A stretch of 64,000 nt of DNA from Polyangiaceae bacterium (GTDB lineage Bacteria; Myxococcota_A; Polyangia; Polyangiales; Polyangiaceae): the NCBI GenBank assembly GCA_019637295.1, contig JAHBVX010000011.1:143735-207734 (forward strand), given 5' to 3'. Under the pieces are notes generated by a model. It ran no database searches, was not told the origin of the DNA, and saw only the letters and a list, made by a program, of their open reading frames with translations. This document shows, in pieces, positions 1 to 64,000 of this stretch (position 1 is the first letter of the stretch; each line of letters opens with the position of its first letter). The translations under genes and the position numbers were made by a program.

Positions 1-1
1 T

Positions 2-841
2 CGAGGCGTCTTGGCCACGCAGCTCGGCTACGATCGCGCGTTTGGCAGCTTCGCTCGCGACGGAACCTACGCGGGGCTGGATGACGCGAGCGTCCAAGAT
101 CTGACGCTCACCCTCGCCGCGGGACTGCGCCTGTTCACTCCCGCGCTGCAGGTGTACACGACCCTGCCGTTGCGCCTCCAGCAGCGCTCCTTCAGCGGGG
201 TACCCTCCGAGACCAGGGTGGGCACCGGCGACGCCACAGCCGGGTTGCGAGCCATATTGGTGGACGATCTGATGGCGGGGATGGACTTCGGGCAGCCGCG
301 CACGCTGCTGCCCTTCGTCGAGCCGTTCGTCGTCGCCCGGGCGCCGACCGGTCGGGCGCCCAGCGAGTCGAACACGGCGACTCAGGCAGACGTCATGGGC
401 GACGGCGCCTGGGCGCTCGCCGGCGGAGTGGTGCTCACCAAGTTCGTCACGGTCCGGCAGGCCGTCTCGGCGAACGCCTCCTACGGCCATCGCTTCGCAC
501 ACTCCGTGTCGGGTGCTGCCGGGGTCGAGCGCCGCTTCTCGCCGGGCGCGGAGATCGACGTGAAGCTCGCTTATGTGGAGGTCCTCGACCTGTTTTGGTC
601 CTGGTCCCTGTTCGCCACGGTGAGATGGACCCTGCCTGCACGGAGTGAGGGGCAGACCGTGGACGGTAGCGAGTCACGACGGGTCAGGTTGGGCGCGAGC
701 GTCTCGCACTACCTGACCTACCCCAAGTGGCAGCTGATCGGCGCAGTGGCGTTCGACCCCCCGGTGTCCGACCTGAGCCAGGGTGTTCCCTATGCCGGGG
801 CTACGGCGACGCTGAGCATGCAACGCAATTTCACCTTCTGA
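2..841 (+). CDS. Outer-membrane beta-barrel protein (5' partial)
   Basis: The frame is open from the first bases of the window, so the true start lies upstream; a TTG at 11 is the first start-like codon but no signal peptide follows it. The visible ~279 residues alternate hydrophobic and polar positions in short strands rich in aromatic and glycine residues, and the chain ends in Asn-Phe-Thr-Phe. A terminal phenylalanine is the classic recognition signal for outer-membrane barrel insertion. I infer an integral outer-membrane barrel, perhaps a transporter; the substrate is unknown. The stop lies 3 nt before the cytochrome c lipoprotein start, so the two are probably co-transcribed. Confidence 0.7.
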   Translation, partial: RGVLATQLGYDRAFGSFARDGTYAGLDDASVQDLTLTLAAGLRLFTPALQVYTTLPLRLQQRSFSGVPSETRVGTGDATAGLRAILVDDLMAGMDFGQPRTLLPFVEPFVVARAPTGRAPSESNTATQADVMGDGAWALAGGVVLTKFVTVRQAVSANASYGHRFAHSVSGAAGVERRFSPGAEIDVKLAYVEVLDLFWSWSLFATVRWTLPARSEGQTVDGSESRRVRLGASVSHYLTYPKWQLIGAVAFDPPVSDLSQGVPYAGATATLSMQRNFTF

Positions 842-844
842 GCC

Positions 845-1252
845 ATGACTCGACGCCAACCGCTCACGTTCTTCGCCGCCCTGCTGCTCGCGGGCTGTCA
901 CGGCAACGCGCTCGGGGGTGCGGACGAGGGCAACCTGGTCGCTGCGCGCAAGGCCGTCCCCGACGGCACCAAGGTGTTCAATCTGTACTGCGCGTCGTGC
1001 CATGGCGAGCATGGGGTCGCGCCGGGCGTCGTTCCGGTCATGGGGCCCGGAGCCCTGCGCTCGAGCTTCGGCACGGGCCTGGATCTGCTGCGCTACCTGG
1101 AGGCCACGATGCCCCCCGGTCCGAGCGCTCGGGACCTGTCGCCGGCGGACTACGTCGCGGTCACCGAGTACCTCCTGCGCGTGCAAGGGGTGGCCGTTCC
1201 AGAGCCGTTCGACGCGAGGTCGGCCGCGAGCGTGCAGCTGCGCGCCCGTTGA
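845..1252 (+). CDS. Cytochrome c family lipoprotein
   Basis: A 135-residue protein with a lipoprotein signal peptide (LLAGC, lipidated Cys18) followed by one c-type haem site, Cys49-Ala-Ser-Cys52-His53. Met89, in a Met-Pro-Pro-Gly context, is the likely distal haem ligand. This is the layout of a small class I cytochrome c (PF00034/PF13442 type), membrane-tethered in the periplasm and acting as an electron carrier. It starts 3 nt after the barrel protein stop, which suggests an operon; the redox partner is probably upstream of the window. It converges on the VWA lipoprotein with 6 nt between the stops. Confidence 0.85.
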   Translation: MTRRQPLTFFAALLLAGCHGNALGGADEGNLVAARKAVPDGTKVFNLYCASCHGEHGVAPGVVPVMGPGALRSSFGTGLDLLRYLEATMPPGPSARDLSPADYVAVTEYLLRVQGVAVPEPFDARSAASVQLRAR

Positions 1253-1258
1253 GACCGT

Positions 1259-2374
1259 CTACTTCGGCACTTCGACCGTCGCGCAGCCGAACTCCACGTC
1301 GATCTTGCCCTTGGGGTCCGCTTGGATGGTCTGGCAGGTCGAGTCGCAGACGTGCACCGTCGAGGGGTTGGCGTCGTTGTCGTAGTACCAGCCGCCCTGT
1401 GGCCCACAGTCGCTCTTCGACCCGACCTTGCCGACGGTCTGCGGCTGCTTGCCGTCACCCGTGAACACGACGTTGACCTTGCCCTTTTGGAACACCTGAC
1501 CGTCCGGTGGCGGCGGGATGGTCCAGCCGCAGTCGAGCTTGGATGACCCGATCACGCCGTTGGCGAGCTCGCTGAACACGGGCAAGAAGTTCTGCAAGCA
1601 AAGATCGCCGCTGACGCCCTGGGTCTGCCCCACCAGCTGGGCGTACACCGAGCCGACCTGGGCCGCGCTCGGGCACTTGGTGTAGCTGTAGATGGCATAC
1701 ACCTTCCATTGATTCGGGCCTATTTTCTGCGGGTCGAGCGCGTTGACCTGAGTGGTGAAGTCCGCGGCGCTGAGCGACGAGTTGTCGTCCGTGACCACGG
1801 TGAAGATCTTGACGGAGTTCGGACGCAGCAGGTCTTTCCAGTTCGAGTAGGTCTGTAGCATCAGCTGCAGCGCGTTCGTGCTGCCCACGGTCTGAAAGAT
1901 GTGCGCGAAGTCGGGCAGATTGGTGTCGTTCGGACAGTTGCCGGAGCCGAGCGGTGCCGCGATGCAGATGCCCTCATCCGGGATGGGAGGAAAGGGGGAG
2001 GGCTGGTACTGCTCTGCGATCAGGATGATGCGAATGTCGACGCCTTGTTGCGTGATCCCCGCGGAGAACTTGTTCATGTTCTCGCGCACCGCGTTGGTCT
2101 CCTCGACCATCGAGCAAGACGTATCGATGGCCCAGATCACGTCCGCGGGGAGCACGGCGTTGTTCGCTTCCTGCGAGACGCCCGAGCACGTCTCGCCGCC
2201 TGCGCCGCCCGCGCCCTCGCCACCGAGGCCGATGCTCGCGCCCGCGCCGCCCGCGCTCACCGCCCCGCCGCTACCGCTGGCTGCCGAGGTGCCCCCCAAA
2301 CCTCCCTCTCCGCCGCTGGCGGCCGAGCACCCTGCTGCCCAAACCAGCGCTCCCGCAAGCCCGATGTACCGCAT
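1259..2374 (-). CDS. VWA-domain lipoprotein
   Basis: I start at the Met whose signal peptide ends in Trp-Ala-Ala-Gly-Cys16 (lipobox). An in-frame Met 12 codons upstream would spoil the signal. Residues 17-62 are a Gly/Ser/Ala-rich linker typical of myxobacterial surface lipoproteins. A von Willebrand factor A domain begins near residue 75: Asp84-Thr-Ser86-Cys-Ser88 is a MIDAS DxSxS motif, and a later Val-Val-Thr-Asp-Asp strand fits the rest of the metal site. Several cysteines in the C-terminal third suggest disulfides, so the domain is outside the cytoplasm. VWA domains bind proteins through a divalent metal; the ligand is unknown. Divergent from the kinase gene. Confidence 0.8.
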   Translation of the reverse strand: MRYIGLAGALVWAAGCSAASGGEGGLGGTSAASGSGGAVSAGGAGASIGLGGEGAGGAGGETCSGVSQEANNAVLPADVIWAIDTSCSMVEETNAVRENMNKFSAGITQQGVDIRIILIAEQYQPSPFPPIPDEGICIAAPLGSGNCPNDTNLPDFAHIFQTVGSTNALQLMLQTYSNWKDLLRPNSVKIFTVVTDDNSSLSAADFTTQVNALDPQKIGPNQWKVYAIYSYTKCPSAAQVGSVYAQLVGQTQGVSGDLCLQNFLPVFSELANGVIGSSKLDCGWTIPPPPDGQVFQKGKVNVVFTGDGKQPQTVGKVGSKSDCGPQGGWYYDNDANPSTVHVCDSTCQTIQADPKGKIDVEFGCATVEVPK

Positions 2375-2494
2375 GACCAGCAATGTACCCCCGATGTGCC
2401 GAGTTCGCACCTGGCCACGACTGCCCTTGGATCGCCGCCAGCGCCCGTCGTAGACTGAGGGGTGACGCAGCGATCACGCACTGCGTCGGAGCTC

Positions 2495-4138
2495 ATGACC
2501 GCGCCCCTGACCAATCCCGTCCCCTCGGACGCCCCGATCCAGCCGGGGGACGTGATCGCGGAGAAGTACCGCGTGACCTCCGTGGTCGCTACCGGCGGCA
2601 TGGGCATGGTGTTCGAGGCGGTCCACCTGCAGCTCGGGCACCAGGTGGCCATCAAGGTGCTGCTGCCCAGCGAGCTGACGCAGGACAACAGCGCCGTCGC
2701 CCGCTTCCTGCGGGAGGCTCGGGCGGCCGCCAACCTGCAGAGCGACCACGTGGTGCGCATCCACGACGTGGGCACGCTGCCGAACCAGCTGCCCTTCATG
2801 GTCATGGAGCTGCTGCGCGGGGAAGATCTGCGAGCGCTCGTTCGGCGGGAAGGGCCGCTGCCCGTCACCGACGTGGTCCGCTACGTGCTGCAGGCGTGTG
2901 ACGCCATCGATGAGGCTCATGCGAACGGCATCGTCCATCGCGACCTCAAGCCGTCGAATTTGTTCCTCACGTCGCGGCGAGACGGCTCTGGCTCGGTCAA
3001 GGTGCTCGATTTCGGCATCTCCAAGGCACAACCAGGCGTCCCGGGAGGCACGCTCGAGCTCACGACATCGAGCGTGATGATGGGCTCCCCGCTGTACATG
3101 TCCCCCGAGCAGATCCGCGACGCTCGCGCCGTCGACGGGCGCACCGACATTTGGGCGTTGGGCATCATCTTGTACCAGCTGCTCGCGGGCCGGCCTCCGT
3201 TCACGGGGGACAGTTTGCCGTCGGTGTGCGCGTCCATCGCCGCAGATCCCCCGCTGCCGCTCACGCGTCCGGACGTTCCCCTCGAGCTCGTGGCCATCAT
3301 CGAGAAGTGCCTCGCCAAGCGTCCGGAGTATCGCTTTCAGACCGTGGCAGAGCTGGTTCAGTGCCTCGCTCCGCTGTCGTCGGAGCAGCTGCCGCTGCGC
3401 GCGCGAGGCGGTACGGTAGGGCCAACGACCGCGGACGAGGGCCAGGCGCGATCACGGCCCTCGGAGCCCACGATCGCGACCGGGTCGAAGTCCCATGCCC
3501 TGGTAGACGCGTCGATAGCCTTCGGGGGGCCAGTCACGAGTCTGTCGAGCGGTCCGGTCAGCTATGGCAAGCTGCTCTCGAACACCGAGGTGCTGCGTGC
3601 GCCGCCGTTTCGCACGCCGGTGGAGTCCGCCGAGCAGCTCGCGGCTACCTTCGCGCAGCCTCCGCGCCGGGGCCTGGCAGCGGTCGCGGGCGGTCTGGCG
3701 CTGCTGTTGGTCGCGCTCGTGGCCGTCTTGCTGTTCGTAGAGCGCAAGCCGGCGCGGGAGGCGCCGGCGGCCGGGGCACCCACCGCGACCCCGGAGACCT
3801 TCACTCTGGTCGTGAACTCGCAGCCCCCAGGGGCCCGGCTGTATGACGGTGATCGGGTGGTCGGCGATACGCCCGTGACGCTCACGCTGGACGCGGTCGC
3901 TCTGGCGAGCACGCCGAAGCAGCTCAGGCTCGCGCTGCCGGGACACGTCGACGTGCGCTGGGTGCAGGGCCCCGCGCGCGGCGAGGTCACGGTGCACCGA
4001 GAGCTGGCTCCGTTGGCGGCCGCCGTCCCCGTCCCGCCGTCGGCGACCGCGGATCGTCCGGTCAACCGACCCCGCCCGCCGCTGCCCAAGGCGTCGAGCC
4101 ACCCGGTCATCCCAGGGGACATCAAGACGGAACGCTGA
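2495..4138 (+). CDS. Transmembrane Ser/Thr kinase with C-terminal PEGA domain
   Basis: Hanks-type kinase, complete and predicted active: a glycine loop (Gly-Gly-Met-Gly), the lysine in Val-Ala-Ile-Lys, the catalytic loop His-Arg-Asp-Leu-Lys-Pro, the DFG metal site and a Ser-Pro-Glu-Gln motif at the P+1 loop, over about residues 25-300. A low-complexity juxtamembrane stretch leads to one transmembrane helix at ~392-413. A PEGA domain follows at ~434-500, so by the usual topology it lies in the periplasm and may be a sensor or adhesion module. The start is the ATG at 2495, preceded by a GGAG. A GTG at 2462 is in frame but its only GAGG is too close. The TGA overlaps the ATG of the receptor gene, implying translational coupling and a shared role. 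Confidence 0.88.
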   Translation: MTAPLTNPVPSDAPIQPGDVIAEKYRVTSVVATGGMGMVFEAVHLQLGHQVAIKVLLPSELTQDNSAVARFLREARAAANLQSDHVVRIHDVGTLPNQLPFMVMELLRGEDLRALVRREGPLPVTDVVRYVLQACDAIDEAHANGIVHRDLKPSNLFLTSRRDGSGSVKVLDFGISKAQPGVPGGTLELTTSSVMMGSPLYMSPEQIRDARAVDGRTDIWALGIILYQLLAGRPPFTGDSLPSVCASIAADPPLPLTRPDVPLELVAIIEKCLAKRPEYRFQTVAELVQCLAPLSSEQLPLRARGGTVGPTTADEGQARSRPSEPTIATGSKSHALVDASIAFGGPVTSLSSGPVSYGKLLSNTEVLRAPPFRTPVESAEQLAATFAQPPRRGLAAVAGGLALLLVALVAVLLFVERKPAREAPAAGAPTATPETFTLVVNSQPPGARLYDGDRVVGDTPVTLTLDAVALASTPKQLRLALPGHVDVRWVQGPARGEVTVHRELAPLAAAVPVPPSATADRPVNRPRPPLPKASSHPVIPGDIKTER

Positions 4139-7074
4139 TGGGTCGTCGGCTGGCCAGGCTCGTGGCGGCTCTACTGCTGTCGCTCTCCGCGCACGCGCGG
4201 CCGGCGACTGCCGACGACCTGGCAGACGAGGCGGAGGTGCGCTTCGATCTCGGCAACAGCGCCTACGGGCGAGGGGACTTCGCGGACGCGCTCGCGCACT
4301 ACATGGCGTCCAACCGCCTGGTCCCCAACAAGAACGTCGTGTTCAACATCGCACGCACCTACGAGCGGCTCGGGAAGTTCCCCGAGGCCTATCGCTACTA
4401 CTCGATCGTCCTCGACTCCGAGAGAGACAAGAAGGCGCGAGCCCGTGTCGTCGCCGCGCTCGAGAAGCTCCGGCACTCCGTCGGCGTCCTCGACATTCGC
4501 ACCGAGCCGCCGGGCGCAACGATCTACGTCGATCGGATCGACCTCGGGCCTCGGGGTGAGGCCCCGCGCACCCTCGGGCTGGCCGCGGGCCGCTACAAGA
4601 TCATCGCGGTGAAATCCGGCTACGAGACCAGCGAGCAGGAGGTGAGCGGGGTTGCGATTGGCTCGGTCACCCAGATCGCGCTTCGCCTGCGCCCGATCCT
4701 CGGCGTGGTGGAGGTCAAGGGCGCGTCCGCCGGTGCCGTGGTGCGCGTCGCGGACGGTACCTTCGACGCCCGCTGCGTCGTGCCGTGTGTGCTCTCCGCT
4801 CCACCGGGGCTGCGCGAGCTGAGCGTCGAGCGCCCGGGCTTCCTGCCGACTACCGTCCGCGTCCGCGTAGTCAAGGACGAGCGCGTCACCATCGAACCGA
4901 CCCTCGAGGCCATCACCGGCGCGCTGGTGGTCAGCAGCGACGAGCCCGGCGCTTTGATCGAGGTCGATGGCAGGCCCGAGGGCTTCACGCCTGCCATCGT
5001 CAAGGTTCCCGTGGGCCGTCACACCGTCCGGGTCACCCTGGCGGGGTTTCGGCCTGTCGAACGCTCGGTTCACGTGGCCGCCGGCGCGCAGCGCCGCATC
5101 GACGTCTCGCTGCAGACTCGCGAGGAGGTGGTCGCGGCCTCGCGGCAGGCCGAGAGTCTGGACGACGCGCCGAGCTCAGTGTCCGTGATCCCGCTTCGCG
5201 AGCTGCGCGCCTTCGCACACCCCACCATCGCCGAATCCCTGCGGGGTACCCGCGGCGTCTATGGCTGGGACGACCGTGCCTACGCCTCACTCGGCGTGCG
5301 CGGGCTCGGTCGCCTCGGCAGCTACGGCACGCGGCTGCTGGTGCTCGCGGACGGGCATCCGACCAACGACAACTGGATTGGGTCGTCCTACGTCGGTTAC
5401 GACGCGCGGACGGACCTCGGCGACGTCGAGCGCATCGAGCTGGTGCGCGGCCCGGGCTCGGTGCTCTACGGCTCGAACGCGTTCACGGGCGTGGTCAACC
5501 TGGTGACGCGAAGTCCCACCGTCACCAGCGTCGAGGCCGGGGTCGGTACGCACCTCGACGGAGTAGCTCGCACTCGCGTCCGCGGAAACGTCGTGCTCGG
5601 CAAGGACGCGAGCATTTGGACCAGCGTGTCCACCGCGCGCTCTCGAGGACGTGACTTCTTCTTCCCCGAGTACGTGGCGGACACGCCGCCGGACGTCGCC
5701 GGGCACGCCCGCGGCGTGGACGGGTTTCGCTCGGGCACCGTCGCGGGACGTGCCCAGTACAAGGCCATCACCGCGCAGTGGTTCCTGCATCGACACGACA
5801 AACGCCTCCCGGCCGGCGCTTTCGAGACCTTGCTCGGCGATCCTCGCACCACGCAGCAGGACGATCGTGCGTTCGTCGAGCTGCGCGCCGAACCGCGCGT
5901 GGGCGAGAGGGTGACGCTGCTGTCCCGCGCGTACCTCAATCACTACCGCTTCGATGGAGCCTACGCGCGGGACCCGGCCGATGGCGGGCTGGGAGTGGAC
6001 CGTTTCCGCGGTTCTTGGGCCGGGCTCGAGCAGCGCCTCGTGGTCGAGCCCACGCCGGGCGCGCGTTTCACGGTTGGCGCGGAGGGTCAGGCCCACTTCC
6101 AGGTGGAGCAAGAGTCCTTCGACGAAGGGAGCGGCACCTTGCTCGACGACACCGCGGACGGTGGACGGACGTTCCAGGTCGGCGCCGCCTACGCGCTCGC
6201 GGACGTCGGCGTGTCACGGGCCGTCCGAGTCTCGGCGGGCGCCCGCCTCGACGCTTACTCGACCTTCGGGCAGTCGCTGAGTCCTCGGGTCGCGCTCGTC
6301 ACCCGGCCCTACGCCCGAGGCGTCTTCAAGGTGCTCGGCGGCAAGGCCTTCCGCGCGCCGAGCGTGTACGAGCTGTTCTACGATGACGGGGGCACGACCC
6401 AGATCGCCAGCCCGGATCTCGAGCCCGAGAGCATCTACTCGGTCGAGCTGGAGCACACGCATCGGTTCTCTCCCACCGTCAGCGGGAGCGTGAGCAGCTA
6501 CGCGAACTACGTGACGAACACCATCGGACTGACGGGCTCGGGCACGGCAGCGGACCCCTTGGTGTACGAGAACGCCGCGGAGCCCATCGCCACCGTGGGC
6601 GCGGAGCTCGAAGTTCGCCGCGAGTTCAAGCAGGGCCTCATGCTTGCCGCCAGCTATGGCGTGGGGGTCGCGCGGTTCTTGCGCGACGAGTCGAGTGGTG
6701 CGCTGTTCTCCCTCGAGCGAAGTCAGACCCGGCGTGAGGTGTCCAACGCTCCACGCCACCTCGCCTCGCTCAAAGCCGCCGTGCCCGTGCTGGCGAAGGC
6801 CGCCTCGCTGGCGAGCCGCCTCTCGGTAGAAGGGCCGCGCCTCGACCGCTTCGAGGATCCGGCGGACCCCGCGCAGGGCTCGACGCGTGCGTTCGCGCTC
6901 TGGGACTTGGTGCTGACGGGGTATGAGTCGAAGTACTCCCTCAACTGGGCGCTGGGAATGTACAACGCGTTCGACGCCCGCTACGCGCTGCCGGTCAGCG
7001 GCGAGTTCCGGCAGTCACGCATCGAACAGAACGGGCGCACCTTCCTCGCCTCCGTCGACGTCGCGCTGCACTGA
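4138..7074 (+). CDS. TPR-PEGA-TonB-dependent receptor fusion
   Basis: A 978-residue outer-membrane protein with unusual architecture. In order: a signal peptide (~1-25), a TPR-like helical region (~28-105), three PEGA-type beta domains (~115-184, 186-255, 257-325), a TonB-dependent receptor plug (~328-450), then a beta-barrel to the C-terminus. The plug has the family phrases around Asp-Val-Glu-Arg-Ile-Glu, Arg-Gly-Pro-Gly-Ser and Leu-Tyr-Gly-Ser-Asn-Ala. The last residue is His rather than the usual Phe. A Glu-Glu-Val-Val stretch just before the plug could be a TonB box. Typical receptors have a short N-terminus or a carboxypeptidase-like domain; here ~325 residues precede the plug. The ATG shares its first base with the kinase stop, so it is coupled to a kinase that also carries a PEGA domain. 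The substrate is unknown. Confidence 0.88.
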   Translation: MGRRLARLVAALLLSLSAHARPATADDLADEAEVRFDLGNSAYGRGDFADALAHYMASNRLVPNKNVVFNIARTYERLGKFPEAYRYYSIVLDSERDKKARARVVAALEKLRHSVGVLDIRTEPPGATIYVDRIDLGPRGEAPRTLGLAAGRYKIIAVKSGYETSEQEVSGVAIGSVTQIALRLRPILGVVEVKGASAGAVVRVADGTFDARCVVPCVLSAPPGLRELSVERPGFLPTTVRVRVVKDERVTIEPTLEAITGALVVSSDEPGALIEVDGRPEGFTPAIVKVPVGRHTVRVTLAGFRPVERSVHVAAGAQRRIDVSLQTREEVVAASRQAESLDDAPSSVSVIPLRELRAFAHPTIAESLRGTRGVYGWDDRAYASLGVRGLGRLGSYGTRLLVLADGHPTNDNWIGSSYVGYDARTDLGDVERIELVRGPGSVLYGSNAFTGVVNLVTRSPTVTSVEAGVGTHLDGVARTRVRGNVVLGKDASIWTSVSTARSRGRDFFFPEYVADTPPDVAGHARGVDGFRSGTVAGRAQYKAITAQWFLHRHDKRLPAGAFETLLGDPRTTQQDDRAFVELRAEPRVGERVTLLSRAYLNHYRFDGAYARDPADGGLGVDRFRGSWAGLEQRLVVEPTPGARFTVGAEGQAHFQVEQESFDEGSGTLLDDTADGGRTFQVGAAYALADVGVSRAVRVSAGARLDAYSTFGQSLSPRVALVTRPYARGVFKVLGGKAFRAPSVYELFYDDGGTTQIASPDLEPESIYSVELEHTHRFSPTVSGSVSSYANYVTNTIGLTGSGTAADPLVYENAAEPIATVGAELEVRREFKQGLMLAASYGVGVARFLRDESSGALFSLERSQTRREVSNAPRHLASLKAAVPVLAKAASLASRLSVEGPRLDRFEDPADPAQGSTRAFALWDLVLTGYESKYSLNWALGMYNAFDARYALPVSGEFRQSRIEQNGRTFLASVDVALH

Positions 7075-7103
7075 AGCCCAGGGCGCACGGGGACGAGAGG
7101 CCT

Positions 7104-7946
7104 TCAGCTGCCCAACAGCAACGACAGCCCTTCGTGGGCGACGACGGCCTCGGTGGCGCGGGTGTGCTCGGCGAGCCAGCGGCTGGCGCGCTGCCCCACC
7201 TCGTCCAGGGCGTCGTCCGTCCGGTCTGGGTCGTGATGGAAGAGGGCCAGTTGCCTGGGCTCGGCCAGCGCGCCCAGATTCAGCACGTCGTCGACGACCG
7301 AGTGCCCCCAGCCGCGCTTCAGGGGCATGTCTCGGGCCAGGTACTGAGAGTCGTGAATCAAGAGGTCCACGCCGTCGGAGAAGCGCGCCAGACGTTCGTA
7401 CAACTCCGAGCTGCGCTCGCCGACCAGCTCGTTGTCCGTGAGATACGCCAGCGATGCTCCGCCCTCGTCGTCGACGCGAAACCCCTGAGCAACGCCCGGA
7501 TGGTTGAGGGCGATGCGTCGCACCGTGGCGGAGCCGATGCGCCACACCTCTTCGGCTGGACGGACGAAGTCGACCTGCGCCGGAATGTCGCTGGCGCTGA
7601 CTGGGAAATGGATGTCATCGAAGATGGTGCGCTGAAATCGCTCCTGGGCATCGCTCGCCAGGGGATAGATCGAGAGCTGGGTCTCCGGGCGCCATAGCGG
7701 GGCAAAGAACGGAAAGCCGAGAATGTGGTCCCAGTGGGTGTGGGACAAGAGCAGGTGAGCCGTCACGCTTCGACTGCCCGCGAGTAGCTCGTTCCCCAGC
7801 GTGCGGATGCCCGTGCCCGCGTCCAAGATCAAGCGCGTGCCGTCCGCGAGCTCGGCGCTCACGCACGACGTGTTGCCACCATAGCGCACGGTCGTTGGGC
7901 CCGGCGCAGGTACCGAGCCACGCACGCCGTAGAACGTCACCCGCAT
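7104..7946 (-). CDS. Metallo-beta-lactamase-fold hydrolase
   Basis: A 280-residue protein with the metal-binding signature His69-x-His71-x-Asp73-His74 after a Leu-Leu-Leu-Ser strand. Further candidates are the His in Asn-His-Pro-Gly, the Asp in Ile-His-Asp-Ser and the His-His-Asp near the C-terminus, so both metal sites look complete. The opening Thr-Phe-Tyr-Gly-Val-Arg-Gly-Ser is typical of a subfamily annotated as cytoplasmic MBL-fold phosphodiesterases or hydrolases. No signal peptide. Substrate cannot be told from sequence; nucleotide or phosphodiester hydrolysis is possible. It converges on the receptor gene with 29 nt between, and starts 90 nt from the divergent Memo-family gene. Confidence 0.85.
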   Translation of the reverse strand: MRVTFYGVRGSVPAPGPTTVRYGGNTSCVSAELADGTRLILDAGTGIRTLGNELLAGSRSVTAHLLLSHTHWDHILGFPFFAPLWRPETQLSIYPLASDAQERFQRTIFDDIHFPVSASDIPAQVDFVRPAEEVWRIGSATVRRIALNHPGVAQGFRVDDEGGASLAYLTDNELVGERSSELYERLARFSDGVDLLIHDSQYLARDMPLKRGWGHSVVDDVLNLGALAEPRQLALFHHDPDRTDDALDEVGQRASRWLAEHTRATEAVVAHEGLSLLLGS

Positions 7947-8036
7947 GACGAGGCGGACTCTACCTCGACCCGACGGGGTTGACCATTGCTCCAGATCGGC
8001 TCGATTGACCGCGATTGGTGCTACCGTCTCAGCCCG

Positions 8037-8870
8037 ATGACGCCGCTCGCTTCACGCGCGCCCGCCGTGGCCGGGCGCTTTTATCCGGGCAGCCCGGTCC
8101 AAGCTCGCGCACAGCTGGAGCAGCTGTTCCCCGAGCTCAGTCCAACGCCGGCCCTCGGGCTGGTGGCCCCCCATGCAGGCTGGCTCTACTCGGGGGCAAT
8201 CGCGGCACAGGCCTACGCGCAGGTACACGTTCCGGATACGGTCGTGGTGCTGTGCCCCAATCACACCGGTCGCGGCGCGCGCCGAGCGCTCTGGCCCTCG
8301 GGTGTTTGGCGTCTCCCCACCGGTGAGGTAGCGGTCGACGACGCCGTCGCCGCGATCGCCGCCGAAGAGATGGAGCTGGTCAACGACCCGGATGCGCATG
8401 CTCACGAGCACGCCATCGAAGTGCACCTGCCGCTGCTCCAGTTCTTGAACCCGAGCGTGAAGATCGTGCCCATCGTCCTGGGCGGGCACACCTTCGAGGC
8501 GTGTCGACGGATGGGGGAGGGACTGGCACGCACGGTGTCGCGCTCGGGTCGAGACGTGCTCATCGTCGCGAGCAGTGACATGTCGCACTACCTGCCGGCT
8601 CCCCACGCCCAAGCCCTGGATCAGCTCGCCATCGCGCGCATGCTCGCGCTGGATGCGGTCGGGCTCTACCAGGTGGTGCAGGAGCGCGAGATCTCGATGT
8701 GCGGGTTCATCCCCGCCTCGGTGATGCTAGTGGCCACGGTCGCCCTGGGTGCGGTCCGCGCCGAGCTCGTTCGCTATGGGCACTCCGGAGAGGTAACCGG
8801 GGATGACTCGTCGGTCGTCGGTTACGCCGGTTTGGTGGTTCGCGGTCTCGACGGGCGGCGCCCGGATTGA
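8037..8870 (+). CDS. amrB: AmmeMemoRadiSam system protein B (Memo family)
   Basis: I start at the ATG giving Met-Thr-Pro-Leu and then the conserved Pro-Ala-Val-Ala-Gly-Arg-Phe-Tyr-Pro opening of the family (PF01875). An upstream in-frame ATG at 7986 adds 17 unlike residues. Family motifs seen: Ala-Pro-His-Ala-Gly-Trp with Tyr-Ser-Gly, Pro-Asn-His-Thr-Gly, Glu-Val-His-Leu-Pro, Ser-Ser-Asp-Met-Ser-His-Tyr and a C-terminal Cys-Gly-Phe-Ile-Pro. The first two histidines and the late cysteine match the metal-binding trio of human MEMO1. Bacterial members often accompany AMMECR1 and radical-SAM genes; neither is visible here. It is followed by the AlgH-family gene 13 nt downstream, so an operon is likely. 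Confidence 0.85.
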   Translation: MTPLASRAPAVAGRFYPGSPVQARAQLEQLFPELSPTPALGLVAPHAGWLYSGAIAAQAYAQVHVPDTVVVLCPNHTGRGARRALWPSGVWRLPTGEVAVDDAVAAIAAEEMELVNDPDAHAHEHAIEVHLPLLQFLNPSVKIVPIVLGGHTFEACRRMGEGLARTVSRSGRDVLIVASSDMSHYLPAPHAQALDQLAIARMLALDAVGLYQVVQEREISMCGFIPASVMLVATVALGAVRAELVRYGHSGEVTGDDSSVVGYAGLVVRGLDGRRPD

Positions 8871-8883
8871 TAACGTACAGGCC

Positions 8884-9447
8884 ATGTCCGCGCTCGCTCC
8901 CGGATTGTTGGTCGCGGCGCCACCGCTCGGGGATCCGAACTTCGATCGCTCCGTAGTGCTCGTGGCGGCGCATGGGGACGAGGGCGCCTTCGGCTGGATC
9001 ATCAACGGACGCGACGTGATGACGCTGGCAGAGCTGCTGCAGCGCACCGAGATCACCGACCGGCGGCTCGCTGTCCCCGGGGTCGTTCGACTCGGGGGGC
9101 CCGTTTCTCCGGAGCAGGTCTGGCTCGTGTACCGAACCGAAGACCGGCTCGACGGCGTGGAGGGGCAGTTCGAGGTTGGCTGCGGCATCACGGCTACGGC
9201 ATCCCGGCGCGTGCTCGAGGCGTTGGCCGACGGGTTCTGCCCGCGCGACATCGTCGGCTTCGTTGGCTATGCCGGGTGGGCCCCCTCGCAGCTCGAGAAC
9301 GAGATCCGCGGTGGGGCTTGGCTGCCCACGGACGTGGACGCGGGTGTCGTGTTCGACGTGCCGCGCGACGAGGCCTGGACCGCCGCCTACGCGCGTGTGG
9401 GTGCTACCCCCATGGCGTTCACGTCACGGACCGTGGGCTCAGCCTGA
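8884..9447 (+). CDS. YqgE/AlgH family protein
   Basis: A 187-residue cytoplasmic protein starting Met-Ser-Ala-Leu-Ala-Pro-Gly-Leu-Leu-Val-Ala, followed by the family hallmark Pro-Asn-Phe-Asp-Arg-Ser-Val and a Gly-Trp-Ile-Ile-Asn motif (UPF0301/DUF179). Length matches the family. A late Gly-Tyr-Ala-Gly-Trp motif is also characteristic. The molecular function of this family is not established; it was once linked to alginate regulation in Pseudomonas. The upstream in-frame ATG at 8803 lies within the Memo-family gene and is less likely. The last 9 bases overlap the 3' end of pcm on the opposite strand. Confidence 0.88.
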   Translation: MSALAPGLLVAAPPLGDPNFDRSVVLVAAHGDEGAFGWIINGRDVMTLAELLQRTEITDRRLAVPGVVRLGGPVSPEQVWLVYRTEDRLDGVEGQFEVGCGITATASRRVLEALADGFCPRDIVGFVGYAGWAPSQLENEIRGGAWLPTDVDAGVVFDVPRDEAWTAAYARVGATPMAFTSRTVGSA

Positions 9448-10089
9448 TTCGCCGTGGACCAGCGGCACGAACAAGCACGGGATGTCGTCGCGGAAGGTCA
9501 CCGCGTGCGGGCCGTCGCGGACGCCCACGCGCAGCACCTGGCGAGTCCTGTCCCCCACGGGGATCGCGATGCGTCCTGCGGGTGCGAGCTGTTCGAGCAG
9601 CGCACCCGGCACGTGGTCGGGCGCCGCGGAGACCAGGATGGCGTCATAGGGGGCGTGTTCGGGCAGTCCAAGGTAGCCGTTGCCCGTGTGAATGGCGACG
9701 TTCGTCACGCCGAGGGAGGCGAGCGTGCGTCGGGCCCGCTCGGCCAGTTCCGGCAAGAGCTCGATACCGTGGACCTCTCGGCACAACATCCCGAGCAGCA
9801 GCGCCGCGTAGCCAGAGCCGGAGCCGACTTCCAGTACCTTGTCCGCGGGCTCGAGCGCCAGCGCCTCGAGCATCACCGCGATCATGGAGGGTTGACTGAT
9901 GGTCTGGCCGTGGCCGATGGGCAGCGCGCGGTCGTCATAGGCCGCGTCGCGCTCGGCCCCGGGTACGAACTCGTGCCGCGGTGCCGCGAGGAAAGCCTCG
10001 AGCACGCGCGGATCGGCGGCCGCGCCCGAGGCGCGGAGGTGCCTGACGAGGCGGGCTCGCTCCGCTTGCAGCCCTGGCTCGTCCGTCAT
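9439..10089 (-). CDS. pcm: Protein-L-isoaspartate O-methyltransferase
   Basis: A 216-residue enzyme repairing isoaspartyl residues in ageing proteins by S-adenosylmethionine-dependent methylation in the cytoplasm. The PCMT family motifs are in order: Pro-Arg-His-Glu-Phe-Val-Pro, Gly-His-Gly-Gln-Thr-Ile-Ser-Gln-Pro (substrate pocket), Leu-Glu-Val-Gly-Ser-Gly-Ser-Gly-Tyr (motif I, cofactor loop) and a Gly-Asn-Gly strand. The start is the ATG giving Met-Thr-Asp-Glu-Pro-Gly. A long upstream open frame exists but has no conserved content. The 3' end overlaps the AlgH-family gene by 9 nt. The 5' end lies within or next to the start of the divergent FGE-fold gene, leaving almost no room for separate promoters. 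Confidence 0.93.
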   Translation of the reverse strand: MTDEPGLQAERARLVRHLRASGAAADPRVLEAFLAAPRHEFVPGAERDAAYDDRALPIGHGQTISQPSMIAVMLEALALEPADKVLEVGSGSGYAALLLGMLCREVHGIELLPELAERARRTLASLGVTNVAIHTGNGYLGLPEHAPYDAILVSAAPDHVPGALLEQLAPAGRIAIPVGDRTRQVLRVGVRDGPHAVTFRDDIPCLFVPLVHGESG

Positions 10090-10929
10090 GCGAAGGGAGC
10101 GTGCCTCCGCGCGCTGGGGCTGACAATCCTGCTCTGGGTACTCGCCAATCCTGCCGGCGCGCAGCCGGTCGCCCGCTGCTCTCCCGAGATGGCGCGGGTC
10201 GGCCAGTACTGCATCGATCGCTGGGAGGCCTCGCTCGTCGACCTCGCTAGCCGCAAGCCCCTCTCGCCCTACTACCCAGCACATCCTGCCACGCTGCAGC
10301 GGGTGTATGCCGTCTGGCAGGTGGAGAGTCGCAGCTCCGGCGTGGAGCAGGCTCGAGCCATGCCCCTGCCTCCTGTCCCGCCGTGGCAGCGAGCAGAGTT
10401 TCAGCCCGTCGCCGTCTCCAGACGAGGGGTCGTGCCCAATGCCTACTTGAGCTACCCCGTCGCGCGTCGTGCCTGCGAGAACGCGGGCAAGCGCCTGTGC
10501 ACCGAAGACGAGTGGCTGCGGGCTTGTCGGGGCAGCGCGGCGGCGGCTCGGTACGTCGCGGGCCGCTGCAACGTGTTCCGCTCGCTGCACCCCGCGGTCG
10601 TGCTGCATGGGCACGCCTCCTTCGGCCACACGGATCCGCGTCTCAACCTGGTCGTCGACGCCGTGACCGGGCCGCTGCTCCGGACGACGGGCGAGCTGGT
10701 CGCGTGTCGCAGCGGCGATCCGGGCGAGGAGATCTACGACATGGTAGGCAACCTCGACGAGTGGATAGCCGACGACAAGGGGGTGTTCCTGGGGGGGTTC
10801 TACGCGCGGTCCACGACTCGCGGCTGCGACGCGAGGATCGCGTCCCACGCTCCTGCCTACTACGACTACTCGCTCGGCACGCGCTGCTGTCGGGACCTTC
10901 CGTCAGGCCAGCCGGCGGCTGCCCAGTAG
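10066..10929 (+). CDS. Exported FGE/SUMF1-fold protein
   Basis: The mature part resembles the formylglycine-generating enzyme / PvdO fold (PF03781): Cys-Ile-Asp-Arg-Trp-Glu-Ala near the start, Gly-Lys-Arg-Leu-Cys-Thr-Glu-Asp-Glu-Trp in the middle, Val-Gly-Asn-Leu-Asp-Glu-Trp, and a Cys-Cys-Arg-Asp ending. A hydrophobic stretch ending Ala-Gly-Ala-Gln looks like a signal peptide, so I start at the TTG at 10066. A GTG at 10039 is also possible; the ATG at 10189 would lose the signal. The cysteine pair of true FGE is not both present near Arg-Gly-Cys-Asp, so sulfatase activation is doubtful. The start overlaps the divergent pcm by 24 nt and the 3' end overlaps the SRPBCC gene by 27 nt. Confidence 0.72.
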   Translation: MQPWLVRHAKGACLRALGLTILLWVLANPAGAQPVARCSPEMARVGQYCIDRWEASLVDLASRKPLSPYYPAHPATLQRVYAVWQVESRSSGVEQARAMPLPPVPPWQRAEFQPVAVSRRGVVPNAYLSYPVARRACENAGKRLCTEDEWLRACRGSAAAARYVAGRCNVFRSLHPAVVLHGHASFGHTDPRLNLVVDAVTGPLLRTTGELVACRSGDPGEEIYDMVGNLDEWIADDKGVFLGGFYARSTTRGCDARIASHAPAYYDYSLGTRCCRDLPSGQPAAAQ

Positions 10930-11676
10930 CTGCGTCAGTCGGTGGTGGGCCAGCTCGAGGGCGGCGCGGGCGCTGTCCAGTGGCGGCGTGGTCGTCCAGC
11001 GAGACCAGCCAAATAGCAGCAGGCGCTCCTGGGGGTCTTGTGGGTTCTTCAGCGTGCGCAGCGCGAGAACCGAGTCCCCGTCTTGCTCCCAGGACACCAG
11101 TACGTCGCGTCCGGGGGTATTGGATAGCACGCGTCCAGACAGCTCGACGCCGGGTGCCAATCGGCGATGGACCTCTCCGCCGGCCGGGCCGATGGGCTCC
11201 CCCTGGCCCAGCCAGGTGCCGAGCGCGCTCTCGTCGGTGAAGAACACGTGAACCATCTCCGCGCTCGCGCGCACCGGTGCCACCAGCCAGGCGACCTCGC
11301 GTCGCGCCCCGGCGTGGGCCTCACAGAAGTGCGCGAGGGTGGCGAGGGAGACTGCCCACGCGGAGCCCGACCCCTCGTACTCGTCCAGATCCTCGATGTT
11401 GCTCGACGCCAGCGTCACCCCACCGTCGGCCACCTCGAAGGTCACGTCCGTATCGCGCCATGCGAAGCGGACGCGATTGGGCGCGTCGAGCTCGAGCACC
11501 TCGACCTCCACCTCGGCGGCGAGCGCCGGCCAGGACATGCGCAGCCGCTGTCCGGGCGCGACGATCCCCTCCACCTCGTCCGCCTGCCAACCCGCGAGGC
11601 CGCGCGCATCGCTCAGCGCGCTCCAGGCGATGTCGCGGGGTGCGTCGACGGGTTGAACGAGGTGGAAGCGCGGCAT
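10903..11676 (-). CDS. SRPBCC/AHSA1-like domain protein
   Basis: A 257-residue soluble protein. The first half begins with the typical START/SRPBCC phrase Val-Asp-Ala-Pro-Arg-Asp-Ile-Ala-Trp-Ser-Ala-Leu-Ser-Asp and has the alternating strands of AHSA1 (Aha1 C-terminal-like) proteins. The second half, from Val-Arg-Ala-Ser-Ala-Glu-Met-Val-His onward, looks like another, more diverged copy with Phe-Phe-Thr-Asp-Glu and Gly-Gly-Glu-Val strands, so it may be a tandem. Members bind small hydrophobic ligands or act as co-chaperones; no specific role can be assigned. Its last 27 bases overlap the FGE-fold gene on the other strand. Confidence 0.7.
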   Translation of the reverse strand: MPRFHLVQPVDAPRDIAWSALSDARGLAGWQADEVEGIVAPGQRLRMSWPALAAEVEVEVLELDAPNRVRFAWRDTDVTFEVADGGVTLASSNIEDLDEYEGSGSAWAVSLATLAHFCEAHAGARREVAWLVAPVRASAEMVHVFFTDESALGTWLGQGEPIGPAGGEVHRRLAPGVELSGRVLSNTPGRDVLVSWEQDGDSVLALRTLKNPQDPQERLLLFGWSRWTTTPPLDSARAALELAHHRLTQLLGSRRLA

Positions 11677-11859
11677 TTCAGCGTAGAGGTAATATTCCAG
11701 TATTGGCGCTCGAGATCCAGTGGGGGGCCAGCGTCGGCCGGTACCCGGGTCAACTCCCGGTCGCCGAGGTCACTCCGGTAGTGTAGAACACCGACCTGCT
11801 CGCCGCGCGGCTCGGCGCCCTAGCCAGAGCCCGAACGGAGAGCCCCAAGGAGCCCACTC

Positions 11860-13062
11860 ATGGTCCGTCGCCTGCTCGCCGTGTCGGTCGCTGCACTCTT
11901 CTCCTTCGGATGCTCGGCGGCCCGAGACGACGAGCCTCGCTTCTTGATCAATCAGCAGCCCATCGCCGGCGGCGAGCTCGATGAGACCACACTGACCGTG
12001 TTCGGCATGTACACCCAGTCCGGCCAGGGTGGCGGCATGTGCACCGGCACGTTGATCGCGCCGAACCTGCTGCTCACCGCGCGGCATTGCGTGTCACCGA
12101 ATTTGGGTGGCACCGAGTACGTCATCTGTGGACAGTCACCCTTCGGCGCCCCCTACCCCGGCTCGAACGTCTACCTGACCAACGACGTCAAGCTCTCGCA
12201 GTACTCGTCAGGCTGGATGCAGGGGGCTCAAGTGCGCGTGCCGTCGGAGGGGGTTGACACCTGCGGCTTCGACGTCGCGCTCATCATCCTGGCCAGCAAC
12301 TCCAAGGTCGCGCCCGCCATACCTCGCATCGATGTCGAAGCGCAGGTCGGCGAGACCTACTCGGCCGTGGGGTACGGGGCGACGGGGAGCGGATGGGGCG
12401 GGTCGCGGCGGATCCGCACCGGTCTCACGGTCCAGTGCACTCCGGGCAACTGCCCGGTCTATAGCGGCGTGCAGTCCACCGAGTGGGGCGGCGAGACGGG
12501 CGTGTGCCAGGGAGACAGTGGCGGGCCCGCCTTCGACGCGGACGGCAAGGTGATCGGTGTCGTCTCGCGCGGGCTACAGGGGTGTGAGTCGCCGACCTAC
12601 GGGGGCGTCTGGGCCTGGCGCAACTTCATCACCGACGTGGCGAAGGAAGCGGCCGAGCTCGGCGGCTACGAGCCACCGTTCTGGGTCCTCTCGGGCTCGA
12701 GCGAGTCCCCGGAGCCCGTGGAGCCCACGCCCACCGAGCCGACCGAGCCGGTGCAAGGTCGGGAGTGTAGTGAGCACGTCGGCTGCCCGAGCGGCTTCGG
12801 CTGCTATGATCCTGGCACCGACGGGCCGGCGTTCTGCGCCGAGCTGTGCGACGCGACCACGACGTGCTCCGCCGGAACCCAGTGCCTCGCCGTGGGGGGA
12901 GGCGCTCAGGTCTGCACCCCGCCCGCCGGCGCTACGGACGCCGAGCAGTCGGCTGGTGGCTGCACCGTCTCGTCGGGCAGCTCTGACGGCCCGCTGCGCC
13001 CGGTGCCCTGGGTCGTGGGGGCAGCGCTGTTCGCGCTCGGCCTGCGCCGCCGCCGTCCTTGA
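11860..13062 (+). CDS. Trypsin-like serine protease with MYXO-CTERM-like tail
   Basis: A 400-residue secreted S1-family protease. The N-terminal signal ends in a lipobox-like Phe-Ser-Phe-Gly-Cys18. The catalytic triad is intact: His76 (Thr-Ala-Arg-His-Cys), Asp138 (Phe-Asp-Val-Ala-Leu) and Ser220 (Gly-Asp-Ser-Gly-Gly-Pro). After the protease domain come a Pro/Glu/Thr linker and a cysteine-rich region. The end is a Gly-Cys, a hydrophobic helix and a run of arginines, the plan of MYXO-CTERM sorting tails processed in myxobacteria. Carrying both an N-terminal lipobox and a C-terminal anchor would be unusual; one may be non-functional. A GGAG lies just ahead of the ATG. The preceding 183 nt hold no gene. 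Confidence 0.88.
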
Positions 13063-13087
13063 AGCGACGGCGGCTGGGTGGACCGGG

Positions 13088-13160
<73 letters not shown>

Positions 13161-13177
13161 GGTGAGGGAGGCCCGGG

Positions 13178-13205
13178 AGGGTAGCCGGGAGGGCTCGCGT
13201 GTCAA
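13178..13205 (-). promoter_or_regulatory. Promoter of tRNA-Ala
   Basis: On the minus strand, TTGACA (13205-13200) is separated by 16 nt from TACCCT (13183-13178). The predicted start is ~10 nt upstream of the tRNA 5' end. The perfect -35 box and fitting distance make a sigma-70-type promoter credible. The G/C-rich stretch near the start point resembles a stringent discriminator, which would suit a stable RNA gene. Confidence 0.65.
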
Positions 13206-13240
13206 CGACAATCTTCCTTCGAGCGCCGATCGCTGGAGTG

Positions 13241-13268
13241 TTGACCCCTGAAGCGTGGTGGTTATGTT
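13241..13268 (+). promoter_or_regulatory. Candidate dnaK promoter
   Basis: TTGACC at 13241-13246, a 16-nt spacer, and TATGTT at 13263-13268 on the plus strand form a sigma-70-like promoter, leaving a leader of roughly 130 nt before dnaK. I see no CIRCE inverted repeat and no clear sigma-32-type box, so heat control, if any, must act differently. It lies back to back with the tRNA promoter, 35 nt from its -35 box. Confidence 0.5.
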
Positions 13269-13405
13269 GCACCCCGACTGAACGGCCCGACCCGGACGAG
13301 AACTCTAGCCCGGAGGCGTGCGCCGCAAGTTGGGAACGGTGATGCGTTCGCGAAGTGCGCGGCGACCCGCGTCCCCTGCGAACAAGGAATCTAGGGAGAA
13401 GGCTC

Positions 13406-15313
<1,908 letters not shown>

Positions 15314-15326
15314 CTCCACCCAAGCC

Positions 15327-16541
15327 TTGGAGAATCCCACTCGAGCTCAGGTCGTCATCGTCGGTGGAGGTCCCGCGGGGATCTCCACCGCACTATTTTT
15401 GTCGCACGCGGCTCCGGAGCTGAGGGAGCGCATCGTCGTCCTCGAGAAGGAGCACTACCCGCGGGAGAAGTTCTGCGCGGGTGGCGTGGGCGCCCGCGCG
15501 GACAAGCTGCTGTCCAGCATCGGCGTGACAGTGGACGTTCCCAGCGTCGCGCTCAACGGAGTGGCGTTCCGAGCCATGGGACGGACGACTGTCGTGCGGG
15601 ACGGGGACATTGGGCGAGTAGTGCGACGTATCGAGTTCGATCACGAACTGGCCCGGGTCGCGATGGAGCGGGGGATCTCCGTGCTGCAGGGGGTGCGCGT
15701 CGAGCACGTGCGCCGCGTTGGGGAGCGGGTCGAGCTCGAGACCAGTCGTGGCAAGCTGCGCCCGAGCGTGGTAGTCGCCGCCGATGGGGTTGGCAGCGTC
15801 GTGCGACGGGCTCTCGGTTTCGTGTCCACGACCTACCACGCGCAGGCGCTCGAGATCGACACGGAGCCGGTGGAGAGCGACCTGCCGCGGGACGTCATTC
15901 TGTTCGACGCCAGCCACCGCGAGCTTCCCGGCTACTACTGGGATTTCCCGACGTTGGTTGCCGGCAAAGAGATGGTGTGTCGCGGCGTCTACCTGCTGCG
16001 CTCTGGCGAGCAGACGCCGAAGGTCCAAATCCAGGACGTCTTGGCGCAGGAGCTCGAACAACGTGGACTCTCGCTCGGGCGGTACCGCAAGAAGCGCTTC
16101 GCGGAGCGTGGCTTCGAAGCGCACCGACCGACGGCGCAGCCGGGCGTCGTGCTCGTGGGCGAGGCGGCCGGGATCGATCCGGTCACCGGGGAAGGGATCG
16201 CGCAAGCCATTCAGTATGGCGCCACCGCCGGTCGCTACTTGGCGCGCTGCCTCCGCGAAGAGCGCTTCGAGATGTCCGATTGGAGCGAGGTCGTCGCTGC
16301 GGACAGCGTGGGGCGAGATCTGAGGGTGCGCGAGAAGGGCGTGTCGCTCTTCTACGGGGACATCCGTCCGAACGTGGAGCACTTCCTGCACTCGAGCCCC
16401 GAGTTCGTGAAGCTCGGCCTGCAGCACTTCGCCGGAAAGCCCTGGTCGCGCGCGGACATGGCCCGAGCAGGCATGCTGGCTCTGGGCCACACCGCGCGCT
16501 GGGCCGCGTCCCGAGCGACGGGCTTGGGGCGGCTACCGTGA
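15327..16541 (+). CDS. FAD-dependent oxidoreductase, geranylgeranyl reductase type
   Basis: A ~404-residue flavoprotein. The FAD-binding dinucleotide fold Val-Val-Ile-Val-Gly-Gly-Gly-Pro-Ala-Gly is at the N-terminus, followed by a Glu at the end of strand 2. A second motif is Val-Ala-Ala-Asp-Gly-Val-Gly-Ser-Val-Val-Arg (DG motif) and a third is Val-Gly-Glu-Ala-Ala-Gly-Ile-Asp-Pro-Val-Thr-Gly-Glu-Gly (GD-like). This order fits the geranylgeranyl reductase / FixC / halogenase-like hydroxylase superfamily acting on lipids or isoprenoids. A Phe-Cys-Ala-Gly-Gly motif near residue 50 is typical of the reductases. Start is uncertain: the TTG at 15327 lies just past dnaK, while a GTG at 15276 would overlap dnaK by 38 nt. 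Confidence 0.82.
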   Translation: MENPTRAQVVIVGGGPAGISTALFLSHAAPELRERIVVLEKEHYPREKFCAGGVGARADKLLSSIGVTVDVPSVALNGVAFRAMGRTTVVRDGDIGRVVRRIEFDHELARVAMERGISVLQGVRVEHVRRVGERVELETSRGKLRPSVVVAADGVGSVVRRALGFVSTTYHAQALEIDTEPVESDLPRDVILFDASHRELPGYYWDFPTLVAGKEMVCRGVYLLRSGEQTPKVQIQDVLAQELEQRGLSLGRYRKKRFAERGFEAHRPTAQPGVVLVGEAAGIDPVTGEGIAQAIQYGATAGRYLARCLREERFEMSDWSEVVAADSVGRDLRVREKGVSLFYGDIRPNVEHFLHSSPEFVKLGLQHFAGKPWSRADMARAGMLALGHTARWAASRATGLGRLP

Positions 16542-16614
16542 CATCCGGCGCAGGCCAGCATTCCTGACACTAGCGCCTTGGTTCGCCCGTCCGGCGCGTG
16601 TATGGATGCGGGCG

Positions 16615-18528
16615 ATGAAGACGCTGTCTCGAGGGTTCTGCTTGGCTTCGACGGTTCTGGTCCTGGCGTGCGGCGGGGGCCAGCGGCCCGTGGTCGTTGC
16701 ACCCGACACGGGCCCGGGAGCATCCACGGACACGGGGGAGGGGGGGCAGCCCGATCTCTCGCCGGTACCCGCTCCCGACGACCTCGTGCTCATCGGGCGG
16801 GTGAAGCAACCGGGTGCGCTGGCGGACCTGGTCCAGGACTGGGCGCGGCTCCCCTTCGACTGGCGCAAGATGTTCGCCTCGAAGGAGCCGGACATGAGTC
16901 GGCTGCTGCACCTCGACGCTCCGCTCGAGTTCGCCGTAGTGCTCGACCCCGCCGGTCGCGGAGACCTGCCTCAACCCTTCGCGGTCGTCTCGGTGGGGCT
17001 GCAGTCGCTGGCCCAGGCGCTCGAGTTCTCGCGCGCGCAGGGGGAGTCCGTTCGCCAGCTCCGCGCGGGCGTCTATCGAGTTGGGGCGGGCGGGGTCAAC
17101 TGCGTCGTCGCCGCCTCCGTCGGGCCTGCACCCGCGCGGCTCGTGTGCGGGGATCGGGCCGAAGACATCGACGCGCTCGTACCCTACGCGACGCGCGGGC
17201 TGCCGAAGGAAGACCTCGGCGGGTCGGATGTTCGCATCGAGCTGCGGGCTGAGCCCATTCGTCGCCGCTTCTCCCAGCAGCTCCGGCAGGCCCGCAGTCT
17301 CGCCACGCCGTTCGCGCTGCGTTCACTCTCGGTGGACGACCCCCGAGTGGACCGGCCGCTGGCGGACACGGTGCACGGCCTAGTCGATGAGCTGCTGGCG
17401 CTGGTAGAGGACGTAGACCGCTTGGTGATCGACGCGAAGGCCGAGAGATCCAAGGGCTTCGTCGATGCGGAGTTCGCGCTCACGTTTCGTGGCTCGAGCT
17501 CTTGGACCGTGGGCACGCTAGTGGATGCCGGCTCGCGAGTAGCGCCGGCGCCCGAGCTGTTCTGGCAGCTCCCCCACGACTCCACGACCGCGAGCTACAG
17601 CGTGCCGGGGGATCCCAAGCGCTCCGAGGGTATTCGCCGAACGCTGGCGGAGCTCGCGGATGGCTTCTTGGCGTGGGGCAACGCGCCCAAGCGTGCTCGG
17701 GACGATCTGGTCAGTGTGCTCAACGAGGCGTGGAGCATCGACTCGAGCTACGTCTACGCGCGAGGCGAGGTCGCCGACCTGCCGCTTCCTGCCGACGCTG
17801 CCGGTCGCAAGCGCGAGCTGACCCGGCGGGGAATCGGCTGGCACGTGATGGCCACCAACGAGCCTGCCAAGAAATACAAGGGGATGCTGGACAAGGTGGT
17901 GCGCACGTACAACGATCCGGCGCTGCGCAAGACGGTCACCAAGACGCTGGACGTCAAACCCGCCGAGCTTCCAAAGCTGGTGTCCCGCGTCGCTCGCGGT
18001 CTCCCGGGCGGCACGACCTACGAGCTCACCGTCCCCGGGGAGATGTTCAAGGTTTGGGAGGACGGCAAGGACAAGCCCACGGTAGGCAAGCCTCTGACCG
18101 CGGTCTTGGTCTTGGCGGGTGACGCCAATCGCTCGTTCGTGGCGGTCGCGCCGGACGAGAAGACAGCCATAGAGAAGCTGTCGGGCGTGATGAAGGGCGG
18201 AGGCAAGACGCTGGCTACTCGCGAAGGCCTCGGCGCGCTCAAGCAGGATCGGGCAGTGTCTCAGGGCTTCCTGAGCCTGCTGACGTTCGTGGGCTCGGCA
18301 AAATCTTCCCTCGGTGAGCGCCTGGGCGCTGACGGTACGACCAAGCTCGACAAGCTGGTGGGCAGCATGCCCCACCGCGGCATGACCCCCATGCTCACCT
18401 CGCTGAACGTGGAGCGGGGCAGCACCCCCAAGCTCACCTGGCGCATCCGCACTCCTCGCGGGGTGATCGAGGACCTCGGGGCCCTCGGGATGGGGGCGGG
18501 CGCGATGCAGGTCGGATCTCGGCGCTGA
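16615..18528 (+). CDS. Large lipoprotein of unknown function
   Basis: A 637-residue protein with a lipoprotein signal (Leu-Val-Leu-Ala-Cys19, then Gly-Gly-Gly). An Asp/Gly/Pro-rich linker reaches about residue 50, where a soluble body begins. The body mixes helices and strands with charged patches and no enzyme motif I recognise; its proportions recall DUF3352-like proteins, in which long repeats of mixed alpha/beta structure follow a lipid anchor. That resemblance is weak. Met at 16606 is in frame three codons upstream but the signal peptide fits better from 16615. It stands between the flavoprotein and an unrelated membrane protein with no tight coupling. Confidence 0.7.
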   Translation: MKTLSRGFCLASTVLVLACGGGQRPVVVAPDTGPGASTDTGEGGQPDLSPVPAPDDLVLIGRVKQPGALADLVQDWARLPFDWRKMFASKEPDMSRLLHLDAPLEFAVVLDPAGRGDLPQPFAVVSVGLQSLAQALEFSRAQGESVRQLRAGVYRVGAGGVNCVVAASVGPAPARLVCGDRAEDIDALVPYATRGLPKEDLGGSDVRIELRAEPIRRRFSQQLRQARSLATPFALRSLSVDDPRVDRPLADTVHGLVDELLALVEDVDRLVIDAKAERSKGFVDAEFALTFRGSSSWTVGTLVDAGSRVAPAPELFWQLPHDSTTASYSVPGDPKRSEGIRRTLAELADGFLAWGNAPKRARDDLVSVLNEAWSIDSSYVYARGEVADLPLPADAAGRKRELTRRGIGWHVMATNEPAKKYKGMLDKVVRTYNDPALRKTVTKTLDVKPAELPKLVSRVARGLPGGTTYELTVPGEMFKVWEDGKDKPTVGKPLTAVLVLAGDANRSFVAVAPDEKTAIEKLSGVMKGGGKTLATREGLGALKQDRAVSQGFLSLLTFVGSAKSSLGERLGADGTTKLDKLVGSMPHRGMTPMLTSLNVERGSTPKLTWRIRTPRGVIEDLGALGMGAGAMQVGSRR

Positions 18529-18593
18529 GTCCAGGCGCTGCTGCCGCCAAAAACTGGCCGGCCGGGCCCGATCCGTGACACCCATGTCGCAGG

Positions 18594-20381
18594 ATGTATG
18601 CACGGCACCGACACCTCGCCCTCCTGACGGCGCTCCTGACCCTGGTAGCGAGTGGCCCCGCCCTCGCCTGGATCGAGACCACGCTGCGGTCGGACGTGGT
18701 GACAGTCGACGTCGACCCGGACGGGCAGGCGACGATCCAACACGAGCTCGTGATGCGCATTCGGGGCGGGCCGCTGAAGGGCTTCGAGCTGGACGGAGTG
18801 GACGCCGACGCTGCCGTGCTGGCCAACGCGACGGTGGTTCCGGTCACCGGCGCGACCGCGGCGGACACCCTGCCGCTGCTGCTCGAACGACGGGAAGATG
18901 GCGTGCTGCGCATCGACGTAGACCACGCCCGTGGGTTGCGGCGCGGCACCTACCTCTTTCGCTTCGGCTACAAGACGAATCTCGCGGCACGCGGTCTGAT
19001 CGAGGCAGACGGCTCGAGCGTCGCGATCCGCTGGGTCGGACCCCGCCTCAGCGATGGGCTCGACTCGGCGCGGACCGTCTTTCGCTTGCCTACCGCTCCT
19101 GAGCCGCCGCGCCTCCCGAACCCGGAGACGGAAGCCATGAACGAGGGAGGGGGGGTATTCTTGTCGACGCTGCGTCGAGGTGCCGACAAGGACGAGCTGG
19201 AGGTCGTGCGACCGCACGTCGCCAAGGGCGAGCCCGTCGTCTGGCGGGTGCTCGCAAGTCGGCACGCTTTCCCGGCGCACGGCGCGGGAGGCGATACCCC
19301 GCGGGATCGACCCATGCCCACGGTGACGACCCCGCAGGAGCGGGTGGTGTTCGGCTCTGTGCTCGCTGGCGTCGCGCTGTTGATGGCGCTGCTCGTGTTC
19401 TTCAAGGAGCGCAGCGCGAACCTGGCGGCGACGGAGCGCAGCGCCCGGGCGCGCGCCCTGATCCCGCTACCGGGGTTCGCGCGGGCGGCCCTCGCCGGAG
19501 CCGCACTCGCGGGCGCCGTGGCCATCGCGTGGAAGACGGCCTGGCCAACGGCGGCGGGCGTGCTCTTGGTGCTCGCCATGGCGCTCGGCACTCAGCTCGG
19601 ACCACGGGAGATCCCCGCCTTGCGCGCGCCTGGTCGCTGGCTTCCTCTCAGCGACGCGGACGCTTTTCGCAAGGAGCGTGGGTCCGCCCCCGGCCGCTGG
19701 CTCGATGCGGGCACGCTGGCAGGGCTGTTGCTGTTCGTGTTGCTGCTGGTCGGCGTTCTGGCGGTCGCGGCTTGGCTGTTCCCACGGTCGCCGTATCACG
19801 CACTGTGCGCTGCGCTCGGCAGCGCAGTGTTGCTACCCGTCTTCTGCACGGGGCGCCAGGCGGCGCTGCCACCGGACCGTGCTGTCGCTCCAGCACGTCC
19901 GCTGCAGAACATCGCGACGCGGCTGAGGGAGAACGCCCAGCTGAAGGTGGTCCCGTGGGCACGGATCCCGAGCGGTCAGTCGGAGCCGGACGAGCTCCGC
20001 CTGCTCGTGATGCCTCGTCGGGCTCAGCTGGGGCTGACCGCCATCGAGGTGGGAATGGACTACCACGTCACCGGTGCCGGGGTGCTTCGGCTGCCGTGGG
20101 TGATGATTCGGGTGACCGAGGGGACGGAGGCGCATCAGGCGCTGCCGCGGTCGCTGAGGTGGACGCGCGGGCGCAAGGCCGAGGAGCGGGTGGCGTTGCT
20201 GCGTCCGGCGCTGCCCACGGCGGCCAGCTGCCTCGAGCTGGTGGCGGAGGTGGCCGCTGCGCTGACCGAGAAGCCCGCCCGAGCGCGTCGTCAGCCGGCC
20301 ATCAAGCTCACGAGATCCGCGGGCAGCGGCGCGGTCGCGGCGAACTCGGCTAGCGTCCCGTCTCCGGCCCACGCGACGTGA
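18594..20381 (+). CDS. Membrane protein with exported N-terminal domain, unknown function
   Basis: A 595-residue protein: a signal peptide ending Gly-Pro-Ala-Leu-Ala, then a ~220-residue beta-rich exported domain. About five transmembrane helices follow between residues ~245 and ~425, ending in a large soluble C-terminal part. The plan (secreted domain, helices, cytoplasmic tail) resembles DUF2207-type membrane proteins but I cannot confirm the family. The C-terminal 30 residues are low-complexity Ala/Ser/Arg and lie over the 3' end of the convergent pseudouridine synthase, a 91-nt overlap. No neighbour suggests a pathway. Confidence 0.65.
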   Translation: MYARHRHLALLTALLTLVASGPALAWIETTLRSDVVTVDVDPDGQATIQHELVMRIRGGPLKGFELDGVDADAAVLANATVVPVTGATAADTLPLLLERREDGVLRIDVDHARGLRRGTYLFRFGYKTNLAARGLIEADGSSVAIRWVGPRLSDGLDSARTVFRLPTAPEPPRLPNPETEAMNEGGGVFLSTLRRGADKDELEVVRPHVAKGEPVVWRVLASRHAFPAHGAGGDTPRDRPMPTVTTPQERVVFGSVLAGVALLMALLVFFKERSANLAATERSARARALIPLPGFARAALAGAALAGAVAIAWKTAWPTAAGVLLVLAMALGTQLGPREIPALRAPGRWLPLSDADAFRKERGSAPGRWLDAGTLAGLLLFVLLLVGVLAVAAWLFPRSPYHALCAALGSAVLLPVFCTGRQAALPPDRAVAPARPLQNIATRLRENAQLKVVPWARIPSGQSEPDELRLLVMPRRAQLGLTAIEVGMDYHVTGAGVLRLPWVMIRVTEGTEAHQALPRSLRWTRGRKAEERVALLRPALPTAASCLELVAEVAAALTEKPARARRQPAIKLTRSAGSGAVAANSASVPSPAHAT

Positions 20382-21202
20382 GAGGCATGTAGCGCGTGCC
20401 GCGAGGCTTGCCGGCGGGCGGCTGGGCTGCCGTACAGCACGTCCCCGAGTATGGGCAGCCCGGCGTGCGCTAGATGAGCGCGGATCTGGTGTCGGTATGC
20501 GCGACTGACCCGTACCTCGAGCAGTGTGCGGACGCCCCGCTCGATCACGCGGAACTCGGTGCGCGCGCTGCGCGCGCTGCGCGGAGTATCCCCGGAGTAG
20601 ACGCGTACTGCCGCGCCACCCTTCGGGTCCGGACCGATGGGTGCATCGATGACGCCGCTTTCCGGGACGTTGGGAGCCTCGACGATCGCGAGGTAGCGTT
20701 TGTCGATGGCGCCGGCCACGAGCGCACGGCGCAGAGCATCGAAGGCGCTCGGCCCCCGCGCCGCCACGACCAGTCCGCTGGTGTCGTTGTCCAGCCGATG
20801 CAGCATCCCTGGCTCCCTGGGGGAGTATCCCACCAGACACATCTCCGGGTAGCGCGCGATGAGCGCGGAGGCCAACGTGCCGCCTTCGCCCCGCAGCGGT
20901 GCGCAGGGCTGCCCGGCGGGCTTGTCCACGACCACCAAGTCCGGTCGCTCCAGGAGCACCGTGAGCGGCGCGTCAGGCTCGACGGGAACGCTGGCGCCGC
21001 CATCCAGGTGGACGTCGACTCGACAACCGGGGGCCGCGGGCTGTCCTTTGGTGGCGACTGTGCCGTTCACCGTCACGTGGCCTCGCGCGAAGAGCTCCGC
21101 CGCGCGCCGACGGCCGAGACCGGTGACGTTCTCGACCACGAGCTTGTCGAGCCGCTTGCCGACGTCCCGGGTGTCGACGACGAAGCTGATGTCGCGATTC
21201 AC
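20291..21202 (-). CDS. RluA-family pseudouridine synthase
   Basis: A 303-residue RNA-modifying enzyme that isomerises uridine in rRNA or tRNA. An S4 RNA-binding domain is at the N-terminus (Gly-Lys-Arg-Leu-Asp-Lys-Leu to Val-Thr-Val-Asn-Gly). The catalytic domain has the His-Arg-Leu-Asp-Asn-Asp-Thr-Ser-Gly motif, whose Asp is the nucleophile, and a late Arg-Xaa-His-Gln-Ile-Arg-Ala-His-Leu motif. This fits RluC/RluD-type enzymes; the exact target is not predictable. The GTG start overlaps the stop of the upstream gene (GTGA), so translation is coupled. The 3' 91 nt overlap the convergent membrane protein; both reading frames keep family-typical or plausible sequence there. Confidence 0.9.
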   Translation of the reverse strand: MNRDISFVVDTRDVGKRLDKLVVENVTGLGRRRAAELFARGHVTVNGTVATKGQPAAPGCRVDVHLDGGASVPVEPDAPLTVLLERPDLVVVDKPAGQPCAPLRGEGGTLASALIARYPEMCLVGYSPREPGMLHRLDNDTSGLVVAARGPSAFDALRRALVAGAIDKRYLAIVEAPNVPESGVIDAPIGPDPKGGAAVRVYSGDTPRSARSARTEFRVIERGVRTLLEVRVSRAYRHQIRAHLAHAGLPILGDVLYGSPAARRQASRHALHASHVAWAGDGTLAEFAATAPLPADLVSLMAG

Positions 21203-22605
21203 CACAGCCCCTGCACACCCGCCCCGTAGCCCGGGGCAAGGCCAGTCGCGACCGGAGTGCCCACCACGCCAGCCCAAGGCAACCAGCGCGCGGACGGTTC
21301 CACCGCGCGCGACTGCTCGACGCTGGGCGCTGTCACGAAGTAAGCCACGACGCCTCCTGCCAGGATACCGGCGCCGGTGCTGGCCAAGAACACCCGATCC
21401 TTGCCGGCGCTGCGAGCCTCACCGAACACGAGGGGGCTCGACGCGGCCGCGCCGGTCAGACCACCAAGGACTGCGCCCAGATCGATGAGCAGCACGCGCG
21501 ATGACGGCACCCGAAACTGCGTGGCGAGGGCGCCCATGGCGAGTACGCCCGTTCCCGCGCCGAAGCCAGCGCCTTTGGTCGGTGTACCCTCCAAGCTGCC
21601 TTCAACGGCGAACTCGGTCAGGCCGCCGAGCAGCAGCCCGAACGCGCCGCCGGAGTGGGTGAGCATCGCGCCGCCCTCGCCCATGCCCCGCAAGCTGAGG
21701 GAGGCGGTCGCCAGAGACATCCCGACGCTGGCGCCGAGCAGACCGTACATGTAGCGATCCGATGCCGGCTCGACGCCATATCCCTCGGCTAGCAACGAGC
21801 CGGACAGGGTCGGCCACCACGCGCCTGCCGAGAGGTACCACGCGTCACCCAGCCCAACATCCCACTCGTCCGCGACGATCATCGAACCGCCGAGCCCGAT
21901 CCCCGCGCCGAGCGCGATGAGCGGGTAGGTCAAGCGCTCGTCACTCGAGCCGCTCGCGCGCTGCAGCGAGAATCCCACGTAGCCGCCGAACGCGGCGGTG
22001 TTGACTGCCAGGACGGCGCGGCCCTGGGAGCGCGCGGGCGTCGCGTAGGCGGGAGCGAGTGAGGGCTCGGTCGCGTCCGGCGTGGGCGACGTCGTGGCGC
22101 TTCCCCGTCCGGCCGACACCAAATCGCGGAGCATGACCATGACTCGGATCGACGCGTCGCGCGGCTCGAGCTCAGCCGTGCGGACCAAGAGCACCTTGCT
22201 GTCGGGCGCCACCCCCACCAACCGAACGCGCAAGCGGCGCCCCACCACCTCGAGACGGGGAGAGATGACCCAGGTGCCCCGAGCGCGCTCGACCAGAGCA
22301 TCCTCACCGAGCGAGCGGCCGCTGGCGTCGACGCCGCCGCCCACATCCAGGGCGAGCCCCAGGTCCTGAGCGGCTTCGTGCAGTGTCGCGTCGAGCTGTC
22401 GCGCCCAGCGCGCGACCGCGGAGTCGTCGTTCGGCTCCGGGCGCACCAGGTCCCTGGCCTCGGCGCTGGGACTGGTCACGACCGTCGGCAGCAGGACGAC
22501 GTCGCTGGAGCTCGCGCCGGCGATTCGCGCGAACGAGCTGAGGGCGACCACGCTCGCGATGGATTGTATCAGGCCTCGCCGACGCACGCGGGCACAAGCC
22601 TGCAT
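21199..22605 (-). CDS. Exported protein of unknown function, hydrophobic C-terminal half
   Basis: About 468 residues. A signal peptide follows an Arg-rich start (Met-Gln-Ala-Cys-Ala-Arg-Val-Arg-Arg-Arg) and ends near Ile-Ala-Gly-Ala-Ser. A first domain of ~170 residues has strands with Val-Val-Gly-Arg-Arg-Leu-Arg-Val-Arg, reminiscent of lipoprotein or secretin-associated stress domains but unassigned. The second half is Gly/Ala-rich hydrophobic segments alternating with loops, which could be several membrane helices or a barrel. An ATG at 22650 is also in frame and would overlap the upstream barrel gene by 20 nt. The stop overlaps the GTG of the pseudouridine synthase. I recognise no family. 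Confidence 0.6.
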   Translation of the reverse strand: MQACARVRRRGLIQSIASVVALSSFARIAGASSSDVVLLPTVVTSPSAEARDLVRPEPNDDSAVARWARQLDATLHEAAQDLGLALDVGGGVDASGRSLGEDALVERARGTWVISPRLEVVGRRLRVRLVGVAPDSKVLLVRTAELEPRDASIRVMVMLRDLVSAGRGSATTSPTPDATEPSLAPAYATPARSQGRAVLAVNTAAFGGYVGFSLQRASGSSDERLTYPLIALGAGIGLGGSMIVADEWDVGLGDAWYLSAGAWWPTLSGSLLAEGYGVEPASDRYMYGLLGASVGMSLATASLSLRGMGEGGAMLTHSGGAFGLLLGGLTEFAVEGSLEGTPTKGAGFGAGTGVLAMGALATQFRVPSSRVLLIDLGAVLGGLTGAAASSPLVFGEARSAGKDRVFLASTGAGILAGGVVAYFVTAPSVEQSRAVEPSARWLPWAGVVGTPVATGLAPGYGAGVQGLW

Positions 22606-22630
22606 CACGCCGGCCAATCGCGCAATCGCG

Positions 22631-24178
22631 TCAGAACATGACCGTGGCATTCAGCCATGCGTCGAAGGCGTGGCTGTCATCCACCAAGAAGCGCCGCCCC
22701 GGCATGTTGATCCCGGCGCGGTAGTTGGGGTTGGGGATGCCAGTGGCCGTGAAGGTCTGAGCGCCGAAGCTGTCCGTGCTCGTGGACCGGCAAGGGCCGC
22801 TCTTGCTCACGTCGTCGCTGAAGTCTGGGTTGCAGGCCTGGTCGAAGGTGATGAAGTGGGACTGCACCAGAGTGTAGCCGCCGCCCAGGCCGAACTTCAC
22901 GTACTCGCCCGCTTGCCAGGTAAACTCCGTGCTGAACGTGTAGCGCCCGTGTTGCTGCACGTCCGTCAGCCCCGTGAAGAAGACTTTCTGCGAGTTGGGA
23001 TCGACGACGGATCCATTCGCGCCGTCATCGCGGTAGGCCGCGTAGTTTGGGTTGCGCATCGTGCGGGCGTCCGACGAGCCCAGTGCGTCGAACAACTCCG
23101 AATAGTCGCGGCCCTCGGAGCGATAGGTGCCCGCGAAGCGGAAGTCCACCGTGATGCGCTGGAACTGGTCGCGGATCTCCCAGGGGATGACCGCCATGCC
23201 GAGGATCATCGTGCCCTCGAGCGGGGGATGATTGACGAGGGACCCCTTCAGATCCGTCGCGCCGTAGTCGCTCGAGTCGTTCTGGAACTCGAACAGCGCG
23301 CGGAAGCCGCCGTAGGGCTCGATGTACTTGATGCGCTTGGACAAGTACGTGTGCAGCTGAAGGCCGGTGGTTCCGCGGCTCACGCCTTCTTCTCGCCCGC
23401 CGGAGAAGCTGCCCTCGAGCTGCCGGCCCTCGGCGTCCTGGAACTCCCCGCTGACGCCGTTGCGGTTCATGTCCGAGGGGTGTGCGCACTTGGTCTGGGG
23501 ACCCGGCTGGTTCAGCCCGTTGGTGCTCGCGTTGCAGGCGCGCATCGGCTCGGACACGCTGAAGCGGCCCTCGAGGCCGACCACCCAGGTTGGCTTCGTC
23601 GAGTCGCGGAACTGGTTCATGATCGCCGCGTCCAGTCCCACCGCCAGATACTCGATGCCGCTGCGTTTGGGCGACTCGAACGGGAGGCTGAAGAGCTGCT
23701 CGCCGGGGGCGCCGGCGAGCACGATCGACTGGACGCCGTCGCTGCCGTCCAGGCCTTCGAGCTTGCGTGTGTTGCTCAAGATGATCGGAAGGCGAAACGA
23801 CAGCGCGATGTCCTTGTACAGGCCCAAGCTCATCTTCGTGTTCAGGCGGCTCGTGCGCTCGGTGTACTTGGCGACGTTCATCGCATCGGACGCATAGCCA
23901 CCCGTCGTCAGCCCGGGTTGGTCGATGAACGACTCGCGGCGAATCTTGGCGTTCTTCCAAGTCTGCTGGAAGCCGAGCGAGAAGTGCAGGTCGAACGGGT
24001 CGTCCCCATCGAACGCGTCGACGACCTGGGTGATCTCCGCAGGCTCCCGCAGAACGGTCGGCTCACCGCGCAGTGGAGGCTCGCTCGCGGAGCCGAGACG
24101 CGTGACCAGCGCCGTGGCAATGCCCAGCGCCGGCGCTAGCCGGAATGTACGAATGGTGGAATTCGCCGGTTTGCCCAT
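22631..24178 (-). CDS. Outer-membrane beta-barrel protein
   Basis: A 515-residue protein with an N-terminal export signal ending near Gly-Ser-Ala-Ser. Amphipathic strands rich in Tyr, Phe and Gly run over the whole length, and the terminus is Ala-Thr-Val-Met-Phe, i.e. a C-terminal phenylalanine. Loops carry paired cysteines (Cys-Asn, Lys-Cys-Ala-His, Gln-Ala-Cys-Asn, Gly-Pro-Cys-Arg), which may form disulfides on the cell surface. I infer a large outer-membrane barrel; no substrate or family can be named. It begins the three-gene operon with the hydrophobic exported protein and the pseudouridine synthase. Confidence 0.72.
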   Translation of the reverse strand: MGKPANSTIRTFRLAPALGIATALVTRLGSASEPPLRGEPTVLREPAEITQVVDAFDGDDPFDLHFSLGFQQTWKNAKIRRESFIDQPGLTTGGYASDAMNVAKYTERTSRLNTKMSLGLYKDIALSFRLPIILSNTRKLEGLDGSDGVQSIVLAGAPGEQLFSLPFESPKRSGIEYLAVGLDAAIMNQFRDSTKPTWVVGLEGRFSVSEPMRACNASTNGLNQPGPQTKCAHPSDMNRNGVSGEFQDAEGRQLEGSFSGGREEGVSRGTTGLQLHTYLSKRIKYIEPYGGFRALFEFQNDSSDYGATDLKGSLVNHPPLEGTMILGMAVIPWEIRDQFQRITVDFRFAGTYRSEGRDYSELFDALGSSDARTMRNPNYAAYRDDGANGSVVDPNSQKVFFTGLTDVQQHGRYTFSTEFTWQAGEYVKFGLGGGYTLVQSHFITFDQACNPDFSDDVSKSGPCRSTSTDSFGAQTFTATGIPNPNYRAGINMPGRRFLVDDSHAFDAWLNATVMF

Positions 24179-24240
24179 GATCGACGTCGCCCGTGGCTAG
24201 CGGAAGCTAGCGGCGCACGGCCGAAACTGTCAACGGCGCA

Positions 24241-25158
24241 TCACCTTTTGGTCGCCGGAAGGCCCTTCCAGAGGCTGTCGGCCCGCCTCACACGGGTCTC
24301 CAGCGAGGCGCGGAGGGCCACGTCGGCGACCTTGGCCGCCGCGGCTCGGGCGGAAAAACAAGCCGAACGGGCCGCCCGCCGGCCCTCCACATGTGCTCGG
24401 GCCCGCTCGCCCAGGCTGACGGACGATTTTTCCGGCGCCAGCACCGCTCGGGCCTGGACGTTGGCGGCCTCGGCGCGGGCCCTGCAGGCCTCGGCCAGGG
24501 GTTCGGCGGCGCCTGGGCCGGTCAAGGTCCCGGGCTTCTTGGGATCCGTCAGCCGCTCGGGGCCGGTCCGCTTCGCCCCCTCGGCCGGGTCGGCCCATGC
24601 CTCGCCGGCCTCCACCGTCACTCGGGTGCTCCGCTCCGTGACCTCAACCACGATCTGCCCGCTGGCGAAGCGCACGGCGCCGTGCGGGGTCGCGATCAAC
24701 ACCTCCGAGCCGGGCCGGGAGCCGGCGCTGGCTGTCGTGCGAACTCGGCCGAAGGACAGCAGAGCGTGCTCCTCGCCAGCGACGCAGGGTAGCCCAAGCG
24801 CCGGGCCGTGCAGGCTCAGCTCGCGGCCGCTGGTCGTGTCCTTCAGCGCGATCTCCGAGTCGGCTCCGAGGGCGACGAAGGTGGTCCCATCGATGGCCGC
24901 ACCCGTGACTAGCGTTGCGCCGCCCTCGAGCCGCACGTCACCCGTCGCCAACAGCACGCGGCAAGCGACCCTGGGCGCTTGCGCCGTCGGCGGAGGCGTG
25001 GGCAGGGCGCTGGCCGCCGTCGTTGCGGACGGGCTTGCGGACGCGGGTGGCGCAGCCGGCTTCGGTGAAGCGTCGCAGCCCGCCCACGCGAGCGTCGCCA
25101 GCAGCGACGCCGCGAGCGAGCCGGCGCGTGAGGTTCGGGGGGGCTCAGTTCTCGTCAC
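24241..25158 (-). CDS. FecR-like domain lipoprotein
   Basis: A 305-residue lipoprotein: the signal ends Leu-Ala-Trp-Ala-Gly-Cys28, then comes a Pro/Ala/Ser linker to about residue 62. Residues ~65-190 carry a FecR-type beta domain, with Gly-Asp-Val-Arg-Leu-Glu-Gly-Gly, Gly-Ala-Asp-Ser-Glu-Ile-Ala-Leu-Lys and Thr-Pro-His-Gly-Ala-Val-Arg-Phe strands. The remainder is an Ala/Arg/Glu-rich helical tail, likely coiled-coil. FecR domains sense or scaffold in the periplasm. The start overlaps the phosphatase stop by 14 nt, so the two are co-translated; a role in the same signalling route is an inference. Confidence 0.75.
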   Translation of the reverse strand: MTRTEPPRTSRAGSLAASLLATLAWAGCDASPKPAAPPASASPSATTAASALPTPPPTAQAPRVACRVLLATGDVRLEGGATLVTGAAIDGTTFVALGADSEIALKDTTSGRELSLHGPALGLPCVAGEEHALLSFGRVRTTASAGSRPGSEVLIATPHGAVRFASGQIVVEVTERSTRVTVEAGEAWADPAEGAKRTGPERLTDPKKPGTLTGPGAAEPLAEACRARAEAANVQARAVLAPEKSSVSLGERARAHVEGRRAARSACFSARAAAAKVADVALRASLETRVRRADSLWKGLPATKR

Positions 25159-26515
25159 GAGGAGTCCGGATCGAGGGCGGCGGCGGCATGATCAGGGTCT
25201 TGCGGTTGTCGTCCTCGTCATCGTGCAGATCGAAGATCTCGTTGGTGACGTCTTCGGCCATCTCTTCCCGTGCGTCGTTGAGCTCTTGGCTCGTCTGCGC
25301 CAAGCGGTCCGCCAGAACGCCCAAGAACTGCCACAGGAGCTTGACGGCGAGCTGATGTTCCTTCCTCAGAATCTCAAAGAAGTCCGTGCGCCGAATGATC
25401 ATCAACTCGCTCGAGCCGTCGCTGATCGCCGTAGCCGAGCGTGGTTGGGAACGGATCAGCGCCATCTCCCCGAAGTGATCCCCGGGCGTGAGCGTGGCGA
25501 GTTGCGTACCGCCGTGCAGCACCTTCACCTTGCCGTTGAGCACGATGAACAACTCTTCCCCGCGCTCTCCCTCCTGGATCACCTTGTCGCCGTCTTCGTA
25601 CGCGGCCACGTCCGTGACCTGCAGCACTCGCAGCAGCTCCCGGTCGCTCAGGGGGCGGAATAGCGGCATACGCGCGAGTACGTCGCGCTTGCGCTGTAGA
25701 CGCTCTGCGCGGCTGTCGTCGCGCGCGCCGATGTCGCCCGCGGTCACGATCACCGCGGTGATGTTGTCGCTCCCGCCCCGGGTGTTGGCTGCGTCAATCA
25801 TCTCCTGGACGGCGATGTTGGCGTCCGGCCGCATGAGCAGGGCACCGAGGGCCTCCGGGTCCTCCTCGAAGTAGCCGGAGAGGCCATCGGTGCAGAGCAA
25901 GAATCGGTCTCCGGCGACGACGTCCACGACCAAGGTGTCGGGCTCGCAGTGCTCGTACACGCCGACGGCGCGCGTCACCGCGTTCTTGGGCGCCAGCTTT
26001 TCGACCTTCTCTCGCGGGATCTTCTTGCGCTTGATCAGCTCGTTGTAGACGTTGTGATCCTCCGTCAGCTGCTCGAAGTTGCCGTTGCGCAGGAGGTAGG
26101 CGCGGCTGTCACCTACATAGGTGATGAAGGCTTCCTTGCCGGTCATCAGCACGCTCACCAGCGTCGTCCCCATGCCGCGCTTGCTCGGGTCCTTGAGGGC
26201 TTCAGCGTGGACCTTGCTGGACGCACGGTTGACGGCGAACTCGAGCATGTTGATCACGTCGCGCTTGCTGACGTGGTCCGCCCCCGTCTTGCCGGCGGTG
26301 TAGTCGGCGAGCAGCTCCGCCTCGCGCTTGACCTCCTCGTGCACCGTGCGAACGGCCATCGCGCTGGCCACTTCGCCGGCCGCGTGCCCGCCCATCCCGT
26401 CGCACACGACGTACAGCGAGAGCTTCTGATCGACGAGGAAGTTGTCCTCGTTGTGATCCCGCTTCTTTCCGATGTCGGTCAATGCGGCGAACTGCGCCAC
26501 ACCACTGTCACTCAT
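25145..26515 (-). CDS. PP2C phosphatase with C-terminal cyclic-nucleotide-binding domain
   Basis: A 456-residue PPM-family Ser/Thr phosphatase with complete metal-binding motifs: Arg-Asp-His-Asn-Glu-Asp (residues 19-24), Val-Cys-Asp39-Gly-Met-Gly-Gly-His, Tyr-Val-Gly-Asp-Ser-Arg, Cys-Thr-Asp-Gly-Leu-Ser and Ser-Asp-Asn-Ile-Thr. From ~285 a cyclic-nucleotide-binding domain follows, its phosphate-binding cassette reading Phe-Gly-Glu-Met-Ala-Leu with a downstream Arg-Ser-Ala. The Glu and Arg needed to hold cAMP or cGMP are therefore present. The ending is acidic and helical. It is probably a soluble partner that removes phosphates placed by the Hanks kinases, tuned by a nucleotide. It overlaps the FecR-like gene by 14 nt. 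Confidence 0.92.
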   Translation of the reverse strand: MSDSGVAQFAALTDIGKKRDHNEDNFLVDQKLSLYVVCDGMGGHAAGEVASAMAVRTVHEEVKREAELLADYTAGKTGADHVSKRDVINMLEFAVNRASSKVHAEALKDPSKRGMGTTLVSVLMTGKEAFITYVGDSRAYLLRNGNFEQLTEDHNVYNELIKRKKIPREKVEKLAPKNAVTRAVGVYEHCEPDTLVVDVVAGDRFLLCTDGLSGYFEEDPEALGALLMRPDANIAVQEMIDAANTRGGSDNITAVIVTAGDIGARDDSRAERLQRKRDVLARMPLFRPLSDRELLRVLQVTDVAAYEDGDKVIQEGERGEELFIVLNGKVKVLHGGTQLATLTPGDHFGEMALIRSQPRSATAISDGSSELMIIRRTDFFEILRKEHQLAVKLLWQFLGVLADRLAQTSQELNDAREEMAEDVTNEIFDLHDDEDDNRKTLIMPPPPSIRTPRDEN

Positions 26516-26655
26516 GGCGCGCCCACCTTAGCGCGCCGCGTGGCCCGAGCCCAAGCGTCATGGTGATGGGGGGGCGCGCCCTGCGGGGGCGTCGAGCAAT
26601 ATCGGGCAATTTCGATCCGTCCGCTGGCTGGCGCGCCTCCGGGGCCGCTGCTCGG

Positions 26656-27348
26656 CTAGGGCGTCGATGGCCCGCTCAGCGTGCCGTCCTGGATCCACTG
26701 CAGCACGGACGCCGCACCCAGTCGCGCGACGATGACGTGATCGAGCAGCGTGATGCCAACCATGTCGCACGCGGTCAGCAGCACCTCCGTCATGGACACG
26801 TCGGCGGGGCTCGGATCCGCCACGCCGCTTGGGTGATTGTGAACCAGCACGATGGCGCTAGCGGCCGCCTTGAGCGCAGGGCCCAGCACGTCGCGTGGCG
26901 TCAATGCGCAGCCGTGCAGCCCGCCTTGCGCCACCCGCTGCGCCGAGCGCAGGCCGTTGCGGCCGTCGAGCGCGAGCATCCACACCTCCTCGTGGTCGAG
27001 CGGCGCCAGCCGGGGGCGAGCCCAGGACACCACCTCGTCGAAGCCGCTCAAGCGGTCCGGGAGTCGAGCCAACCTCAGCGCGTGGGCACGACGACCAAGC
27101 TCGAACGCGGCTGCGAGGCGGCGCACACTCGCCGGCTTGAGCAGGGCGAGCTCCGTCCGTGCCTCCTCGCACGCGCGCTCCAGCTCGTCGATGCTACCGG
27201 CCTGGCGAACCAGCGAGCGGGCGGCGGAAGCGTCCCGGCTGCCCACCACCAGCGACACCAGCGCGTCATCCGGCAAGTGTGGGGTCACGGGGGGCGGCCG
27301 CCGGGCGCTGGGCGGCTCGTGAGGAACGCAGGGGCGGGGAGTGCTCAT
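26656..27348 (-). CDS. radC: RadC family protein (JAB1/MPN domain)
   Basis: A 230-residue protein with a helix-hairpin-helix-like N-terminal half and a C-terminal RadC/JAB1 domain. The metal motif His-Asn-His-Pro-Ser-Gly with a later Asp in Pro-Ala-Asp-Val-Ser and an upstream Glu in Asp-His-Glu-Glu-Val-Trp matches the JAMM-like signature of RadC. The family was first tied to DNA repair, but its actual activity is unsettled. I start at the second Met (27348); an in-frame Met 13 codons upstream gives an atypical Cys/His-rich extension. It lies alone between the phosphatase and cinA-like genes. Confidence 0.85.
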   Translation of the reverse strand: MSTPRPCVPHEPPSARRPPPVTPHLPDDALVSLVVGSRDASAARSLVRQAGSIDELERACEEARTELALLKPASVRRLAAAFELGRRAHALRLARLPDRLSGFDEVVSWARPRLAPLDHEEVWMLALDGRNGLRSAQRVAQGGLHGCALTPRDVLGPALKAAASAIVLVHNHPSGVADPSPADVSMTEVLLTACDMVGITLLDHVIVARLGAASVLQWIQDGTLSGPSTP

Positions 27349-27427
27349 GGCGTCAGCCCCGATGCACGCCGCATGCCGGCGCGCCATGCCACGAAAATGA
27401 GGGAAATGTCGGCCGTCAACCTGGCGC

Positions 27428-27450
27428 CTGGCGGCCAGGCTGGCCGCCAG
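27428..27450. terminator. 10-bp perfect hairpin downstream of cinA
   Basis: CTGGCGGCCA and TGGCCGCCAG form a perfect ten-pair stem around a GGC loop, 21 nt after the cinA stop. There is no U-rich tract on either strand, so an intrinsic terminator is not certain; it may stabilise the 3' end or help Rho act. A closely related hairpin is at 45438-45460. Confidence 0.4.
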
Positions 27451-27471
27451 AGTTCGCCATGTGGCGGGCGG

Positions 27472-28215
27472 CTACTCGGTCCGCTGCGGCTCGCCCGGCG
27501 GCAGCAGGGCGAGCAGCTGACCGAGGGCGGCATCGACGCTCTGCTGCGTGCGCCCGTCGATCGTCACCTTGGTCTTGTAGCTCTCGTCGAACCATTTGGG
27601 GTAGGAGCCAACCTCGACGTTCTCGTGAGTGGCGACCACTTGGTCGAGCACCGGCTTGAGTGTGGCCTCATCGAGCTTGGTGAACACGGCTCTAGAGACG
27701 AAGGGCTCCGGCCCACGCAGGTACTCGCGAACCACCGCGAGCTTCATGCGGAAGATCTCGGGGACGCCCGGGAGCACCCACACGTTGCGACACACGACGG
27801 TCGGCCAAGTGACTTCGCGTGTGGTGACCAGCTCCGACCCGGCTGGGACCAGCGCCATGCGCAGGTGGCCCTCGGTCAAACGCTCCTGGTAGACGTCGCG
27901 CAGCATGCCTTCGAGCGTAGGATGTACCGGGCACGGCGTGTCGAAGGCGCGCGCCACGGCTTCGAGCGTGACGTCATCGTGCGTGGGGCCGACGCCGCCA
28001 CTGCTGAACACGACGTCGTGACGAGCAGACAACTCGCGAACCTCGCGCGCGATCTCGTCCATGTCGTCGCTGACGATGACCACGCGGCGCAGCGCGATGC
28101 CAAGCGCACGCAGGGTACGCGCGAGTTCGAATAGATTGGCCTCTGCGACCTTGCCGCTGAGCAGTTCGTTGCCGATCAGCAGTACCGCCGCGGTCTGCAC
28201 GACGCGCGGGTTCAT
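27472..28215 (-). CDS. cinA: CinA N-terminal domain / molybdopterin-binding-like protein
   Basis: A 247-residue single-domain protein of the MoaB/Mog-like CinA N-terminal family (PF00994). It has Leu-Leu-Ile-Gly-Asn-Glu-Leu-Leu-Ser-Gly, Val-Ser-Asp-Asp, Ser-Gly-Gly-Val-Gly-Pro-Thr-His-Asp-Asp and a Leu-Pro-Gly-Val-Pro-Glu loop. The C-terminal CinA amidohydrolase domain is absent; such stand-alone versions are widespread, so this is not obviously a truncation. The domain has been shown in other bacteria to have ADP-ribose or NMN-related hydrolase or deamidase roles depending on the domain set; activity here is unknown. The ATG overlaps the xseB stop by 4 nt. Confidence 0.85.
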   Translation of the reverse strand: MNPRVVQTAAVLLIGNELLSGKVAEANLFELARTLRALGIALRRVVIVSDDMDEIAREVRELSARHDVVFSSGGVGPTHDDVTLEAVARAFDTPCPVHPTLEGMLRDVYQERLTEGHLRMALVPAGSELVTTREVTWPTVVCRNVWVLPGVPEIFRMKLAVVREYLRGPEPFVSRAVFTKLDEATLKPVLDQVVATHENVEVGSYPKWFDESYKTKVTIDGRTQQSVDAALGQLLALLPPGEPQRTE

Positions 28216-28478
28216 CCGTCTTCGTCCGTCACGTCGCGGACCTTGGGCACGCCGCTGTCATCGACCGAGATCAGCTCTTCGACGCGCTTTTCTGCGAGGG
28301 TGAGCGTCTCCTGGGAGGTCTTGACCAGCGCCATGCCCTCCTCGAACAGGCGGAGCGACTCGTCCAGGGGCAGCTCACCATCTTCCAGCCGGTCGACGAT
28401 TTCTCCCAGCCGAGCCAGGGATTGCTCGAACGATCCCGAACTCTCCTTTTCGCGCTTCTTCTTGCCCAAGCTCTGCAC
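28212..28478 (-). CDS. xseB: Exodeoxyribonuclease VII small subunit
   Basis: An 88-residue mostly helical protein with the XseB signature: Phe-Glu-Gln-Ser-Leu-Ala-Arg-Leu-Gly-Glu-Ile-Val-Asp-Arg-Leu-Glu followed by Gly-Glu-Leu-Pro-Leu-Asp-Glu-Ser-Leu-Arg-Leu. It assembles with XseA to digest single-stranded DNA. The large-subunit gene is not in this window. The stop overlaps the start of the CinA-like gene (ATGA), so the two are translated together. The lysine-rich first 12 residues are variable. It is preceded by the HEAT gene 21 nt away. Confidence 0.92.
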   Translation of the reverse strand: MQSLGKKKREKESSGSFEQSLARLGEIVDRLEDGELPLDESLRLFEEGMALVKTSQETLTLAEKRVEELISVDDSGVPKVRDVTDEDG

Positions 28479-28499
28479 CGCTCACCTCGGTTTCGACAA

Positions 28500-30541
28500 T
28501 CACCGAGCCTTAGGGGAACGGGAACTCGCTGGCAATGGGGCCGCCGAGATGGTCAGTTCGACGGGCCCTTCCGGCAGGCCAGCGATCAAAACCGCGCCAT
28601 CGGCGTCGCAGACGGCGGGCAGCGAGAGACCGGTGCTCGACGCGAGCGATACCGCACGGGGACCACCCTCGAAGCCGCTCGTCTCCGCGAGCTCCAGCCA
28701 AACCACCGCGCTGCCTCGAGGCAGCGCCGACGGTGGGTGGCCGGACAGCGCCTGACGCGCTGCACTGCGCACACCAGCGTCGGGATCCAGCTCGGCGGCG
28801 AGACGGAGCGTTCGCGAGCGCGTCGCCTCGGGACGGCCCCCGAGGCCCAGGACGGCAGCGCGGCGCACGCGCGGCTCGGCCTCCAGCCGGTAGATCGACT
28901 CGAGCAACCCGAGCGCGGTCGGGTCCTCGCTGGAGCCGAGGCCGAGCGCGACGTGTGCGCGTACGTCCGGCGAGCCGGTCTCGAGCAACTCCTCCAGCTT
29001 GGGCCGGACGACTGCGGAGTCTCGCTTGGCAAGCGCTCGAGCGGCGAGCAGCGCGGCACCCCCGCCGTCGTCGAGCAGCTCGCTGAGCACCGAAGTGGAG
29101 ACGAGCTGCCCCGCCGAATCGCTGGCGAGTGCCATCGACAGCGCCGCTCGCAGCGCGACGGAGGGTTGGTCCGAGAGACTCGCGGCCAGCACCTCCGCTG
29201 CCGTGCCGTGATGGCCATGTCGCGCCACCGCGGCCAGCACGGCCGGGTCACTGCTCGCCGCCAAGCGGGGGAAGCGGCTCGGTGTGAGCAGGACAGCGCT
29301 CCACGCCGCGGCGGCTCGTTCGCTCGCGCGACTCGAGTGCAGTAGGCGCTCGATGGCGTCATCCAAGCCGCGCGGGGCGTCCCCGACCCGCTGCTGCCGC
29401 AGCGCTCCGGCGCGCACGGCCCAGGCCGCGCCGCTGGCGCTGCCGAGCTCGCTCTCGAGCAGCTCCCGCGCGCGGGGTGAGGGGGCGTTCGCCAACGCTC
29501 GTGCCGCCAGCGACCGGGTCTCGTCGCGCTTCAGCGCGCGAGCGATCGCCGCCCACGCGGAGTCCGTGTTCGTCCGGACCAACAAGTTCACAATGCGCGC
29601 GGCCGTCTCGGTCCGCGCGGTGGGGAGCCAGCTGGCGAGTGGAGCCGCGAAGGCTGCGCTTGGCGACAGCTCGGCCAGCGTCAGCGCGTCGAGGCGATCG
29701 TCGGGAATTGCCAGGCGTCGCGCCACCTCGGCATGCGCCGCCGGATCGGCGCTGAGGGCCAGGATGGTCGTTGCGGCGCGGACCAGCGCCGGTGCGCTCG
29801 TGGGCCCAAGCCAGGTCTTGGCCAAGGCGACGGTCTCGTAGCCGCCCAGTCGAGTCAGCTCGAGCGCGGCGGCTCCGCGGATCTCGGGTGTACCTCGGCG
29901 GGCAAACTCGCGGAGGGCGTTGAACGCTCGTTGATCGCCCAACTCGCCCAGCGTCTGCACGAGCGCTAGCGTGGGCGCCCCGCGGCCGCTCACGATGGGC
30001 CGCAGGTCGCGCGGCGGATGCGCCACGAGCGCGGCACGCGCCGCCTCGGCAGCTGGCCCCTGCTGCCGCAGCGCTTGCCCCAGCAGCGCCAGGGCGTCGC
30101 GGTCGCCCGCCTTCGCGAGCGCTAGCGCGGCGGTCTGGGTGACCAAGGGAGCGAGCGGGTGCAGCTCGTGCTGCGGTGCCCCCCCGAGCGCCCGCATGAG
30201 GGAGAGCCGTACCGTCGAGGTCCGGGCGTGTGGAGCGAGCGACCGCACCGCGATGAGCCGCTCTTCGACGGAGCCGGCAGAGCCGCCTGGATCGAGCGCC
30301 CGGGTGAGCTCTGCGAGCGCCCGCGGCGAGCCGATCGTGCCCAGCCGCTCGAGCGCTTCGAGCCGCTCCTCGAGCTTCGAGGACGTGAGCTTGCGGGAGG
30401 CGGTTTCGATGCCCAGGCGGGAGACGAGGGAGCCTGCTGCGGGAGGCGTCGGCGTCCGGGGGGCGGGGCCTCTGGGGTCGGGCTGACTGAACGCTGGTGT
30501 CGTGAGCAGCAGGCCGGCGACCAGCAGCACCCCTGCTCGCA

Positions 30542-30545
<4 letters not shown>
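28500..30545 (-). CDS. Exported HEAT-repeat protein
   Basis: A 681-residue protein. A signal peptide (Leu-Leu-Val-Ala-Gly-Leu-Leu-Leu) ends near Ala-Phe-Ser-Gln, so it acts in the periplasm or outside. Most of the rest is helical repeats of about 30-35 residues with Arg/Ala-rich helices and recurring Ala-Leu-Leu-Gly-Gln, Arg-Ala-Leu-Ala and Asp-Pro-Ala phrases typical of HEAT repeats, which form a curved binding surface. The last 80 residues look beta-rich and different, with Gly-Pro-Val-Glu-Leu-Thr. Its ATG overlaps the stop of the upstream barrel/TSP3 gene by 4 nt. Confidence 0.78.
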
Positions 30546-32491
<1,946 letters not shown>

Positions 32492-32529
32492 GGCGCACAG
32501 CCTAGTGTGGGGTCAGGGGAATTACTTCA

Positions 32530-32557
32530 AAAAAAGCTTCACCCCGCCGAGACGGGG
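32530..32557 (-). terminator. Candidate intrinsic terminator of the TPR kinase gene
   Basis: On the minus strand a short GC stem (CCCCGT/GCGGGG, 32557-32542, including one G-U pair) sits at the end of the kinase gene, followed by the stop codon and a run of seven T after an AAGC. The T-run begins 6 nt after the stem, farther than ideal, so efficiency is uncertain. Confidence 0.4.
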
Positions 32558-34914
32558 GCCCGGGCCGGGGAAAGAGGCGGCCACGCTGCGCGAGCCCGCT
32601 CTTTGATGCGCGCGCGGGCCTCGGGGAAGCCAGGCGCCTCCCGGAGCGGCGCCAAGACCGGGCAGTACTCGAGCCAGTTGGAGTCGGCCAGTCCGAGGGC
32701 GGCGGCCGCGCGCACGTGCTCGAGTACGGCCGCGGCGTCGCCGACGTAGGCGAAGAGCTCGGCAGCCAACTGGTGCTTCAGCGCGCTGAAGCGTGGCGCG
32801 TCGTCCGCGCGAACGAACTGCTCCTGCACGATGGCGCGCGAGACGGCGGAGAGCTCGCCGTTCGCGATCACGTCACGAACGATCATACCGTACTGCAGCG
32901 CCGGCGCGGTCCCGCTCTGCACCCGCACCCGCTCCATGCGCGCCCTCGAGTCCGGGTGCCACAGCGCCAAGCGCGCCTCCAGCGCCCCGCGCGCTACGGA
33001 GTTCCAGTCTTCGTCGGGCAACTCCCGCAGTACGGAGTCCACGACCTCCCAACGTCCGAGCAACGCGTTGCTCCGGGCGATGGCGTGTCGGCTGCGCAGC
33101 CTGGGGTCGAGGGATACCGCTACCTGGTGCCGCCGGAGGGACTCTTCGAGTTCGCCGCTCTCGGCCATCAAGTCGGCGAGCAAGTCGTGCGCGTCGGCCA
33201 GTTGGGGCGAGAGGCGAAGCGCTTCGATCACGTGCGCGGCGGCGGCAGCGACGTCGAGCGCGACGTAACGGACTGCGGCGACCGCCAGCCACGACTCGCC
33301 ACGCTCCGGCGCGGCGTCCAGCGCACGGGCGGCGAGCTCCTTCGCCCCGCGCCCTAGCTCCGTCCCGCCTTCCTGGAACCACACCTGAGCGCGAGCGCGG
33401 GCGTACGCGCTCAAGATGGTCGGGTCGTCCGGCGCGCGCTCGTGCGCCCTCGCGAGGATGTCGACTGCCTTGAGCGCTGCGCCCTCCCAGAGCCGGTGAA
33501 AGCAGGCGCGACCCTGGAGGTACAGCTCGATGGCTTCGGGATCCGTGACCGATGTTCGTCGCGCCCCGCTGCCGTGCACTGCCAGCGCGGCGGCGATGCT
33601 CTCGGCGGCTTCGTCGCTCACCACGAGCAGCTCCGAAGCGGAGCGGTCGAACCGCTTGGCCCAAAGCTGGAACCCGCTGTCCACCCCGAGCAGCCGCACG
33701 GTGACTCGCACCTTGTCCGCGATGCGACGCAGGCTGGCATCCACCACGACGTCGACGCCGAGTTCGCGTCCGAGGTCTCGTGGATCGAGCTCTCGATCCC
33801 GATAGCGCATCACGACGGTCCGGGGCCGGACCCGGAGCTTGGGCACCATGCTGAGCGTATCGATCAGATCCTCCGTCAAGCCGTCCACGAGATCGTCGTC
33901 TTCGGCGGGACCCGCGTTGCGAAAGGGTAGGACCGCGACCGACTTGTCCCCCGGCTTGGTCTCCGCGGGCGCGCTGGGGCGCGGCGCCAGGCTCAGCGCG
34001 ATCGTGGGTTCATCCACCATCGTTGGCGCTACGGACGTCAGCGCCGCGCTCACTGCCTGGGCGCTTGCTGGGCGCGCGTCGGGCTCTCGCTCCAGACAGT
34101 GCGCCACGATGCGAGCGAGCCCCGCCGGGACGTTGGGGACGAACCGGGACAGGTCCGGCGCGGCGGCGACCAGGCGCGCCGTCGCCAGCGTGTACGCGGT
34201 CTCGCCCTCGAACGGCAGCCGCCCGGATAGCAGCTCGAACAGCAGGACGCCGAGCGCGTAGAGGTCCGTGCGCGCATCGAGGGAGCGGCTGCCGCGGACC
34301 TGCTCGGGAGCCATGTACGCGGGCGTGCCGACGGTGCCTCCTTGGGTTTGTGCGTCCGGCGAGTCGTCACCGCGCGCGCAGGCGATGCCGAAGTCCGTGA
34401 TCACCACGCGTCCCCCCTTCTCGAGCAGCACGTTGTCCGGCTTGAGGTCACGGTGAATCACCCCGGCGACGTGCGCTGCCGCGAGACCGGCGCAAATGTC
34501 GAGCGCGATGGCGGTCGCGCGCGCGGCGGGCAGGCGCCCTTCGGTCGCGAGCTGGGACGAGAGCGACTCGCCCTCGACGTACTCCATCGTGAGAAACTTC
34601 TCTCCGTCGTGCTCCCCAATGTCGAAGGTGCGCGCCACGTTGGGGTGGGTGACGCGTCGCGCGAGCTTCACCTCGCGGCGGAAACGCTCAACGATGCGCT
34701 CGGTCGCGAGCAGATCCTTGCGCAACACCTTGAGCGCGACGATCTCGTCGAGTTCCTCGTCCAGAGCCTTGTAGACGCTACCCATGCCGCCGCTGCCCAG
34801 CATGGCCAGCAGCCGATAGCGCTCGGCGACCAACGCGTGTGCTCCGGCGGCGGTGGCCTCTCGACCTGGAGTCGGGCTCGAGGTCTCGTCGGTCGGGTCG
34901 GAGCGCGGGGACAT
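32539..34914 (-). CDS. Ser/Thr kinase with TolB-like and TPR regions
   Basis: A 791-residue cytoplasmic kinase. The kinase domain (~30-290) has Gly-Ser-Gly-Gly-Met-Gly, the lysine in Val-Ala-Leu-Lys, His-Arg-Asp-Leu-Lys-Pro-Asp-Asn, DFG and [10 protein letters not shown], so it should be active. From ~320 a TolB/FlgO-like segment (Ser-Val-Ala-Val-Leu-Pro-Phe, then Gly-Leu-Thr-Glu-Asp-Leu-Ile-Asp-x-Leu) appears, as in many CyaA-type adenylate cyclases. From ~480 on, tetratricopeptide-like helices fill the C-terminus. The region after the kinase may bind a partner or another signalling molecule. No transmembrane helix is evident. It is transcribed away from murA with a repeat element between. 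Confidence 0.9.
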
Positions 34915-34992
34915 GGCGGCTCTATCCCGGCAGCGTAGTTCAACGCCGGCGGGCGGGCGACCTCCGTCGTGGCCCGTGCTCGCCGTCCGCGG

Positions 34993-35138
34993 CTCAAGAG
35001 CTGTCGAATAATCGACAGCTCTTTCATTCTTTCACCGGGGAGGCACGCGCCTCCCCGCCCCGCCGAAGTGAATTCGTCGGGGCCCCACCCCTCGCGGGCC
35101 GGCTCCGCCGGCGCGAACTGGGTCAATTCTTGACAGCC
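34993..35138 (+). repeat. Structured dispersed repeat, copy A (146 bp)
   Basis: This element fills much of the 302-nt gap between a kinase and murA. It contains a 12-bp perfect stem (34996-35007 with 35012-35023), a 35036-35056 GC hairpin, an 11-position stem (35057-35067 with 35073-35083) and a GCCGGC-tcc-GCCGGC hairpin. A second copy, inverted and 29 bp shorter, is at 62073-62189. Ends resemble CTGTC and TGACAG, suggesting a REP/MITE-like element. Whether it is mobile, or transcribed as RNA, cannot be told here. Confidence 0.8.
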
Positions 35139-35216
35139 CTTCAGCCGAGGATTTCGTGGGCGAGGCCGAAACCGCGCTTGCTCCCGCCGTGCGCTCGGCG
35201 TACCTGGTGGCGCGTC

Positions 35217-36485
35217 ATGGATGCCATTGCCGTCCGCGGCGGCCGGCCCCTGCGGGGCACCATTCGAGTGGGCGGCGCGAAGAACGCCGCCCTGCCCATC
35301 CTGTGTGCCACCCTGCTGTCCGACGGCGAGAGCCTGCTGCGCAACGTGCCGGGGCTGCGGGACATCGACACCACCTCGGCATTGTTGGGCTTTCTGGGAC
35401 GGGACGTGACCGTCGCGGTGCCGGAGGTGCGCGTCGCCGCAGCCACCCGCGAGGCGCGACCCGAGGCTCCCTACGAGTTGGTGCGCCAGATGCGCGCGAG
35501 TGTGCTGGTGCTCGGGCCGCTGCTCGCGCGCTACGGGCGGGCCAAGGTGTCGCTGCCCGGTGGCTGCGCGATCGGCGCCCGCCCCATCGATCAACATCTC
35601 AAGGGCCTCGAAGCGCTCGGTGCGACCATCGAGGTGAGCCACGGCTATGTCATCGCCAAGGCCGGGCGCCTGCGTGGCGCGGAGATAGTGTTCGACCTAC
35701 CCACGGTCACCGGGACGGAGAACCTGCTCATGGCCGCCGCGCTCGCCAAGGGGCGCACGACCCTGATCAACTGCGCTCGCGAACCGGAGGTCGAGGAGCT
35801 CGCCCGCGTGCTCAACAAGATGGGGGCACGCGTGGAGGGTGCCGGAACGACGACCATCCACGTCACGGGTGCGGACGAGCTCGAGCCCTTCGATCACGCC
35901 GTGGTCTCGGACCGCATCGAGGCTGGGACGTTCATGGCTGCGGTTGGTGCCGCGGGTGGTGACGTCCTGCTCGAGAACGCGCCCCTCGAGGATCTCGAGC
36001 CGGTGATCGTCAAGCTCCGCCACGCGGGGCTGTTCATCGAGCGGGAGGGCAGCCATGTGCGAGTGGTGCGCGAAGGTCCCTTGCGGGCGGTGGATGTCAC
36101 CACGGCCCCTCACCCGGGATTTCCCACGGACATGCAGGCTCAGCTGATGGCCATGATGTGCGTCGCCGAGGGCCGCTGTGTGCTGACGGAGACCATCTTC
36201 GAAAACCGCTTCATGCACGTACCCGAGCTGTGTCGCATGGGCGCGGACATCGAGATCCGCAACAACACGGCGTTCGTCCAGGGCGTCAAGTCGCTGTCCG
36301 GGGCGTCGGTCATGGCCACGGATCTGCGCGCGAGCGCATCGCTCATCATCGCGGGCCTCGTGGCCGAGGGCGAGACCACGGTGCGCCGCGTGTACCACCT
36401 CGATCGAGGCTACGAGCGCATCGAAGTGAAGCTCGCCGGCGCGGGAGCGCAGATCGAGCGGGTGCGGCTCGAGGGACCGCCGTGA
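35217..36485 (+). CDS. murA: UDP-N-acetylglucosamine 1-carboxyvinyltransferase
   Basis: A complete 422-residue MurA, which transfers enolpyruvate from phosphoenolpyruvate to UDP-GlcNAc, the first committed step of peptidoglycan synthesis, and is the fosfomycin target. Diagnostic features: Gly-Gly-Ala-Lys-Asn-Ala-Ala-Leu-Pro near the start, the active-site Cys117 in [11 protein letters not shown], Gly-Thr-Glu-Asn-Leu-Leu-Met-Ala-Ala, and Pro-Gly-Phe-Pro-Thr-Asp-Met-Gln. Retention of Cys suggests fosfomycin sensitivity at this enzyme. The ATG at 35217 gives the family start. The stop overlaps hisG (GTGA). Confidence 0.97.
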
Positions 36486-37129
36486 GACCGCTCACGGTGG
36501 CCGTCCCCAAGGGACGGGTCACGCGCTCGCTGGTCGACTTGTTCGGACGCGCGGGTCTCGATGCGAGCGAGTTGCTCGCAGACGACCGCCGGCTGATCCG
36601 CCGCAGCCGCGACGGCCAGCTGGCCTTCTTGCTGCTCAAGCCGGACGACGTGCCCACCTACGTGGAGTACGGCGCCGCGGACCTGGGCGTTTGTGGACGA
36701 GACGTGTTGTTCGAGCGCCGCTACGACCTGCTGGAACCGCTGGATCTGGGTATTGGTCGTTGCCGCATGGTCGTCGCGGGACCCACCGGACAGGTCGCTC
36801 CTGCCGCGCCGCGCGTCGCGACCAAGTACGTACGCTCGGCCACCGACCACTTCGCCCAGCGGGGGATCGTGGCCGAGATCATCTTCGTGCAGGGGTCGGT
36901 TGAGCTCGCGCCGCTCACCGGTCTCGCGCACGTCATCGTCGATCTGGTCGAGACGGGCAGCACGCTCCGGGAGAACGGGCTCGAAGAGCGCGAAACCGTG
37001 CGTGAGGTCTCGACCGTGCTGGTCGCCAACCGCGCTCAGTTCAAGCTGCGTCACGCGCAGGTGCGGGAGCTGGTGGCTGCTCTTGGCGCTTGTGTTCGAG
37101 CCGCGTCAGCGCAAGCGTTCACGCAATAG
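36482..37129 (+). CDS. hisG: ATP phosphoribosyltransferase, short form
   Basis: A 215-residue enzyme for the first step of histidine synthesis, joining ATP and PRPP. Motifs: Val-Ala-Val-Pro-Lys-Gly-Arg at the start, Gly-Val-Cys-Gly-Arg-Asp near residue 75, and the phosphate-binding Asp-Leu-Val-Glu-Thr-Gly-Ser-Thr-Leu. It lacks the C-terminal ACT-like regulatory domain, so it is the HisG-short type that needs HisZ as the regulatory partner; hisZ is not seen in the window. GTG start overlaps the murA stop (GTGA), a frequent arrangement of these two genes. The 3' end overlaps the convergent PhnD-like gene by 24 nt. Confidence 0.95.
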
Positions 37130-37930
37130 GTAGCGCGCGAGCGCGTCGAGGTGTGCGCGGTGTGACGCCTCGGGCGCGACGAATCGATCCGCAGCGAACA
37201 GCCCGCGCGCCGACGCCGAGAGCGCGACGGACGGCGCCTCGGTCATCGCCTTCGCGATGCTGACGATGACGTGGTCGCCGAGGGTTCGCGACGCCGCCAA
37301 CACGTCGCCGGGGATGGGGCCTGCGCGTTTGAGCACGCGCACCTCTGCCGCGCCCCACCCGGCAGAGGTCGGCTCGCCGTCGTCTCCGAGATGAAAGTAG
37401 GTGGCGCCGACGGTGTTGCGATTGGCCAGCACGGCCCTCACCACCGCAGCGTGGCTCTGGTAGAACTGCTCGCTGGCGAAGGCGCGGTCCGGGTCGATGC
37501 CGTCCGCGCGCAGCGCCGCGCGGATGACCAGATAGCCGGAGGCGCTCTGTGCGTCGACCCACGCCGCAGCCGCCCGCGGCAGGTCGGTCAGCTTCTCGAT
37601 GTCGGACTCGGGATGGGTGAACAGCGCTGCCCAGAACCAGGGCGAGTGAGCGCGGATGGGTAGGGCGACCGGTCGAGCATCGCGGCCGAGCGCGGTCAGG
37701 GCAAGGAGCGGCGGGAGCCAGGCCAGCTCCACTTCGGCGAGGTGCAGTCGCTTGAGCAGGCGGTCGTAGCGGGGCGCCGCGTACGGGGTGACCTCGAGGT
37801 CGGTGCTCTTGGAGAGGGCGGCGCAGAACTCGTCGAGTTTGGCGCGTGTAGGCACCAGCTGCGGATTGGCCCGACGCGCGGCGCGGCCCAGTTCGCCGAG
37901 CGCGACTCCCATCCGGATGCGCGTCGTCAT
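37106..37930 (-). CDS. PhnD-like substrate-binding domain protein without signal peptide
   Basis: A 274-residue protein resembling the phosphonate/phosphite ABC transporter binding component (PhnD/SsuA, PF12974): Leu-Ala-Glu-Val-Glu-Leu-Ala-Trp-Leu-Pro-Pro, an Ala-Ala-Ala-Trp-Val-Asp-Ala-Gln-Ser-Ala-Ser-Gly-Tyr and Gly-Ala-Thr-Tyr-Phe. It begins Met-Thr-Thr-Arg-Ile-Arg-Met-Gly-Val-Ala with no signal peptide or lipobox, so it would stay in the cytoplasm unless the start is elsewhere; upstream in-frame sequence has no recognisable signal. No permease or ATPase gene is adjacent. It may be a stand-alone ligand sensor. Convergent overlap with hisG of 24 nt. Confidence 0.75.
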   Translation of the reverse strand: MTTRIRMGVALGELGRAARRANPQLVPTRAKLDEFCAALSKSTDLEVTPYAAPRYDRLLKRLHLAEVELAWLPPLLALTALGRDARPVALPIRAHSPWFWAALFTHPESDIEKLTDLPRAAAAWVDAQSASGYLVIRAALRADGIDPDRAFASEQFYQSHAAVVRAVLANRNTVGATYFHLGDDGEPTSAGWGAAEVRVLKRAGPIPGDVLAASRTLGDHVIVSIAKAMTEAPSVALSASARGLFAADRFVAPEASHRAHLDALARYLLRERLR

Positions 37931-37983
37931 CGCAGCCTCAGTCTCGCGCGAGTGCTCAGCGAGTGGAAGCGACAAACGCGGCG

Positions 37984-38667
37984 CTACTCGGCGCTCTCGG
38001 CGGCGGCGCCTGTACGCATGGACACGAAGCGGATGGCCGCTGGTCCTTCGCCAGAGGTCTTGAGCCCCATCGTCAAGCGGATGACGTGGGAGTCCCACTT
38101 CCAGATCAGCTCGCGCTTGGTCGTCTTGGACTCCAGGCACTCCACGAGCCGCTCGCTCTTGCAGTCTTCGGCCAGTTCGTCGGTCACCGAGGTTGGCTCC
38201 CCATGGCGCTCGATCAGTCGGGCGCGCATCGCCTCGAAGGGTTCGGACCACGCGGTCCATGCTCGGCTCGTCGGCGTGTGAGCGACTCCCACGGCGCACA
38301 ACGTGTCGCCGCAGAAGCTGAGCACCGGGCTGCCGGGTAGGCCCGGGTCCTGTACGGGCTTGGTGCAAGCGTGGTGCTCGCCGTGTCGGCGCCAGACGAA
38401 CTTCTTGGTGCACAGGTTCATGGCCTCTCGGCGAGGCAAGCCGAACGCGAAGCCCGCCTCGGCGTCTGGCGGCGGGGACGTTGGGGTCGGCGGGGGCGGT
38501 GGAGTCTCTGGCTTGCTCGGCGCGGGCTCGGCTTCGGGTTCGGGCTCGGGCTCGTCGAACAGCGGCTTGTGTGGGAGCGGCGCGGGCGGCGGCGGTGGCC
38601 GACACGACACGAGCAACGTCAGGCCAACCAGACCGAACGCCGATGGCAGGAGGCGGAGAGCAGGCAT
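37984..38667 (-). CDS. Lipoprotein of unknown function
   Basis: A 227-residue protein starting with a lipoprotein signal (Leu-Leu-Val-Ser-Cys22) and a Pro/Glu-rich linker of alternating Glu-Pro encoded by an imperfect 6-bp repeat near 38526-38554. The folded part has at least six cysteines and many charged residues, with Gly-Asp-Thr-Leu-Cys-Ala. I recognise no family. An in-frame Met 12 codons upstream precedes the one used. It lies close to the PhnD-like gene on the same strand (53 nt), perhaps an operon. Confidence 0.68.
   Translation of the reverse strand: MPALRLLPSAFGLVGLTLLVSCRPPPPPAPLPHKPLFDEPEPEPEAEPAPSKPETPPPPPTPTSPPPDAEAGFAFGLPRREAMNLCTKKFVWRRHGEHHACTKPVQDPGLPGSPVLSFCGDTLCAVGVAHTPTSRAWTAWSEPFEAMRARLIERHGEPTSVTDELAEDCKSERLVECLESKTTKRELIWKWDSHVIRLTMGLKTSGEGPAAIRFVSMRTGAAAESAE
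38526..38554 (-). repeat. Imperfect hexanucleotide repeat in a lipoprotein linker
   Basis: About five copies of a GGCTCG-like hexamer encode alternating Glu-Pro in the linker. Because the unit is 6 bp, changes in copy number would shorten or lengthen the linker without shifting the frame. Confidence 0.6.
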
Positions 38668-38727
38668 CCTGACGACGGTAGTTTCACCGACGCCCGCGGG
38701 CAACGGTCCCGAGCGGCGAGCCCCGCG

Positions 38728-39765
38728 CTAGCGGGGAAGCACGACCGTCGCCGGCGCAACAGCCAGCGCGATCGCCGGGAAGTCCTGGCTGCTGGGGCTG
38801 CCCGCTCGCGCGCTCACGAACAGCAACGCGAGGCCCGGCCCGCGCAGCAGCGCCGGGTGAGACGGGTTACGCGAGCCAGCCAGGACCGGTGATGTCGCCC
38901 GCGCCAACGGATCTGGCGCTCGAAAACGCGCGGCGAGTCCGATCCCGCTCGTCCCGTTGCCGCCACGCCCGGTGTAGTAGACCCTCAGGATGGAGCGACC
39001 TTCGGCGCTCTTCGCCAGCTCCGGCTCCGGATCGCCGACCGCAACGGAGTCGAAGGCGTCCTGCTGCAGCGAGGGCTCGAGCGCCGGCTCCGGGCGTCGT
39101 TGCCAGGTGATCCCGTCCATGGAGGTCGCCTCGCCGATGCGGCTCCCCACGGCGTAGAACAGTCGGTAGTCGCCGGGGGCCAGCGCGACGAAGCCCGGGC
39201 TCGACGGAGGGCCGTCCTCCCAGGTTCCAGCCATCGCGCCGAGCACGGGCGCCGGGAGCTTCTCGAAGCTGAGCCCGTCCGCCGAGCGCGCCAGCCCGAT
39301 TCCGCCCGCGGCCGAGTAGAACAGCCAGATCTCGGCGCCGACCCGCGCAGCCTCGGGCTCGGCGATCGCGCCGCCTTCCCAGTCCTCCGTCGCGCCGAGC
39401 ACCGCGTCCGGGGGCTCGGCGCCGAAGGTTCGAGCGTCCGGAGCACGAAAGCGAAAGATGCCCGACTGGCCCCCGAGCTCTGCGACCGCGTAGAGCGCGA
39501 CGTCGCCGACAAGGCTCTCGCCCAGCGCGAGTGCGCTCGGCTCTCGGTACCTCGCGCTCGGAGACGACAGTACGTTCGGCGCCACACCGGTCGCCAACTC
39601 GGCCTGGGTAATCAGCCGAAACGGGCCGGCCTGGGCGTTGGGGCGCACGGCGTCCAGATCCCCGGCCTCGCCAGCCAGGGTAGCGCAGCCGCCGAGCGCG
39701 AGCGCCGCCGCCAGACGCCGCAGCGCGTCCGACCTCCGGAACCTGGGTCGCGCGCGGTTCGTCAC
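38728..39765 (-). CDS. Lipoprotein with glycosidase-like beta-propeller
   Basis: A 345-residue lipoprotein (signal ending Leu-Ala-Leu-Gly-Gly-Cys27). The mature part repeats blade-like segments: Arg-Glu-Pro-Ser-Ala, Leu-Phe-Tyr-Ser-Ala-Ala-Gly, Gly-Ile-Gly-Leu-Ala-Arg-Ser-Ala-Asp-Gly, Asp-Gly-Pro-Pro-Ser and Tyr-Arg-Leu-Phe-Tyr-Ala. This resembles the five-bladed propeller of GH43/GH32/GH62-like proteins, but clear catalytic carboxylates cannot be assigned; it may bind rather than cut glycans. The GTG start overlaps the stop of the FadL-like gene (GTGA), so it is the third gene of a coupled operon. Confidence 0.75.
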   Translation of the reverse strand: MTNRARPRFRRSDALRRLAAALALGGCATLAGEAGDLDAVRPNAQAGPFRLITQAELATGVAPNVLSSPSARYREPSALALGESLVGDVALYAVAELGGQSGIFRFRAPDARTFGAEPPDAVLGATEDWEGGAIAEPEAARVGAEIWLFYSAAGGIGLARSADGLSFEKLPAPVLGAMAGTWEDGPPSSPGFVALAPGDYRLFYAVGSRIGEATSMDGITWQRRPEPALEPSLQQDAFDSVAVGDPEPELAKSAEGRSILRVYYTGRGGNGTSGIGLAARFRAPDPLARATSPVLAGSRNPSHPALLRGPGLALLFVSARAGSPSSQDFPAIALAVAPATVVLPR

Positions 39766-41090
39766 AGCAGCCCCATCGAGAGCGTGCCGCCCACGCCGAG
39801 CTGACTGCCATGTGCGCGGTAGTCGCCGACGAAGTTGGCCGGGCCGTCCTTCAGCGTCGTGCGCGTGGGAAGGATGGCCCACAGCACGTGGAGATCGAAG
39901 CGCAGGCTGCCGGTCACGACGTCGCCCGGCGACCGCCACGCGACCCCCGTGCCGGCGGAGAGCAAGTGGCGATCCGCGTCGACGAAGTTGGTGCGGCCAG
40001 ACTGCGGCGGCACGGGTGAGCGCTCGAACCCGTACCCGGCGCGCAACGCGGTGAAGACGCGCCGCTCGAGCGGGAGTAGGTACTCCACGCCCAGCCGGGG
40101 TACGAGTCGGTTCTCGAAGCCTGGCTCGATCTCGCTGGTCGGCTTCGGGTTGGGCGGCAGGTCCAGGTCGATACCCGGCGGCGGCTGCACGTCGAGATCC
40201 GTGCTCGAGCGGCTGATCGGGCTCCGATACGCGGCCCAGTTCACCCACGTCACGTCAGCGCTCACCGTCAAGTGTTCGCTCGCTCGTGCGCTGGCGCCCA
40301 ACACGGCCTGGCGTGGGATGAACGCGTTCATGGTGCGGGACGCCAGCTCGTAGCGCGCCGGAACTCGCACGATGGCAGCGTCCACCTCGCCCCGCAGCTC
40401 GGCCTCGATCGCGAGCTCGATCTGCGCTTCGTCCCGGTACACGGCGCCAAGCGACAACCAGTCGCTTGGCTCCACGGTGACGCCGAAGCTCGGGTAGCGC
40501 ACGGCAGTGAGATCCGCGTCCACCTCGTGGCGCAGCTCCGAGTCGTTCGGTCGGGGTAGCACCGCCGTGCCCGTGATCTCGAAGCGCCCGCGCGTCGCTG
40601 CGAGGAACGCGACTCCGCCGCCGAGGGACAGCCACTCGACCGGCCGGATTGCCAAGTTCGCCGCGAGGTACAGCAGCTGGGGGCGGTTGTCCCACAGCAC
40701 CCAGCGCGGCTCCTCGGGCCCACTGCTGCGCGCCCGACTCAGACGATGATCCGGCAGGTGGACCGCGAGGCCGAACGCGAAGGGCAACGTGAGAATCGCT
40801 CCTGGCGCCACGACTCCGCCCACGAGGGCGCGCACGGGATCGACCTGACTGTCCTGCCCGCTCATCTTCAGTCGCTGGGTCACGAACACATAGCCGAGGG
40901 ACAGGTCCGTCTCGCGCGCCAGCGCCAGCGCCGATGGGTTGTAGTAGTTGGCGGAGAAGTCGCGCGCCTCCGCGCTGACGGCGCCCGCCATGGCGGAGGA
41001 ACGAGAGCCGAGGCCAAAGCCATCGACGGGATTGGCCTCGGCGTGAACGGCGGCGAACAGCAGCGTCAAGCCAATTGCGGGGCTGCGCAT
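39762..41090 (-). CDS. FadL/TodX (OmpP1) family outer-membrane protein, second copy
   Basis: A 442-residue protein with a signal peptide ending Ala-Glu-Ala-Asn-Pro. The mature start Gly-Phe-Gly-Leu-Gly-Ser-Arg-Ser-Ser-Ala-Met-Ala-Gly-Ala and the Phe-Ser-Ala-Asn-Tyr-Tyr-Asn-Pro-Ser-Ala-Leu-Ala are the FadL hatch-like signatures, seen also in the upstream copy. Family members form a 14-strand barrel with an N-terminal plug that moves hydrophobic molecules across the outer membrane. The C-terminus is Met-Gly-Leu-Leu. The ATG lies on the stop of the upstream FadL-like gene (1 nt shared) and the stop overlaps the propeller lipoprotein, so three genes are coupled. Confidence 0.85.
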   Translation of the reverse strand: MRSPAIGLTLLFAAVHAEANPVDGFGLGSRSSAMAGAVSAEARDFSANYYNPSALALARETDLSLGYVFVTQRLKMSGQDSQVDPVRALVGGVVAPGAILTLPFAFGLAVHLPDHRLSRARSSGPEEPRWVLWDNRPQLLYLAANLAIRPVEWLSLGGGVAFLAATRGRFEITGTAVLPRPNDSELRHEVDADLTAVRYPSFGVTVEPSDWLSLGAVYRDEAQIELAIEAELRGEVDAAIVRVPARYELASRTMNAFIPRQAVLGASARASEHLTVSADVTWVNWAAYRSPISRSSTDLDVQPPPGIDLDLPPNPKPTSEIEPGFENRLVPRLGVEYLLPLERRVFTALRAGYGFERSPVPPQSGRTNFVDADRHLLSAGTGVAWRSPGDVVTGSLRFDLHVLWAILPTRTTLKDGPANFVGDYRAHGSQLGVGGTLSMGLL

Positions 41091-42376
41091 CAGAAGCCGA
41101 CCTCCGCAGCGATCGCGAACAGCTGCACCGAGCCCGACGTCTCTGCTCGCGCGGGCAGGGCACCCGCGGCCCGCGCGCTCGCGGTCTTCTCGTGCTCGCG
41201 CACGAGGAGGTGGTGGTACTGCCAGACCGCGTCGATGCGGAGCTCGAGCGGCTCCTGCAGCGCGACCCCGTAGCCGAACGTCAGCGCGACGCGGTCGTTG
41301 TCCCAGTAGTTCGCCAGGCCATTCTGAGCGGGAGCCGGCGTCGGCTCCCAGAAGACCCCGCCGCGCACTGAGGCCTTGGCCCGAGTCGACAGCTCGATGG
41401 AGCGGGCCACTGCAACCCGGGGCACGATGGTGTCGTGAAAGTCCACCGGCGTCTCGCGCAGGGCGGCGCAGTCGGGTTCGTCGCTCGGACACACCACCGT
41501 CGGTCGACGCCAGCCGTCGAACGCGCTCCAGTGCTTGTAGGTCGCGCCCACGCCAAAGGTCCACGCGCCAACTCGTCGGCCGAGCCCCAGCTCGAGCTGT
41601 AGGGGATCGTACTGCGCAATCCCCGAGATGTGCAGATCGGGCACGACCAAGCTGCCGAGATCGAACACCTGCACGAGCACGTCGAACTCTCCCTCCAGCG
41701 CGCCACGGAACGTACCCCCCGCGGTGAAGCCGTCTCCGAAGTCGTACGCCGCGCCGACGACCGGTGCGTACGTTGCCACCAGCTGATCGTCCACGATCGT
41801 ACCGACTCGCCCCGAGGCGTCCGTGCGCACGACTACCGTGCCGACCAGCTCCGCCAGCGCCAACGCGCCGACCCCGACGCGAACGCCGTAGCCGAGGTCG
41901 AAGCCGGCGCCGATGGCCAAGTTCAGGGTCTGCGCGCGATCCGTGAGCAGAGGGAACTGCGCTCGCTCGGGATAGAGCAGTCTGGCCCGCGCGACCACGT
42001 CGCTCGGCGTGAACGCACCGAGCCCGAGCGCGACGCGATCCTGCAGCACCCCGCCGAACGGAACGGGTAGGACCAAGCCGATCAACGTGCCCTGGACGGC
42101 GTCCGCGGGGACGGCGCCGGGACCCTCGGGCCCGTCGGCTCGCAGCTCGAAGCGCGCCGCTTGCCAGCCGAGGGTCACCTGTCGACTGCGTGCGTCACTG
42201 AGGAGAGCTGGGTTGCCGTAGGTCGCTTCGGAGCCCGACGCGAGCGCCGCGCCGCTGCCCGCGAGCGCCTGGCTGCGCGGTCCGAAGCCGAATAGATCCG
42301 CGGGCGATGCTGGCACGGGTGGCGCGTACGCCAGCGCGGTGGCGATGACCAAGCCGGCTACAGAGCGTCGCTTCAT
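41090..42376 (-). CDS. FadL/TodX (OmpP1) family outer-membrane protein, first copy
   Basis: A 428-residue protein. The start is the Met before Lys-Arg-Arg-Ser-Val-Ala-Gly-Leu-Val; an in-frame Met is 8 codons upstream. A signal peptide ends Val-Pro-Ala-Ser. Mature opening Leu-Phe-Gly-Phe-Gly-Pro-Arg-Ser-Gln-Ala-Leu-Ala-Gly-Ser and Ala-Thr-Tyr-Gly-Asn-Pro-Ala-Leu-Leu is FadL-like. Alternating strands fill the rest and the terminus is Val-Gly-Phe, a proper outer-membrane ending. Its sequence differs much from the second copy, so they are not a recent duplication. It heads the three-gene operon that ends with the propeller lipoprotein. Confidence 0.85.
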   Translation of the reverse strand: MKRRSVAGLVIATALAYAPPVPASPADLFGFGPRSQALAGSGAALASGSEATYGNPALLSDARSRQVTLGWQAARFELRADGPEGPGAVPADAVQGTLIGLVLPVPFGGVLQDRVALGLGAFTPSDVVARARLLYPERAQFPLLTDRAQTLNLAIGAGFDLGYGVRVGVGALALAELVGTVVVRTDASGRVGTIVDDQLVATYAPVVGAAYDFGDGFTAGGTFRGALEGEFDVLVQVFDLGSLVVPDLHISGIAQYDPLQLELGLGRRVGAWTFGVGATYKHWSAFDGWRRPTVVCPSDEPDCAALRETPVDFHDTIVPRVAVARSIELSTRAKASVRGGVFWEPTPAPAQNGLANYWDNDRVALTFGYGVALQEPLELRIDAVWQYHHLLVREHEKTASARAAGALPARAETSGSVQLFAIAAEVGF

Positions 42377-42450
42377 CACCCGCACCGCACCATAAATCAA
42401 CGCCGAGGAGCCCGCGACCCGCGGGTGCAGCGTGGTATGCTGGCCGCGCC

Positions 42451-43341
42451 ATGTCCGGTCGGCTTCTCGCGCTGTTCCTCGCGGTCTTTGCTGGCTGCGG
42501 CAACGAAGACGGACGCCCGCCTGGGCGGCCCTACGGTGGCGGGGGGGCCAAGGGTTGCGTCGACGGGTCTGGCGGCACGTCCGCCGCGGGAGGCTCGCAG
42601 GCGGGCGGCTCCGCCGGCAGCTCCGGAGCTGCCGGCAGCTCCGGCACGAGCGACGCCGGGTTGGCCGGCGCGGGTGGTAGCAGCGGCGCCGATGGCGGGA
42701 CCACGACCGGCGGCTCCGCCGGAGCGACTGGGTCCGGAGGTTCCACGGCGAGCAGTGGTGGGTGCGCAGGTACGGGCAGCGGCGGCGCTCCGGCCGCTGC
42801 CCCGACCTTCCCGATCCAGTCCTGCGTGATCACCCAGCACTGTCAGTCTGGGGCGACGTGCGACGCCTTCAACAAGAACGCCACCAGCGCGGACTGTCCG
42901 AGCGGGAGTCTGGCGCCGGGCGCGTGCGAGCTCGGCACCGCGGTCGGTGCCTGCGTCTCCCAGGTGGGCAATCGTTGCTCGATGACGTTCGGCTATCCAC
43001 CCATCCATACCGAGAGTGGCGCGCGAACGGTGTGCGAGAACGGCGGAGGCTTCTTCGTGTCGACCGCCGGCTGCGACGTCGCTCATCGCTGCGACGCGGT
43101 CCTGCAGCTCGGGCAGTGCGCGGAGTTCAGCGCGAAGTACGGCGCGGCTGCGGTGAAGAGTGCCTGCGGCGCTGGCGCCTACACGGCGAAGGCCGAGTGC
43201 TCTCGCAAGAACGCGGTGGGCGGCTGTCTCCTAGTCGATGGCAGCCATTGCGCCACGGTCTGGTACTACAAGAGCGACTTCGGCCTGACGGCTGCCCGCA
43301 AGGCGTGCTCGCAGTCCGGCGGGCATTTCCTCGAGCCGTGA
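42451..43341 (+). CDS. Gly/Ser-rich linker lipoprotein with Cys-rich domain
   Basis: A 296-residue lipoprotein: signal ending Ala-Val-Phe-Ala-Gly-Cys16, then ~95 residues of nearly pure Gly/Ser/Ala with some Thr and Cys. A Cys-rich folded part follows, containing at least 14 cysteines in about 170 residues, with repeating Cys-Glu-Asn-Gly-Gly-Gly and Cys-Ser-Gln-Ser-Gly-Gly-His phrases in two related parts. Such long linkers project domains from the surface of myxobacteria. I recognise no family and assign no function. It converges on the FGE-fold lipoprotein with an 11-nt gap. Confidence 0.72.
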   Translation: MSGRLLALFLAVFAGCGNEDGRPPGRPYGGGGAKGCVDGSGGTSAAGGSQAGGSAGSSGAAGSSGTSDAGLAGAGGSSGADGGTTTGGSAGATGSGGSTASSGGCAGTGSGGAPAAAPTFPIQSCVITQHCQSGATCDAFNKNATSADCPSGSLAPGACELGTAVGACVSQVGNRCSMTFGYPPIHTESGARTVCENGGGFFVSTAGCDVAHRCDAVLQLGQCAEFSAKYGAAAVKSACGAGAYTAKAECSRKNAVGGCLLVDGSHCATVWYYKSDFGLTAARKACSQSGGHFLEP

Positions 43342-43352
43342 CCGGGGCCGGG

Positions 43353-44288
43353 TCAGCCGGCGCCGGGGTCTCTGCAGCAGCGAAAACTCACGAAGTAGTA
43401 GCGGAACTCGGGCTCGTGGCTGGTCGTGACCGGCCGACACGCGTTGCGGACGTGCCCCCAAGCGCCACCCTTGAGTGCCGCGAACACCGCCCGCTCCTCG
43501 GGGCGATCGCGATCCGCCAGGGCCCACTCATCGACGTTGCCCGTCAGGTCGTGGACGCCGAAACCGCTGACGCAGCCCGCCTTCGAGCCGCTCGGGACGC
43601 CCTGCCACAAGCGCTCGAGCTCGGGGCCGCTGATGGACGGGTCCGGCGAGTAGATCTTCTTCAGGCTGGGACTGATCCAGCGATTGTCGATGTTACACAT
43701 CTCGCTGGACCGCGCCCAACCGTAAGGGAAGGGCGTCTCCCGTGGTCCTTCGCAGGCGGCTACCCACTCGCTCTCGTAGCAGAGGCGCTTGCCCAGCGCG
43801 GCGCACTCACCGGTCGCTTCGTACCAGTCGACCATCACCCGGGGCCTCTTGCCGAGCTCGTTGGGGAACTCGTAGCGATCGATGCAGAAGTCGAGGGCGA
43901 CTCGCGGCGCGCGGCACGTCTGCAGCCCCTCCTTGAAACGGTGACAGATGCTCAGGCGGTTGGCCTTGTCGTACTCGTTCTTCAGACAGTGTCGCTCCAT
44001 GTCCGGGCAGAAGTTCATCTGGACGTGTTGCATGTCCGGCGGACAAGCGCTCGAGGTCGCAGCACCGGCATCGAGCTCGACGCCGCCGTCCGCGGCGGCG
44101 CCGCCGGGTCGCCCGCCCGCCAGCCCTGCCGGCGGCGGGGACGTCGGGCTCGGAGCCCCCTGGGGGGCCCGCGCCGGCTGCGGATCCGTGCCGCAGCCCG
44201 ACGCGAACCCCGCGAGCCCGAGCCCGAGCGCGAGCCCGCATCCGAGTCCTCGCGGTCCGCGAGGGAAGGAGATCGTCGCTCGGCTCAC
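43353..44288 (-). CDS. FGE/SUMF1-fold lipoprotein
   Basis: A 311-residue lipoprotein (Phe-Ala-Ser-Gly-Cys32) with a Pro/Ala/Gly linker and an FGE-sulfatase-type domain (PF03781): Ala-Leu-Asp-Phe-Cys-Ile-Asp-Arg-Tyr-Glu-Phe-Pro-Asn, Gly-Lys-Arg-Leu-Cys-Tyr-Glu-Ser-Glu-Trp, Leu-Thr-Gly-Asn-Val-Asp-Glu-Trp and Gly-Gly-Ala-Trp. Near the active site a His-Val-Arg-Asn-Ala-Cys-Arg is seen where true FGE has two cysteines, so only one remains. It ends Phe-Arg-Cys-Cys-Arg-Asp like the other copy at 10066. It may be a related non-enzymatic or PvdO-like protein. Its cysteines suggest disulfides outside the cytoplasm. Confidence 0.78.
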   Translation of the reverse strand: MSRATISFPRGPRGLGCGLALGLGLAGFASGCGTDPQPARAPQGAPSPTSPPPAGLAGGRPGGAAADGGVELDAGAATSSACPPDMQHVQMNFCPDMERHCLKNEYDKANRLSICHRFKEGLQTCRAPRVALDFCIDRYEFPNELGKRPRVMVDWYEATGECAALGKRLCYESEWVAACEGPRETPFPYGWARSSEMCNIDNRWISPSLKKIYSPDPSISGPELERLWQGVPSGSKAGCVSGFGVHDLTGNVDEWALADRDRPEERAVFAALKGGAWGHVRNACRPVTTSHEPEFRYYFVSFRCCRDPGAG

Positions 44289-44442
44289 GGCGAGGTCTTA
44301 CATCACCGCTCGCCACACGGCGACCGTCTCAGGGCTGCTCGTTCCGGGATGCTGCAGCGTCCTTCCGCAGCGTGACCTGGCAAGAGCCCCGCGCCTCTCC
44401 CGAGCAAGAGGGCGCACCACGGCAACGACCGGCGAGGCCGTC

Positions 44443-45072
44443 CTAGGGCGCGGCGCCGTCCCGCTCCGGCGGAGGCGGATCGAGGACGACGAGCGGCGCG
44501 AGGCGCTTCAGCGAGCGCGGGCCGATGCCTTTGACGCGCAGTAGATCACGCAGCTTGCGGAACTTCCCGAGCCGGGTGCGGAGCGCCACGATCTGCTCGG
44601 CGCGACGCTTGCCGACGCCGGGCAGGCGCGTGAGCTCGACCTCGCTGGCCAGGTTGAGGATGACCTTGCCATCGGCGGTGATTCCGCTCGCGGGCGGAGC
44701 TTGCGACTCGGCGAGCGCGCTGTCCCCCGTCTCGTCTCGCGGGTGCAGCGGCGGCTCGGCAGGCGGCAGAGCAACGGGTGGCGCGCCGGCGACCTCGGAC
44801 GCGGACGGCGTTGGCCACCAGGTGTCGCCCGTCGCAGCGGCAGCGGCCAGCGGAGTCCACTTGGCTGCGCTCGCCGTGGGCAAGTCCACGACGATGGCGA
44901 GCGCGCCTGCGCCGGCCATCGTGAGTATGCCGCCCACGACCAGCATGAGCTTGAGCCAAGCGCTGATCGCGGACGCGGGGGCCGGCGTGCGGCCCCCGCC
45001 CACGTCCCGTGGAGCGTCCTCCCGTTCCCGCGACTGCGGGTGATCGATGGGTTCGTGTCGGAAGGGGGTCAC
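44443..45072 (-). CDS. ComEA-like helix-hairpin-helix membrane protein
   Basis: A 209-residue protein: cytoplasmic N-terminus (~35 residues), a transmembrane helix (Leu-Met-Leu-Val-Val-Gly-Gly-Ile-Leu), a Pro/Ala/Glu-rich linker to ~135, and a C-terminal helix-hairpin-helix pair: Ala-Ser-Glu-Val-Glu-Leu-Thr-Arg-Leu-Pro-Gly-Val-Gly-Lys-Arg-Arg-Ala and Val-Lys-Gly-Ile-Gly-Pro-Arg-Ser-Leu. This is the DNA-binding domain of ComEA-type competence proteins, which pull DNA through the periplasm. No other com gene is adjacent, so DNA uptake is an inference. Convergence with nothing on the other strand; an 154-nt gap downstream holds no gene. Confidence 0.8.
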   Translation of the reverse strand: MTPFRHEPIDHPQSREREDAPRDVGGGRTPAPASAISAWLKLMLVVGGILTMAGAGALAIVVDLPTASAAKWTPLAAAAATGDTWWPTPSASEVAGAPPVALPPAEPPLHPRDETGDSALAESQAPPASGITADGKVILNLASEVELTRLPGVGKRRAEQIVALRTRLGKFRKLRDLLRVKGIGPRSLKRLAPLVVLDPPPPERDGAAP

Positions 45073-45082
45073 GGGGTCTCCT

Positions 45083-45316
45083 TCACGACAGCTCGGTGAA
45101 CGCCTCGGCAGCGCCTGGGCGACGGCTGGCTGCGCCGGCCGACTCGTCCCGCGGCACGTAGTCGCGGATGTGCAGCTCTCCGCTCACCGGCATGGCCTCG
45201 AGCTTCACGTTCAGCGAACCGTCGCGGTTCACGAACGCAACCCCGATGCGATTCCAGTAGCTCTTCCCCTCGCGCTCGCTGATCACGTAGACGACCTTCA
45301 TCTTGATGTTGTTCAT
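45083..45316 (-). CDS. Small conserved protein of unknown function
   Basis: A 77-residue protein from the ATG at 45316, which has a good AGGAG upstream. The compact beta-rich core contains Ser-Tyr-Trp-Asn-Arg-Ile-Gly-Val-Ala-Phe-Val-Asn-Arg-Asp-Gly-Ser-Leu-Asn-Val-Lys-Leu-Glu-Ala, then Leu-His-Ile-Arg-Asp-Tyr. I recall similar small proteins in many bacteria with a Trp-x-x-Ile-Gly-x-Ala-Phe-x-Asn-x-Asp-Gly-Ser plan, none with a known function. It is 10 nt upstream of the ComEA-like gene and could form an operon. The Ala/Arg-rich last 20 residues may be disordered. Confidence 0.7.
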   Translation of the reverse strand: MNNIKMKVVYVISEREGKSYWNRIGVAFVNRDGSLNVKLEAMPVSGELHIRDYVPRDESAGAASRRPGAAEAFTELS

Positions 45317-45437
45317 GACTGACTCCTGGTGTTTCTGCCCCGCCAAGCGCGGGGGTCGAGGGCTGCATCTTCAAGCGGCGTGCCGACGTCCGGGCTGGTG
45401 ATTCCCAGCGAAAAATGCGGTGGCAGCGTGGCGAAAG

Positions 45438-45460
45438 GGCTGGCCGCCTGGCGGCCAGCC
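45438..45460. promoter_or_regulatory. 10-bp perfect hairpin upstream of a membrane protein gene
   Basis: GGCTGGCCGC and GCGGCCAGCC form a perfect ten-pair stem with a CTG loop. It sits about 80 nt before the GTG start at 45538 and is related in sequence to the hairpin at 27428. A function in leader RNA or as a protein site is possible but unproven. Confidence 0.4.
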
Positions 45461-45537
45461 GCCAGCGGATCGCCACCCCGGGCCAGGCGGGCGGATCTCG
45501 GGCGCGCCGGAGGGCGCCGCTGTGGAATGATGCCGAC

Positions 45538-46908
45538 GTGGCAAGGGCCGGCGATCGCGGAGCGAGCTGGTCGGCGGCGGCCGGCGGCCTCCGCCGCTCG
45601 GCGTGGGTGCTCGGGCTGGTCACGCTCGCGAGCGTCGCGCTGCAACTCTACACGACGTGGGTTGGGCTGCAGCTCCGGCTCGAGCCCGAGCGCGCCGCCG
45701 AGTGGACGCGTCAGCTGGGGGCCGGCGGCTTGTCCTACCGGCTCTTCTACAGCCTCGCCATGGTGGTGTTGGCAGCGGCGCTGCTCGCGGTGTCGCGGGT
45801 GCCGAGCAGCACCCGGGCCGTGACGCCCGCCCTGCTCGCCGCGGTCGCGTTCGGCGCCGCGTCCGTGTTCAACGTGCTCTCCTTGGGCCACGCGGGCGAC
45901 GGCAGCGCAGATCCGGCGCTGTTCGTGTTGATCGCGGCCCGCAGCGTCGGGCTAGTCGCGCTGCTGGTCGCTGTCCTGTTGATCGCCGACGCGCTCCGCT
46001 GTGGCGTGCGCGGCGCGAGGCGAGGCGCGCTGATCGGACTGGGGCTCGTGGACCTCGTCGTGCCCGCGTCACGGCTGTTCGTTCGGGAGCACAGCGACAG
46101 CTGGACCACCCGACTGCTGCTGGTCAGCCTGCAGCTCGCGTTCGCGGCGCTGCTGGTGCGCGCGCTGCTCCTCGCCAGCAGGGCCGCCGCCAGTCAGGGC
46201 ACGGGCGAGCGGACCGAGCCGGCGAGCGAGCCCGGGCCGGCGAGCGAGCCCGGGCCGGCGAGCGAGCCCGGGCCCGCGCCGCAACCGGCTCGCAGTCCTG
46301 CCGCGCTCGGGCGATCGCTGCCCGTCGGACGACGCCTGAGCGCGAGCTTGGGCGTGCTGCTGGGAGTCGGCCTGCTCCCCGCGTGGGAGATCGCGACCGA
46401 CGCTCGCTACGAGCGGGCCGAGCTCGGACGCCTGTACGGTCTCGACGCCCCATCGCCCGAGGGCGCTTGGATCCTCGGTGCGCTGCTGCTCGCGGCGCCG
46501 CTGCTGGCGCTCTGGCTATGGCGAGCGCTCGCCGAGTCGCCTCACGGCGCGCGCCTGGCGTGCGCCGTGGCCATCCTGCTCGGGGCGGGCCACGCGGTCT
46601 GGGCGGTGCGAGACGCCGCGCTGCACCGCGCCCACCAGGTCCGCGCGTGGCCCGTGTGCGCCGCCGACGCCGGGGAGGTCAGCGCGACGATCGATGGTGT
46701 CCGCGGGCCACACGCCGCCGATGGAACGCCTTGCGTCCGACTCGTCGAGCGTCAAGTGCAGAAGGAGTCCCCCGTGTCGGTGCAGGAGGGGATCGTCCAA
46801 ATCTCTGCGAGGTTCCCGACGGACCGCTGGACGCTCGGCGTCGGCAGTCTGAGCGTGCTGCTGTCGCTGGGCATGGCCGCGTTCGTCTCATTTCGGCGTG
46901 TCGACTGA
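45538..46908 (+). CDS. Polytopic membrane protein, unknown function
   Basis: About 456 residues with roughly nine transmembrane helices, first near Val-Leu-Gly-Leu-Val-Thr-Leu-Ala-Ser. A soluble Pro/Ser/Glu/Gly loop at ~225-250 is made of three copies of Ala-Ser-Glu-Pro-Gly-Pro. I start at the GTG at 45538 because upstream sequence is Arg-rich and has no membrane character. The last soluble stretch before the final helix is beta-rich and may be extracytoplasmic. I recognise no family. Between this and the small protein is a hairpin and about 220 nt with no gene. Confidence 0.65.
   Translation: MARAGDRGASWSAAAGGLRRSAWVLGLVTLASVALQLYTTWVGLQLRLEPERAAEWTRQLGAGGLSYRLFYSLAMVVLAAALLAVSRVPSSTRAVTPALLAAVAFGAASVFNVLSLGHAGDGSADPALFVLIAARSVGLVALLVAVLLIADALRCGVRGARRGALIGLGLVDLVVPASRLFVREHSDSWTTRLLLVSLQLAFAALLVRALLLASRAAASQGTGERTEPASEPGPASEPGPASEPGPAPQPARSPAALGRSLPVGRRLSASLGVLLGVGLLPAWEIATDARYERAELGRLYGLDAPSPEGAWILGALLLAAPLLALWLWRALAESPHGARLACAVAILLGAGHAVWAVRDAALHRAHQVRAWPVCAADAGEVSATIDGVRGPHAADGTPCVRLVERQVQKESPVSVQEGIVQISARFPTDRWTLGVGSLSVLLSLGMAAFVSFRRVD
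46219..46272 (+). repeat. 18-bp tandem repeat, three perfect copies
   Basis: Three identical 18-bp units (46219-46236, 46237-46254, 46255-46272) encode Ala-Ser-Glu-Pro-Gly-Pro in a loop of the polytopic membrane protein. The unit is a multiple of three so copy-number change keeps the frame. Confidence 0.9.
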
Positions 46909-47000
46909 CCAGAATCGTGCCTGCGGGTGTTCGATTTCCGGCCCGAACCTTTGCGACGTCACTGCGCGCGTGATACCCCAAATTCTCCGAGGAGGATTGC

Positions 47001-48089
47001 ATGAGTCACTCGAAGTCCGCTTCCCCGACCCTCTCCCGTCGCGCGCTGGTCCAAGGCGCGCTTGGTGCCGGCGCCGCGCTGACCCTGGCCGCACCCGAGG
47101 CGGCCGCGCAGCCGTCGGCGGACACGCTGCTCGCCAGGCCGCCCGACGGGTTCGTGCCCATGGCGGCGCCTGGGCGCGTCGTGAAGGTCAGCGCGAAGGG
47201 CTCGTTCAAGGACATCATGCAGCCCAACCTGCTGTGGCCCAAGCCCGAGGTCGCCAAGCAGTTGCTCGAGAAGGCGATGATGGAGCTCACGGGCGCATCG
47301 AACCTGGTCGAGTCGCTCAAGCGCTTCATTCATCCCAAGGACATCGTCGCGATCAAGCCGAACGGCATCGCTGGCCAGAAGGGTCACACCATGGCCACGA
47401 ACTTCGAGCTCGTGCTGCCCGTGGTGGAGGCCTTGCTCGCGCTCGGCGTGCCCGCGGAGAACCTGATGGTGTACGAGCAGTTCCCATCCTTCCTGATGGG
47501 GACGCGAGTGAACGTGCGAAACTGGAAGCTGCCCGAGGGTGTCAAGACGGGTACGCACAACAACAACAACCACCCGATGCAGGACATCCGCATCTACCAG
47601 GGTATCCCCACGCGCTACAGCAAGTTCTTGCTGGACGCGACGGCCGTCATCGACATGAGCCAAATCAAGGATCACTCGATCTGCGGCTACACGGGGTGCA
47701 TGAAGAACATCACTCACGGCAACGTGAACAACCCGCACGACCACCATGCCTTCCAGGCCAGTCCCGCGATCGCGATGCTGTACAATCACCCGATCGTGAC
47801 CAGTCGCGTGCGCCTGCACATCACGGATGCCTTCAAGATCACCTACGACAAGGGGCCGCTCGACAAGGACCCGAACACGCGAGTACCCCACGGTGCGGTG
47901 TACGTGGCCACCGATCCCGTCGCGCATGATGTCGTGGGGTGGAAGGTGATCGACGAAGAGCGCAAGAACCGTGGACTCAAGTCGCTGGCGGACTCCAAGC
48001 GCGAGCCGCGCTACATCCGCACCGCGGGTGAGCTCGGCCTCGGCATCGCCGACGACAACGAAATCCGCCTGCGCAGCTTCGAGGTCTGA
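47001..48089 (+). CDS. DUF362 protein with Tat signal
   Basis: A 362-residue protein. The N-terminus has a twin-arginine signal, Ser-Arg-Arg-Ala-Leu-Val, then a hydrophobic region ending Ala-Ala-Ala-Gln-Pro, so it is exported folded. The body matches DUF362 (PF04015): Ile-Val-Ala-Ile-Lys-Pro-Asn-Gly, Ser-Gln-Ile-Lys-Asp-His, Gly-Tyr-Thr-Gly-Cys-Met-Lys-Asn, His-Asp-His-His and Ala-Thr-Asp-Pro-Val-Ala-His-Asp. The family often binds a metal or iron-sulfur cluster, which would fit Tat export, but only two cysteines are close together here. A strong GAGGAGG (46989-46995) precedes the ATG. Confidence 0.85.
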   Translation: MSHSKSASPTLSRRALVQGALGAGAALTLAAPEAAAQPSADTLLARPPDGFVPMAAPGRVVKVSAKGSFKDIMQPNLLWPKPEVAKQLLEKAMMELTGASNLVESLKRFIHPKDIVAIKPNGIAGQKGHTMATNFELVLPVVEALLALGVPAENLMVYEQFPSFLMGTRVNVRNWKLPEGVKTGTHNNNNHPMQDIRIYQGIPTRYSKFLLDATAVIDMSQIKDHSICGYTGCMKNITHGNVNNPHDHHAFQASPAIAMLYNHPIVTSRVRLHITDAFKITYDKGPLDKDPNTRVPHGAVYVATDPVAHDVVGWKVIDEERKNRGLKSLADSKREPRYIRTAGELGLGIADDNEIRLRSFEV

Positions 48090-48108
48090 CGCGGACCTGG
48101 GTCTGCGA

Positions 48109-48771
48109 CTACTTGCTCGTTACCTTCAGCGGCGTGCGCCACAGGTACACGTCGTGGTCGCGAGAGTCTTTCACGGGCACGACCAGTTGGCGCTCGGGCT
48201 TGACGCCCGCCATGTCGAAGTCGTGACTGACGATGCGTGACCCGGGAGCGAGCTTCTGGAGCTGGGGGATGAGCTTCACGTTGAGCTCGGGCAGCAAGTA
48301 CAGCGTGATGACGTTGGCGGCCGAGAGGTCGAGCTCGAAGATGTCCTTCTCCTCGATCGTCACCAGGTGACCGACCTTGTTCTTCTCCACGTTCTCGCGA
48401 GCCTCGGCGACCCGGTTGGGATCGATGTCGTAGCCGATGGCGCGCACGCCGTACTTCTTGGCGGCGGTCACCACGATGCGTCCGTCGCCGCAGCCCAGAT
48501 CGTAGAGCAGCTCACCCTTCTTGGGCTTGACGAGCTCGAGCATCTTGTCGACCACGGGTTGGGGCGTGGGGACGTACACCACGTCCGGGGTGCGTCTGGA
48601 CTCGGGCTCGGGCTCGGGCTCGGGGGCGACTTCCGGCTCTGGCGCTGGCGGCTCGACCGCGGCGATGGGCGCCGGCTCGGGGTCGGGGGTCACCGGCTCG
48701 GTGACTCGGGGCTCCTGGGCGGCACACGCCACCGCGAGGGACACAACAAACCAGGGCAGGGCGCGACGCAT
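48109..48771 (-). CDS. Exported lipoprotein with class I methyltransferase fold
   Basis: A 220-residue protein. A signal peptide with a lipobox-like Leu-Ala-Val-Ala-Cys16 is followed by a Pro/Glu linker. After it comes a class I methyltransferase fold: Tyr-Asp-Leu-Gly-Cys-Gly-Asp-Gly-Arg-Ile-Val (motif I), Gly-Tyr-Asp-Ile-Asp-Pro (motif II) and a later Leu-Pro-Glu-Leu-Asn. S-adenosylmethionine is cytoplasmic, so an exported enzyme would have no cofactor; perhaps the signal is not used or the fold has another role. The gene starts with a good GAGGAGG. An in-frame open stretch extends upstream without similarity. Confidence 0.78.
   Translation of the reverse strand: MRRALPWFVVSLAVACAAQEPRVTEPVTPDPEPAPIAAVEPPAPEPEVAPEPEPEPESRRTPDVVYVPTPQPVVDKMLELVKPKKGELLYDLGCGDGRIVVTAAKKYGVRAIGYDIDPNRVAEARENVEKNKVGHLVTIEEKDIFELDLSAANVITLYLLPELNVKLIPQLQKLAPGSRIVSHDFDMAGVKPERQLVVPVKDSRDHDVYLWRTPLKVTSK
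48601..48624 (-). repeat. Hexanucleotide repeat in a lipoprotein linker
   Basis: Four perfect CTCGGG units on the plus strand encode Glu-Pro repeats in the linker of the methyltransferase-fold lipoprotein. The same kind of hexamer occurs in other linkers of this window. Confidence 0.85.
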
Positions 48772-48877
48772 GATGACCTCCTCTGAATTCCGGCCCCGGA
48801 GGTAGCAGAGGACGCGGCGGGCTCGCAACGATAAGTCAGCCCACCATGCCAAAGCCCCGGATCTACATGGGTTGCGG

Positions 48878-49432
48878 TCAGGTGCGCCAGACCACCACCG
48901 GCGGCGGCGGGCAGTCCGGCTCACACCAGAACGACAGCGAGCGGGGTCGGGCGTGCGCGATGAGCCCCACCGCCAGGAGGATGGCAACGACGAAGAAGGT
49001 GCCATGTCGCTCGGCGGGCCAGCCTCGCAGCGCGCTGTCGAACGCCCCGCAGGCGCGGCTCGGCCAGGGGTGGACGTGAGCGATCCACGACCGCAGCTCA
49101 CGGCTCAGCCGGCCAGTGGCGGGCCGCGGTGCGGGTTCCCACTCGAGCGGCTCCGAGCTGCTGGAGCGCGACCGCGGGGTCGTGGTCCGGCCGACGGTCC
49201 GAGCCCGCGCCTGGTCGTAGTGGGCGCGGCGGGCCGGGTCGAGCAGCACCCCTGCGGCTCGATTCAGCGTGGTCATGCGCTCGAGCGCGCGCCGGTCGTG
49301 GGGGTTGAGATCCGGGTGGCTCTGCCTGGCGAGGCGCCGATAGGCGCGCCGGATGTCCAGGGGGGTAGCGGCGGGGGTGAGTTCCAGCAGGGCGTACAAG
49401 TCGAGAGCGAGCAAGTCCTTACCGAGCCGCAT
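48878..49432 (-). CDS. J-domain protein with C-terminal membrane anchor
   Basis: A 184-residue protein. The N-terminal J domain has Leu-Asp-Leu-Tyr-Ala-Leu-Leu-Glu-Leu, Ala-Tyr-Arg-Arg-Leu-Ala-Arg-Gln-Ser-His-Pro-Asp with the essential His-Pro-Asp intact, and helix IV with Ala-His-Tyr-Asp. The middle is Arg/Ser/Pro-rich and the C-terminus has one hydrophobic helix (Thr-Phe-Phe-Val-Val-Ala-Ile-Leu-Leu). It should stimulate an Hsp70 such as the DnaK encoded at 13.4 kb, held at the inner membrane. No zinc-finger or substrate domain is present. The ATG at 49432 matches the domain start. Confidence 0.85.
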   Translation of the reverse strand: MRLGKDLLALDLYALLELTPAATPLDIRRAYRRLARQSHPDLNPHDRRALERMTTLNRAAGVLLDPARRAHYDQARARTVGRTTTPRSRSSSSEPLEWEPAPRPATGRLSRELRSWIAHVHPWPSRACGAFDSALRGWPAERHGTFFVVAILLAVGLIAHARPRSLSFWCEPDCPPPPVVVWRT

Positions 49433-49596
49433 GCGCCACGTCCTTCTGGCCCCGCGGGCCCAACAGGAGGCGATGACAGCCTGCCGCGGCCGGAGTTCCC
49501 GGAAATCTTCTCGGACCCGGGACAAAGGCGGATGACGCGGGTGGTGCGTTCGCTCGAGAGGGCGCATCATTTGGCCTGACCCTCCGTCTGACCACC

Positions 49597-50286
49597 ATGC
49601 GTCCGCTCTGGATCCTGACCCTCTCGTGCGCGGCCTGCGGCTCGTCGCCACAGACCCAGCCGCCGGGCGCGCCGCCGTCCCCCGCTTCGGTGTCGGTGGC
49701 GGAACCGGGTGGGGACGCGCACGATGGGCACTGGGCCGCGCTGACCCGTCAGCTCGCGGAGCCCTGGGGACGGCGCAACGACAAGGACGACCAGCTCCAC
49801 GCGCCCATGCCCGACTGGGAGCGCTGGAAGCGCGTACGCTTCTGGGGCGTGAAGCACTTCACGGGCTTCCGCTATGGTGACGATCACCACGTCGTCTCGG
49901 TCGCGTTCGTGCTCGAGGTGCCCGAAGGCTCCAAGCAGTCCTCGGCGACCTGTATGCGTCGCTTCGAGGCTTGGGTCCGACCTCAGATCCGCGGGCACGA
50001 GATCCAGCTCACTCCCCAGGGCGAGCACACCGTGACCTGGAAAGAGCAATCCATCGCCATCAAGTCGGTGGACGGCTACGTGGACACCGCGTTCTCGCGC
50101 CGGGAGTTCTCCGCGGCTTGGGCCGCCTACCCCGCGTATCCGGACGCTTGTCTGGTCTACGGCGTCGCGGTGCCGTGGCGCAAGCAGCGGGAGCTCGCCC
50201 GCCAGGTCCGGGACCGCTGGGTCCAGGAGGGCTTCGAAAAGATCGTCACGCTCACCGAGACCCGACCCGTTCGCAAGGAGGAGTGA
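49597..50286 (+). CDS. Lipoprotein of unknown function
   Basis: A 229-residue protein with a short export signal and cysteines at 11 and 14 (Leu-Ser-Cys-Ala-Ala-Cys-Gly), either of which could be lipidated. A Pro/Ala/Ser linker leads to a beta/alpha body with Trp-Glu-Arg-Trp-Lys-Arg-Val-Arg-Phe-Trp-Gly-Val-Lys-His and Asp-Asp-His-His-Val-Val-Ser-Val-Ala-Phe. No family is recognised. It abuts the small convergent membrane gene with no gap and is divergent from the J-domain gene. Confidence 0.68.
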   Translation: MRPLWILTLSCAACGSSPQTQPPGAPPSPASVSVAEPGGDAHDGHWAALTRQLAEPWGRRNDKDDQLHAPMPDWERWKRVRFWGVKHFTGFRYGDDHHVVSVAFVLEVPEGSKQSSATCMRRFEAWVRPQIRGHEIQLTPQGEHTVTWKEQSIAIKSVDGYVDTAFSRREFSAAWAAYPAYPDACLVYGVAVPWRKQRELARQVRDRWVQEGFEKIVTLTETRPVRKEE

Positions 50287-50523
50287 TCACAGCTCCGCGA
50301 GGATGCGGGTCGTCAGGTAGGTGAACAGCGCGATGATCCACAGCGCGGCGCGTCCCTTCATCCCCGCTTCCATGCCCCAGTACGGCGCCAGCGGCGGAAC
50401 GACCAGCGCGACGCCGCCGCGCCAACGCGGCGTCCTGCCGAACAGTCCCAGCGCCAGCGCGACGTGGGTCGTCACGAGCACGGCGAACGAGCCGATGAGC
50501 AGGCCCAGCAGGGCGGAGTCCAC
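50287..50523 (-). CDS. Small membrane protein
   Basis: A 78-residue protein with two likely transmembrane helices, one near the N-terminus (Leu-Leu-Gly-Leu-Leu-Ile-Gly) and one near the C-terminus (Ile-Ile-Ala-Leu-Phe-Thr-Tyr-Leu), linked by a Pro-rich loop with Trp. The predicted stop directly abuts the convergent lipoprotein stop. I recognise no family; it could be a real small protein or an accidental frame in GC-rich DNA. Confidence 0.5.
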   Translation of the reverse strand: MDSALLGLLIGSFAVLVTTHVALALGLFGRTPRWRGGVALVVPPLAPYWGMEAGMKGRAALWIIALFTYLTTRILAEL

Positions 50524-50672
50524 GGCCGCAAGCTAACCCGGCGGAGCCAGGCTCGAACAGGGCTCGCGCCAGCGTGACCGCCCATGGGCGCTTCCCCGGG
50601 GGCCGGCCAGCCATTCTCGGGGGGCGTGAGGTTCTCCGATGACGGCGGCCTCAGGCGGGCTACACTGCGGCG

Positions 50673-52544
50673 GTGCGTTTCTCCCATTGGTTGATTGCTG
50701 CCGCTCTCCTCGGTGCTCTGGCGCCCCTCCCTCTCTCCGGGCTCGCTCACGCCGATGGCGTAGCCAACCGGCCGGACATCTTGCCCGTTTCCGCCCTCAA
50801 GCCCGGGATGAAGGGGCACGGGCTGACGGTGTTCGAGGGCACCAAGCCCGAGCGCTTCGAGGTCGAGATCATCGACGTCCTCAAGAACTTTCAGCCTCGC
50901 CAGGAGCTCATCCTGGTCAAGACCAAGCACCCGCGGCTCGAGGTGGTCAAGGTCGTAGCGGGGATGAGTGGCAGCCCCATCTACATCAACAACAAGATGA
51001 TCGGCGCCTACGCCTACGGCTGGACATTCGGTAAGGAGCCCGTGGCCGGCGTGACGCCGATCCGTAGCATGCTCGACGACCTGTCGCGCCCGCTGCCGAA
51101 AGAAATCTTTGGGTGGCCGCTGTCCGCGCTGCCCAAACAGAAGAAGGTCGCTGCGCGGCCGCCCTCCGGCGCCAATCGCTACGCGGGCGCTACCGACTCC
51201 TATGACGTTCGCGCGCACGGCAAGCAGGTAGCGGCGGCGCGCGGTCGGCTGCTGCCTGGGGCGGACAGCCCCGTGGCGCCGGTGGCGACGCCGCTCCTGA
51301 TCGGCGGCATGAGCGGCGCGAGCGTGGCGCTCGCCCGAGACCTGCTCGCCCCGCTGGGACTCGAGCCCATGCAGGCCGGCGGAGGCGACAGCGAGATCGA
51401 GAAAGATGCGCCGACGCGCTATGTGGATGGCGGCGCCGTGGGCGTCCAGCTGATTCGCGGCGACATGAGCGCCATGGGTCTGGGCACGGTCACGCGCGTG
51501 GAGGGGGACAAGCTCGTCGCCTTCGGTCACCCCATGATGCAGGGTGGTGTCACCTCGCTACCGACCGCCATCGGTCGCGTGCTCTGGTTTCTGGCCAGTG
51601 ACATGCGCTCGTTCAAGATCGGCGTCCCGGCTCGACCGGTGGGCGCGCTGGTCAACGATCGGCTCGCGTCGATCGTGGTGTCGCACTCGGCGAAGGCCCC
51701 GGTCATCCCCGTGACCCTGAAGATCAAGGGAGTGGATGGCGCTCCCTACACGAGCTGGAGCTTCGAGGTCGCCCACGAGAAGTTCATGACACCGGCGTTC
51801 ATGGCCATCGCCCTCGGTAACGCGCTGCAGGCGACCGCGTCGGAGCGTCAAGACGTGAGCTGGAACGCGACCAGCCGGCTCACCATTCGCGGGCACGGCA
51901 CCATCACCCTCGAGGATTACGGTGTCGCCATCGGCGGCACGCCGGACCCCAACGACTTCATCCGCAGCAACCTGGTGCGTTCCGTGGGCGGTGTCCTCAA
52001 CAATCCATGGCAGGAGGCGTTGGTCGAGCGGGCCGAGATGGAGATCGATCTGCGCTACTCGCGCGAGATCATGCGCTTGCGAGGCGCCGAGGTGCTCGAG
52101 AGCGAGATCGAAGCCGGACGCCCCGCCCGTATCCGTCTCACTCTCGTGCCGTTCGCTGGCAAAGAGGTCACGCGCGTGATCAGCGTGCCCATCCCGGCGC
52201 ACCTGGCAGGGCAGCGGGTCCAGCTCGAGATCGCGCCGGGCTATCAGGTGCGCAAGGAGCGCGCGGACGCGGAGAACCTGTCCGCGATGATCCGCAACTT
52301 CGAGGACCCGACGCATCCGGTCAAGTCCGTCGTCGTGTCGTTCAACACGAACTCGGGCGCTGTGGCGTTCCGCGGGCACGTGGCCAAGAACCTGCCGCCC
52401 GGCGCGCTCGATACCATCCGCCCGACCACTGCATCCGTGGCGCCCGAAGCGTTCCGGACGGAGGCTCGACACGTGGTCCCGCTCGGCGAGTTCATGGTCG
52501 GCTCCGACCGCGTCGAGGTCAACGTCAAGCCCATCCTTCGTTGA
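50673..52544 (+). CDS. S55 (SpoIVB-like) peptidase domain protein
   Basis: A 623-residue exported protein from a GTG start: signal peptide ending Ala-His-Ala-Asp, then Gly-Met-Lys-Gly-His-Gly-Leu-Thr-Val-Phe. Its N-terminal part has the S55 fold features with a Gly-Met-Ser-Gly-Ser-Pro-Ile-Tyr motif, whose Ser is the likely nucleophile, and a Gly-His just before as candidate His. A second Gly-Gly-Met-Ser-Gly-Ala and Ala-Phe-Gly-His-Pro-Met further on suggest a repeated or extended fold. SpoIVB cleaves a sporulation partner in Bacillus, but related proteins in Gram-negative myxobacteria have no known substrate. The rest is beta-rich. The propeller gene follows 77 nt downstream. Confidence 0.8.
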   Translation: MRFSHWLIAAALLGALAPLPLSGLAHADGVANRPDILPVSALKPGMKGHGLTVFEGTKPERFEVEIIDVLKNFQPRQELILVKTKHPRLEVVKVVAGMSGSPIYINNKMIGAYAYGWTFGKEPVAGVTPIRSMLDDLSRPLPKEIFGWPLSALPKQKKVAARPPSGANRYAGATDSYDVRAHGKQVAAARGRLLPGADSPVAPVATPLLIGGMSGASVALARDLLAPLGLEPMQAGGGDSEIEKDAPTRYVDGGAVGVQLIRGDMSAMGLGTVTRVEGDKLVAFGHPMMQGGVTSLPTAIGRVLWFLASDMRSFKIGVPARPVGALVNDRLASIVVSHSAKAPVIPVTLKIKGVDGAPYTSWSFEVAHEKFMTPAFMAIALGNALQATASERQDVSWNATSRLTIRGHGTITLEDYGVAIGGTPDPNDFIRSNLVRSVGGVLNNPWQEALVERAEMEIDLRYSREIMRLRGAEVLESEIEAGRPARIRLTLVPFAGKEVTRVISVPIPAHLAGQRVQLEIAPGYQVRKERADAENLSAMIRNFEDPTHPVKSVVVSFNTNSGAVAFRGHVAKNLPPGALDTIRPTTASVAPEAFRTEARHVVPLGEFMVGSDRVEVNVKPILR

Positions 52545-52621
52545 GAATTTGCCCCGTTTCGCCGCTCCGCTTGCGGGAGGGGACGACGCGGGGGCTTTCG
52601 AGCTATGGTCCGGTGGCACTC

Positions 52622-54661
52622 ATGAGCGAACGTCGCTTGAACAAGGGTTTTCTGGGATACGGCCTGCTCGCAGCAGGACTGCTGATGGCACTACCAGCGC
52701 TCGCGGTCGGGACGCGTCGCTTCAGCCTGGAGGGTGGTGACGACTTCAAAGGTGGCGATCTCAAGGGCGTCGCCGTCGACTCTTCCGGTCGAGTGCGAGC
52801 TGGACTCAACCTGGGTTCGACGCCCGTGTCCGAGGGCAGCGCCATCTGGAGTGTGTTGCCGCAGGCGGACGGCTCCTGGCTGCTCGGGACGGGTAACGAC
52901 GGCAAGCTGCTGCGAGTCGAGGGGGCCAAGGTCAGCGTCGCCGCGGAGACCAAGCAGCTCGTGGTGACTTCGCTCGTCGAAGCCTGGGGCGGCGCAGTGG
53001 TCCTTGGCACGTTGCCCGAGGGCAAGGTCATGAAGTACGAGCGCGGCAAGCTCTCGGACCTGGCCACTCTACCGAGCACGGAGCACGTGTGGCAGGTCGC
53101 GTTCGACCGAAAGAACAACAGCGTGCTCGCCGCCACAGGACCAGAAGGCCGGCTGTACCGCATCTCCGCTACGGGTCAGAGCCAGGTCGTCTTCGACGCG
53201 CCGGAGCAGCACCTGATGAGCGTGGCGGTCGCCGCGGACGGCACCGTCTACGCAGGCGCGAGCGACAAGGCGAAGTTATACAAGATCACCGGACCCAATC
53301 GCGCGACGGTGCTCCACGATTTCGGTCGCACCGAGGTGCGGTCCATCGCCATTGGGCCCAAGGGCGAGGTCTACGCGGTGGCCAACGAGATCCAGTCGGG
53401 CGGGCAGGCACCGAGCAAAGCTACTCGCGACGCGGCGACGCCCACCTCGAAGCCTCCCCCCACCCGGGGTAAGGGCACCCTGTTTCGCTTCTCCGTGGAT
53501 GGCGCGCCGGAGCAGTTGATCGACGACAAGGACGAGCTCTTCGTGACCGTCGTCGTTGGGGACGACGGCCGACCCTACGTGGGCACAGGCAACGAGGGCC
53601 GCGTCTACACCGTCGATGACTCGCTGACCGTCACGCTCGTCGCGGATACGGAGGAGCGGCAGGTCACCGCGCTCGGCTTCAGCGGCAAGTCCCGCTTCGT
53701 CGCCGGCAGCGATCCGGCTGTCTTCCACCCGGTGCGCGGCGTGGGCGGCGCGGACGCGGTGTGGACCAGCAAGGTCCTCGATGCCGGGCTGCGCGCGCAG
53801 TTCGGCCGCATGACCTGGCGCTCGACGGGCACCCTCGAGCTGTCCACCCGCAGCGGCAACACCAAAGAGCCGGACGACACCTGGAGCGCGTGGAGCAATC
53901 CGCTGGCTGCGCCGGGCAAGGTGTCGAGCCCTGCCGCGCGCTTCCTGCAGGTCCGGGCCCGCTTCAATCGGGACGCGGCAGCAGTGCTCACTGAGCTGTC
54001 CGTACCGTTCGTCACGGACAACCTGCGCGCCACGGTCACGGAGGTGTCCTCCGGCACGTCGTCGTCGTTCACGGGTGGGGACGTGGCCAAGAGCGGAGCA
54101 CCCGTGACCGCCAAGGCAGAGACCAAGGTCGAGCTGAAGTGGAAGGTGGACAACCCGGACAAGGACGAGCTGCGCTACCGGCTGCACTATCGTCTGGTCG
54201 GTACCACCACGTGGTTCGAGCTCACCAAGCCGACCGAGAAGCTGACCCGCGAGAACTTCTCGTGGGATACTGCGGACCTGCCCGAGGGCGAGTATCGGGT
54301 GCGGGTGACCGCGAGCGACGAGCTCGCCAATCCTCCCGATCGTGTCATGCGGCATCAACTCGAGAGCAGCGTGATCCTGGTGGACAACACGCCGCCGCGC
54401 ATCGTCGGCCTCAGGGCGCAAGGGCGCCGGGTGCTCGGGCGCGCCATCGACGGCGTCGGGCCCATCGAGCGCATCGAGATTTCGGTGGCGGGCTCGGACG
54501 AGTGGTTCCCGTTCTTCCCGAAAGACGGCATCTTCGACGAACAGGCGGAGGACTTCGACGCGGACGTGTCGTCCATCACCGCGTCAGGGCCGGTGTTGCT
54601 CTCGGTTCGGGTCTACGACCGCGCCAACAATTTCGTGGTCCAGAGCGTCTCGCTGAAGTGA
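52622..54661 (+). CDS. Exported beta-propeller protein with C-terminal beta domains
   Basis: A 679-residue protein starting at the ATG at 52622, with a signal peptide ending Ala-Leu-Ala-Val-Gly. The next ~350 residues are blade repeats of the NHL/WD-like kind, with Gly-Asn-Asp-Gly-Lys-Leu-Leu-Arg, Gly-Pro-Glu-Gly-Arg-Leu-Tyr-Arg, Gly-Ala-Ser-Asp-Lys-Ala-Lys-Leu-Tyr-Lys-Ile and Gly-Asn-Glu-Gly-Arg-Val-Tyr. The C-terminal third resembles fibronectin-like modules with Glu-Tyr-Arg-Val-Arg-Val-Thr-Ala-Ser-Asp. I infer a surface or periplasmic protein that binds partners; enzyme residues are not evident. It follows the S55 protease gene on the same strand and may be its partner. Confidence 0.78.
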   Translation: MSERRLNKGFLGYGLLAAGLLMALPALAVGTRRFSLEGGDDFKGGDLKGVAVDSSGRVRAGLNLGSTPVSEGSAIWSVLPQADGSWLLGTGNDGKLLRVEGAKVSVAAETKQLVVTSLVEAWGGAVVLGTLPEGKVMKYERGKLSDLATLPSTEHVWQVAFDRKNNSVLAATGPEGRLYRISATGQSQVVFDAPEQHLMSVAVAADGTVYAGASDKAKLYKITGPNRATVLHDFGRTEVRSIAIGPKGEVYAVANEIQSGGQAPSKATRDAATPTSKPPPTRGKGTLFRFSVDGAPEQLIDDKDELFVTVVVGDDGRPYVGTGNEGRVYTVDDSLTVTLVADTEERQVTALGFSGKSRFVAGSDPAVFHPVRGVGGADAVWTSKVLDAGLRAQFGRMTWRSTGTLELSTRSGNTKEPDDTWSAWSNPLAAPGKVSSPAARFLQVRARFNRDAAAVLTELSVPFVTDNLRATVTEVSSGTSSSFTGGDVAKSGAPVTAKAETKVELKWKVDNPDKDELRYRLHYRLVGTTTWFELTKPTEKLTRENFSWDTADLPEGEYRVRVTASDELANPPDRVMRHQLESSVILVDNTPPRIVGLRAQGRRVLGRAIDGVGPIERIEISVAGSDEWFPFFPKDGIFDEQAEDFDADVSSITASGPVLLSVRVYDRANNFVVQSVSLK

Positions 54662-54795
54662 GACGCCGCGTGCGCGACACGGCTGCCAGGGGGCAGCCGC
54701 GCTCCCGCGCGCTCAGCGCTCGATATTGCGGAAGTTTCGCTTCGGCACGCCCTGTGCTGAGGTTGGACTCGGTGCTAGATTCCACCAATTCCTCG

Positions 54796-55755
54796 ATGGG
54801 AAAGACGTTGGCCTCCCTGCTCGCGCTCGCCCTGCTGGCGGGCTGCGCCTCCGTCGACGACAGCACCGCCGCGGGCAAGCCTTGCGTGGGCGTGGCCTGT
54901 CAGTCCACCGACGCGGGCGTCGACCAGTACACCGCGGACATCGGCGTCCCGGACGTGACCTCGGACTCTGCCCCGCCGCTGCTGGACCCCCTGTGCGGTG
55001 CCGGGTGCTTGCCCGACGATCCGCAGTCCTGCGCCAGCCAGCCCATCCCCGCCCCCGAAGGGGGTGCTCCTGACGCGGCATCGGACTCGGACTCGGACTC
55101 GGATGCGGGCGGCGACGCGGGCGACGCCTCGACGCCCGAGAGCGGGCCCGGGGAGGAGGGGGGCGTGAGCGAAGCGGGGCCGGCGACCGCCTTCGGTTGC
55201 TTCGTGGCCGCTTCGACCGGCGAACCCGAGAGCGCGTGCTCGCCTGCGGGCACCGGCTCGTCGGGCTCGCCTTGCGTCGGCTCCGCGGACTGCGCCGCGG
55301 GGTTTGCTTGCGTGGGCCAGGGCGCGGCCGCGCAGTGCCGGCCCTACTGTTGCGCGGGCAATTCGGTGTGCGAGAAGGGGACCTACTGCGCGCCGCGGCG
55401 CCTCGCGGACGCGCCCGGCGGCGGCGACCAGAAGGTTCCCGTTTGCGTGCAGGCGGACAACTGCGACCTGTCCGAGCCTTCCCCGTGCCCGCCGACCAAG
55501 GAGTGCCAGTGCGCGGACGGAACGGCCTGCGCCGTGGTGCGGCAGGACGGCACGACGAGCTGCATCGTTCCCGGCGCGGGTCGCGCCGGTGAGTCCTGCC
55601 CCTGCGCTGCGGGTCACGTCTGCTCACAAGCGACCAAGTCGTGCCTGAAGATTTGCTCGACCGACGCGATGGCGTCCGAGTGCGGCTCGGGCAAGTGTCA
55701 GTCAGTCCCGTACCTGCCGAGCGGCTTCGGCGTGTGCGTGCTCACGTCTCCGTGA
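54796..55755 (+). CDS. Cys-rich lipoprotein of unknown function
   Basis: A 319-residue lipoprotein (Leu-Leu-Ala-Gly-Cys17). Residues ~30-130 are an acidic, Asp/Ser/Gly-rich linker containing Ser-Asp repeats. The following ~190 residues contain about 28 cysteines in small motifs such as Cys-Val-Gly-Ser-Ala-Asp-Cys, Cys-Arg-Pro-Tyr-Cys-Cys and Cys-Pro-Pro-Thr-Lys-Glu-Cys-Gln-Cys, which must form disulfides. Such domains are frequent in exported myxobacterial proteins. An upstream in-frame stretch is open but has no signal. No catalytic residues can be assigned. It converges on the YihY gene with 16 nt between the stops. Confidence 0.75.
   Translation: MGKTLASLLALALLAGCASVDDSTAAGKPCVGVACQSTDAGVDQYTADIGVPDVTSDSAPPLLDPLCGAGCLPDDPQSCASQPIPAPEGGAPDAASDSDSDSDAGGDAGDASTPESGPGEEGGVSEAGPATAFGCFVAASTGEPESACSPAGTGSSGSPCVGSADCAAGFACVGQGAAAQCRPYCCAGNSVCEKGTYCAPRRLADAPGGGDQKVPVCVQADNCDLSEPSPCPPTKECQCADGTACAVVRQDGTTSCIVPGAGRAGESCPCAAGHVCSQATKSCLKICSTDAMASECGSGKCQSVPYLPSGFGVCVLTSP
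55081..55104 (+). repeat. TCGGAC hexanucleotide repeat
   Basis: Three TCGGAC units followed by TCGGAT encode Ser-Asp repeats in the linker of the Cys-rich lipoprotein. Unit length is six, so slippage keeps the frame. Confidence 0.85.
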
Positions 55756-55771
55756 GCCGGGGCTGGGGCCG

Positions 55772-56677
55772 TCAACGCAGCACGCGACTCGGTGGCGTCC
55801 GATCGCCGCCCTCGAGCTGCGCGTTGAGCTCCGCGCCCACAAGCATCGCGAAGCACCAGACCCAGATCCACGCCAGGGTCACCGCTACCGCGGCCAGGCT
55901 GCCGTAGAACACGGCGAAGCGCGCGATCTCGCGCACATAGTAGGCCAACAGCAGCGAGCAGAGGCCGCCGATGGCGACCGTGACGAACGCGCCGGGCCAC
56001 ACGCGTCGCCTCACCCCTGGGCGCCGGACCGCCAGACGGAAGAACGCCGCCATGCCCCCGGCCGTGCTCAAGAGCATGAGGCAGACGGTGAGCGAGTGGC
56101 TGAGCGTCACCGCCAGGTTGTCGTCCGACGGGCGGAAGAACCTGAGCACCGCCGACGGACCGCCAGCGACGTTCACCGCGAGGAAGCCGGTCGCGGAGAA
56201 GGCCAGCAGGGTGACGATCACGCCCAGCATCGACAAGAGGCGCTTGGTCCACCAGGAGCGCCGCCGCGCGTGCACCATGGTCTCGAACACGCTCATCAGG
56301 GTGTGGTAGGCGCCGGAGGCGAGCCACAAGGTCCCGAGTAGCGCCACGGGCGCCACGGCGCCGGCCGAGAAGCGATCGAACTGGCGAGTGAGCAGCTCGT
56401 GCACCTGCTCCGGGGTCCACTCGGCGAACGCGCGGATCGAGATCACCGCCTCGGGTCGTTCGGCGAGGATCTGGGCCGACAGCCAGCCGGCCAGCGCGAT
56501 CATCGGGATCGCCGCCAGGAACAGGTCGAAGGCCATGGCGCTCGCGACCTGCACGGCGTCGTGGCGGTGGAGCCCTTTCACCAGGGAGTAGAGGCCGCGG
56601 CGCACCGGTCCCGCGTCGAAGAACGAGACCGTCTTCTGCCGGGTGGAGTCTCTGATCCGGAGTGCCAGCTGGCGCAT
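55772..56677 (-). CDS. YihY/virulence factor BrkB family membrane protein
   Basis: A 301-residue protein with six hydrophobic segments. Family features (PF03631): an N-terminal amphipathic region, Ala-Ser-Ala-Met-Ala-Phe-Asp-Leu-Phe-Leu-Ala-Ala-Ile-Pro in the first segment, Leu-Leu-Gly-Thr-Leu-Trp-Leu-Ala-Ser-Gly, a Pro-Gly-Ala-Phe-Val segment and the Phe-Tyr-Gly-Ser-Leu-Ala-Ala-Val near the end. The family is an inner-membrane protein of unresolved function, formerly misnamed ribonuclease BN. The TGA is 16 nt from the Cys-rich lipoprotein stop, so these converge. Divergent from YjbQ. Confidence 0.9.
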   Translation of the reverse strand: MRQLALRIRDSTRQKTVSFFDAGPVRRGLYSLVKGLHRHDAVQVASAMAFDLFLAAIPMIALAGWLSAQILAERPEAVISIRAFAEWTPEQVHELLTRQFDRFSAGAVAPVALLGTLWLASGAYHTLMSVFETMVHARRRSWWTKRLLSMLGVIVTLLAFSATGFLAVNVAGGPSAVLRFFRPSDDNLAVTLSHSLTVCLMLLSTAGGMAAFFRLAVRRPGVRRRVWPGAFVTVAIGGLCSLLLAYYVREIARFAVFYGSLAAVAVTLAWIWVWCFAMLVGAELNAQLEGGDRTPPSRVLR

Positions 56678-56735
56678 CGTGCTTCGTGGGGACTACCGAC
56701 TTTCGTCCGCGACGATAATCGCATACGGGGGCCCG

Positions 56736-57167
56736 GTGCAGGTACATCAAGAGACCGTGACCGTCGATACCCGCGCTGCCGGACTGGTCGACATCACCGC
56801 GGAAGTAGGGCGTGTCGTGTCCCACAGCGGTGTTCGTGTTGGCTTGTGCGTGGTGTTCGTGCAGCACACGTCCGCCAGCCTGGTGATTCAGGAGAACGCG
56901 GATCCCGCCGTGCTCGCCGACCTGGGTCGTTGGATGAGCGAACTGGCACCGGAAGACCGAGCCTGGCAGCACGACGACGAGGGCCCGGACGACATGCCGG
57001 CGCACGCGCGCTCCGCCATCACCCGGTCGAGCGAGAGCATTCCGGTGCGTGACGGTCGGCTCTTGCTCGGTACCTGGCAAGGGGTGTACCTGTGGGAGCA
57101 CCGGCGCGCGCCACACCAGCGTCGAGTCGTGATTCACGTGTCCGGTTTGGGAAGCGAACCGTCATGA
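56736..57167 (+). CDS. YjbQ family (secondary thiamine-phosphate synthase) protein
   Basis: A 143-residue protein (PF01894/UPF0047). Diagnostic sequence: Val-Gln-His-Thr-Ser-Ala-Ser-Leu-Val-Ile-Gln-Glu-Asn-Ala-Asp-Pro, Asp-Asp-Met-Pro-Ala-His-Ala-Arg-Ser-Ala, Ile-Pro-Val and Leu-Gly-Thr-Trp-Gln-Gly-Val-Tyr-Leu. The His residues and the Glu-Asn form the conserved metal-like site. A secondary thiamine-phosphate synthase activity has been reported for a member in E. coli, but the main role is unclear. GTG at 56736 gives the correct length. The stop overlaps the hotdog gene (ATGA), so both are translated together. Confidence 0.9.
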   Translation: MQVHQETVTVDTRAAGLVDITAEVGRVVSHSGVRVGLCVVFVQHTSASLVIQENADPAVLADLGRWMSELAPEDRAWQHDDEGPDDMPAHARSAITRSSESIPVRDGRLLLGTWQGVYLWEHRRAPHQRRVVIHVSGLGSEPS

Positions 57168-57661
57168 CGCAGCCATCCCTCGAACCCATGCGCTTCGAGC
57201 AGGCGTTCCTCGATGACCTGCCATACGAGCCCAGTGTGTTGCTGTTCGACCGTCTGCTGGAGGTGGACCGCGAGGGTAGCCTCGTGCGCTGCTCCATGCC
57301 CACCGACGGCGTCATCCCGTTCACGGATCGACAGCGCGCGCATGCGCGCCGGCACCCGAGTCACGTGGCGGGGGCCGCGATGATTCACGCCACTGGTATG
57401 CTCGGCTTCGTCCATGCCTACTACGTCTTGGGTTTGCGCCATGCGGAAGGCTGGATTGGCTACGGCACCCACATCCACCGAGCGGTGTTTCGCAAGCTCG
57501 TGCCTCCGGGCAGACCGATCGAGTGCGCTTGCCGTGCGACCAAGCAGCGACTGGGCCGGGAGCGACACGTGATCCGCTACGAGTTCGAGTTCGCTCACGA
57601 CGGGGAGCGGTGCTACGAGGGCGACCAGACGGCCATCTGGATGAAAGTCTCCTCCGACTGA
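57164..57661 (+). CDS. Hotdog-fold protein
   Basis: A 165-residue protein that appears to be a hotdog-fold dehydratase/thioesterase-like member (FabZ/MaoC-like): Tyr-Glu-Pro-Ser-Val-Leu-Leu-Phe-Asp-Arg-Leu-Leu-Glu-Val, a His-Pro-Ser-His-Val-Ala-Gly-Ala-Ala-Met-Ile-His helix and Ile-Gly-Tyr-Gly-Thr-His-Ile-His-Arg-Ala-Val-Phe-Arg. A histidine and following glutamate could act in catalysis, but the FabZ motif is not clearly complete. Substrates are probably acyl thioesters. The ATG is coupled to the YjbQ stop (ATGA). The alpha/beta hydrolase starts 49 nt after. Confidence 0.72.
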   Translation: MTQPSLEPMRFEQAFLDDLPYEPSVLLFDRLLEVDREGSLVRCSMPTDGVIPFTDRQRAHARRHPSHVAGAAMIHATGMLGFVHAYYVLGLRHAEGWIGYGTHIHRAVFRKLVPPGRPIECACRATKQRLGRERHVIRYEFEFAHDGERCYEGDQTAIWMKVSSD

Positions 57662-57710
57662 CATCCACCCCTCGCCCTGCTCCCCGCTGCCGAGGTAGGC
57701 TCGGCGAGCC

Positions 57711-58736
57711 ATGTCGTCTCGGCGCACCCTCCGCTCGCTCTCCCAGCGCCTGCGCCGGCACACGGGTGCGTTGGTGGTGGACAGCTTCTTTCGGGGACTC
57801 TCGCGGGCCGGTCAGCTTCACCCGCGGGCAGCGCCGCACCGGCATGACGTCGAGGTGATTCGGGACGTCAGCTACCTGCCCACGGGCCTGTCGGCGCATC
57901 GGCTCGACGTGTACCGCCCAGTGCTCGTTGCCCGCGGACAGGCGCCGCCAGCTCCGGTGGTGCTCTATGTCCATGGTGGCGGCTTTCGGATCTTGTCCAA
58001 GGACACGCATTGGCTGATGGGCCTGGCCTTTGCGCGCCGCGGCTACGTGGTGTTCAACGTGAGCTACCGGTTGGCACCCAAGCATCGCTTCCCTGCTGCG
58101 ATCGAGGACGTGTGCCAGGCGCTGCGTTTCGTGGTCGGCAACGCGCGAGGGTACGGCGGTGATCCCGCGCGCATCGTGCTCGCGGGAGAGAGCGCCGGGG
58201 GCAACCTGGTCACGTCCTTGGCGATGGCGACCAGCTACCGCCGACCCGAGTCGTTTGCGCGCAGCGTGTTCGAGCTTGGCGTGTCGCCTCGCGCTGTGGT
58301 GGCTGCGTGTGGCCTGCTGCAGGTGTCCGACACGCGACGCTTCAAGCGTCGCTGGCCCCACATGAGCGGCTTCATCGCCGATCGACTGGAGGAAGTGACC
58401 GAGGCCTACCTCGGCGAGCCGCGGGAGATCGACCCGGTACTGCGCGAGCTGGCCGACCCGCTCGTGGTGCTGGAACGCGGGGACCCTCCCGATCGCCCGC
58501 TGCCACCGTTCTTCGCGCCCTGCGGCACGAAGGATCCGCTGCTGGACGATACTCGTCGGCTCGAGCGAGCGCTCCACGCGCTCGGCGTCCCCTGCGAGGC
58601 GAGGCTGTACCCGGGTGAGCTCCATGCGTTCCACGCGCTGGTCATGCGCCAGAACGCCAAGCGGTGTTGGGCGGACACGTATCGGTTCCTGGACCAGCAC
58701 GTGACGGCTGGCACCCCATTCGAGCAGGCTAGCTGA
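57711..58736 (+). CDS. Alpha/beta hydrolase (HSL-type esterase/lipase)
   Basis: A 341-residue esterase of the hormone-sensitive lipase family (Abhydrolase_3). Key residues: His-Gly-Gly-Gly-Phe (oxyanion hole) near residue 92, Gly-Glu-Ser-Ala-Gly-Gly (nucleophile Ser) near 165, Asp in Gly-Thr-Lys-Asp-Pro-Leu near 278 and His in Glu-Leu-His-Ala-Phe-His. All parts of the triad are therefore present. No signal peptide, so cytoplasmic; the substrate is likely a short acyl ester. An Arg-rich N-terminal extension of about 40 residues precedes the typical domain. The kinase gene starts 5 nt after the stop. Confidence 0.9.
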   Translation: MSSRRTLRSLSQRLRRHTGALVVDSFFRGLSRAGQLHPRAAPHRHDVEVIRDVSYLPTGLSAHRLDVYRPVLVARGQAPPAPVVLYVHGGGFRILSKDTHWLMGLAFARRGYVVFNVSYRLAPKHRFPAAIEDVCQALRFVVGNARGYGGDPARIVLAGESAGGNLVTSLAMATSYRRPESFARSVFELGVSPRAVVAACGLLQVSDTRRFKRRWPHMSGFIADRLEEVTEAYLGEPREIDPVLRELADPLVVLERGDPPDRPLPPFFAPCGTKDPLLDDTRRLERALHALGVPCEARLYPGELHAFHALVMRQNAKRCWADTYRFLDQHVTAGTPFEQAS

Positions 58737-58741
58737 GGACC

Positions 58742-60199
58742 ATGGCCAACGAGGGGCGCCCCGCAGGACTGACCGACGCACCGGCGCCTGGGGTGGATCG
58801 CGAAGGCGTCACGCGCGATGAGCAGTCGCCGCTGCGCAACCTCGAGGAGCGTACCCTCGTGCTGGTCGACGTCGCCGACAGCGCGGTGCAGCTCCGCGCG
58901 CCCGACACGCCTCCGCCGACGCTCCGCTCCTCCGCCGAGGCGCCGCTGCCGTCCGGGCGCTTCGAGGAGCAGGGCGAGCTCGCGCGCGGCGGCATGGGCT
59001 CGATTCACAAGGTCCTGGACCGGCGCATCTGGCGCACCGTGGCGGTCAAGCGCCTGCACGCGGCCGCGAAGATGGTGCCAGGCGCCAGCGCGCGTTTCCT
59101 CGAGGAGGCGCAGATCACTGGTCAGCTCGACCATCCCAACATCGTCCCCGTGCACGACCTCGAGCTCGACGACCAGGGGCGCCCCACATCGTTCAGCATG
59201 AAGCTCGTGCGGGGCAAGACGCTGCGCACCCTGGCGGAGGAAGCCCACGCGCAAGGCCTGTCGCCGGCCCACCTCGAAGCCTTCGTGGGCGCGCTCATCA
59301 AGGTGTGCGAGGCGGTCGCGTTCGCCCACAGTCGTGGCGTGATCCACCGCGACATCAAGCCGGACAACGTGATGATGGGCACGCACGGCCAGGTCTACGT
59401 GATGGACTGGGGCATCGCCTTCGTGCAGTCGGCCACGCGCAGCCAGGCGCCCCGGGTGGACACCCTCACGCTACCGGACGACCCCGAGGAGCGCACCAGC
59501 GGTGAGCGCGTACTGGGGACGCCGGCGTACATGGCGCCAGAGCAAGCGGCGGGGGACGAGAGCGCGATCGACGGACGCACGGACGTGTTCGGGATCGGCG
59601 GCACCCTGTACCGCATCTTGACGGGGCGTCCCCCCTTCGCCGCTCCGTCGGGTGGTCGCGCGCTGGAGCTCGCGCGGGCGGGTGTGGTACCTCCGCCCGA
59701 GAAGGCGGCGCAGGGAGTGCGGCTGCCGCCGGGGCTGTGCCGCATCGCCGAGCGCGCGCTGGCCAAGAGTCCAGACGACCGCTACCCGTCGGTCAACGAG
59801 CTCAAGCACGCCCTCGAGGACTTCCTGCGCGGGGGTGGCTGGTTTCGCAGCCTGCGTTTCAAGGCGGGCACCGTCATCGTCCGCGAGGGGGACGAGCCCG
59901 ACGCCGCGTACATCATCATCTCGGGGCGCGTGGAGGCCTACAAGTGGCGGGGCAGCGAGAAGCAGAGCTTGCGCATCATGGGGGCCGGCGAGGCGTTCGG
60001 AGAGACCAGCATCTTCGCCGCTCGCGCGCGCGCCGCGAGCGTCGTCGCGTTGGACGATGTGGAAGTGACCGAGGTCACGGCCGAGACCCTCGAGCGCGAG
60101 TGTCGCAAGAACCCTTGGCTGCGCACCCTACTGGCCGCGCTCGCCGAGCGCTTCCTGGACTTGGACCAGCAGCTGACCCGCTTGCGCAGCGGTGACTGA
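58742..60199 (+). CDS. Ser/Thr kinase with cyclic-nucleotide-binding domain
   Basis: A 485-residue soluble kinase. An N-terminal ~65 residues are unassigned; the kinase domain (~70-350) has Gly-Gly-Met-Gly, Val-Ala-Val-Lys, His-Arg-Asp-Ile-Lys-Pro-Asp-Asn, Asp-Trp-Gly in place of Asp-Phe-Gly, and [10 protein letters not shown]. The DWG form occurs in other bacterial kinases and keeps the Asp, so activity is likely. A C-terminal cyclic-nucleotide-binding domain (~365-480) has Phe-Gly-Glu-Thr-Ser and a following Arg-Ala-Arg-Ala-Ala-Ser. No transmembrane helix. It starts 5 nt after the hydrolase stop and precedes MiaE, so it is inside an operon-like run. Confidence 0.9.
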   Translation: MANEGRPAGLTDAPAPGVDREGVTRDEQSPLRNLEERTLVLVDVADSAVQLRAPDTPPPTLRSSAEAPLPSGRFEEQGELARGGMGSIHKVLDRRIWRTVAVKRLHAAAKMVPGASARFLEEAQITGQLDHPNIVPVHDLELDDQGRPTSFSMKLVRGKTLRTLAEEAHAQGLSPAHLEAFVGALIKVCEAVAFAHSRGVIHRDIKPDNVMMGTHGQVYVMDWGIAFVQSATRSQAPRVDTLTLPDDPEERTSGERVLGTPAYMAPEQAAGDESAIDGRTDVFGIGGTLYRILTGRPPFAAPSGGRALELARAGVVPPPEKAAQGVRLPPGLCRIAERALAKSPDDRYPSVNELKHALEDFLRGGGWFRSLRFKAGTVIVREGDEPDAAYIIISGRVEAYKWRGSEKQSLRIMGAGEAFGETSIFAARARAASVVALDDVEVTEVTAETLERECRKNPWLRTLLAALAERFLDLDQQLTRLRSGD

Positions 60200-60249
60200 C
60201 TCGAGCGCCCTTGACAGCCAGCGGTCGAGGCGGAAAGAACGGCCCCGGG

Positions 60250-60822
60250 ATGCTTGCTCTGCAGAACCCTACCCCCGAGGAGTGGACCCGCGTCGTGCTC
60301 GCGGACTTCGACTCGTTCTTGATCGATCACGCGGCCTGCGAGCGCAAGGCCAGCGCGACGGGGCTGTCCCTCGTGGTGAAATACCCGGATCGCGCTGAGA
60401 TGCTGGAGCCGCTGATCGAGTTCGCCCGCGAGGAGCTGGAGCACTTTCACATCGTCTACCGGCTGTGTCGGGACCGCGGGCTGGTGATGGCCGATGACTA
60501 CCGCGACCCGTACGTGCGCGGGCTGCGGGAGCTCATTCGGACCGCCTCGGACAAGACCCTCCTCGATCGCCTGCTGGTGGCGTCCGTCGTCGAAGCGCGC
60601 GGCTGCGAGCGACTGGGTCTCGTGGCCGAGCGCGTCTCGGAGCCCGAGCTGGCGGCGACCTACCGGGAGCTCACGCGGGCAGAGTCCCGCCATCGAGGCC
60701 TCTTCGTGCGGTTGGCCAAGCTCTATTACCCGGAACCGGAAGTGCTCGAGCGCGCGGGCGAGCTGTACGCCGCGGAGGGGGCGCTGATCCAGAGCTTGCC
60801 CCTCCGCGCTGCCGTGCATTGA
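60250..60822 (+). CDS. miaE: tRNA-(ms2io6A37) hydroxylase MiaE
   Basis: A 190-residue diiron protein that hydroxylates 2-methylthio-N6-isopentenyl-adenosine at position 37 of tRNAs reading codons starting with U. Diiron ligands visible: Glu in Cys-Glu-Arg-Lys-Ala, Glu-x-x-His in Arg-Glu-Glu-Leu-Glu-His-Phe-His, Glu in Val-Val-Glu-Ala-Arg and Glu-x-x-His in Ala-Glu-Ser-Arg-His. I start at the Met of Met-Leu-Ala-Leu-Gln-Asn-Pro-Thr-Pro-Glu-Glu-Trp; an in-frame ATG is 13 codons upstream. MiaE needs oxygen, in keeping with an aerobe. The stop overlaps the next ATG by 1 nt. Confidence 0.88.
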   Translation: MLALQNPTPEEWTRVVLADFDSFLIDHAACERKASATGLSLVVKYPDRAEMLEPLIEFAREELEHFHIVYRLCRDRGLVMADDYRDPYVRGLRELIRTASDKTLLDRLLVASVVEARGCERLGLVAERVSEPELAATYRELTRAESRHRGLFVRLAKLYYPEPEVLERAGELYAAEGALIQSLPLRAAVH

Positions 60823-62246
60823 TGGCGCGGCACAAGGAGTCGCTCGTCCCGCGTTATCTGGAGCGCTACGCCACGAAGCAGTGGGCGGTTGCGCGCCGGG
60901 TGCAGGGCACCTTCGAGCACGTGCTGGTCGTCCCTGCTCTGAACGAGCGCGTGGGCCTGCTCGACGGGTACCGGCAGGCTGCGCGCGCAGCCCCGGGGCC
61001 GGTCCTGGTCATCCTCGTGGTCAACGCCCATGACGCAGTGCCGGCAGAGTGGCTGCTCGGCAACCAGCGACTGCTCGCGCAGCTCGCGGCTCTGGGCCCC
61101 GCGGCGCACCTCGCCGAGGGCGCGGTCCAGATCGCCGATCGGGACTTCAGCGTGCTGGCGCTGGACCGCAGCAGCGCGGGCCTCCGGGTGCCCCGCGAGC
61201 AAGGCGTCGGGTTGGCTCGCCGCATCGGTGCCGACATCGCGCTGGGCCTGTGGTGGCTCGGGCGACTGGGGTCGCCCTGGATCGCGACCACGGACGCCGA
61301 CGCTTGGCTGCCGCCCGAGTTCTTTCACACCCTCGCGCACGCACCCGGGGACGCGGCGCTGCTCGCTCACCCCTATGTCCACGGCCGCAGCTCCGACCCG
61401 CGGCTCGACGCAGCCTACGCCGCGTACGAGCTCTGGCTCCGCTATCATGTGCTTGGGCTCCGCTGGGCCCGATCGCCCTATGCGTTGCACACCCTCGGCA
61501 GCACGTTGAGCGTGGCGGCCGGCGCCTACGCCGCGGTGCGCGGCTTTCCCAAGCGGGCGGCTGGCGAGGACTTTCACCTGGTCGCCAAGCTGCTCAAGGT
61601 GGGAAGGGTTCACTGCCCCCGCACCCCGCCCATCGTGCTCGAGGCGCGCGCCTCTGCGCGGGTCCCCTTCGGCACCGGGCCCGGCGTGCAGCGGGTAGCC
61701 CAGGCGCTCGACACCGCCGCCGGCTTCTCGCTGCTCGCGCCGGAGGCGTTCTCAGCCCTGCGCCGCGTGCTCGATGCGCTCGACGAGGTGGCCGCCAGCG
61801 GCTCACCCTGGGCGCTCGAGCGCGTGCTCGGCGACGGCTCGCTGCCGCAGGCATGCTGCCGGGTGCTCGAGGCAAGCGGGCTGCCCAGCGAGGCCCAGCA
61901 GCTGGGCCGCCACGCTCATGGCGCCGAGTCCCGCCGCCGTCGCCTCCACGACCGCTTCGACGCGCTCGCGTCCCTCCGGCTGCTCCACGCGGCGCGGGAC
62001 GGGGGCTTGGGCACGCTGCCCTGGCGAGAGGCCCTCGCCCGGGCGCCGTTCACCCCCGCTCTCCCGGTTGGTCTGTCAGGAATCGACCCAGTTCACGCCG
62101 GCGAAGCCGGCCCGCGTGGGGTGGGGCCCCAACGAATTGACTTCGTTGGGGCGGGGAGGCGCGCTGTCGATCTTTCGACAGCTCTTGAGCTGCGCGCCGC
62201 GCTCGACGCCATGCGCTCGCTCGACGCGCCGTCCCTCGCGCCGTGA
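60822..62246 (+). CDS. Family 2-like glycosyltransferase carrying an in-frame repeat insertion
   Basis: A 474-residue cytoplasmic protein. The GT-A fold begins His-Val-Leu-Val-Val-Pro-Ala-Leu-Asn-Glu; the nucleotide-sugar site is Thr-Thr-Asp-Ala-Asp-Ala-Trp-Leu-Pro-Pro, followed by a Gly-Phe-Pro-Lys and Gly-Glu-Asp-Phe-His near the acceptor site. This is like GT2 enzymes, though sequence beyond these is unusual. Residues ~418-456 are encoded by an inverted copy of the 34993-35138 repeat, 117 bp or 39 codons, so the frame continues. Without it the tail would run directly to Glu-Leu-Arg-Ala-Ala. The ATG overlaps the MiaE stop by 1 nt. Confidence 0.78.
   Translation: MARHKESLVPRYLERYATKQWAVARRVQGTFEHVLVVPALNERVGLLDGYRQAARAAPGPVLVILVVNAHDAVPAEWLLGNQRLLAQLAALGPAAHLAEGAVQIADRDFSVLALDRSSAGLRVPREQGVGLARRIGADIALGLWWLGRLGSPWIATTDADAWLPPEFFHTLAHAPGDAALLAHPYVHGRSSDPRLDAAYAAYELWLRYHVLGLRWARSPYALHTLGSTLSVAAGAYAAVRGFPKRAAGEDFHLVAKLLKVGRVHCPRTPPIVLEARASARVPFGTGPGVQRVAQALDTAAGFSLLAPEAFSALRRVLDALDEVAASGSPWALERVLGDGSLPQACCRVLEASGLPSEAQQLGRHAHGAESRRRRLHDRFDALASLRLLHAARDGGLGTLPWREALARAPFTPALPVGLSGIDPVHAGEAGPRGVGPQRIDFVGAGRRAVDLSTALELRAALDAMRSLDAPSLAP
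62073..62189 (-). repeat. Structured dispersed repeat, copy B (117 bp, inverted)
   Basis: Read on the minus strand, this matches the 34993-35138 element for most of its length with the 12-bp stem shortened (GCTGTCGA/TCGACAGC), the 35025-35052 part missing, and the 11-bp stem (62126-62136 with 62142-62152) now perfect. Stem position 6 is G-C in A and A-T in B, a compensating change, and position 7, mismatched in A, is paired in B. It lies wholly inside the glycosyltransferase CDS and is 39 codons long. Confidence 0.85.
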
Positions 62247-62359
62247 GTGTCGCCCGCGCGACACAGCCGTCTGGTTCACGGCAAAAGCCCCTGAGCAGCC
62301 GAGATCCCGCAATTCTCCGGGGTCTCTTGGAGGCACGGCTGTTGCTTCGGGTCGCGTCG

Positions 62360-64000
62360 ATGGCTCGCGCGCTCCGGACGACCCTCGGCCTGCTGACGCT
62401 CGTCGCCTCTGTCGCGGCGGCGACGCCGCTGCAGGCGGCCGGCCGGCTCATCGGGCCGTTTGGGAGCGCCCCAGCGGCGGAGCGGGTGGAGCTCGCGCTG
62501 TCCGCCGGCACCACCCGCCACACCGTCTGGCTGTCCGCGACGCTCACCCCGTCCGGACCACGCTTTGCCTGGGTGCTGCCCGTCACGCCCGGCACTCGCG
62601 TCGACGCCGCGGGCAACGCCTTCCTCGAGGCCCTCGATGACGCCACCGCGACGCGCATCGCGCCGCCCGTCGGGACCCCCTCGTGCGGCAACTCGGGCCC
62701 GCCTGCCACCCAGAGCACCGCGGCCGAGTCCGACGTGGCCCGCATCTTCCCGACCCACGTCAGTCAGGTGTCGAACCTCACCGAGCTGCAGGCCGAGGTC
62801 GCCGCCGTCGGACTGGCGCTCACGCAGCAGGACGTGCAGCGGCTCGCGCCCCACGCTGACGGCAGTTTCCTGCTGCTGACCTACGAGTCTTCCGGGAAGC
62901 GAGTGCGCACCGATGCGTTGCGACTGACGGTGCCCGGCTCGGCGCCCCCGCTAGCCACCGGGCTGTTGGCGGGCTCGAGCACGACCGAGCTGGTCAGCCA
63001 TGTACTCTCGGACGAGCGCGCGCGACTCCAGGGAGAGGAGCTGTCCGCCGCCGACCTGTCGCCCACCTGGCTCGGCAAGTCCGGTCGCAGCGACTACCTG
63101 GAGCTGCGCGGGCAGTGGCTGGCCGCGGGGCCGGGTGGTCGCTTCGTCGTGGAGGCCAGCGGCGCCTCGGCGCTGTTTCAGTGGACGCTGCTGCCCGGGC
63201 AAGCTGCGGCGATCGCGCCGGCGGTGCATGGCTACTTCACGCGCACGTTCTTGCTGGGCCAGTCACCCGCGGCGGACGCGTGCCTCATGAACGTCTGGGC
63301 AGCGCGGGAGGCGGGCAAGCTCGGCGCGGTCGTGTCGCGCTACTGCCCTCCCGCGACGCTCGGCACCGTACCCGGCGCCGAGCTCGAGTGCGACGCGAAC
63401 GCCGGCGCGGGCCAGACCGCGGCTAGCGAGCTGGTCTGCGGACAGGCTGACGACGTCGCCGCCGCCTTGGCCGAGCACAACGCGGCCAGCCTGCGCGTCA
63501 CTCGTCACGTCAGCGCCCTCGCCGCTGCCGCACCTGCCAGCGTCGCCATCGAGTCGGGCGGCAAGGCGGGCGTAGGCGTCGTCGTCACGGCGTCGGGCGT
63601 CGAGCTCGAGGGCTGCACCACGGGCGCCGGGGGCGGCGGACCTGGCGTCGGCTCCGGAGGGTCCCACGGCGGCTCGGGCTGGCCGCTGCCGGGGCCAGAG
63701 GAGCCTGTACCCCCGCCCGTCTACGAGCAGCAGCCGAGCACGGACGTGGGCATCTACTGCGGGGGTTCCAGCGAGAGCTCGGGCACCTGTAGCGGCGACT
63801 CGTCGTCGTCGAGCGGGGACGGGGCGTGCTCCGGTGACTCCTCGTCGTCGAGTAGCGACAGCGACTGCGGCGGCGACTCGTCGTCGAGCAGCAGCGACGG
63901 CGCGTGCAGCGGCGACTCGGGCGGCTCGGGGGAAGCGTGCAGCGGAGACTCCTCCAGCAGCTCTGGCTCGGGCTGCTCGGGCGACAGCGGCGGCAGCAGT
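62360..64000 (+). CDS. Exported DUF2330-like protein with Ser/Asp/Cys repeat tail (3' partial)
   Basis: The frame opens at the ATG at 62360 and runs off the window, so at least 547 residues. A signal peptide ends Ala-Thr-Pro-Leu-Gln-Ala-Ala. The next ~400 residues are a soluble exported domain with Phe-Ala-Trp-Val-Leu-Pro-Val and repeated Ala/Leu-rich strands that resemble DUF2330-type proteins, though weakly. After a Gly/Pro linker (~residue 425) the tail is almost only Ser, Gly, Asp and Cys, with repeated Cys-Ser-Gly-Asp-Ser-Ser-Ser units up to the end. It may be a surface fibre or anchor region. No other gene shares the operon; 113 nt separate it from the glycosyltransferase. Confidence 0.78.
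   Translation, partial: MARALRTTLGLLTLVASVAAATPLQAAGRLIGPFGSAPAAERVELALSAGTTRHTVWLSATLTPSGPRFAWVLPVTPGTRVDAAGNAFLEALDDATATRIAPPVGTPSCGNSGPPATQSTAAESDVARIFPTHVSQVSNLTELQAEVAAVGLALTQQDVQRLAPHADGSFLLLTYESSGKRVRTDALRLTVPGSAPPLATGLLAGSSTTELVSHVLSDERARLQGEELSAADLSPTWLGKSGRSDYLELRGQWLAAGPGGRFVVEASGASALFQWTLLPGQAAAIAPAVHGYFTRTFLLGQSPAADACLMNVWAAREAGKLGAVVSRYCPPATLGTVPGAELECDANAGAGQTAASELVCGQADDVAAALAEHNAASLRVTRHVSALAAAAPASVAIESGGKAGVGVVVTASGVELEGCTTGAGGGGPGVGSGGSHGGSGWPLPGPEEPVPPPVYEQQPSTDVGIYCGGSSESSGTCSGDSSSSSGDGACSGDSSSSSSDSDCGGDSSSSSSDGACSGDSGGSGEACSGDSSSSSGSGCSGDSGGSS
63750..64000 (+). repeat. Low-complexity repeats coding for Ser/Asp/Gly/Cys
   Basis: Degenerate tandem units of about 24-45 bp containing GACTCGTCGTCG-like blocks encode Cys-Ser-Gly-Asp-Ser-Ser-Ser. 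The array continues beyond the window edge. It may be hard to assemble with short reads. Confidence 0.8.

What the first reader, a model, noticed from the sequence alone, without database searches (positions are those of the whole stretch)
34993..35138. A highly structured repeat element with a covarying base pair in two copies
Copy A here and copy B at 62073-62189 share about 100 alignable bases in opposite orientation. The 11-position stem changes from G-C to A-T at position 6 and gains a pair at position 7, evidence of selection on pairing. Ends are CTGTC-like. It may be a REP/MITE family, or a structured RNA element.
Basis: seen in the sequence. Interest (0 to 1): 0.6.

Follow-up and report, generated by a model that had tools for sequence, protein, structure and literature searches.

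The report
Mobile hairpin element at stop codons
The two hairpin repeats belong to a family of about 60 tiny transposon-like elements in this myxobacterial genome that mostly sit exactly on gene stop codons, and whose folded centre is conserved in about 20 related genomes while their ends are not.

Summary
The repeat is real. Copy A is a 144-bp element between two TCA triplets, one of about 60 dispersed copies in its 7.65-Mb genome. Copy B is a decayed, internally deleted copy. The family behaves as a MITE: inverted ends AGRGCTGTC, no coding capacity, insertion into C|TNA|G with a 3-bp TNA duplication. The duplication is best shown in a sister family, where 4 copies carry TGA on both sides and 3 carry TCA on both sides. 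In 47 of 55 copies the duplicated TGA is the stop codon of the neighbouring gene, against 40% of non-coding CTGAG sites (p about 7e-12). Orthologues in a sister species lacking the element mostly end at or near the same residue. The core (two hairpins plus a C-rich tract) recurs across Polyangiales and related families with unrelated terminal repeats, and its stems covary strongly. REP/RAYT membership is not supported. No matching transposase was found. Core function is inferred: most likely a transcript-end hairpin or terminator, untested.

The parts
34994..34996 (.). Left target-site duplication TCA (outer base C at 34993)
   Evidence: boundary alignment; TNA duplication established in sister family
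34997..35140 (-). Copy A, full-length element (144 bp); 'sense' taken as the - strand because it runs in the direction of the gene whose stop codon it abuts in most copies
34997..35005 (+). Left terminal inverted repeat AGAGCTGTC
34996..35023 (.). Hairpin H1, 12 pairs, hypervariable 4-nt loop; followed on + strand by TCATTCTTTC (terminator-like)
35036..35057 (.). Hairpin H2 CGGGGAGGC/GCCTCCCCG (core)
35058..35082 (.).
35083..35091 (.). C-rich tract CCCCACCCC, present in most related elements
35098..35112 (.). Hairpin H4 GCCGGC/GCCGGC
35132..35140 (-). Right terminal inverted repeat (AGGGCTGTC on - strand)
35141..35143 (.). Right target-site duplication TCA (TGA on - strand; outer base G at 35144)
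62070..62194 (+). Copy B, decayed copy (about 125 nt, right-end TGA lost), inverted relative to A and read in frame inside a glycosyltransferase gene (60819-62246)

Best explanation
It is a non-autonomous DNA transposon (MITE) family. SHOWN: about 60 copies; short inverted ends; no coding capacity; a C|TNA|G target with a 3-bp TNA duplication (decisive in the G032 sister family; in this genome the duplication is always TCA/TGA); strong preference for the TGA of stop codons. The gene keeps its stop because the duplication regenerates TGA, and the element becomes the first bases of the 3' untranslated region. INFERRED: a DDE transposase of the IS5/PHIS type moved it in trans, and that enzyme is now absent from, or unrecognised in, this genome. 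INFERRED: insertions survive mainly at stop codons because this site is harmless, and the conserved core and H1 hairpins act at transcript ends as a bidirectional terminator or 3'-end-protecting structure, which would explain why the core is preserved while the ends diverge.
For: About 60 places in the genome; the 40 scored copies are 90-100% identical to A. Fixed ends with C/TCA...TCA/G. G032 family: TGA/TGA in 4 copies and TCA/TCA in 3, all in C-TNA-G. Stop codon at the boundary in 47/55 versus 40% of non-coding CTGAG and 7.6% of all CTGAG; also 4 of 5 G056 copies plus one borderline, and 5 of 8 G032 copies. Orthologues in G001 mostly end at or near the same residue without the element. C|TNA|G is the target described for NuwaII of the PHIS superfamily, related to bacterial IS5 (PMC4482050). 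Core covariation: 27 cells changed on both sides versus 8.4 shuffled, at most 6 when slid. H1 with its tail is the one terminator-like site at copy A.
Against: No autonomous element with these ends found in the genome: IS5 domain PF13340 absent from G000, only two weak PF01609 hits without the terminal motif. IS5 elements of G032 have other terminal repeats. The left TCA is TCG in about 30% of copies, scattered on the tree, more than neutral decay of one base should give. In G000 all duplications read TCA, so target and element end cannot be separated there alone. G001 orthologues are only about 35-81% identical in protein, so these are not true empty sites. No expression data support termination.
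Confidence: 0.72

Rival explanations
1. Purely selfish MITE: the core hairpins are kept because the transposition machinery needs them or because palindromes are copied efficiently, with no benefit to the host; stop codons are occupied only because insertions elsewhere are removed by selection.
For: Target motif plus purifying selection partly explains the stop-codon bias; 40% of non-coding CTGAG are stops. Partial and internally deleted copies are common.
Against: Core conserved and covarying between genomes while terminal repeats, the usual transposase sites, are replaced. 85% at stops exceeds the 40% expected from non-coding sites alone.
Confidence: 0.35
2. REP/REPIN-like element moved by a REP-associated tyrosine (Y1) transposase.
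For: Hairpin ends, high copy number, and GTAG REPs are known to supply the TAG stop codon to flanking ORFs (PMC3733652).
Against: No GTAG/CGTC tag; 3-bp duplications in the sister family; PF01797 absent at E<=0.001 from G002, G004, G005, G022, G026, one weak hit in G000.
Confidence: 0.04
3. Dispersed gene for a trans-acting structured RNA.
For: Very stable fold, covariation in the core.
Against: About 60 copies per genome at gene ends, in either orientation of the core relative to the gene in different species; no Rfam match.
Confidence: 0.05

Closest known systems
Bacterial MITEs in general (e.g. Correia elements, RUP, SPRITE; review PMC10969869)
   Same: Size of 100-200 bp, inverted ends, short duplication, high copy number, stem-loops; SPRITE has terminator-like sequence
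   Different: Here the interior, not the ends, is conserved between species; no partner IS recognised; strong stop-codon placement with a TNA target
PHIS superfamily NuwaII / bacterial IS5 family (PMC4482050)
   Same: C|TNA|G target with 3-bp TNA duplication
   Different: Known NuwaII are eukaryotic; no IS5-type transposase with these ends found in carriers
GTAG/CGTC REPs with RAYT (PMC3733652)
   Same: Palindromic, multi-copy, intergenic, may supply stop codons
   Different: No GTAG/CGTC tag, longer, has a target duplication, no RAYT in most carriers
Rickettsia palindromic elements (as described in the review PMC10969869)
   Same: Copy B is read in frame within a protein gene
   Different: Only one clear case here; most copies are extragenic

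Membership tests
MITE | Short, non-coding, multi-copy dispersed element | tested here: met
   144 bp, about 60 places
MITE | Terminal inverted repeats | tested here: met
   AGAGCTGTC / AGGGCTGTC in full copies
MITE | Target-site duplication | tested here: met
   TNA identical on both sides in 7 G032 copies with two alternatives TGA/TCA; constant TCA in G000
MITE | Ends shared with an autonomous IS | tested here: inconclusive
   None found with PF01609, PF13340 or TIR motifs in G000; a terminal-repeat search in G106 found no IS. Only two transposase families were searched, and the parent may be extinct
IS5/PHIS-type mobilisation | C|TNA|G target and 3-bp duplication | tested here: met
   target from PMC4482050
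IS5/PHIS-type mobilisation | DDE transposase of that family present with matching ends | tested here: not met
   therefore not filed as an IS5 derivative, only 'works like'
REP/REPIN (RAYT) | GTAG or CGTC tag | tested here: not met
   sequence
REP/REPIN (RAYT) | Associated Y1 transposase | tested here: not met
Rfam RNA family | Covariance-model match | tested here: not met
Intrinsic terminator | Stem-loop followed by U-rich tract | tested here: inconclusive
   H1 on + strand: 12-bp stem then TCATTCTTTC; activity not testable with these tools

The most novel reading that the evidence does not exclude
The core is a functional cargo, such as a bidirectional mRNA-end module, that has been repackaged repeatedly between unrelated transposon ends across Polyangiales and related families and delivered precisely to stop codons: a mobile 3'-untranslated-region system.
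Probability: 0.25. Interest if true: 0.75.

Novelty: new variant of a known kind. Interest (0 to 1): 0.52.

Why it matters
MITEs are usually recognised by their ends, with arbitrary interiors. Here the interior is conserved and covarying over many genera while the ends change, and insertion targets the stop codon, regenerating it. If the core works at transcript ends, mobile DNA has been wiring the 3' ends of genes across a bacterial class, and this is directly testable with reporters. It also shows how a TNA target preference and selection can place elements at stop codons in GC-rich genomes.

Tried and rejected
IS200/IS605-type insertion without duplication was first favoured from G000 alone and dropped after the G032 duplications. 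RAYT rejected. IS110-like bridge RNA considered and dropped: no extended conserved target. Group II intron mobilisation considered because a reverse-transcriptase fragment adjoins a broken copy in G014; single fragment, no support. Autonomous parent sought by PF13340, PF01609, TIR motifs and a G106 terminal-repeat search: a 1.3-kb interval with matching ends in G106 proved to be two MITE ends flanking a probable antitoxin/Fic-Doc-like gene pair, judged by eye. Literature searches found no description of this family in the held papers.

Full report
OBSERVATION. Copies A and B are as described. A folds far better than shuffles. The genome holds about 60 places with the element; a profile search over the fetched loci gave 57 matches, 49 of them treated as full length, the complete ones 152 nt counted with the two duplications and outer bases. 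Two main subfamilies differ by GCC...GTC versus AAC...GTT in H3, exactly the A/B difference. That is one ancestral change, so the two-copy argument alone does not prove selection.

ANATOMY. On the + strand of the window: C, TCA, AGAGCTGTC (inverted end, within hairpin H1), U-rich linker, hairpin H2, hairpin H3, CCCCACCCC, hairpin H4, right end GACAGCCCT, TCA, G. The H1 loop is the most variable stretch of an otherwise uniform element. The only terminator-like site in the region is H1 with TCATTCTTTC.

INSERTION MECHANISM. In G000 both ends are TCA, so duplication and element end cannot be told apart there. In the complete genome G032 a related family shows TGA on both sides in four copies and TCA on both sides in three, each inside C-TNA-G (read by eye from that alignment). 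This is a 3-bp duplication. G056 and G004 elements also carry TCA at their ends, while G005 and G026 elements end in TA/CTAG. C|TNA|G is the target described for NuwaII of the PHIS superfamily, which is related to bacterial IS5 (PMC4482050). The IS5 link is an inference: no transposase with matching ends was found.

STOP CODONS. In 47 of 55 G000 copies with an intact right end, the duplicated TGA is the stop codon of the gene running into the element. Of non-coding CTGAG sites in the same loci 40% are stops, p about 7e-12 (gene calls come from a simple codon model of mine). Many G001 orthologues end at the same residue, others within a few codons, some differ. The bias recurs in G056 and G032. 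Copy A is an exception: it lies between the divergent starts of a protein kinase gene (32539-34914, - strand) and an EPSP-synthase/MurA-type gene (35217 onward; Pfam). Why more than the expected share sits at stops is unresolved: selection against other intergenic sites, or transposase preference.

CORE CONSERVATION. H2 and H3 with the C-rich tract occur in many Polyangiales genomes and in other families of the class, with unrelated terminal repeats. On 15 sequences 95% of cells pair, 27 cells change on both sides (shuffled 8.4, slid at most 6), and 8 of 19 pairs have such changes. These sequences were chosen by me and aligned without the G032/G020 and inserted-loop variants, which also pair by eye. 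One search sampled 144 genomes with strict filters, so its 14 positives are a lower bound; blast found 16 of 59 relatives, a few of these weak and probably chance. Several copies in G161 match A only up to position 122-123, so the right end is the part that has diverged.

COPY B. Orthologues of the glycosyltransferase gene align up to about residue 416; the following 40-odd residues come from copy B, and the frame continues into what may be the native tail. B has lost the boundary TGA.

FUNCTION. Placement at transcript ends, very stable hairpins on both strands, a terminator-like H1, and conservation of structure rather than ends together favour a role at mRNA 3' ends. This is inference; a purely selfish element is not excluded.

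Noticed in passing
window 62070-62194: Copy B is read in frame in a glycosyltransferase gene, adding about 40 residues not aligned in orthologues.
   Followed up: partly
window 34996-35023 and all copies: The 4-nt loop of hairpin H1 is hypervariable while its stem is nearly invariant.
   Followed up: partly
L129:3091-3124: Minimal remnant: left hairpin fused to the right end with the whole core deleted.
   Followed up: no
L063:1502-1815: In G014 a truncated element is directly joined to a reverse-transcriptase (RVT_1) fragment.
   Followed up: partly
L326:610-1930: In G106 two MITE ends flank a small gene pair resembling an antitoxin and a Fic/Doc protein (by eye), next to what looks like a tRNA 3' end.
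   Followed up: partly
L250:1-1535: In G026 an IS with ends GCACTACTTTGACA sits exactly at the TAG boundary of a core-bearing element.
   Followed up: no
L286, L271, L272: The C-rich tract downstream of H3 seems to change together with the arms of H2, suggesting an alternative pairing.
   Followed up: no
window 63750-64000: End of the window encodes a Gly/Ser/Cys/Asp repeat tail (CSGDSSSSS) in the ORF starting near 62327.
   Followed up: no
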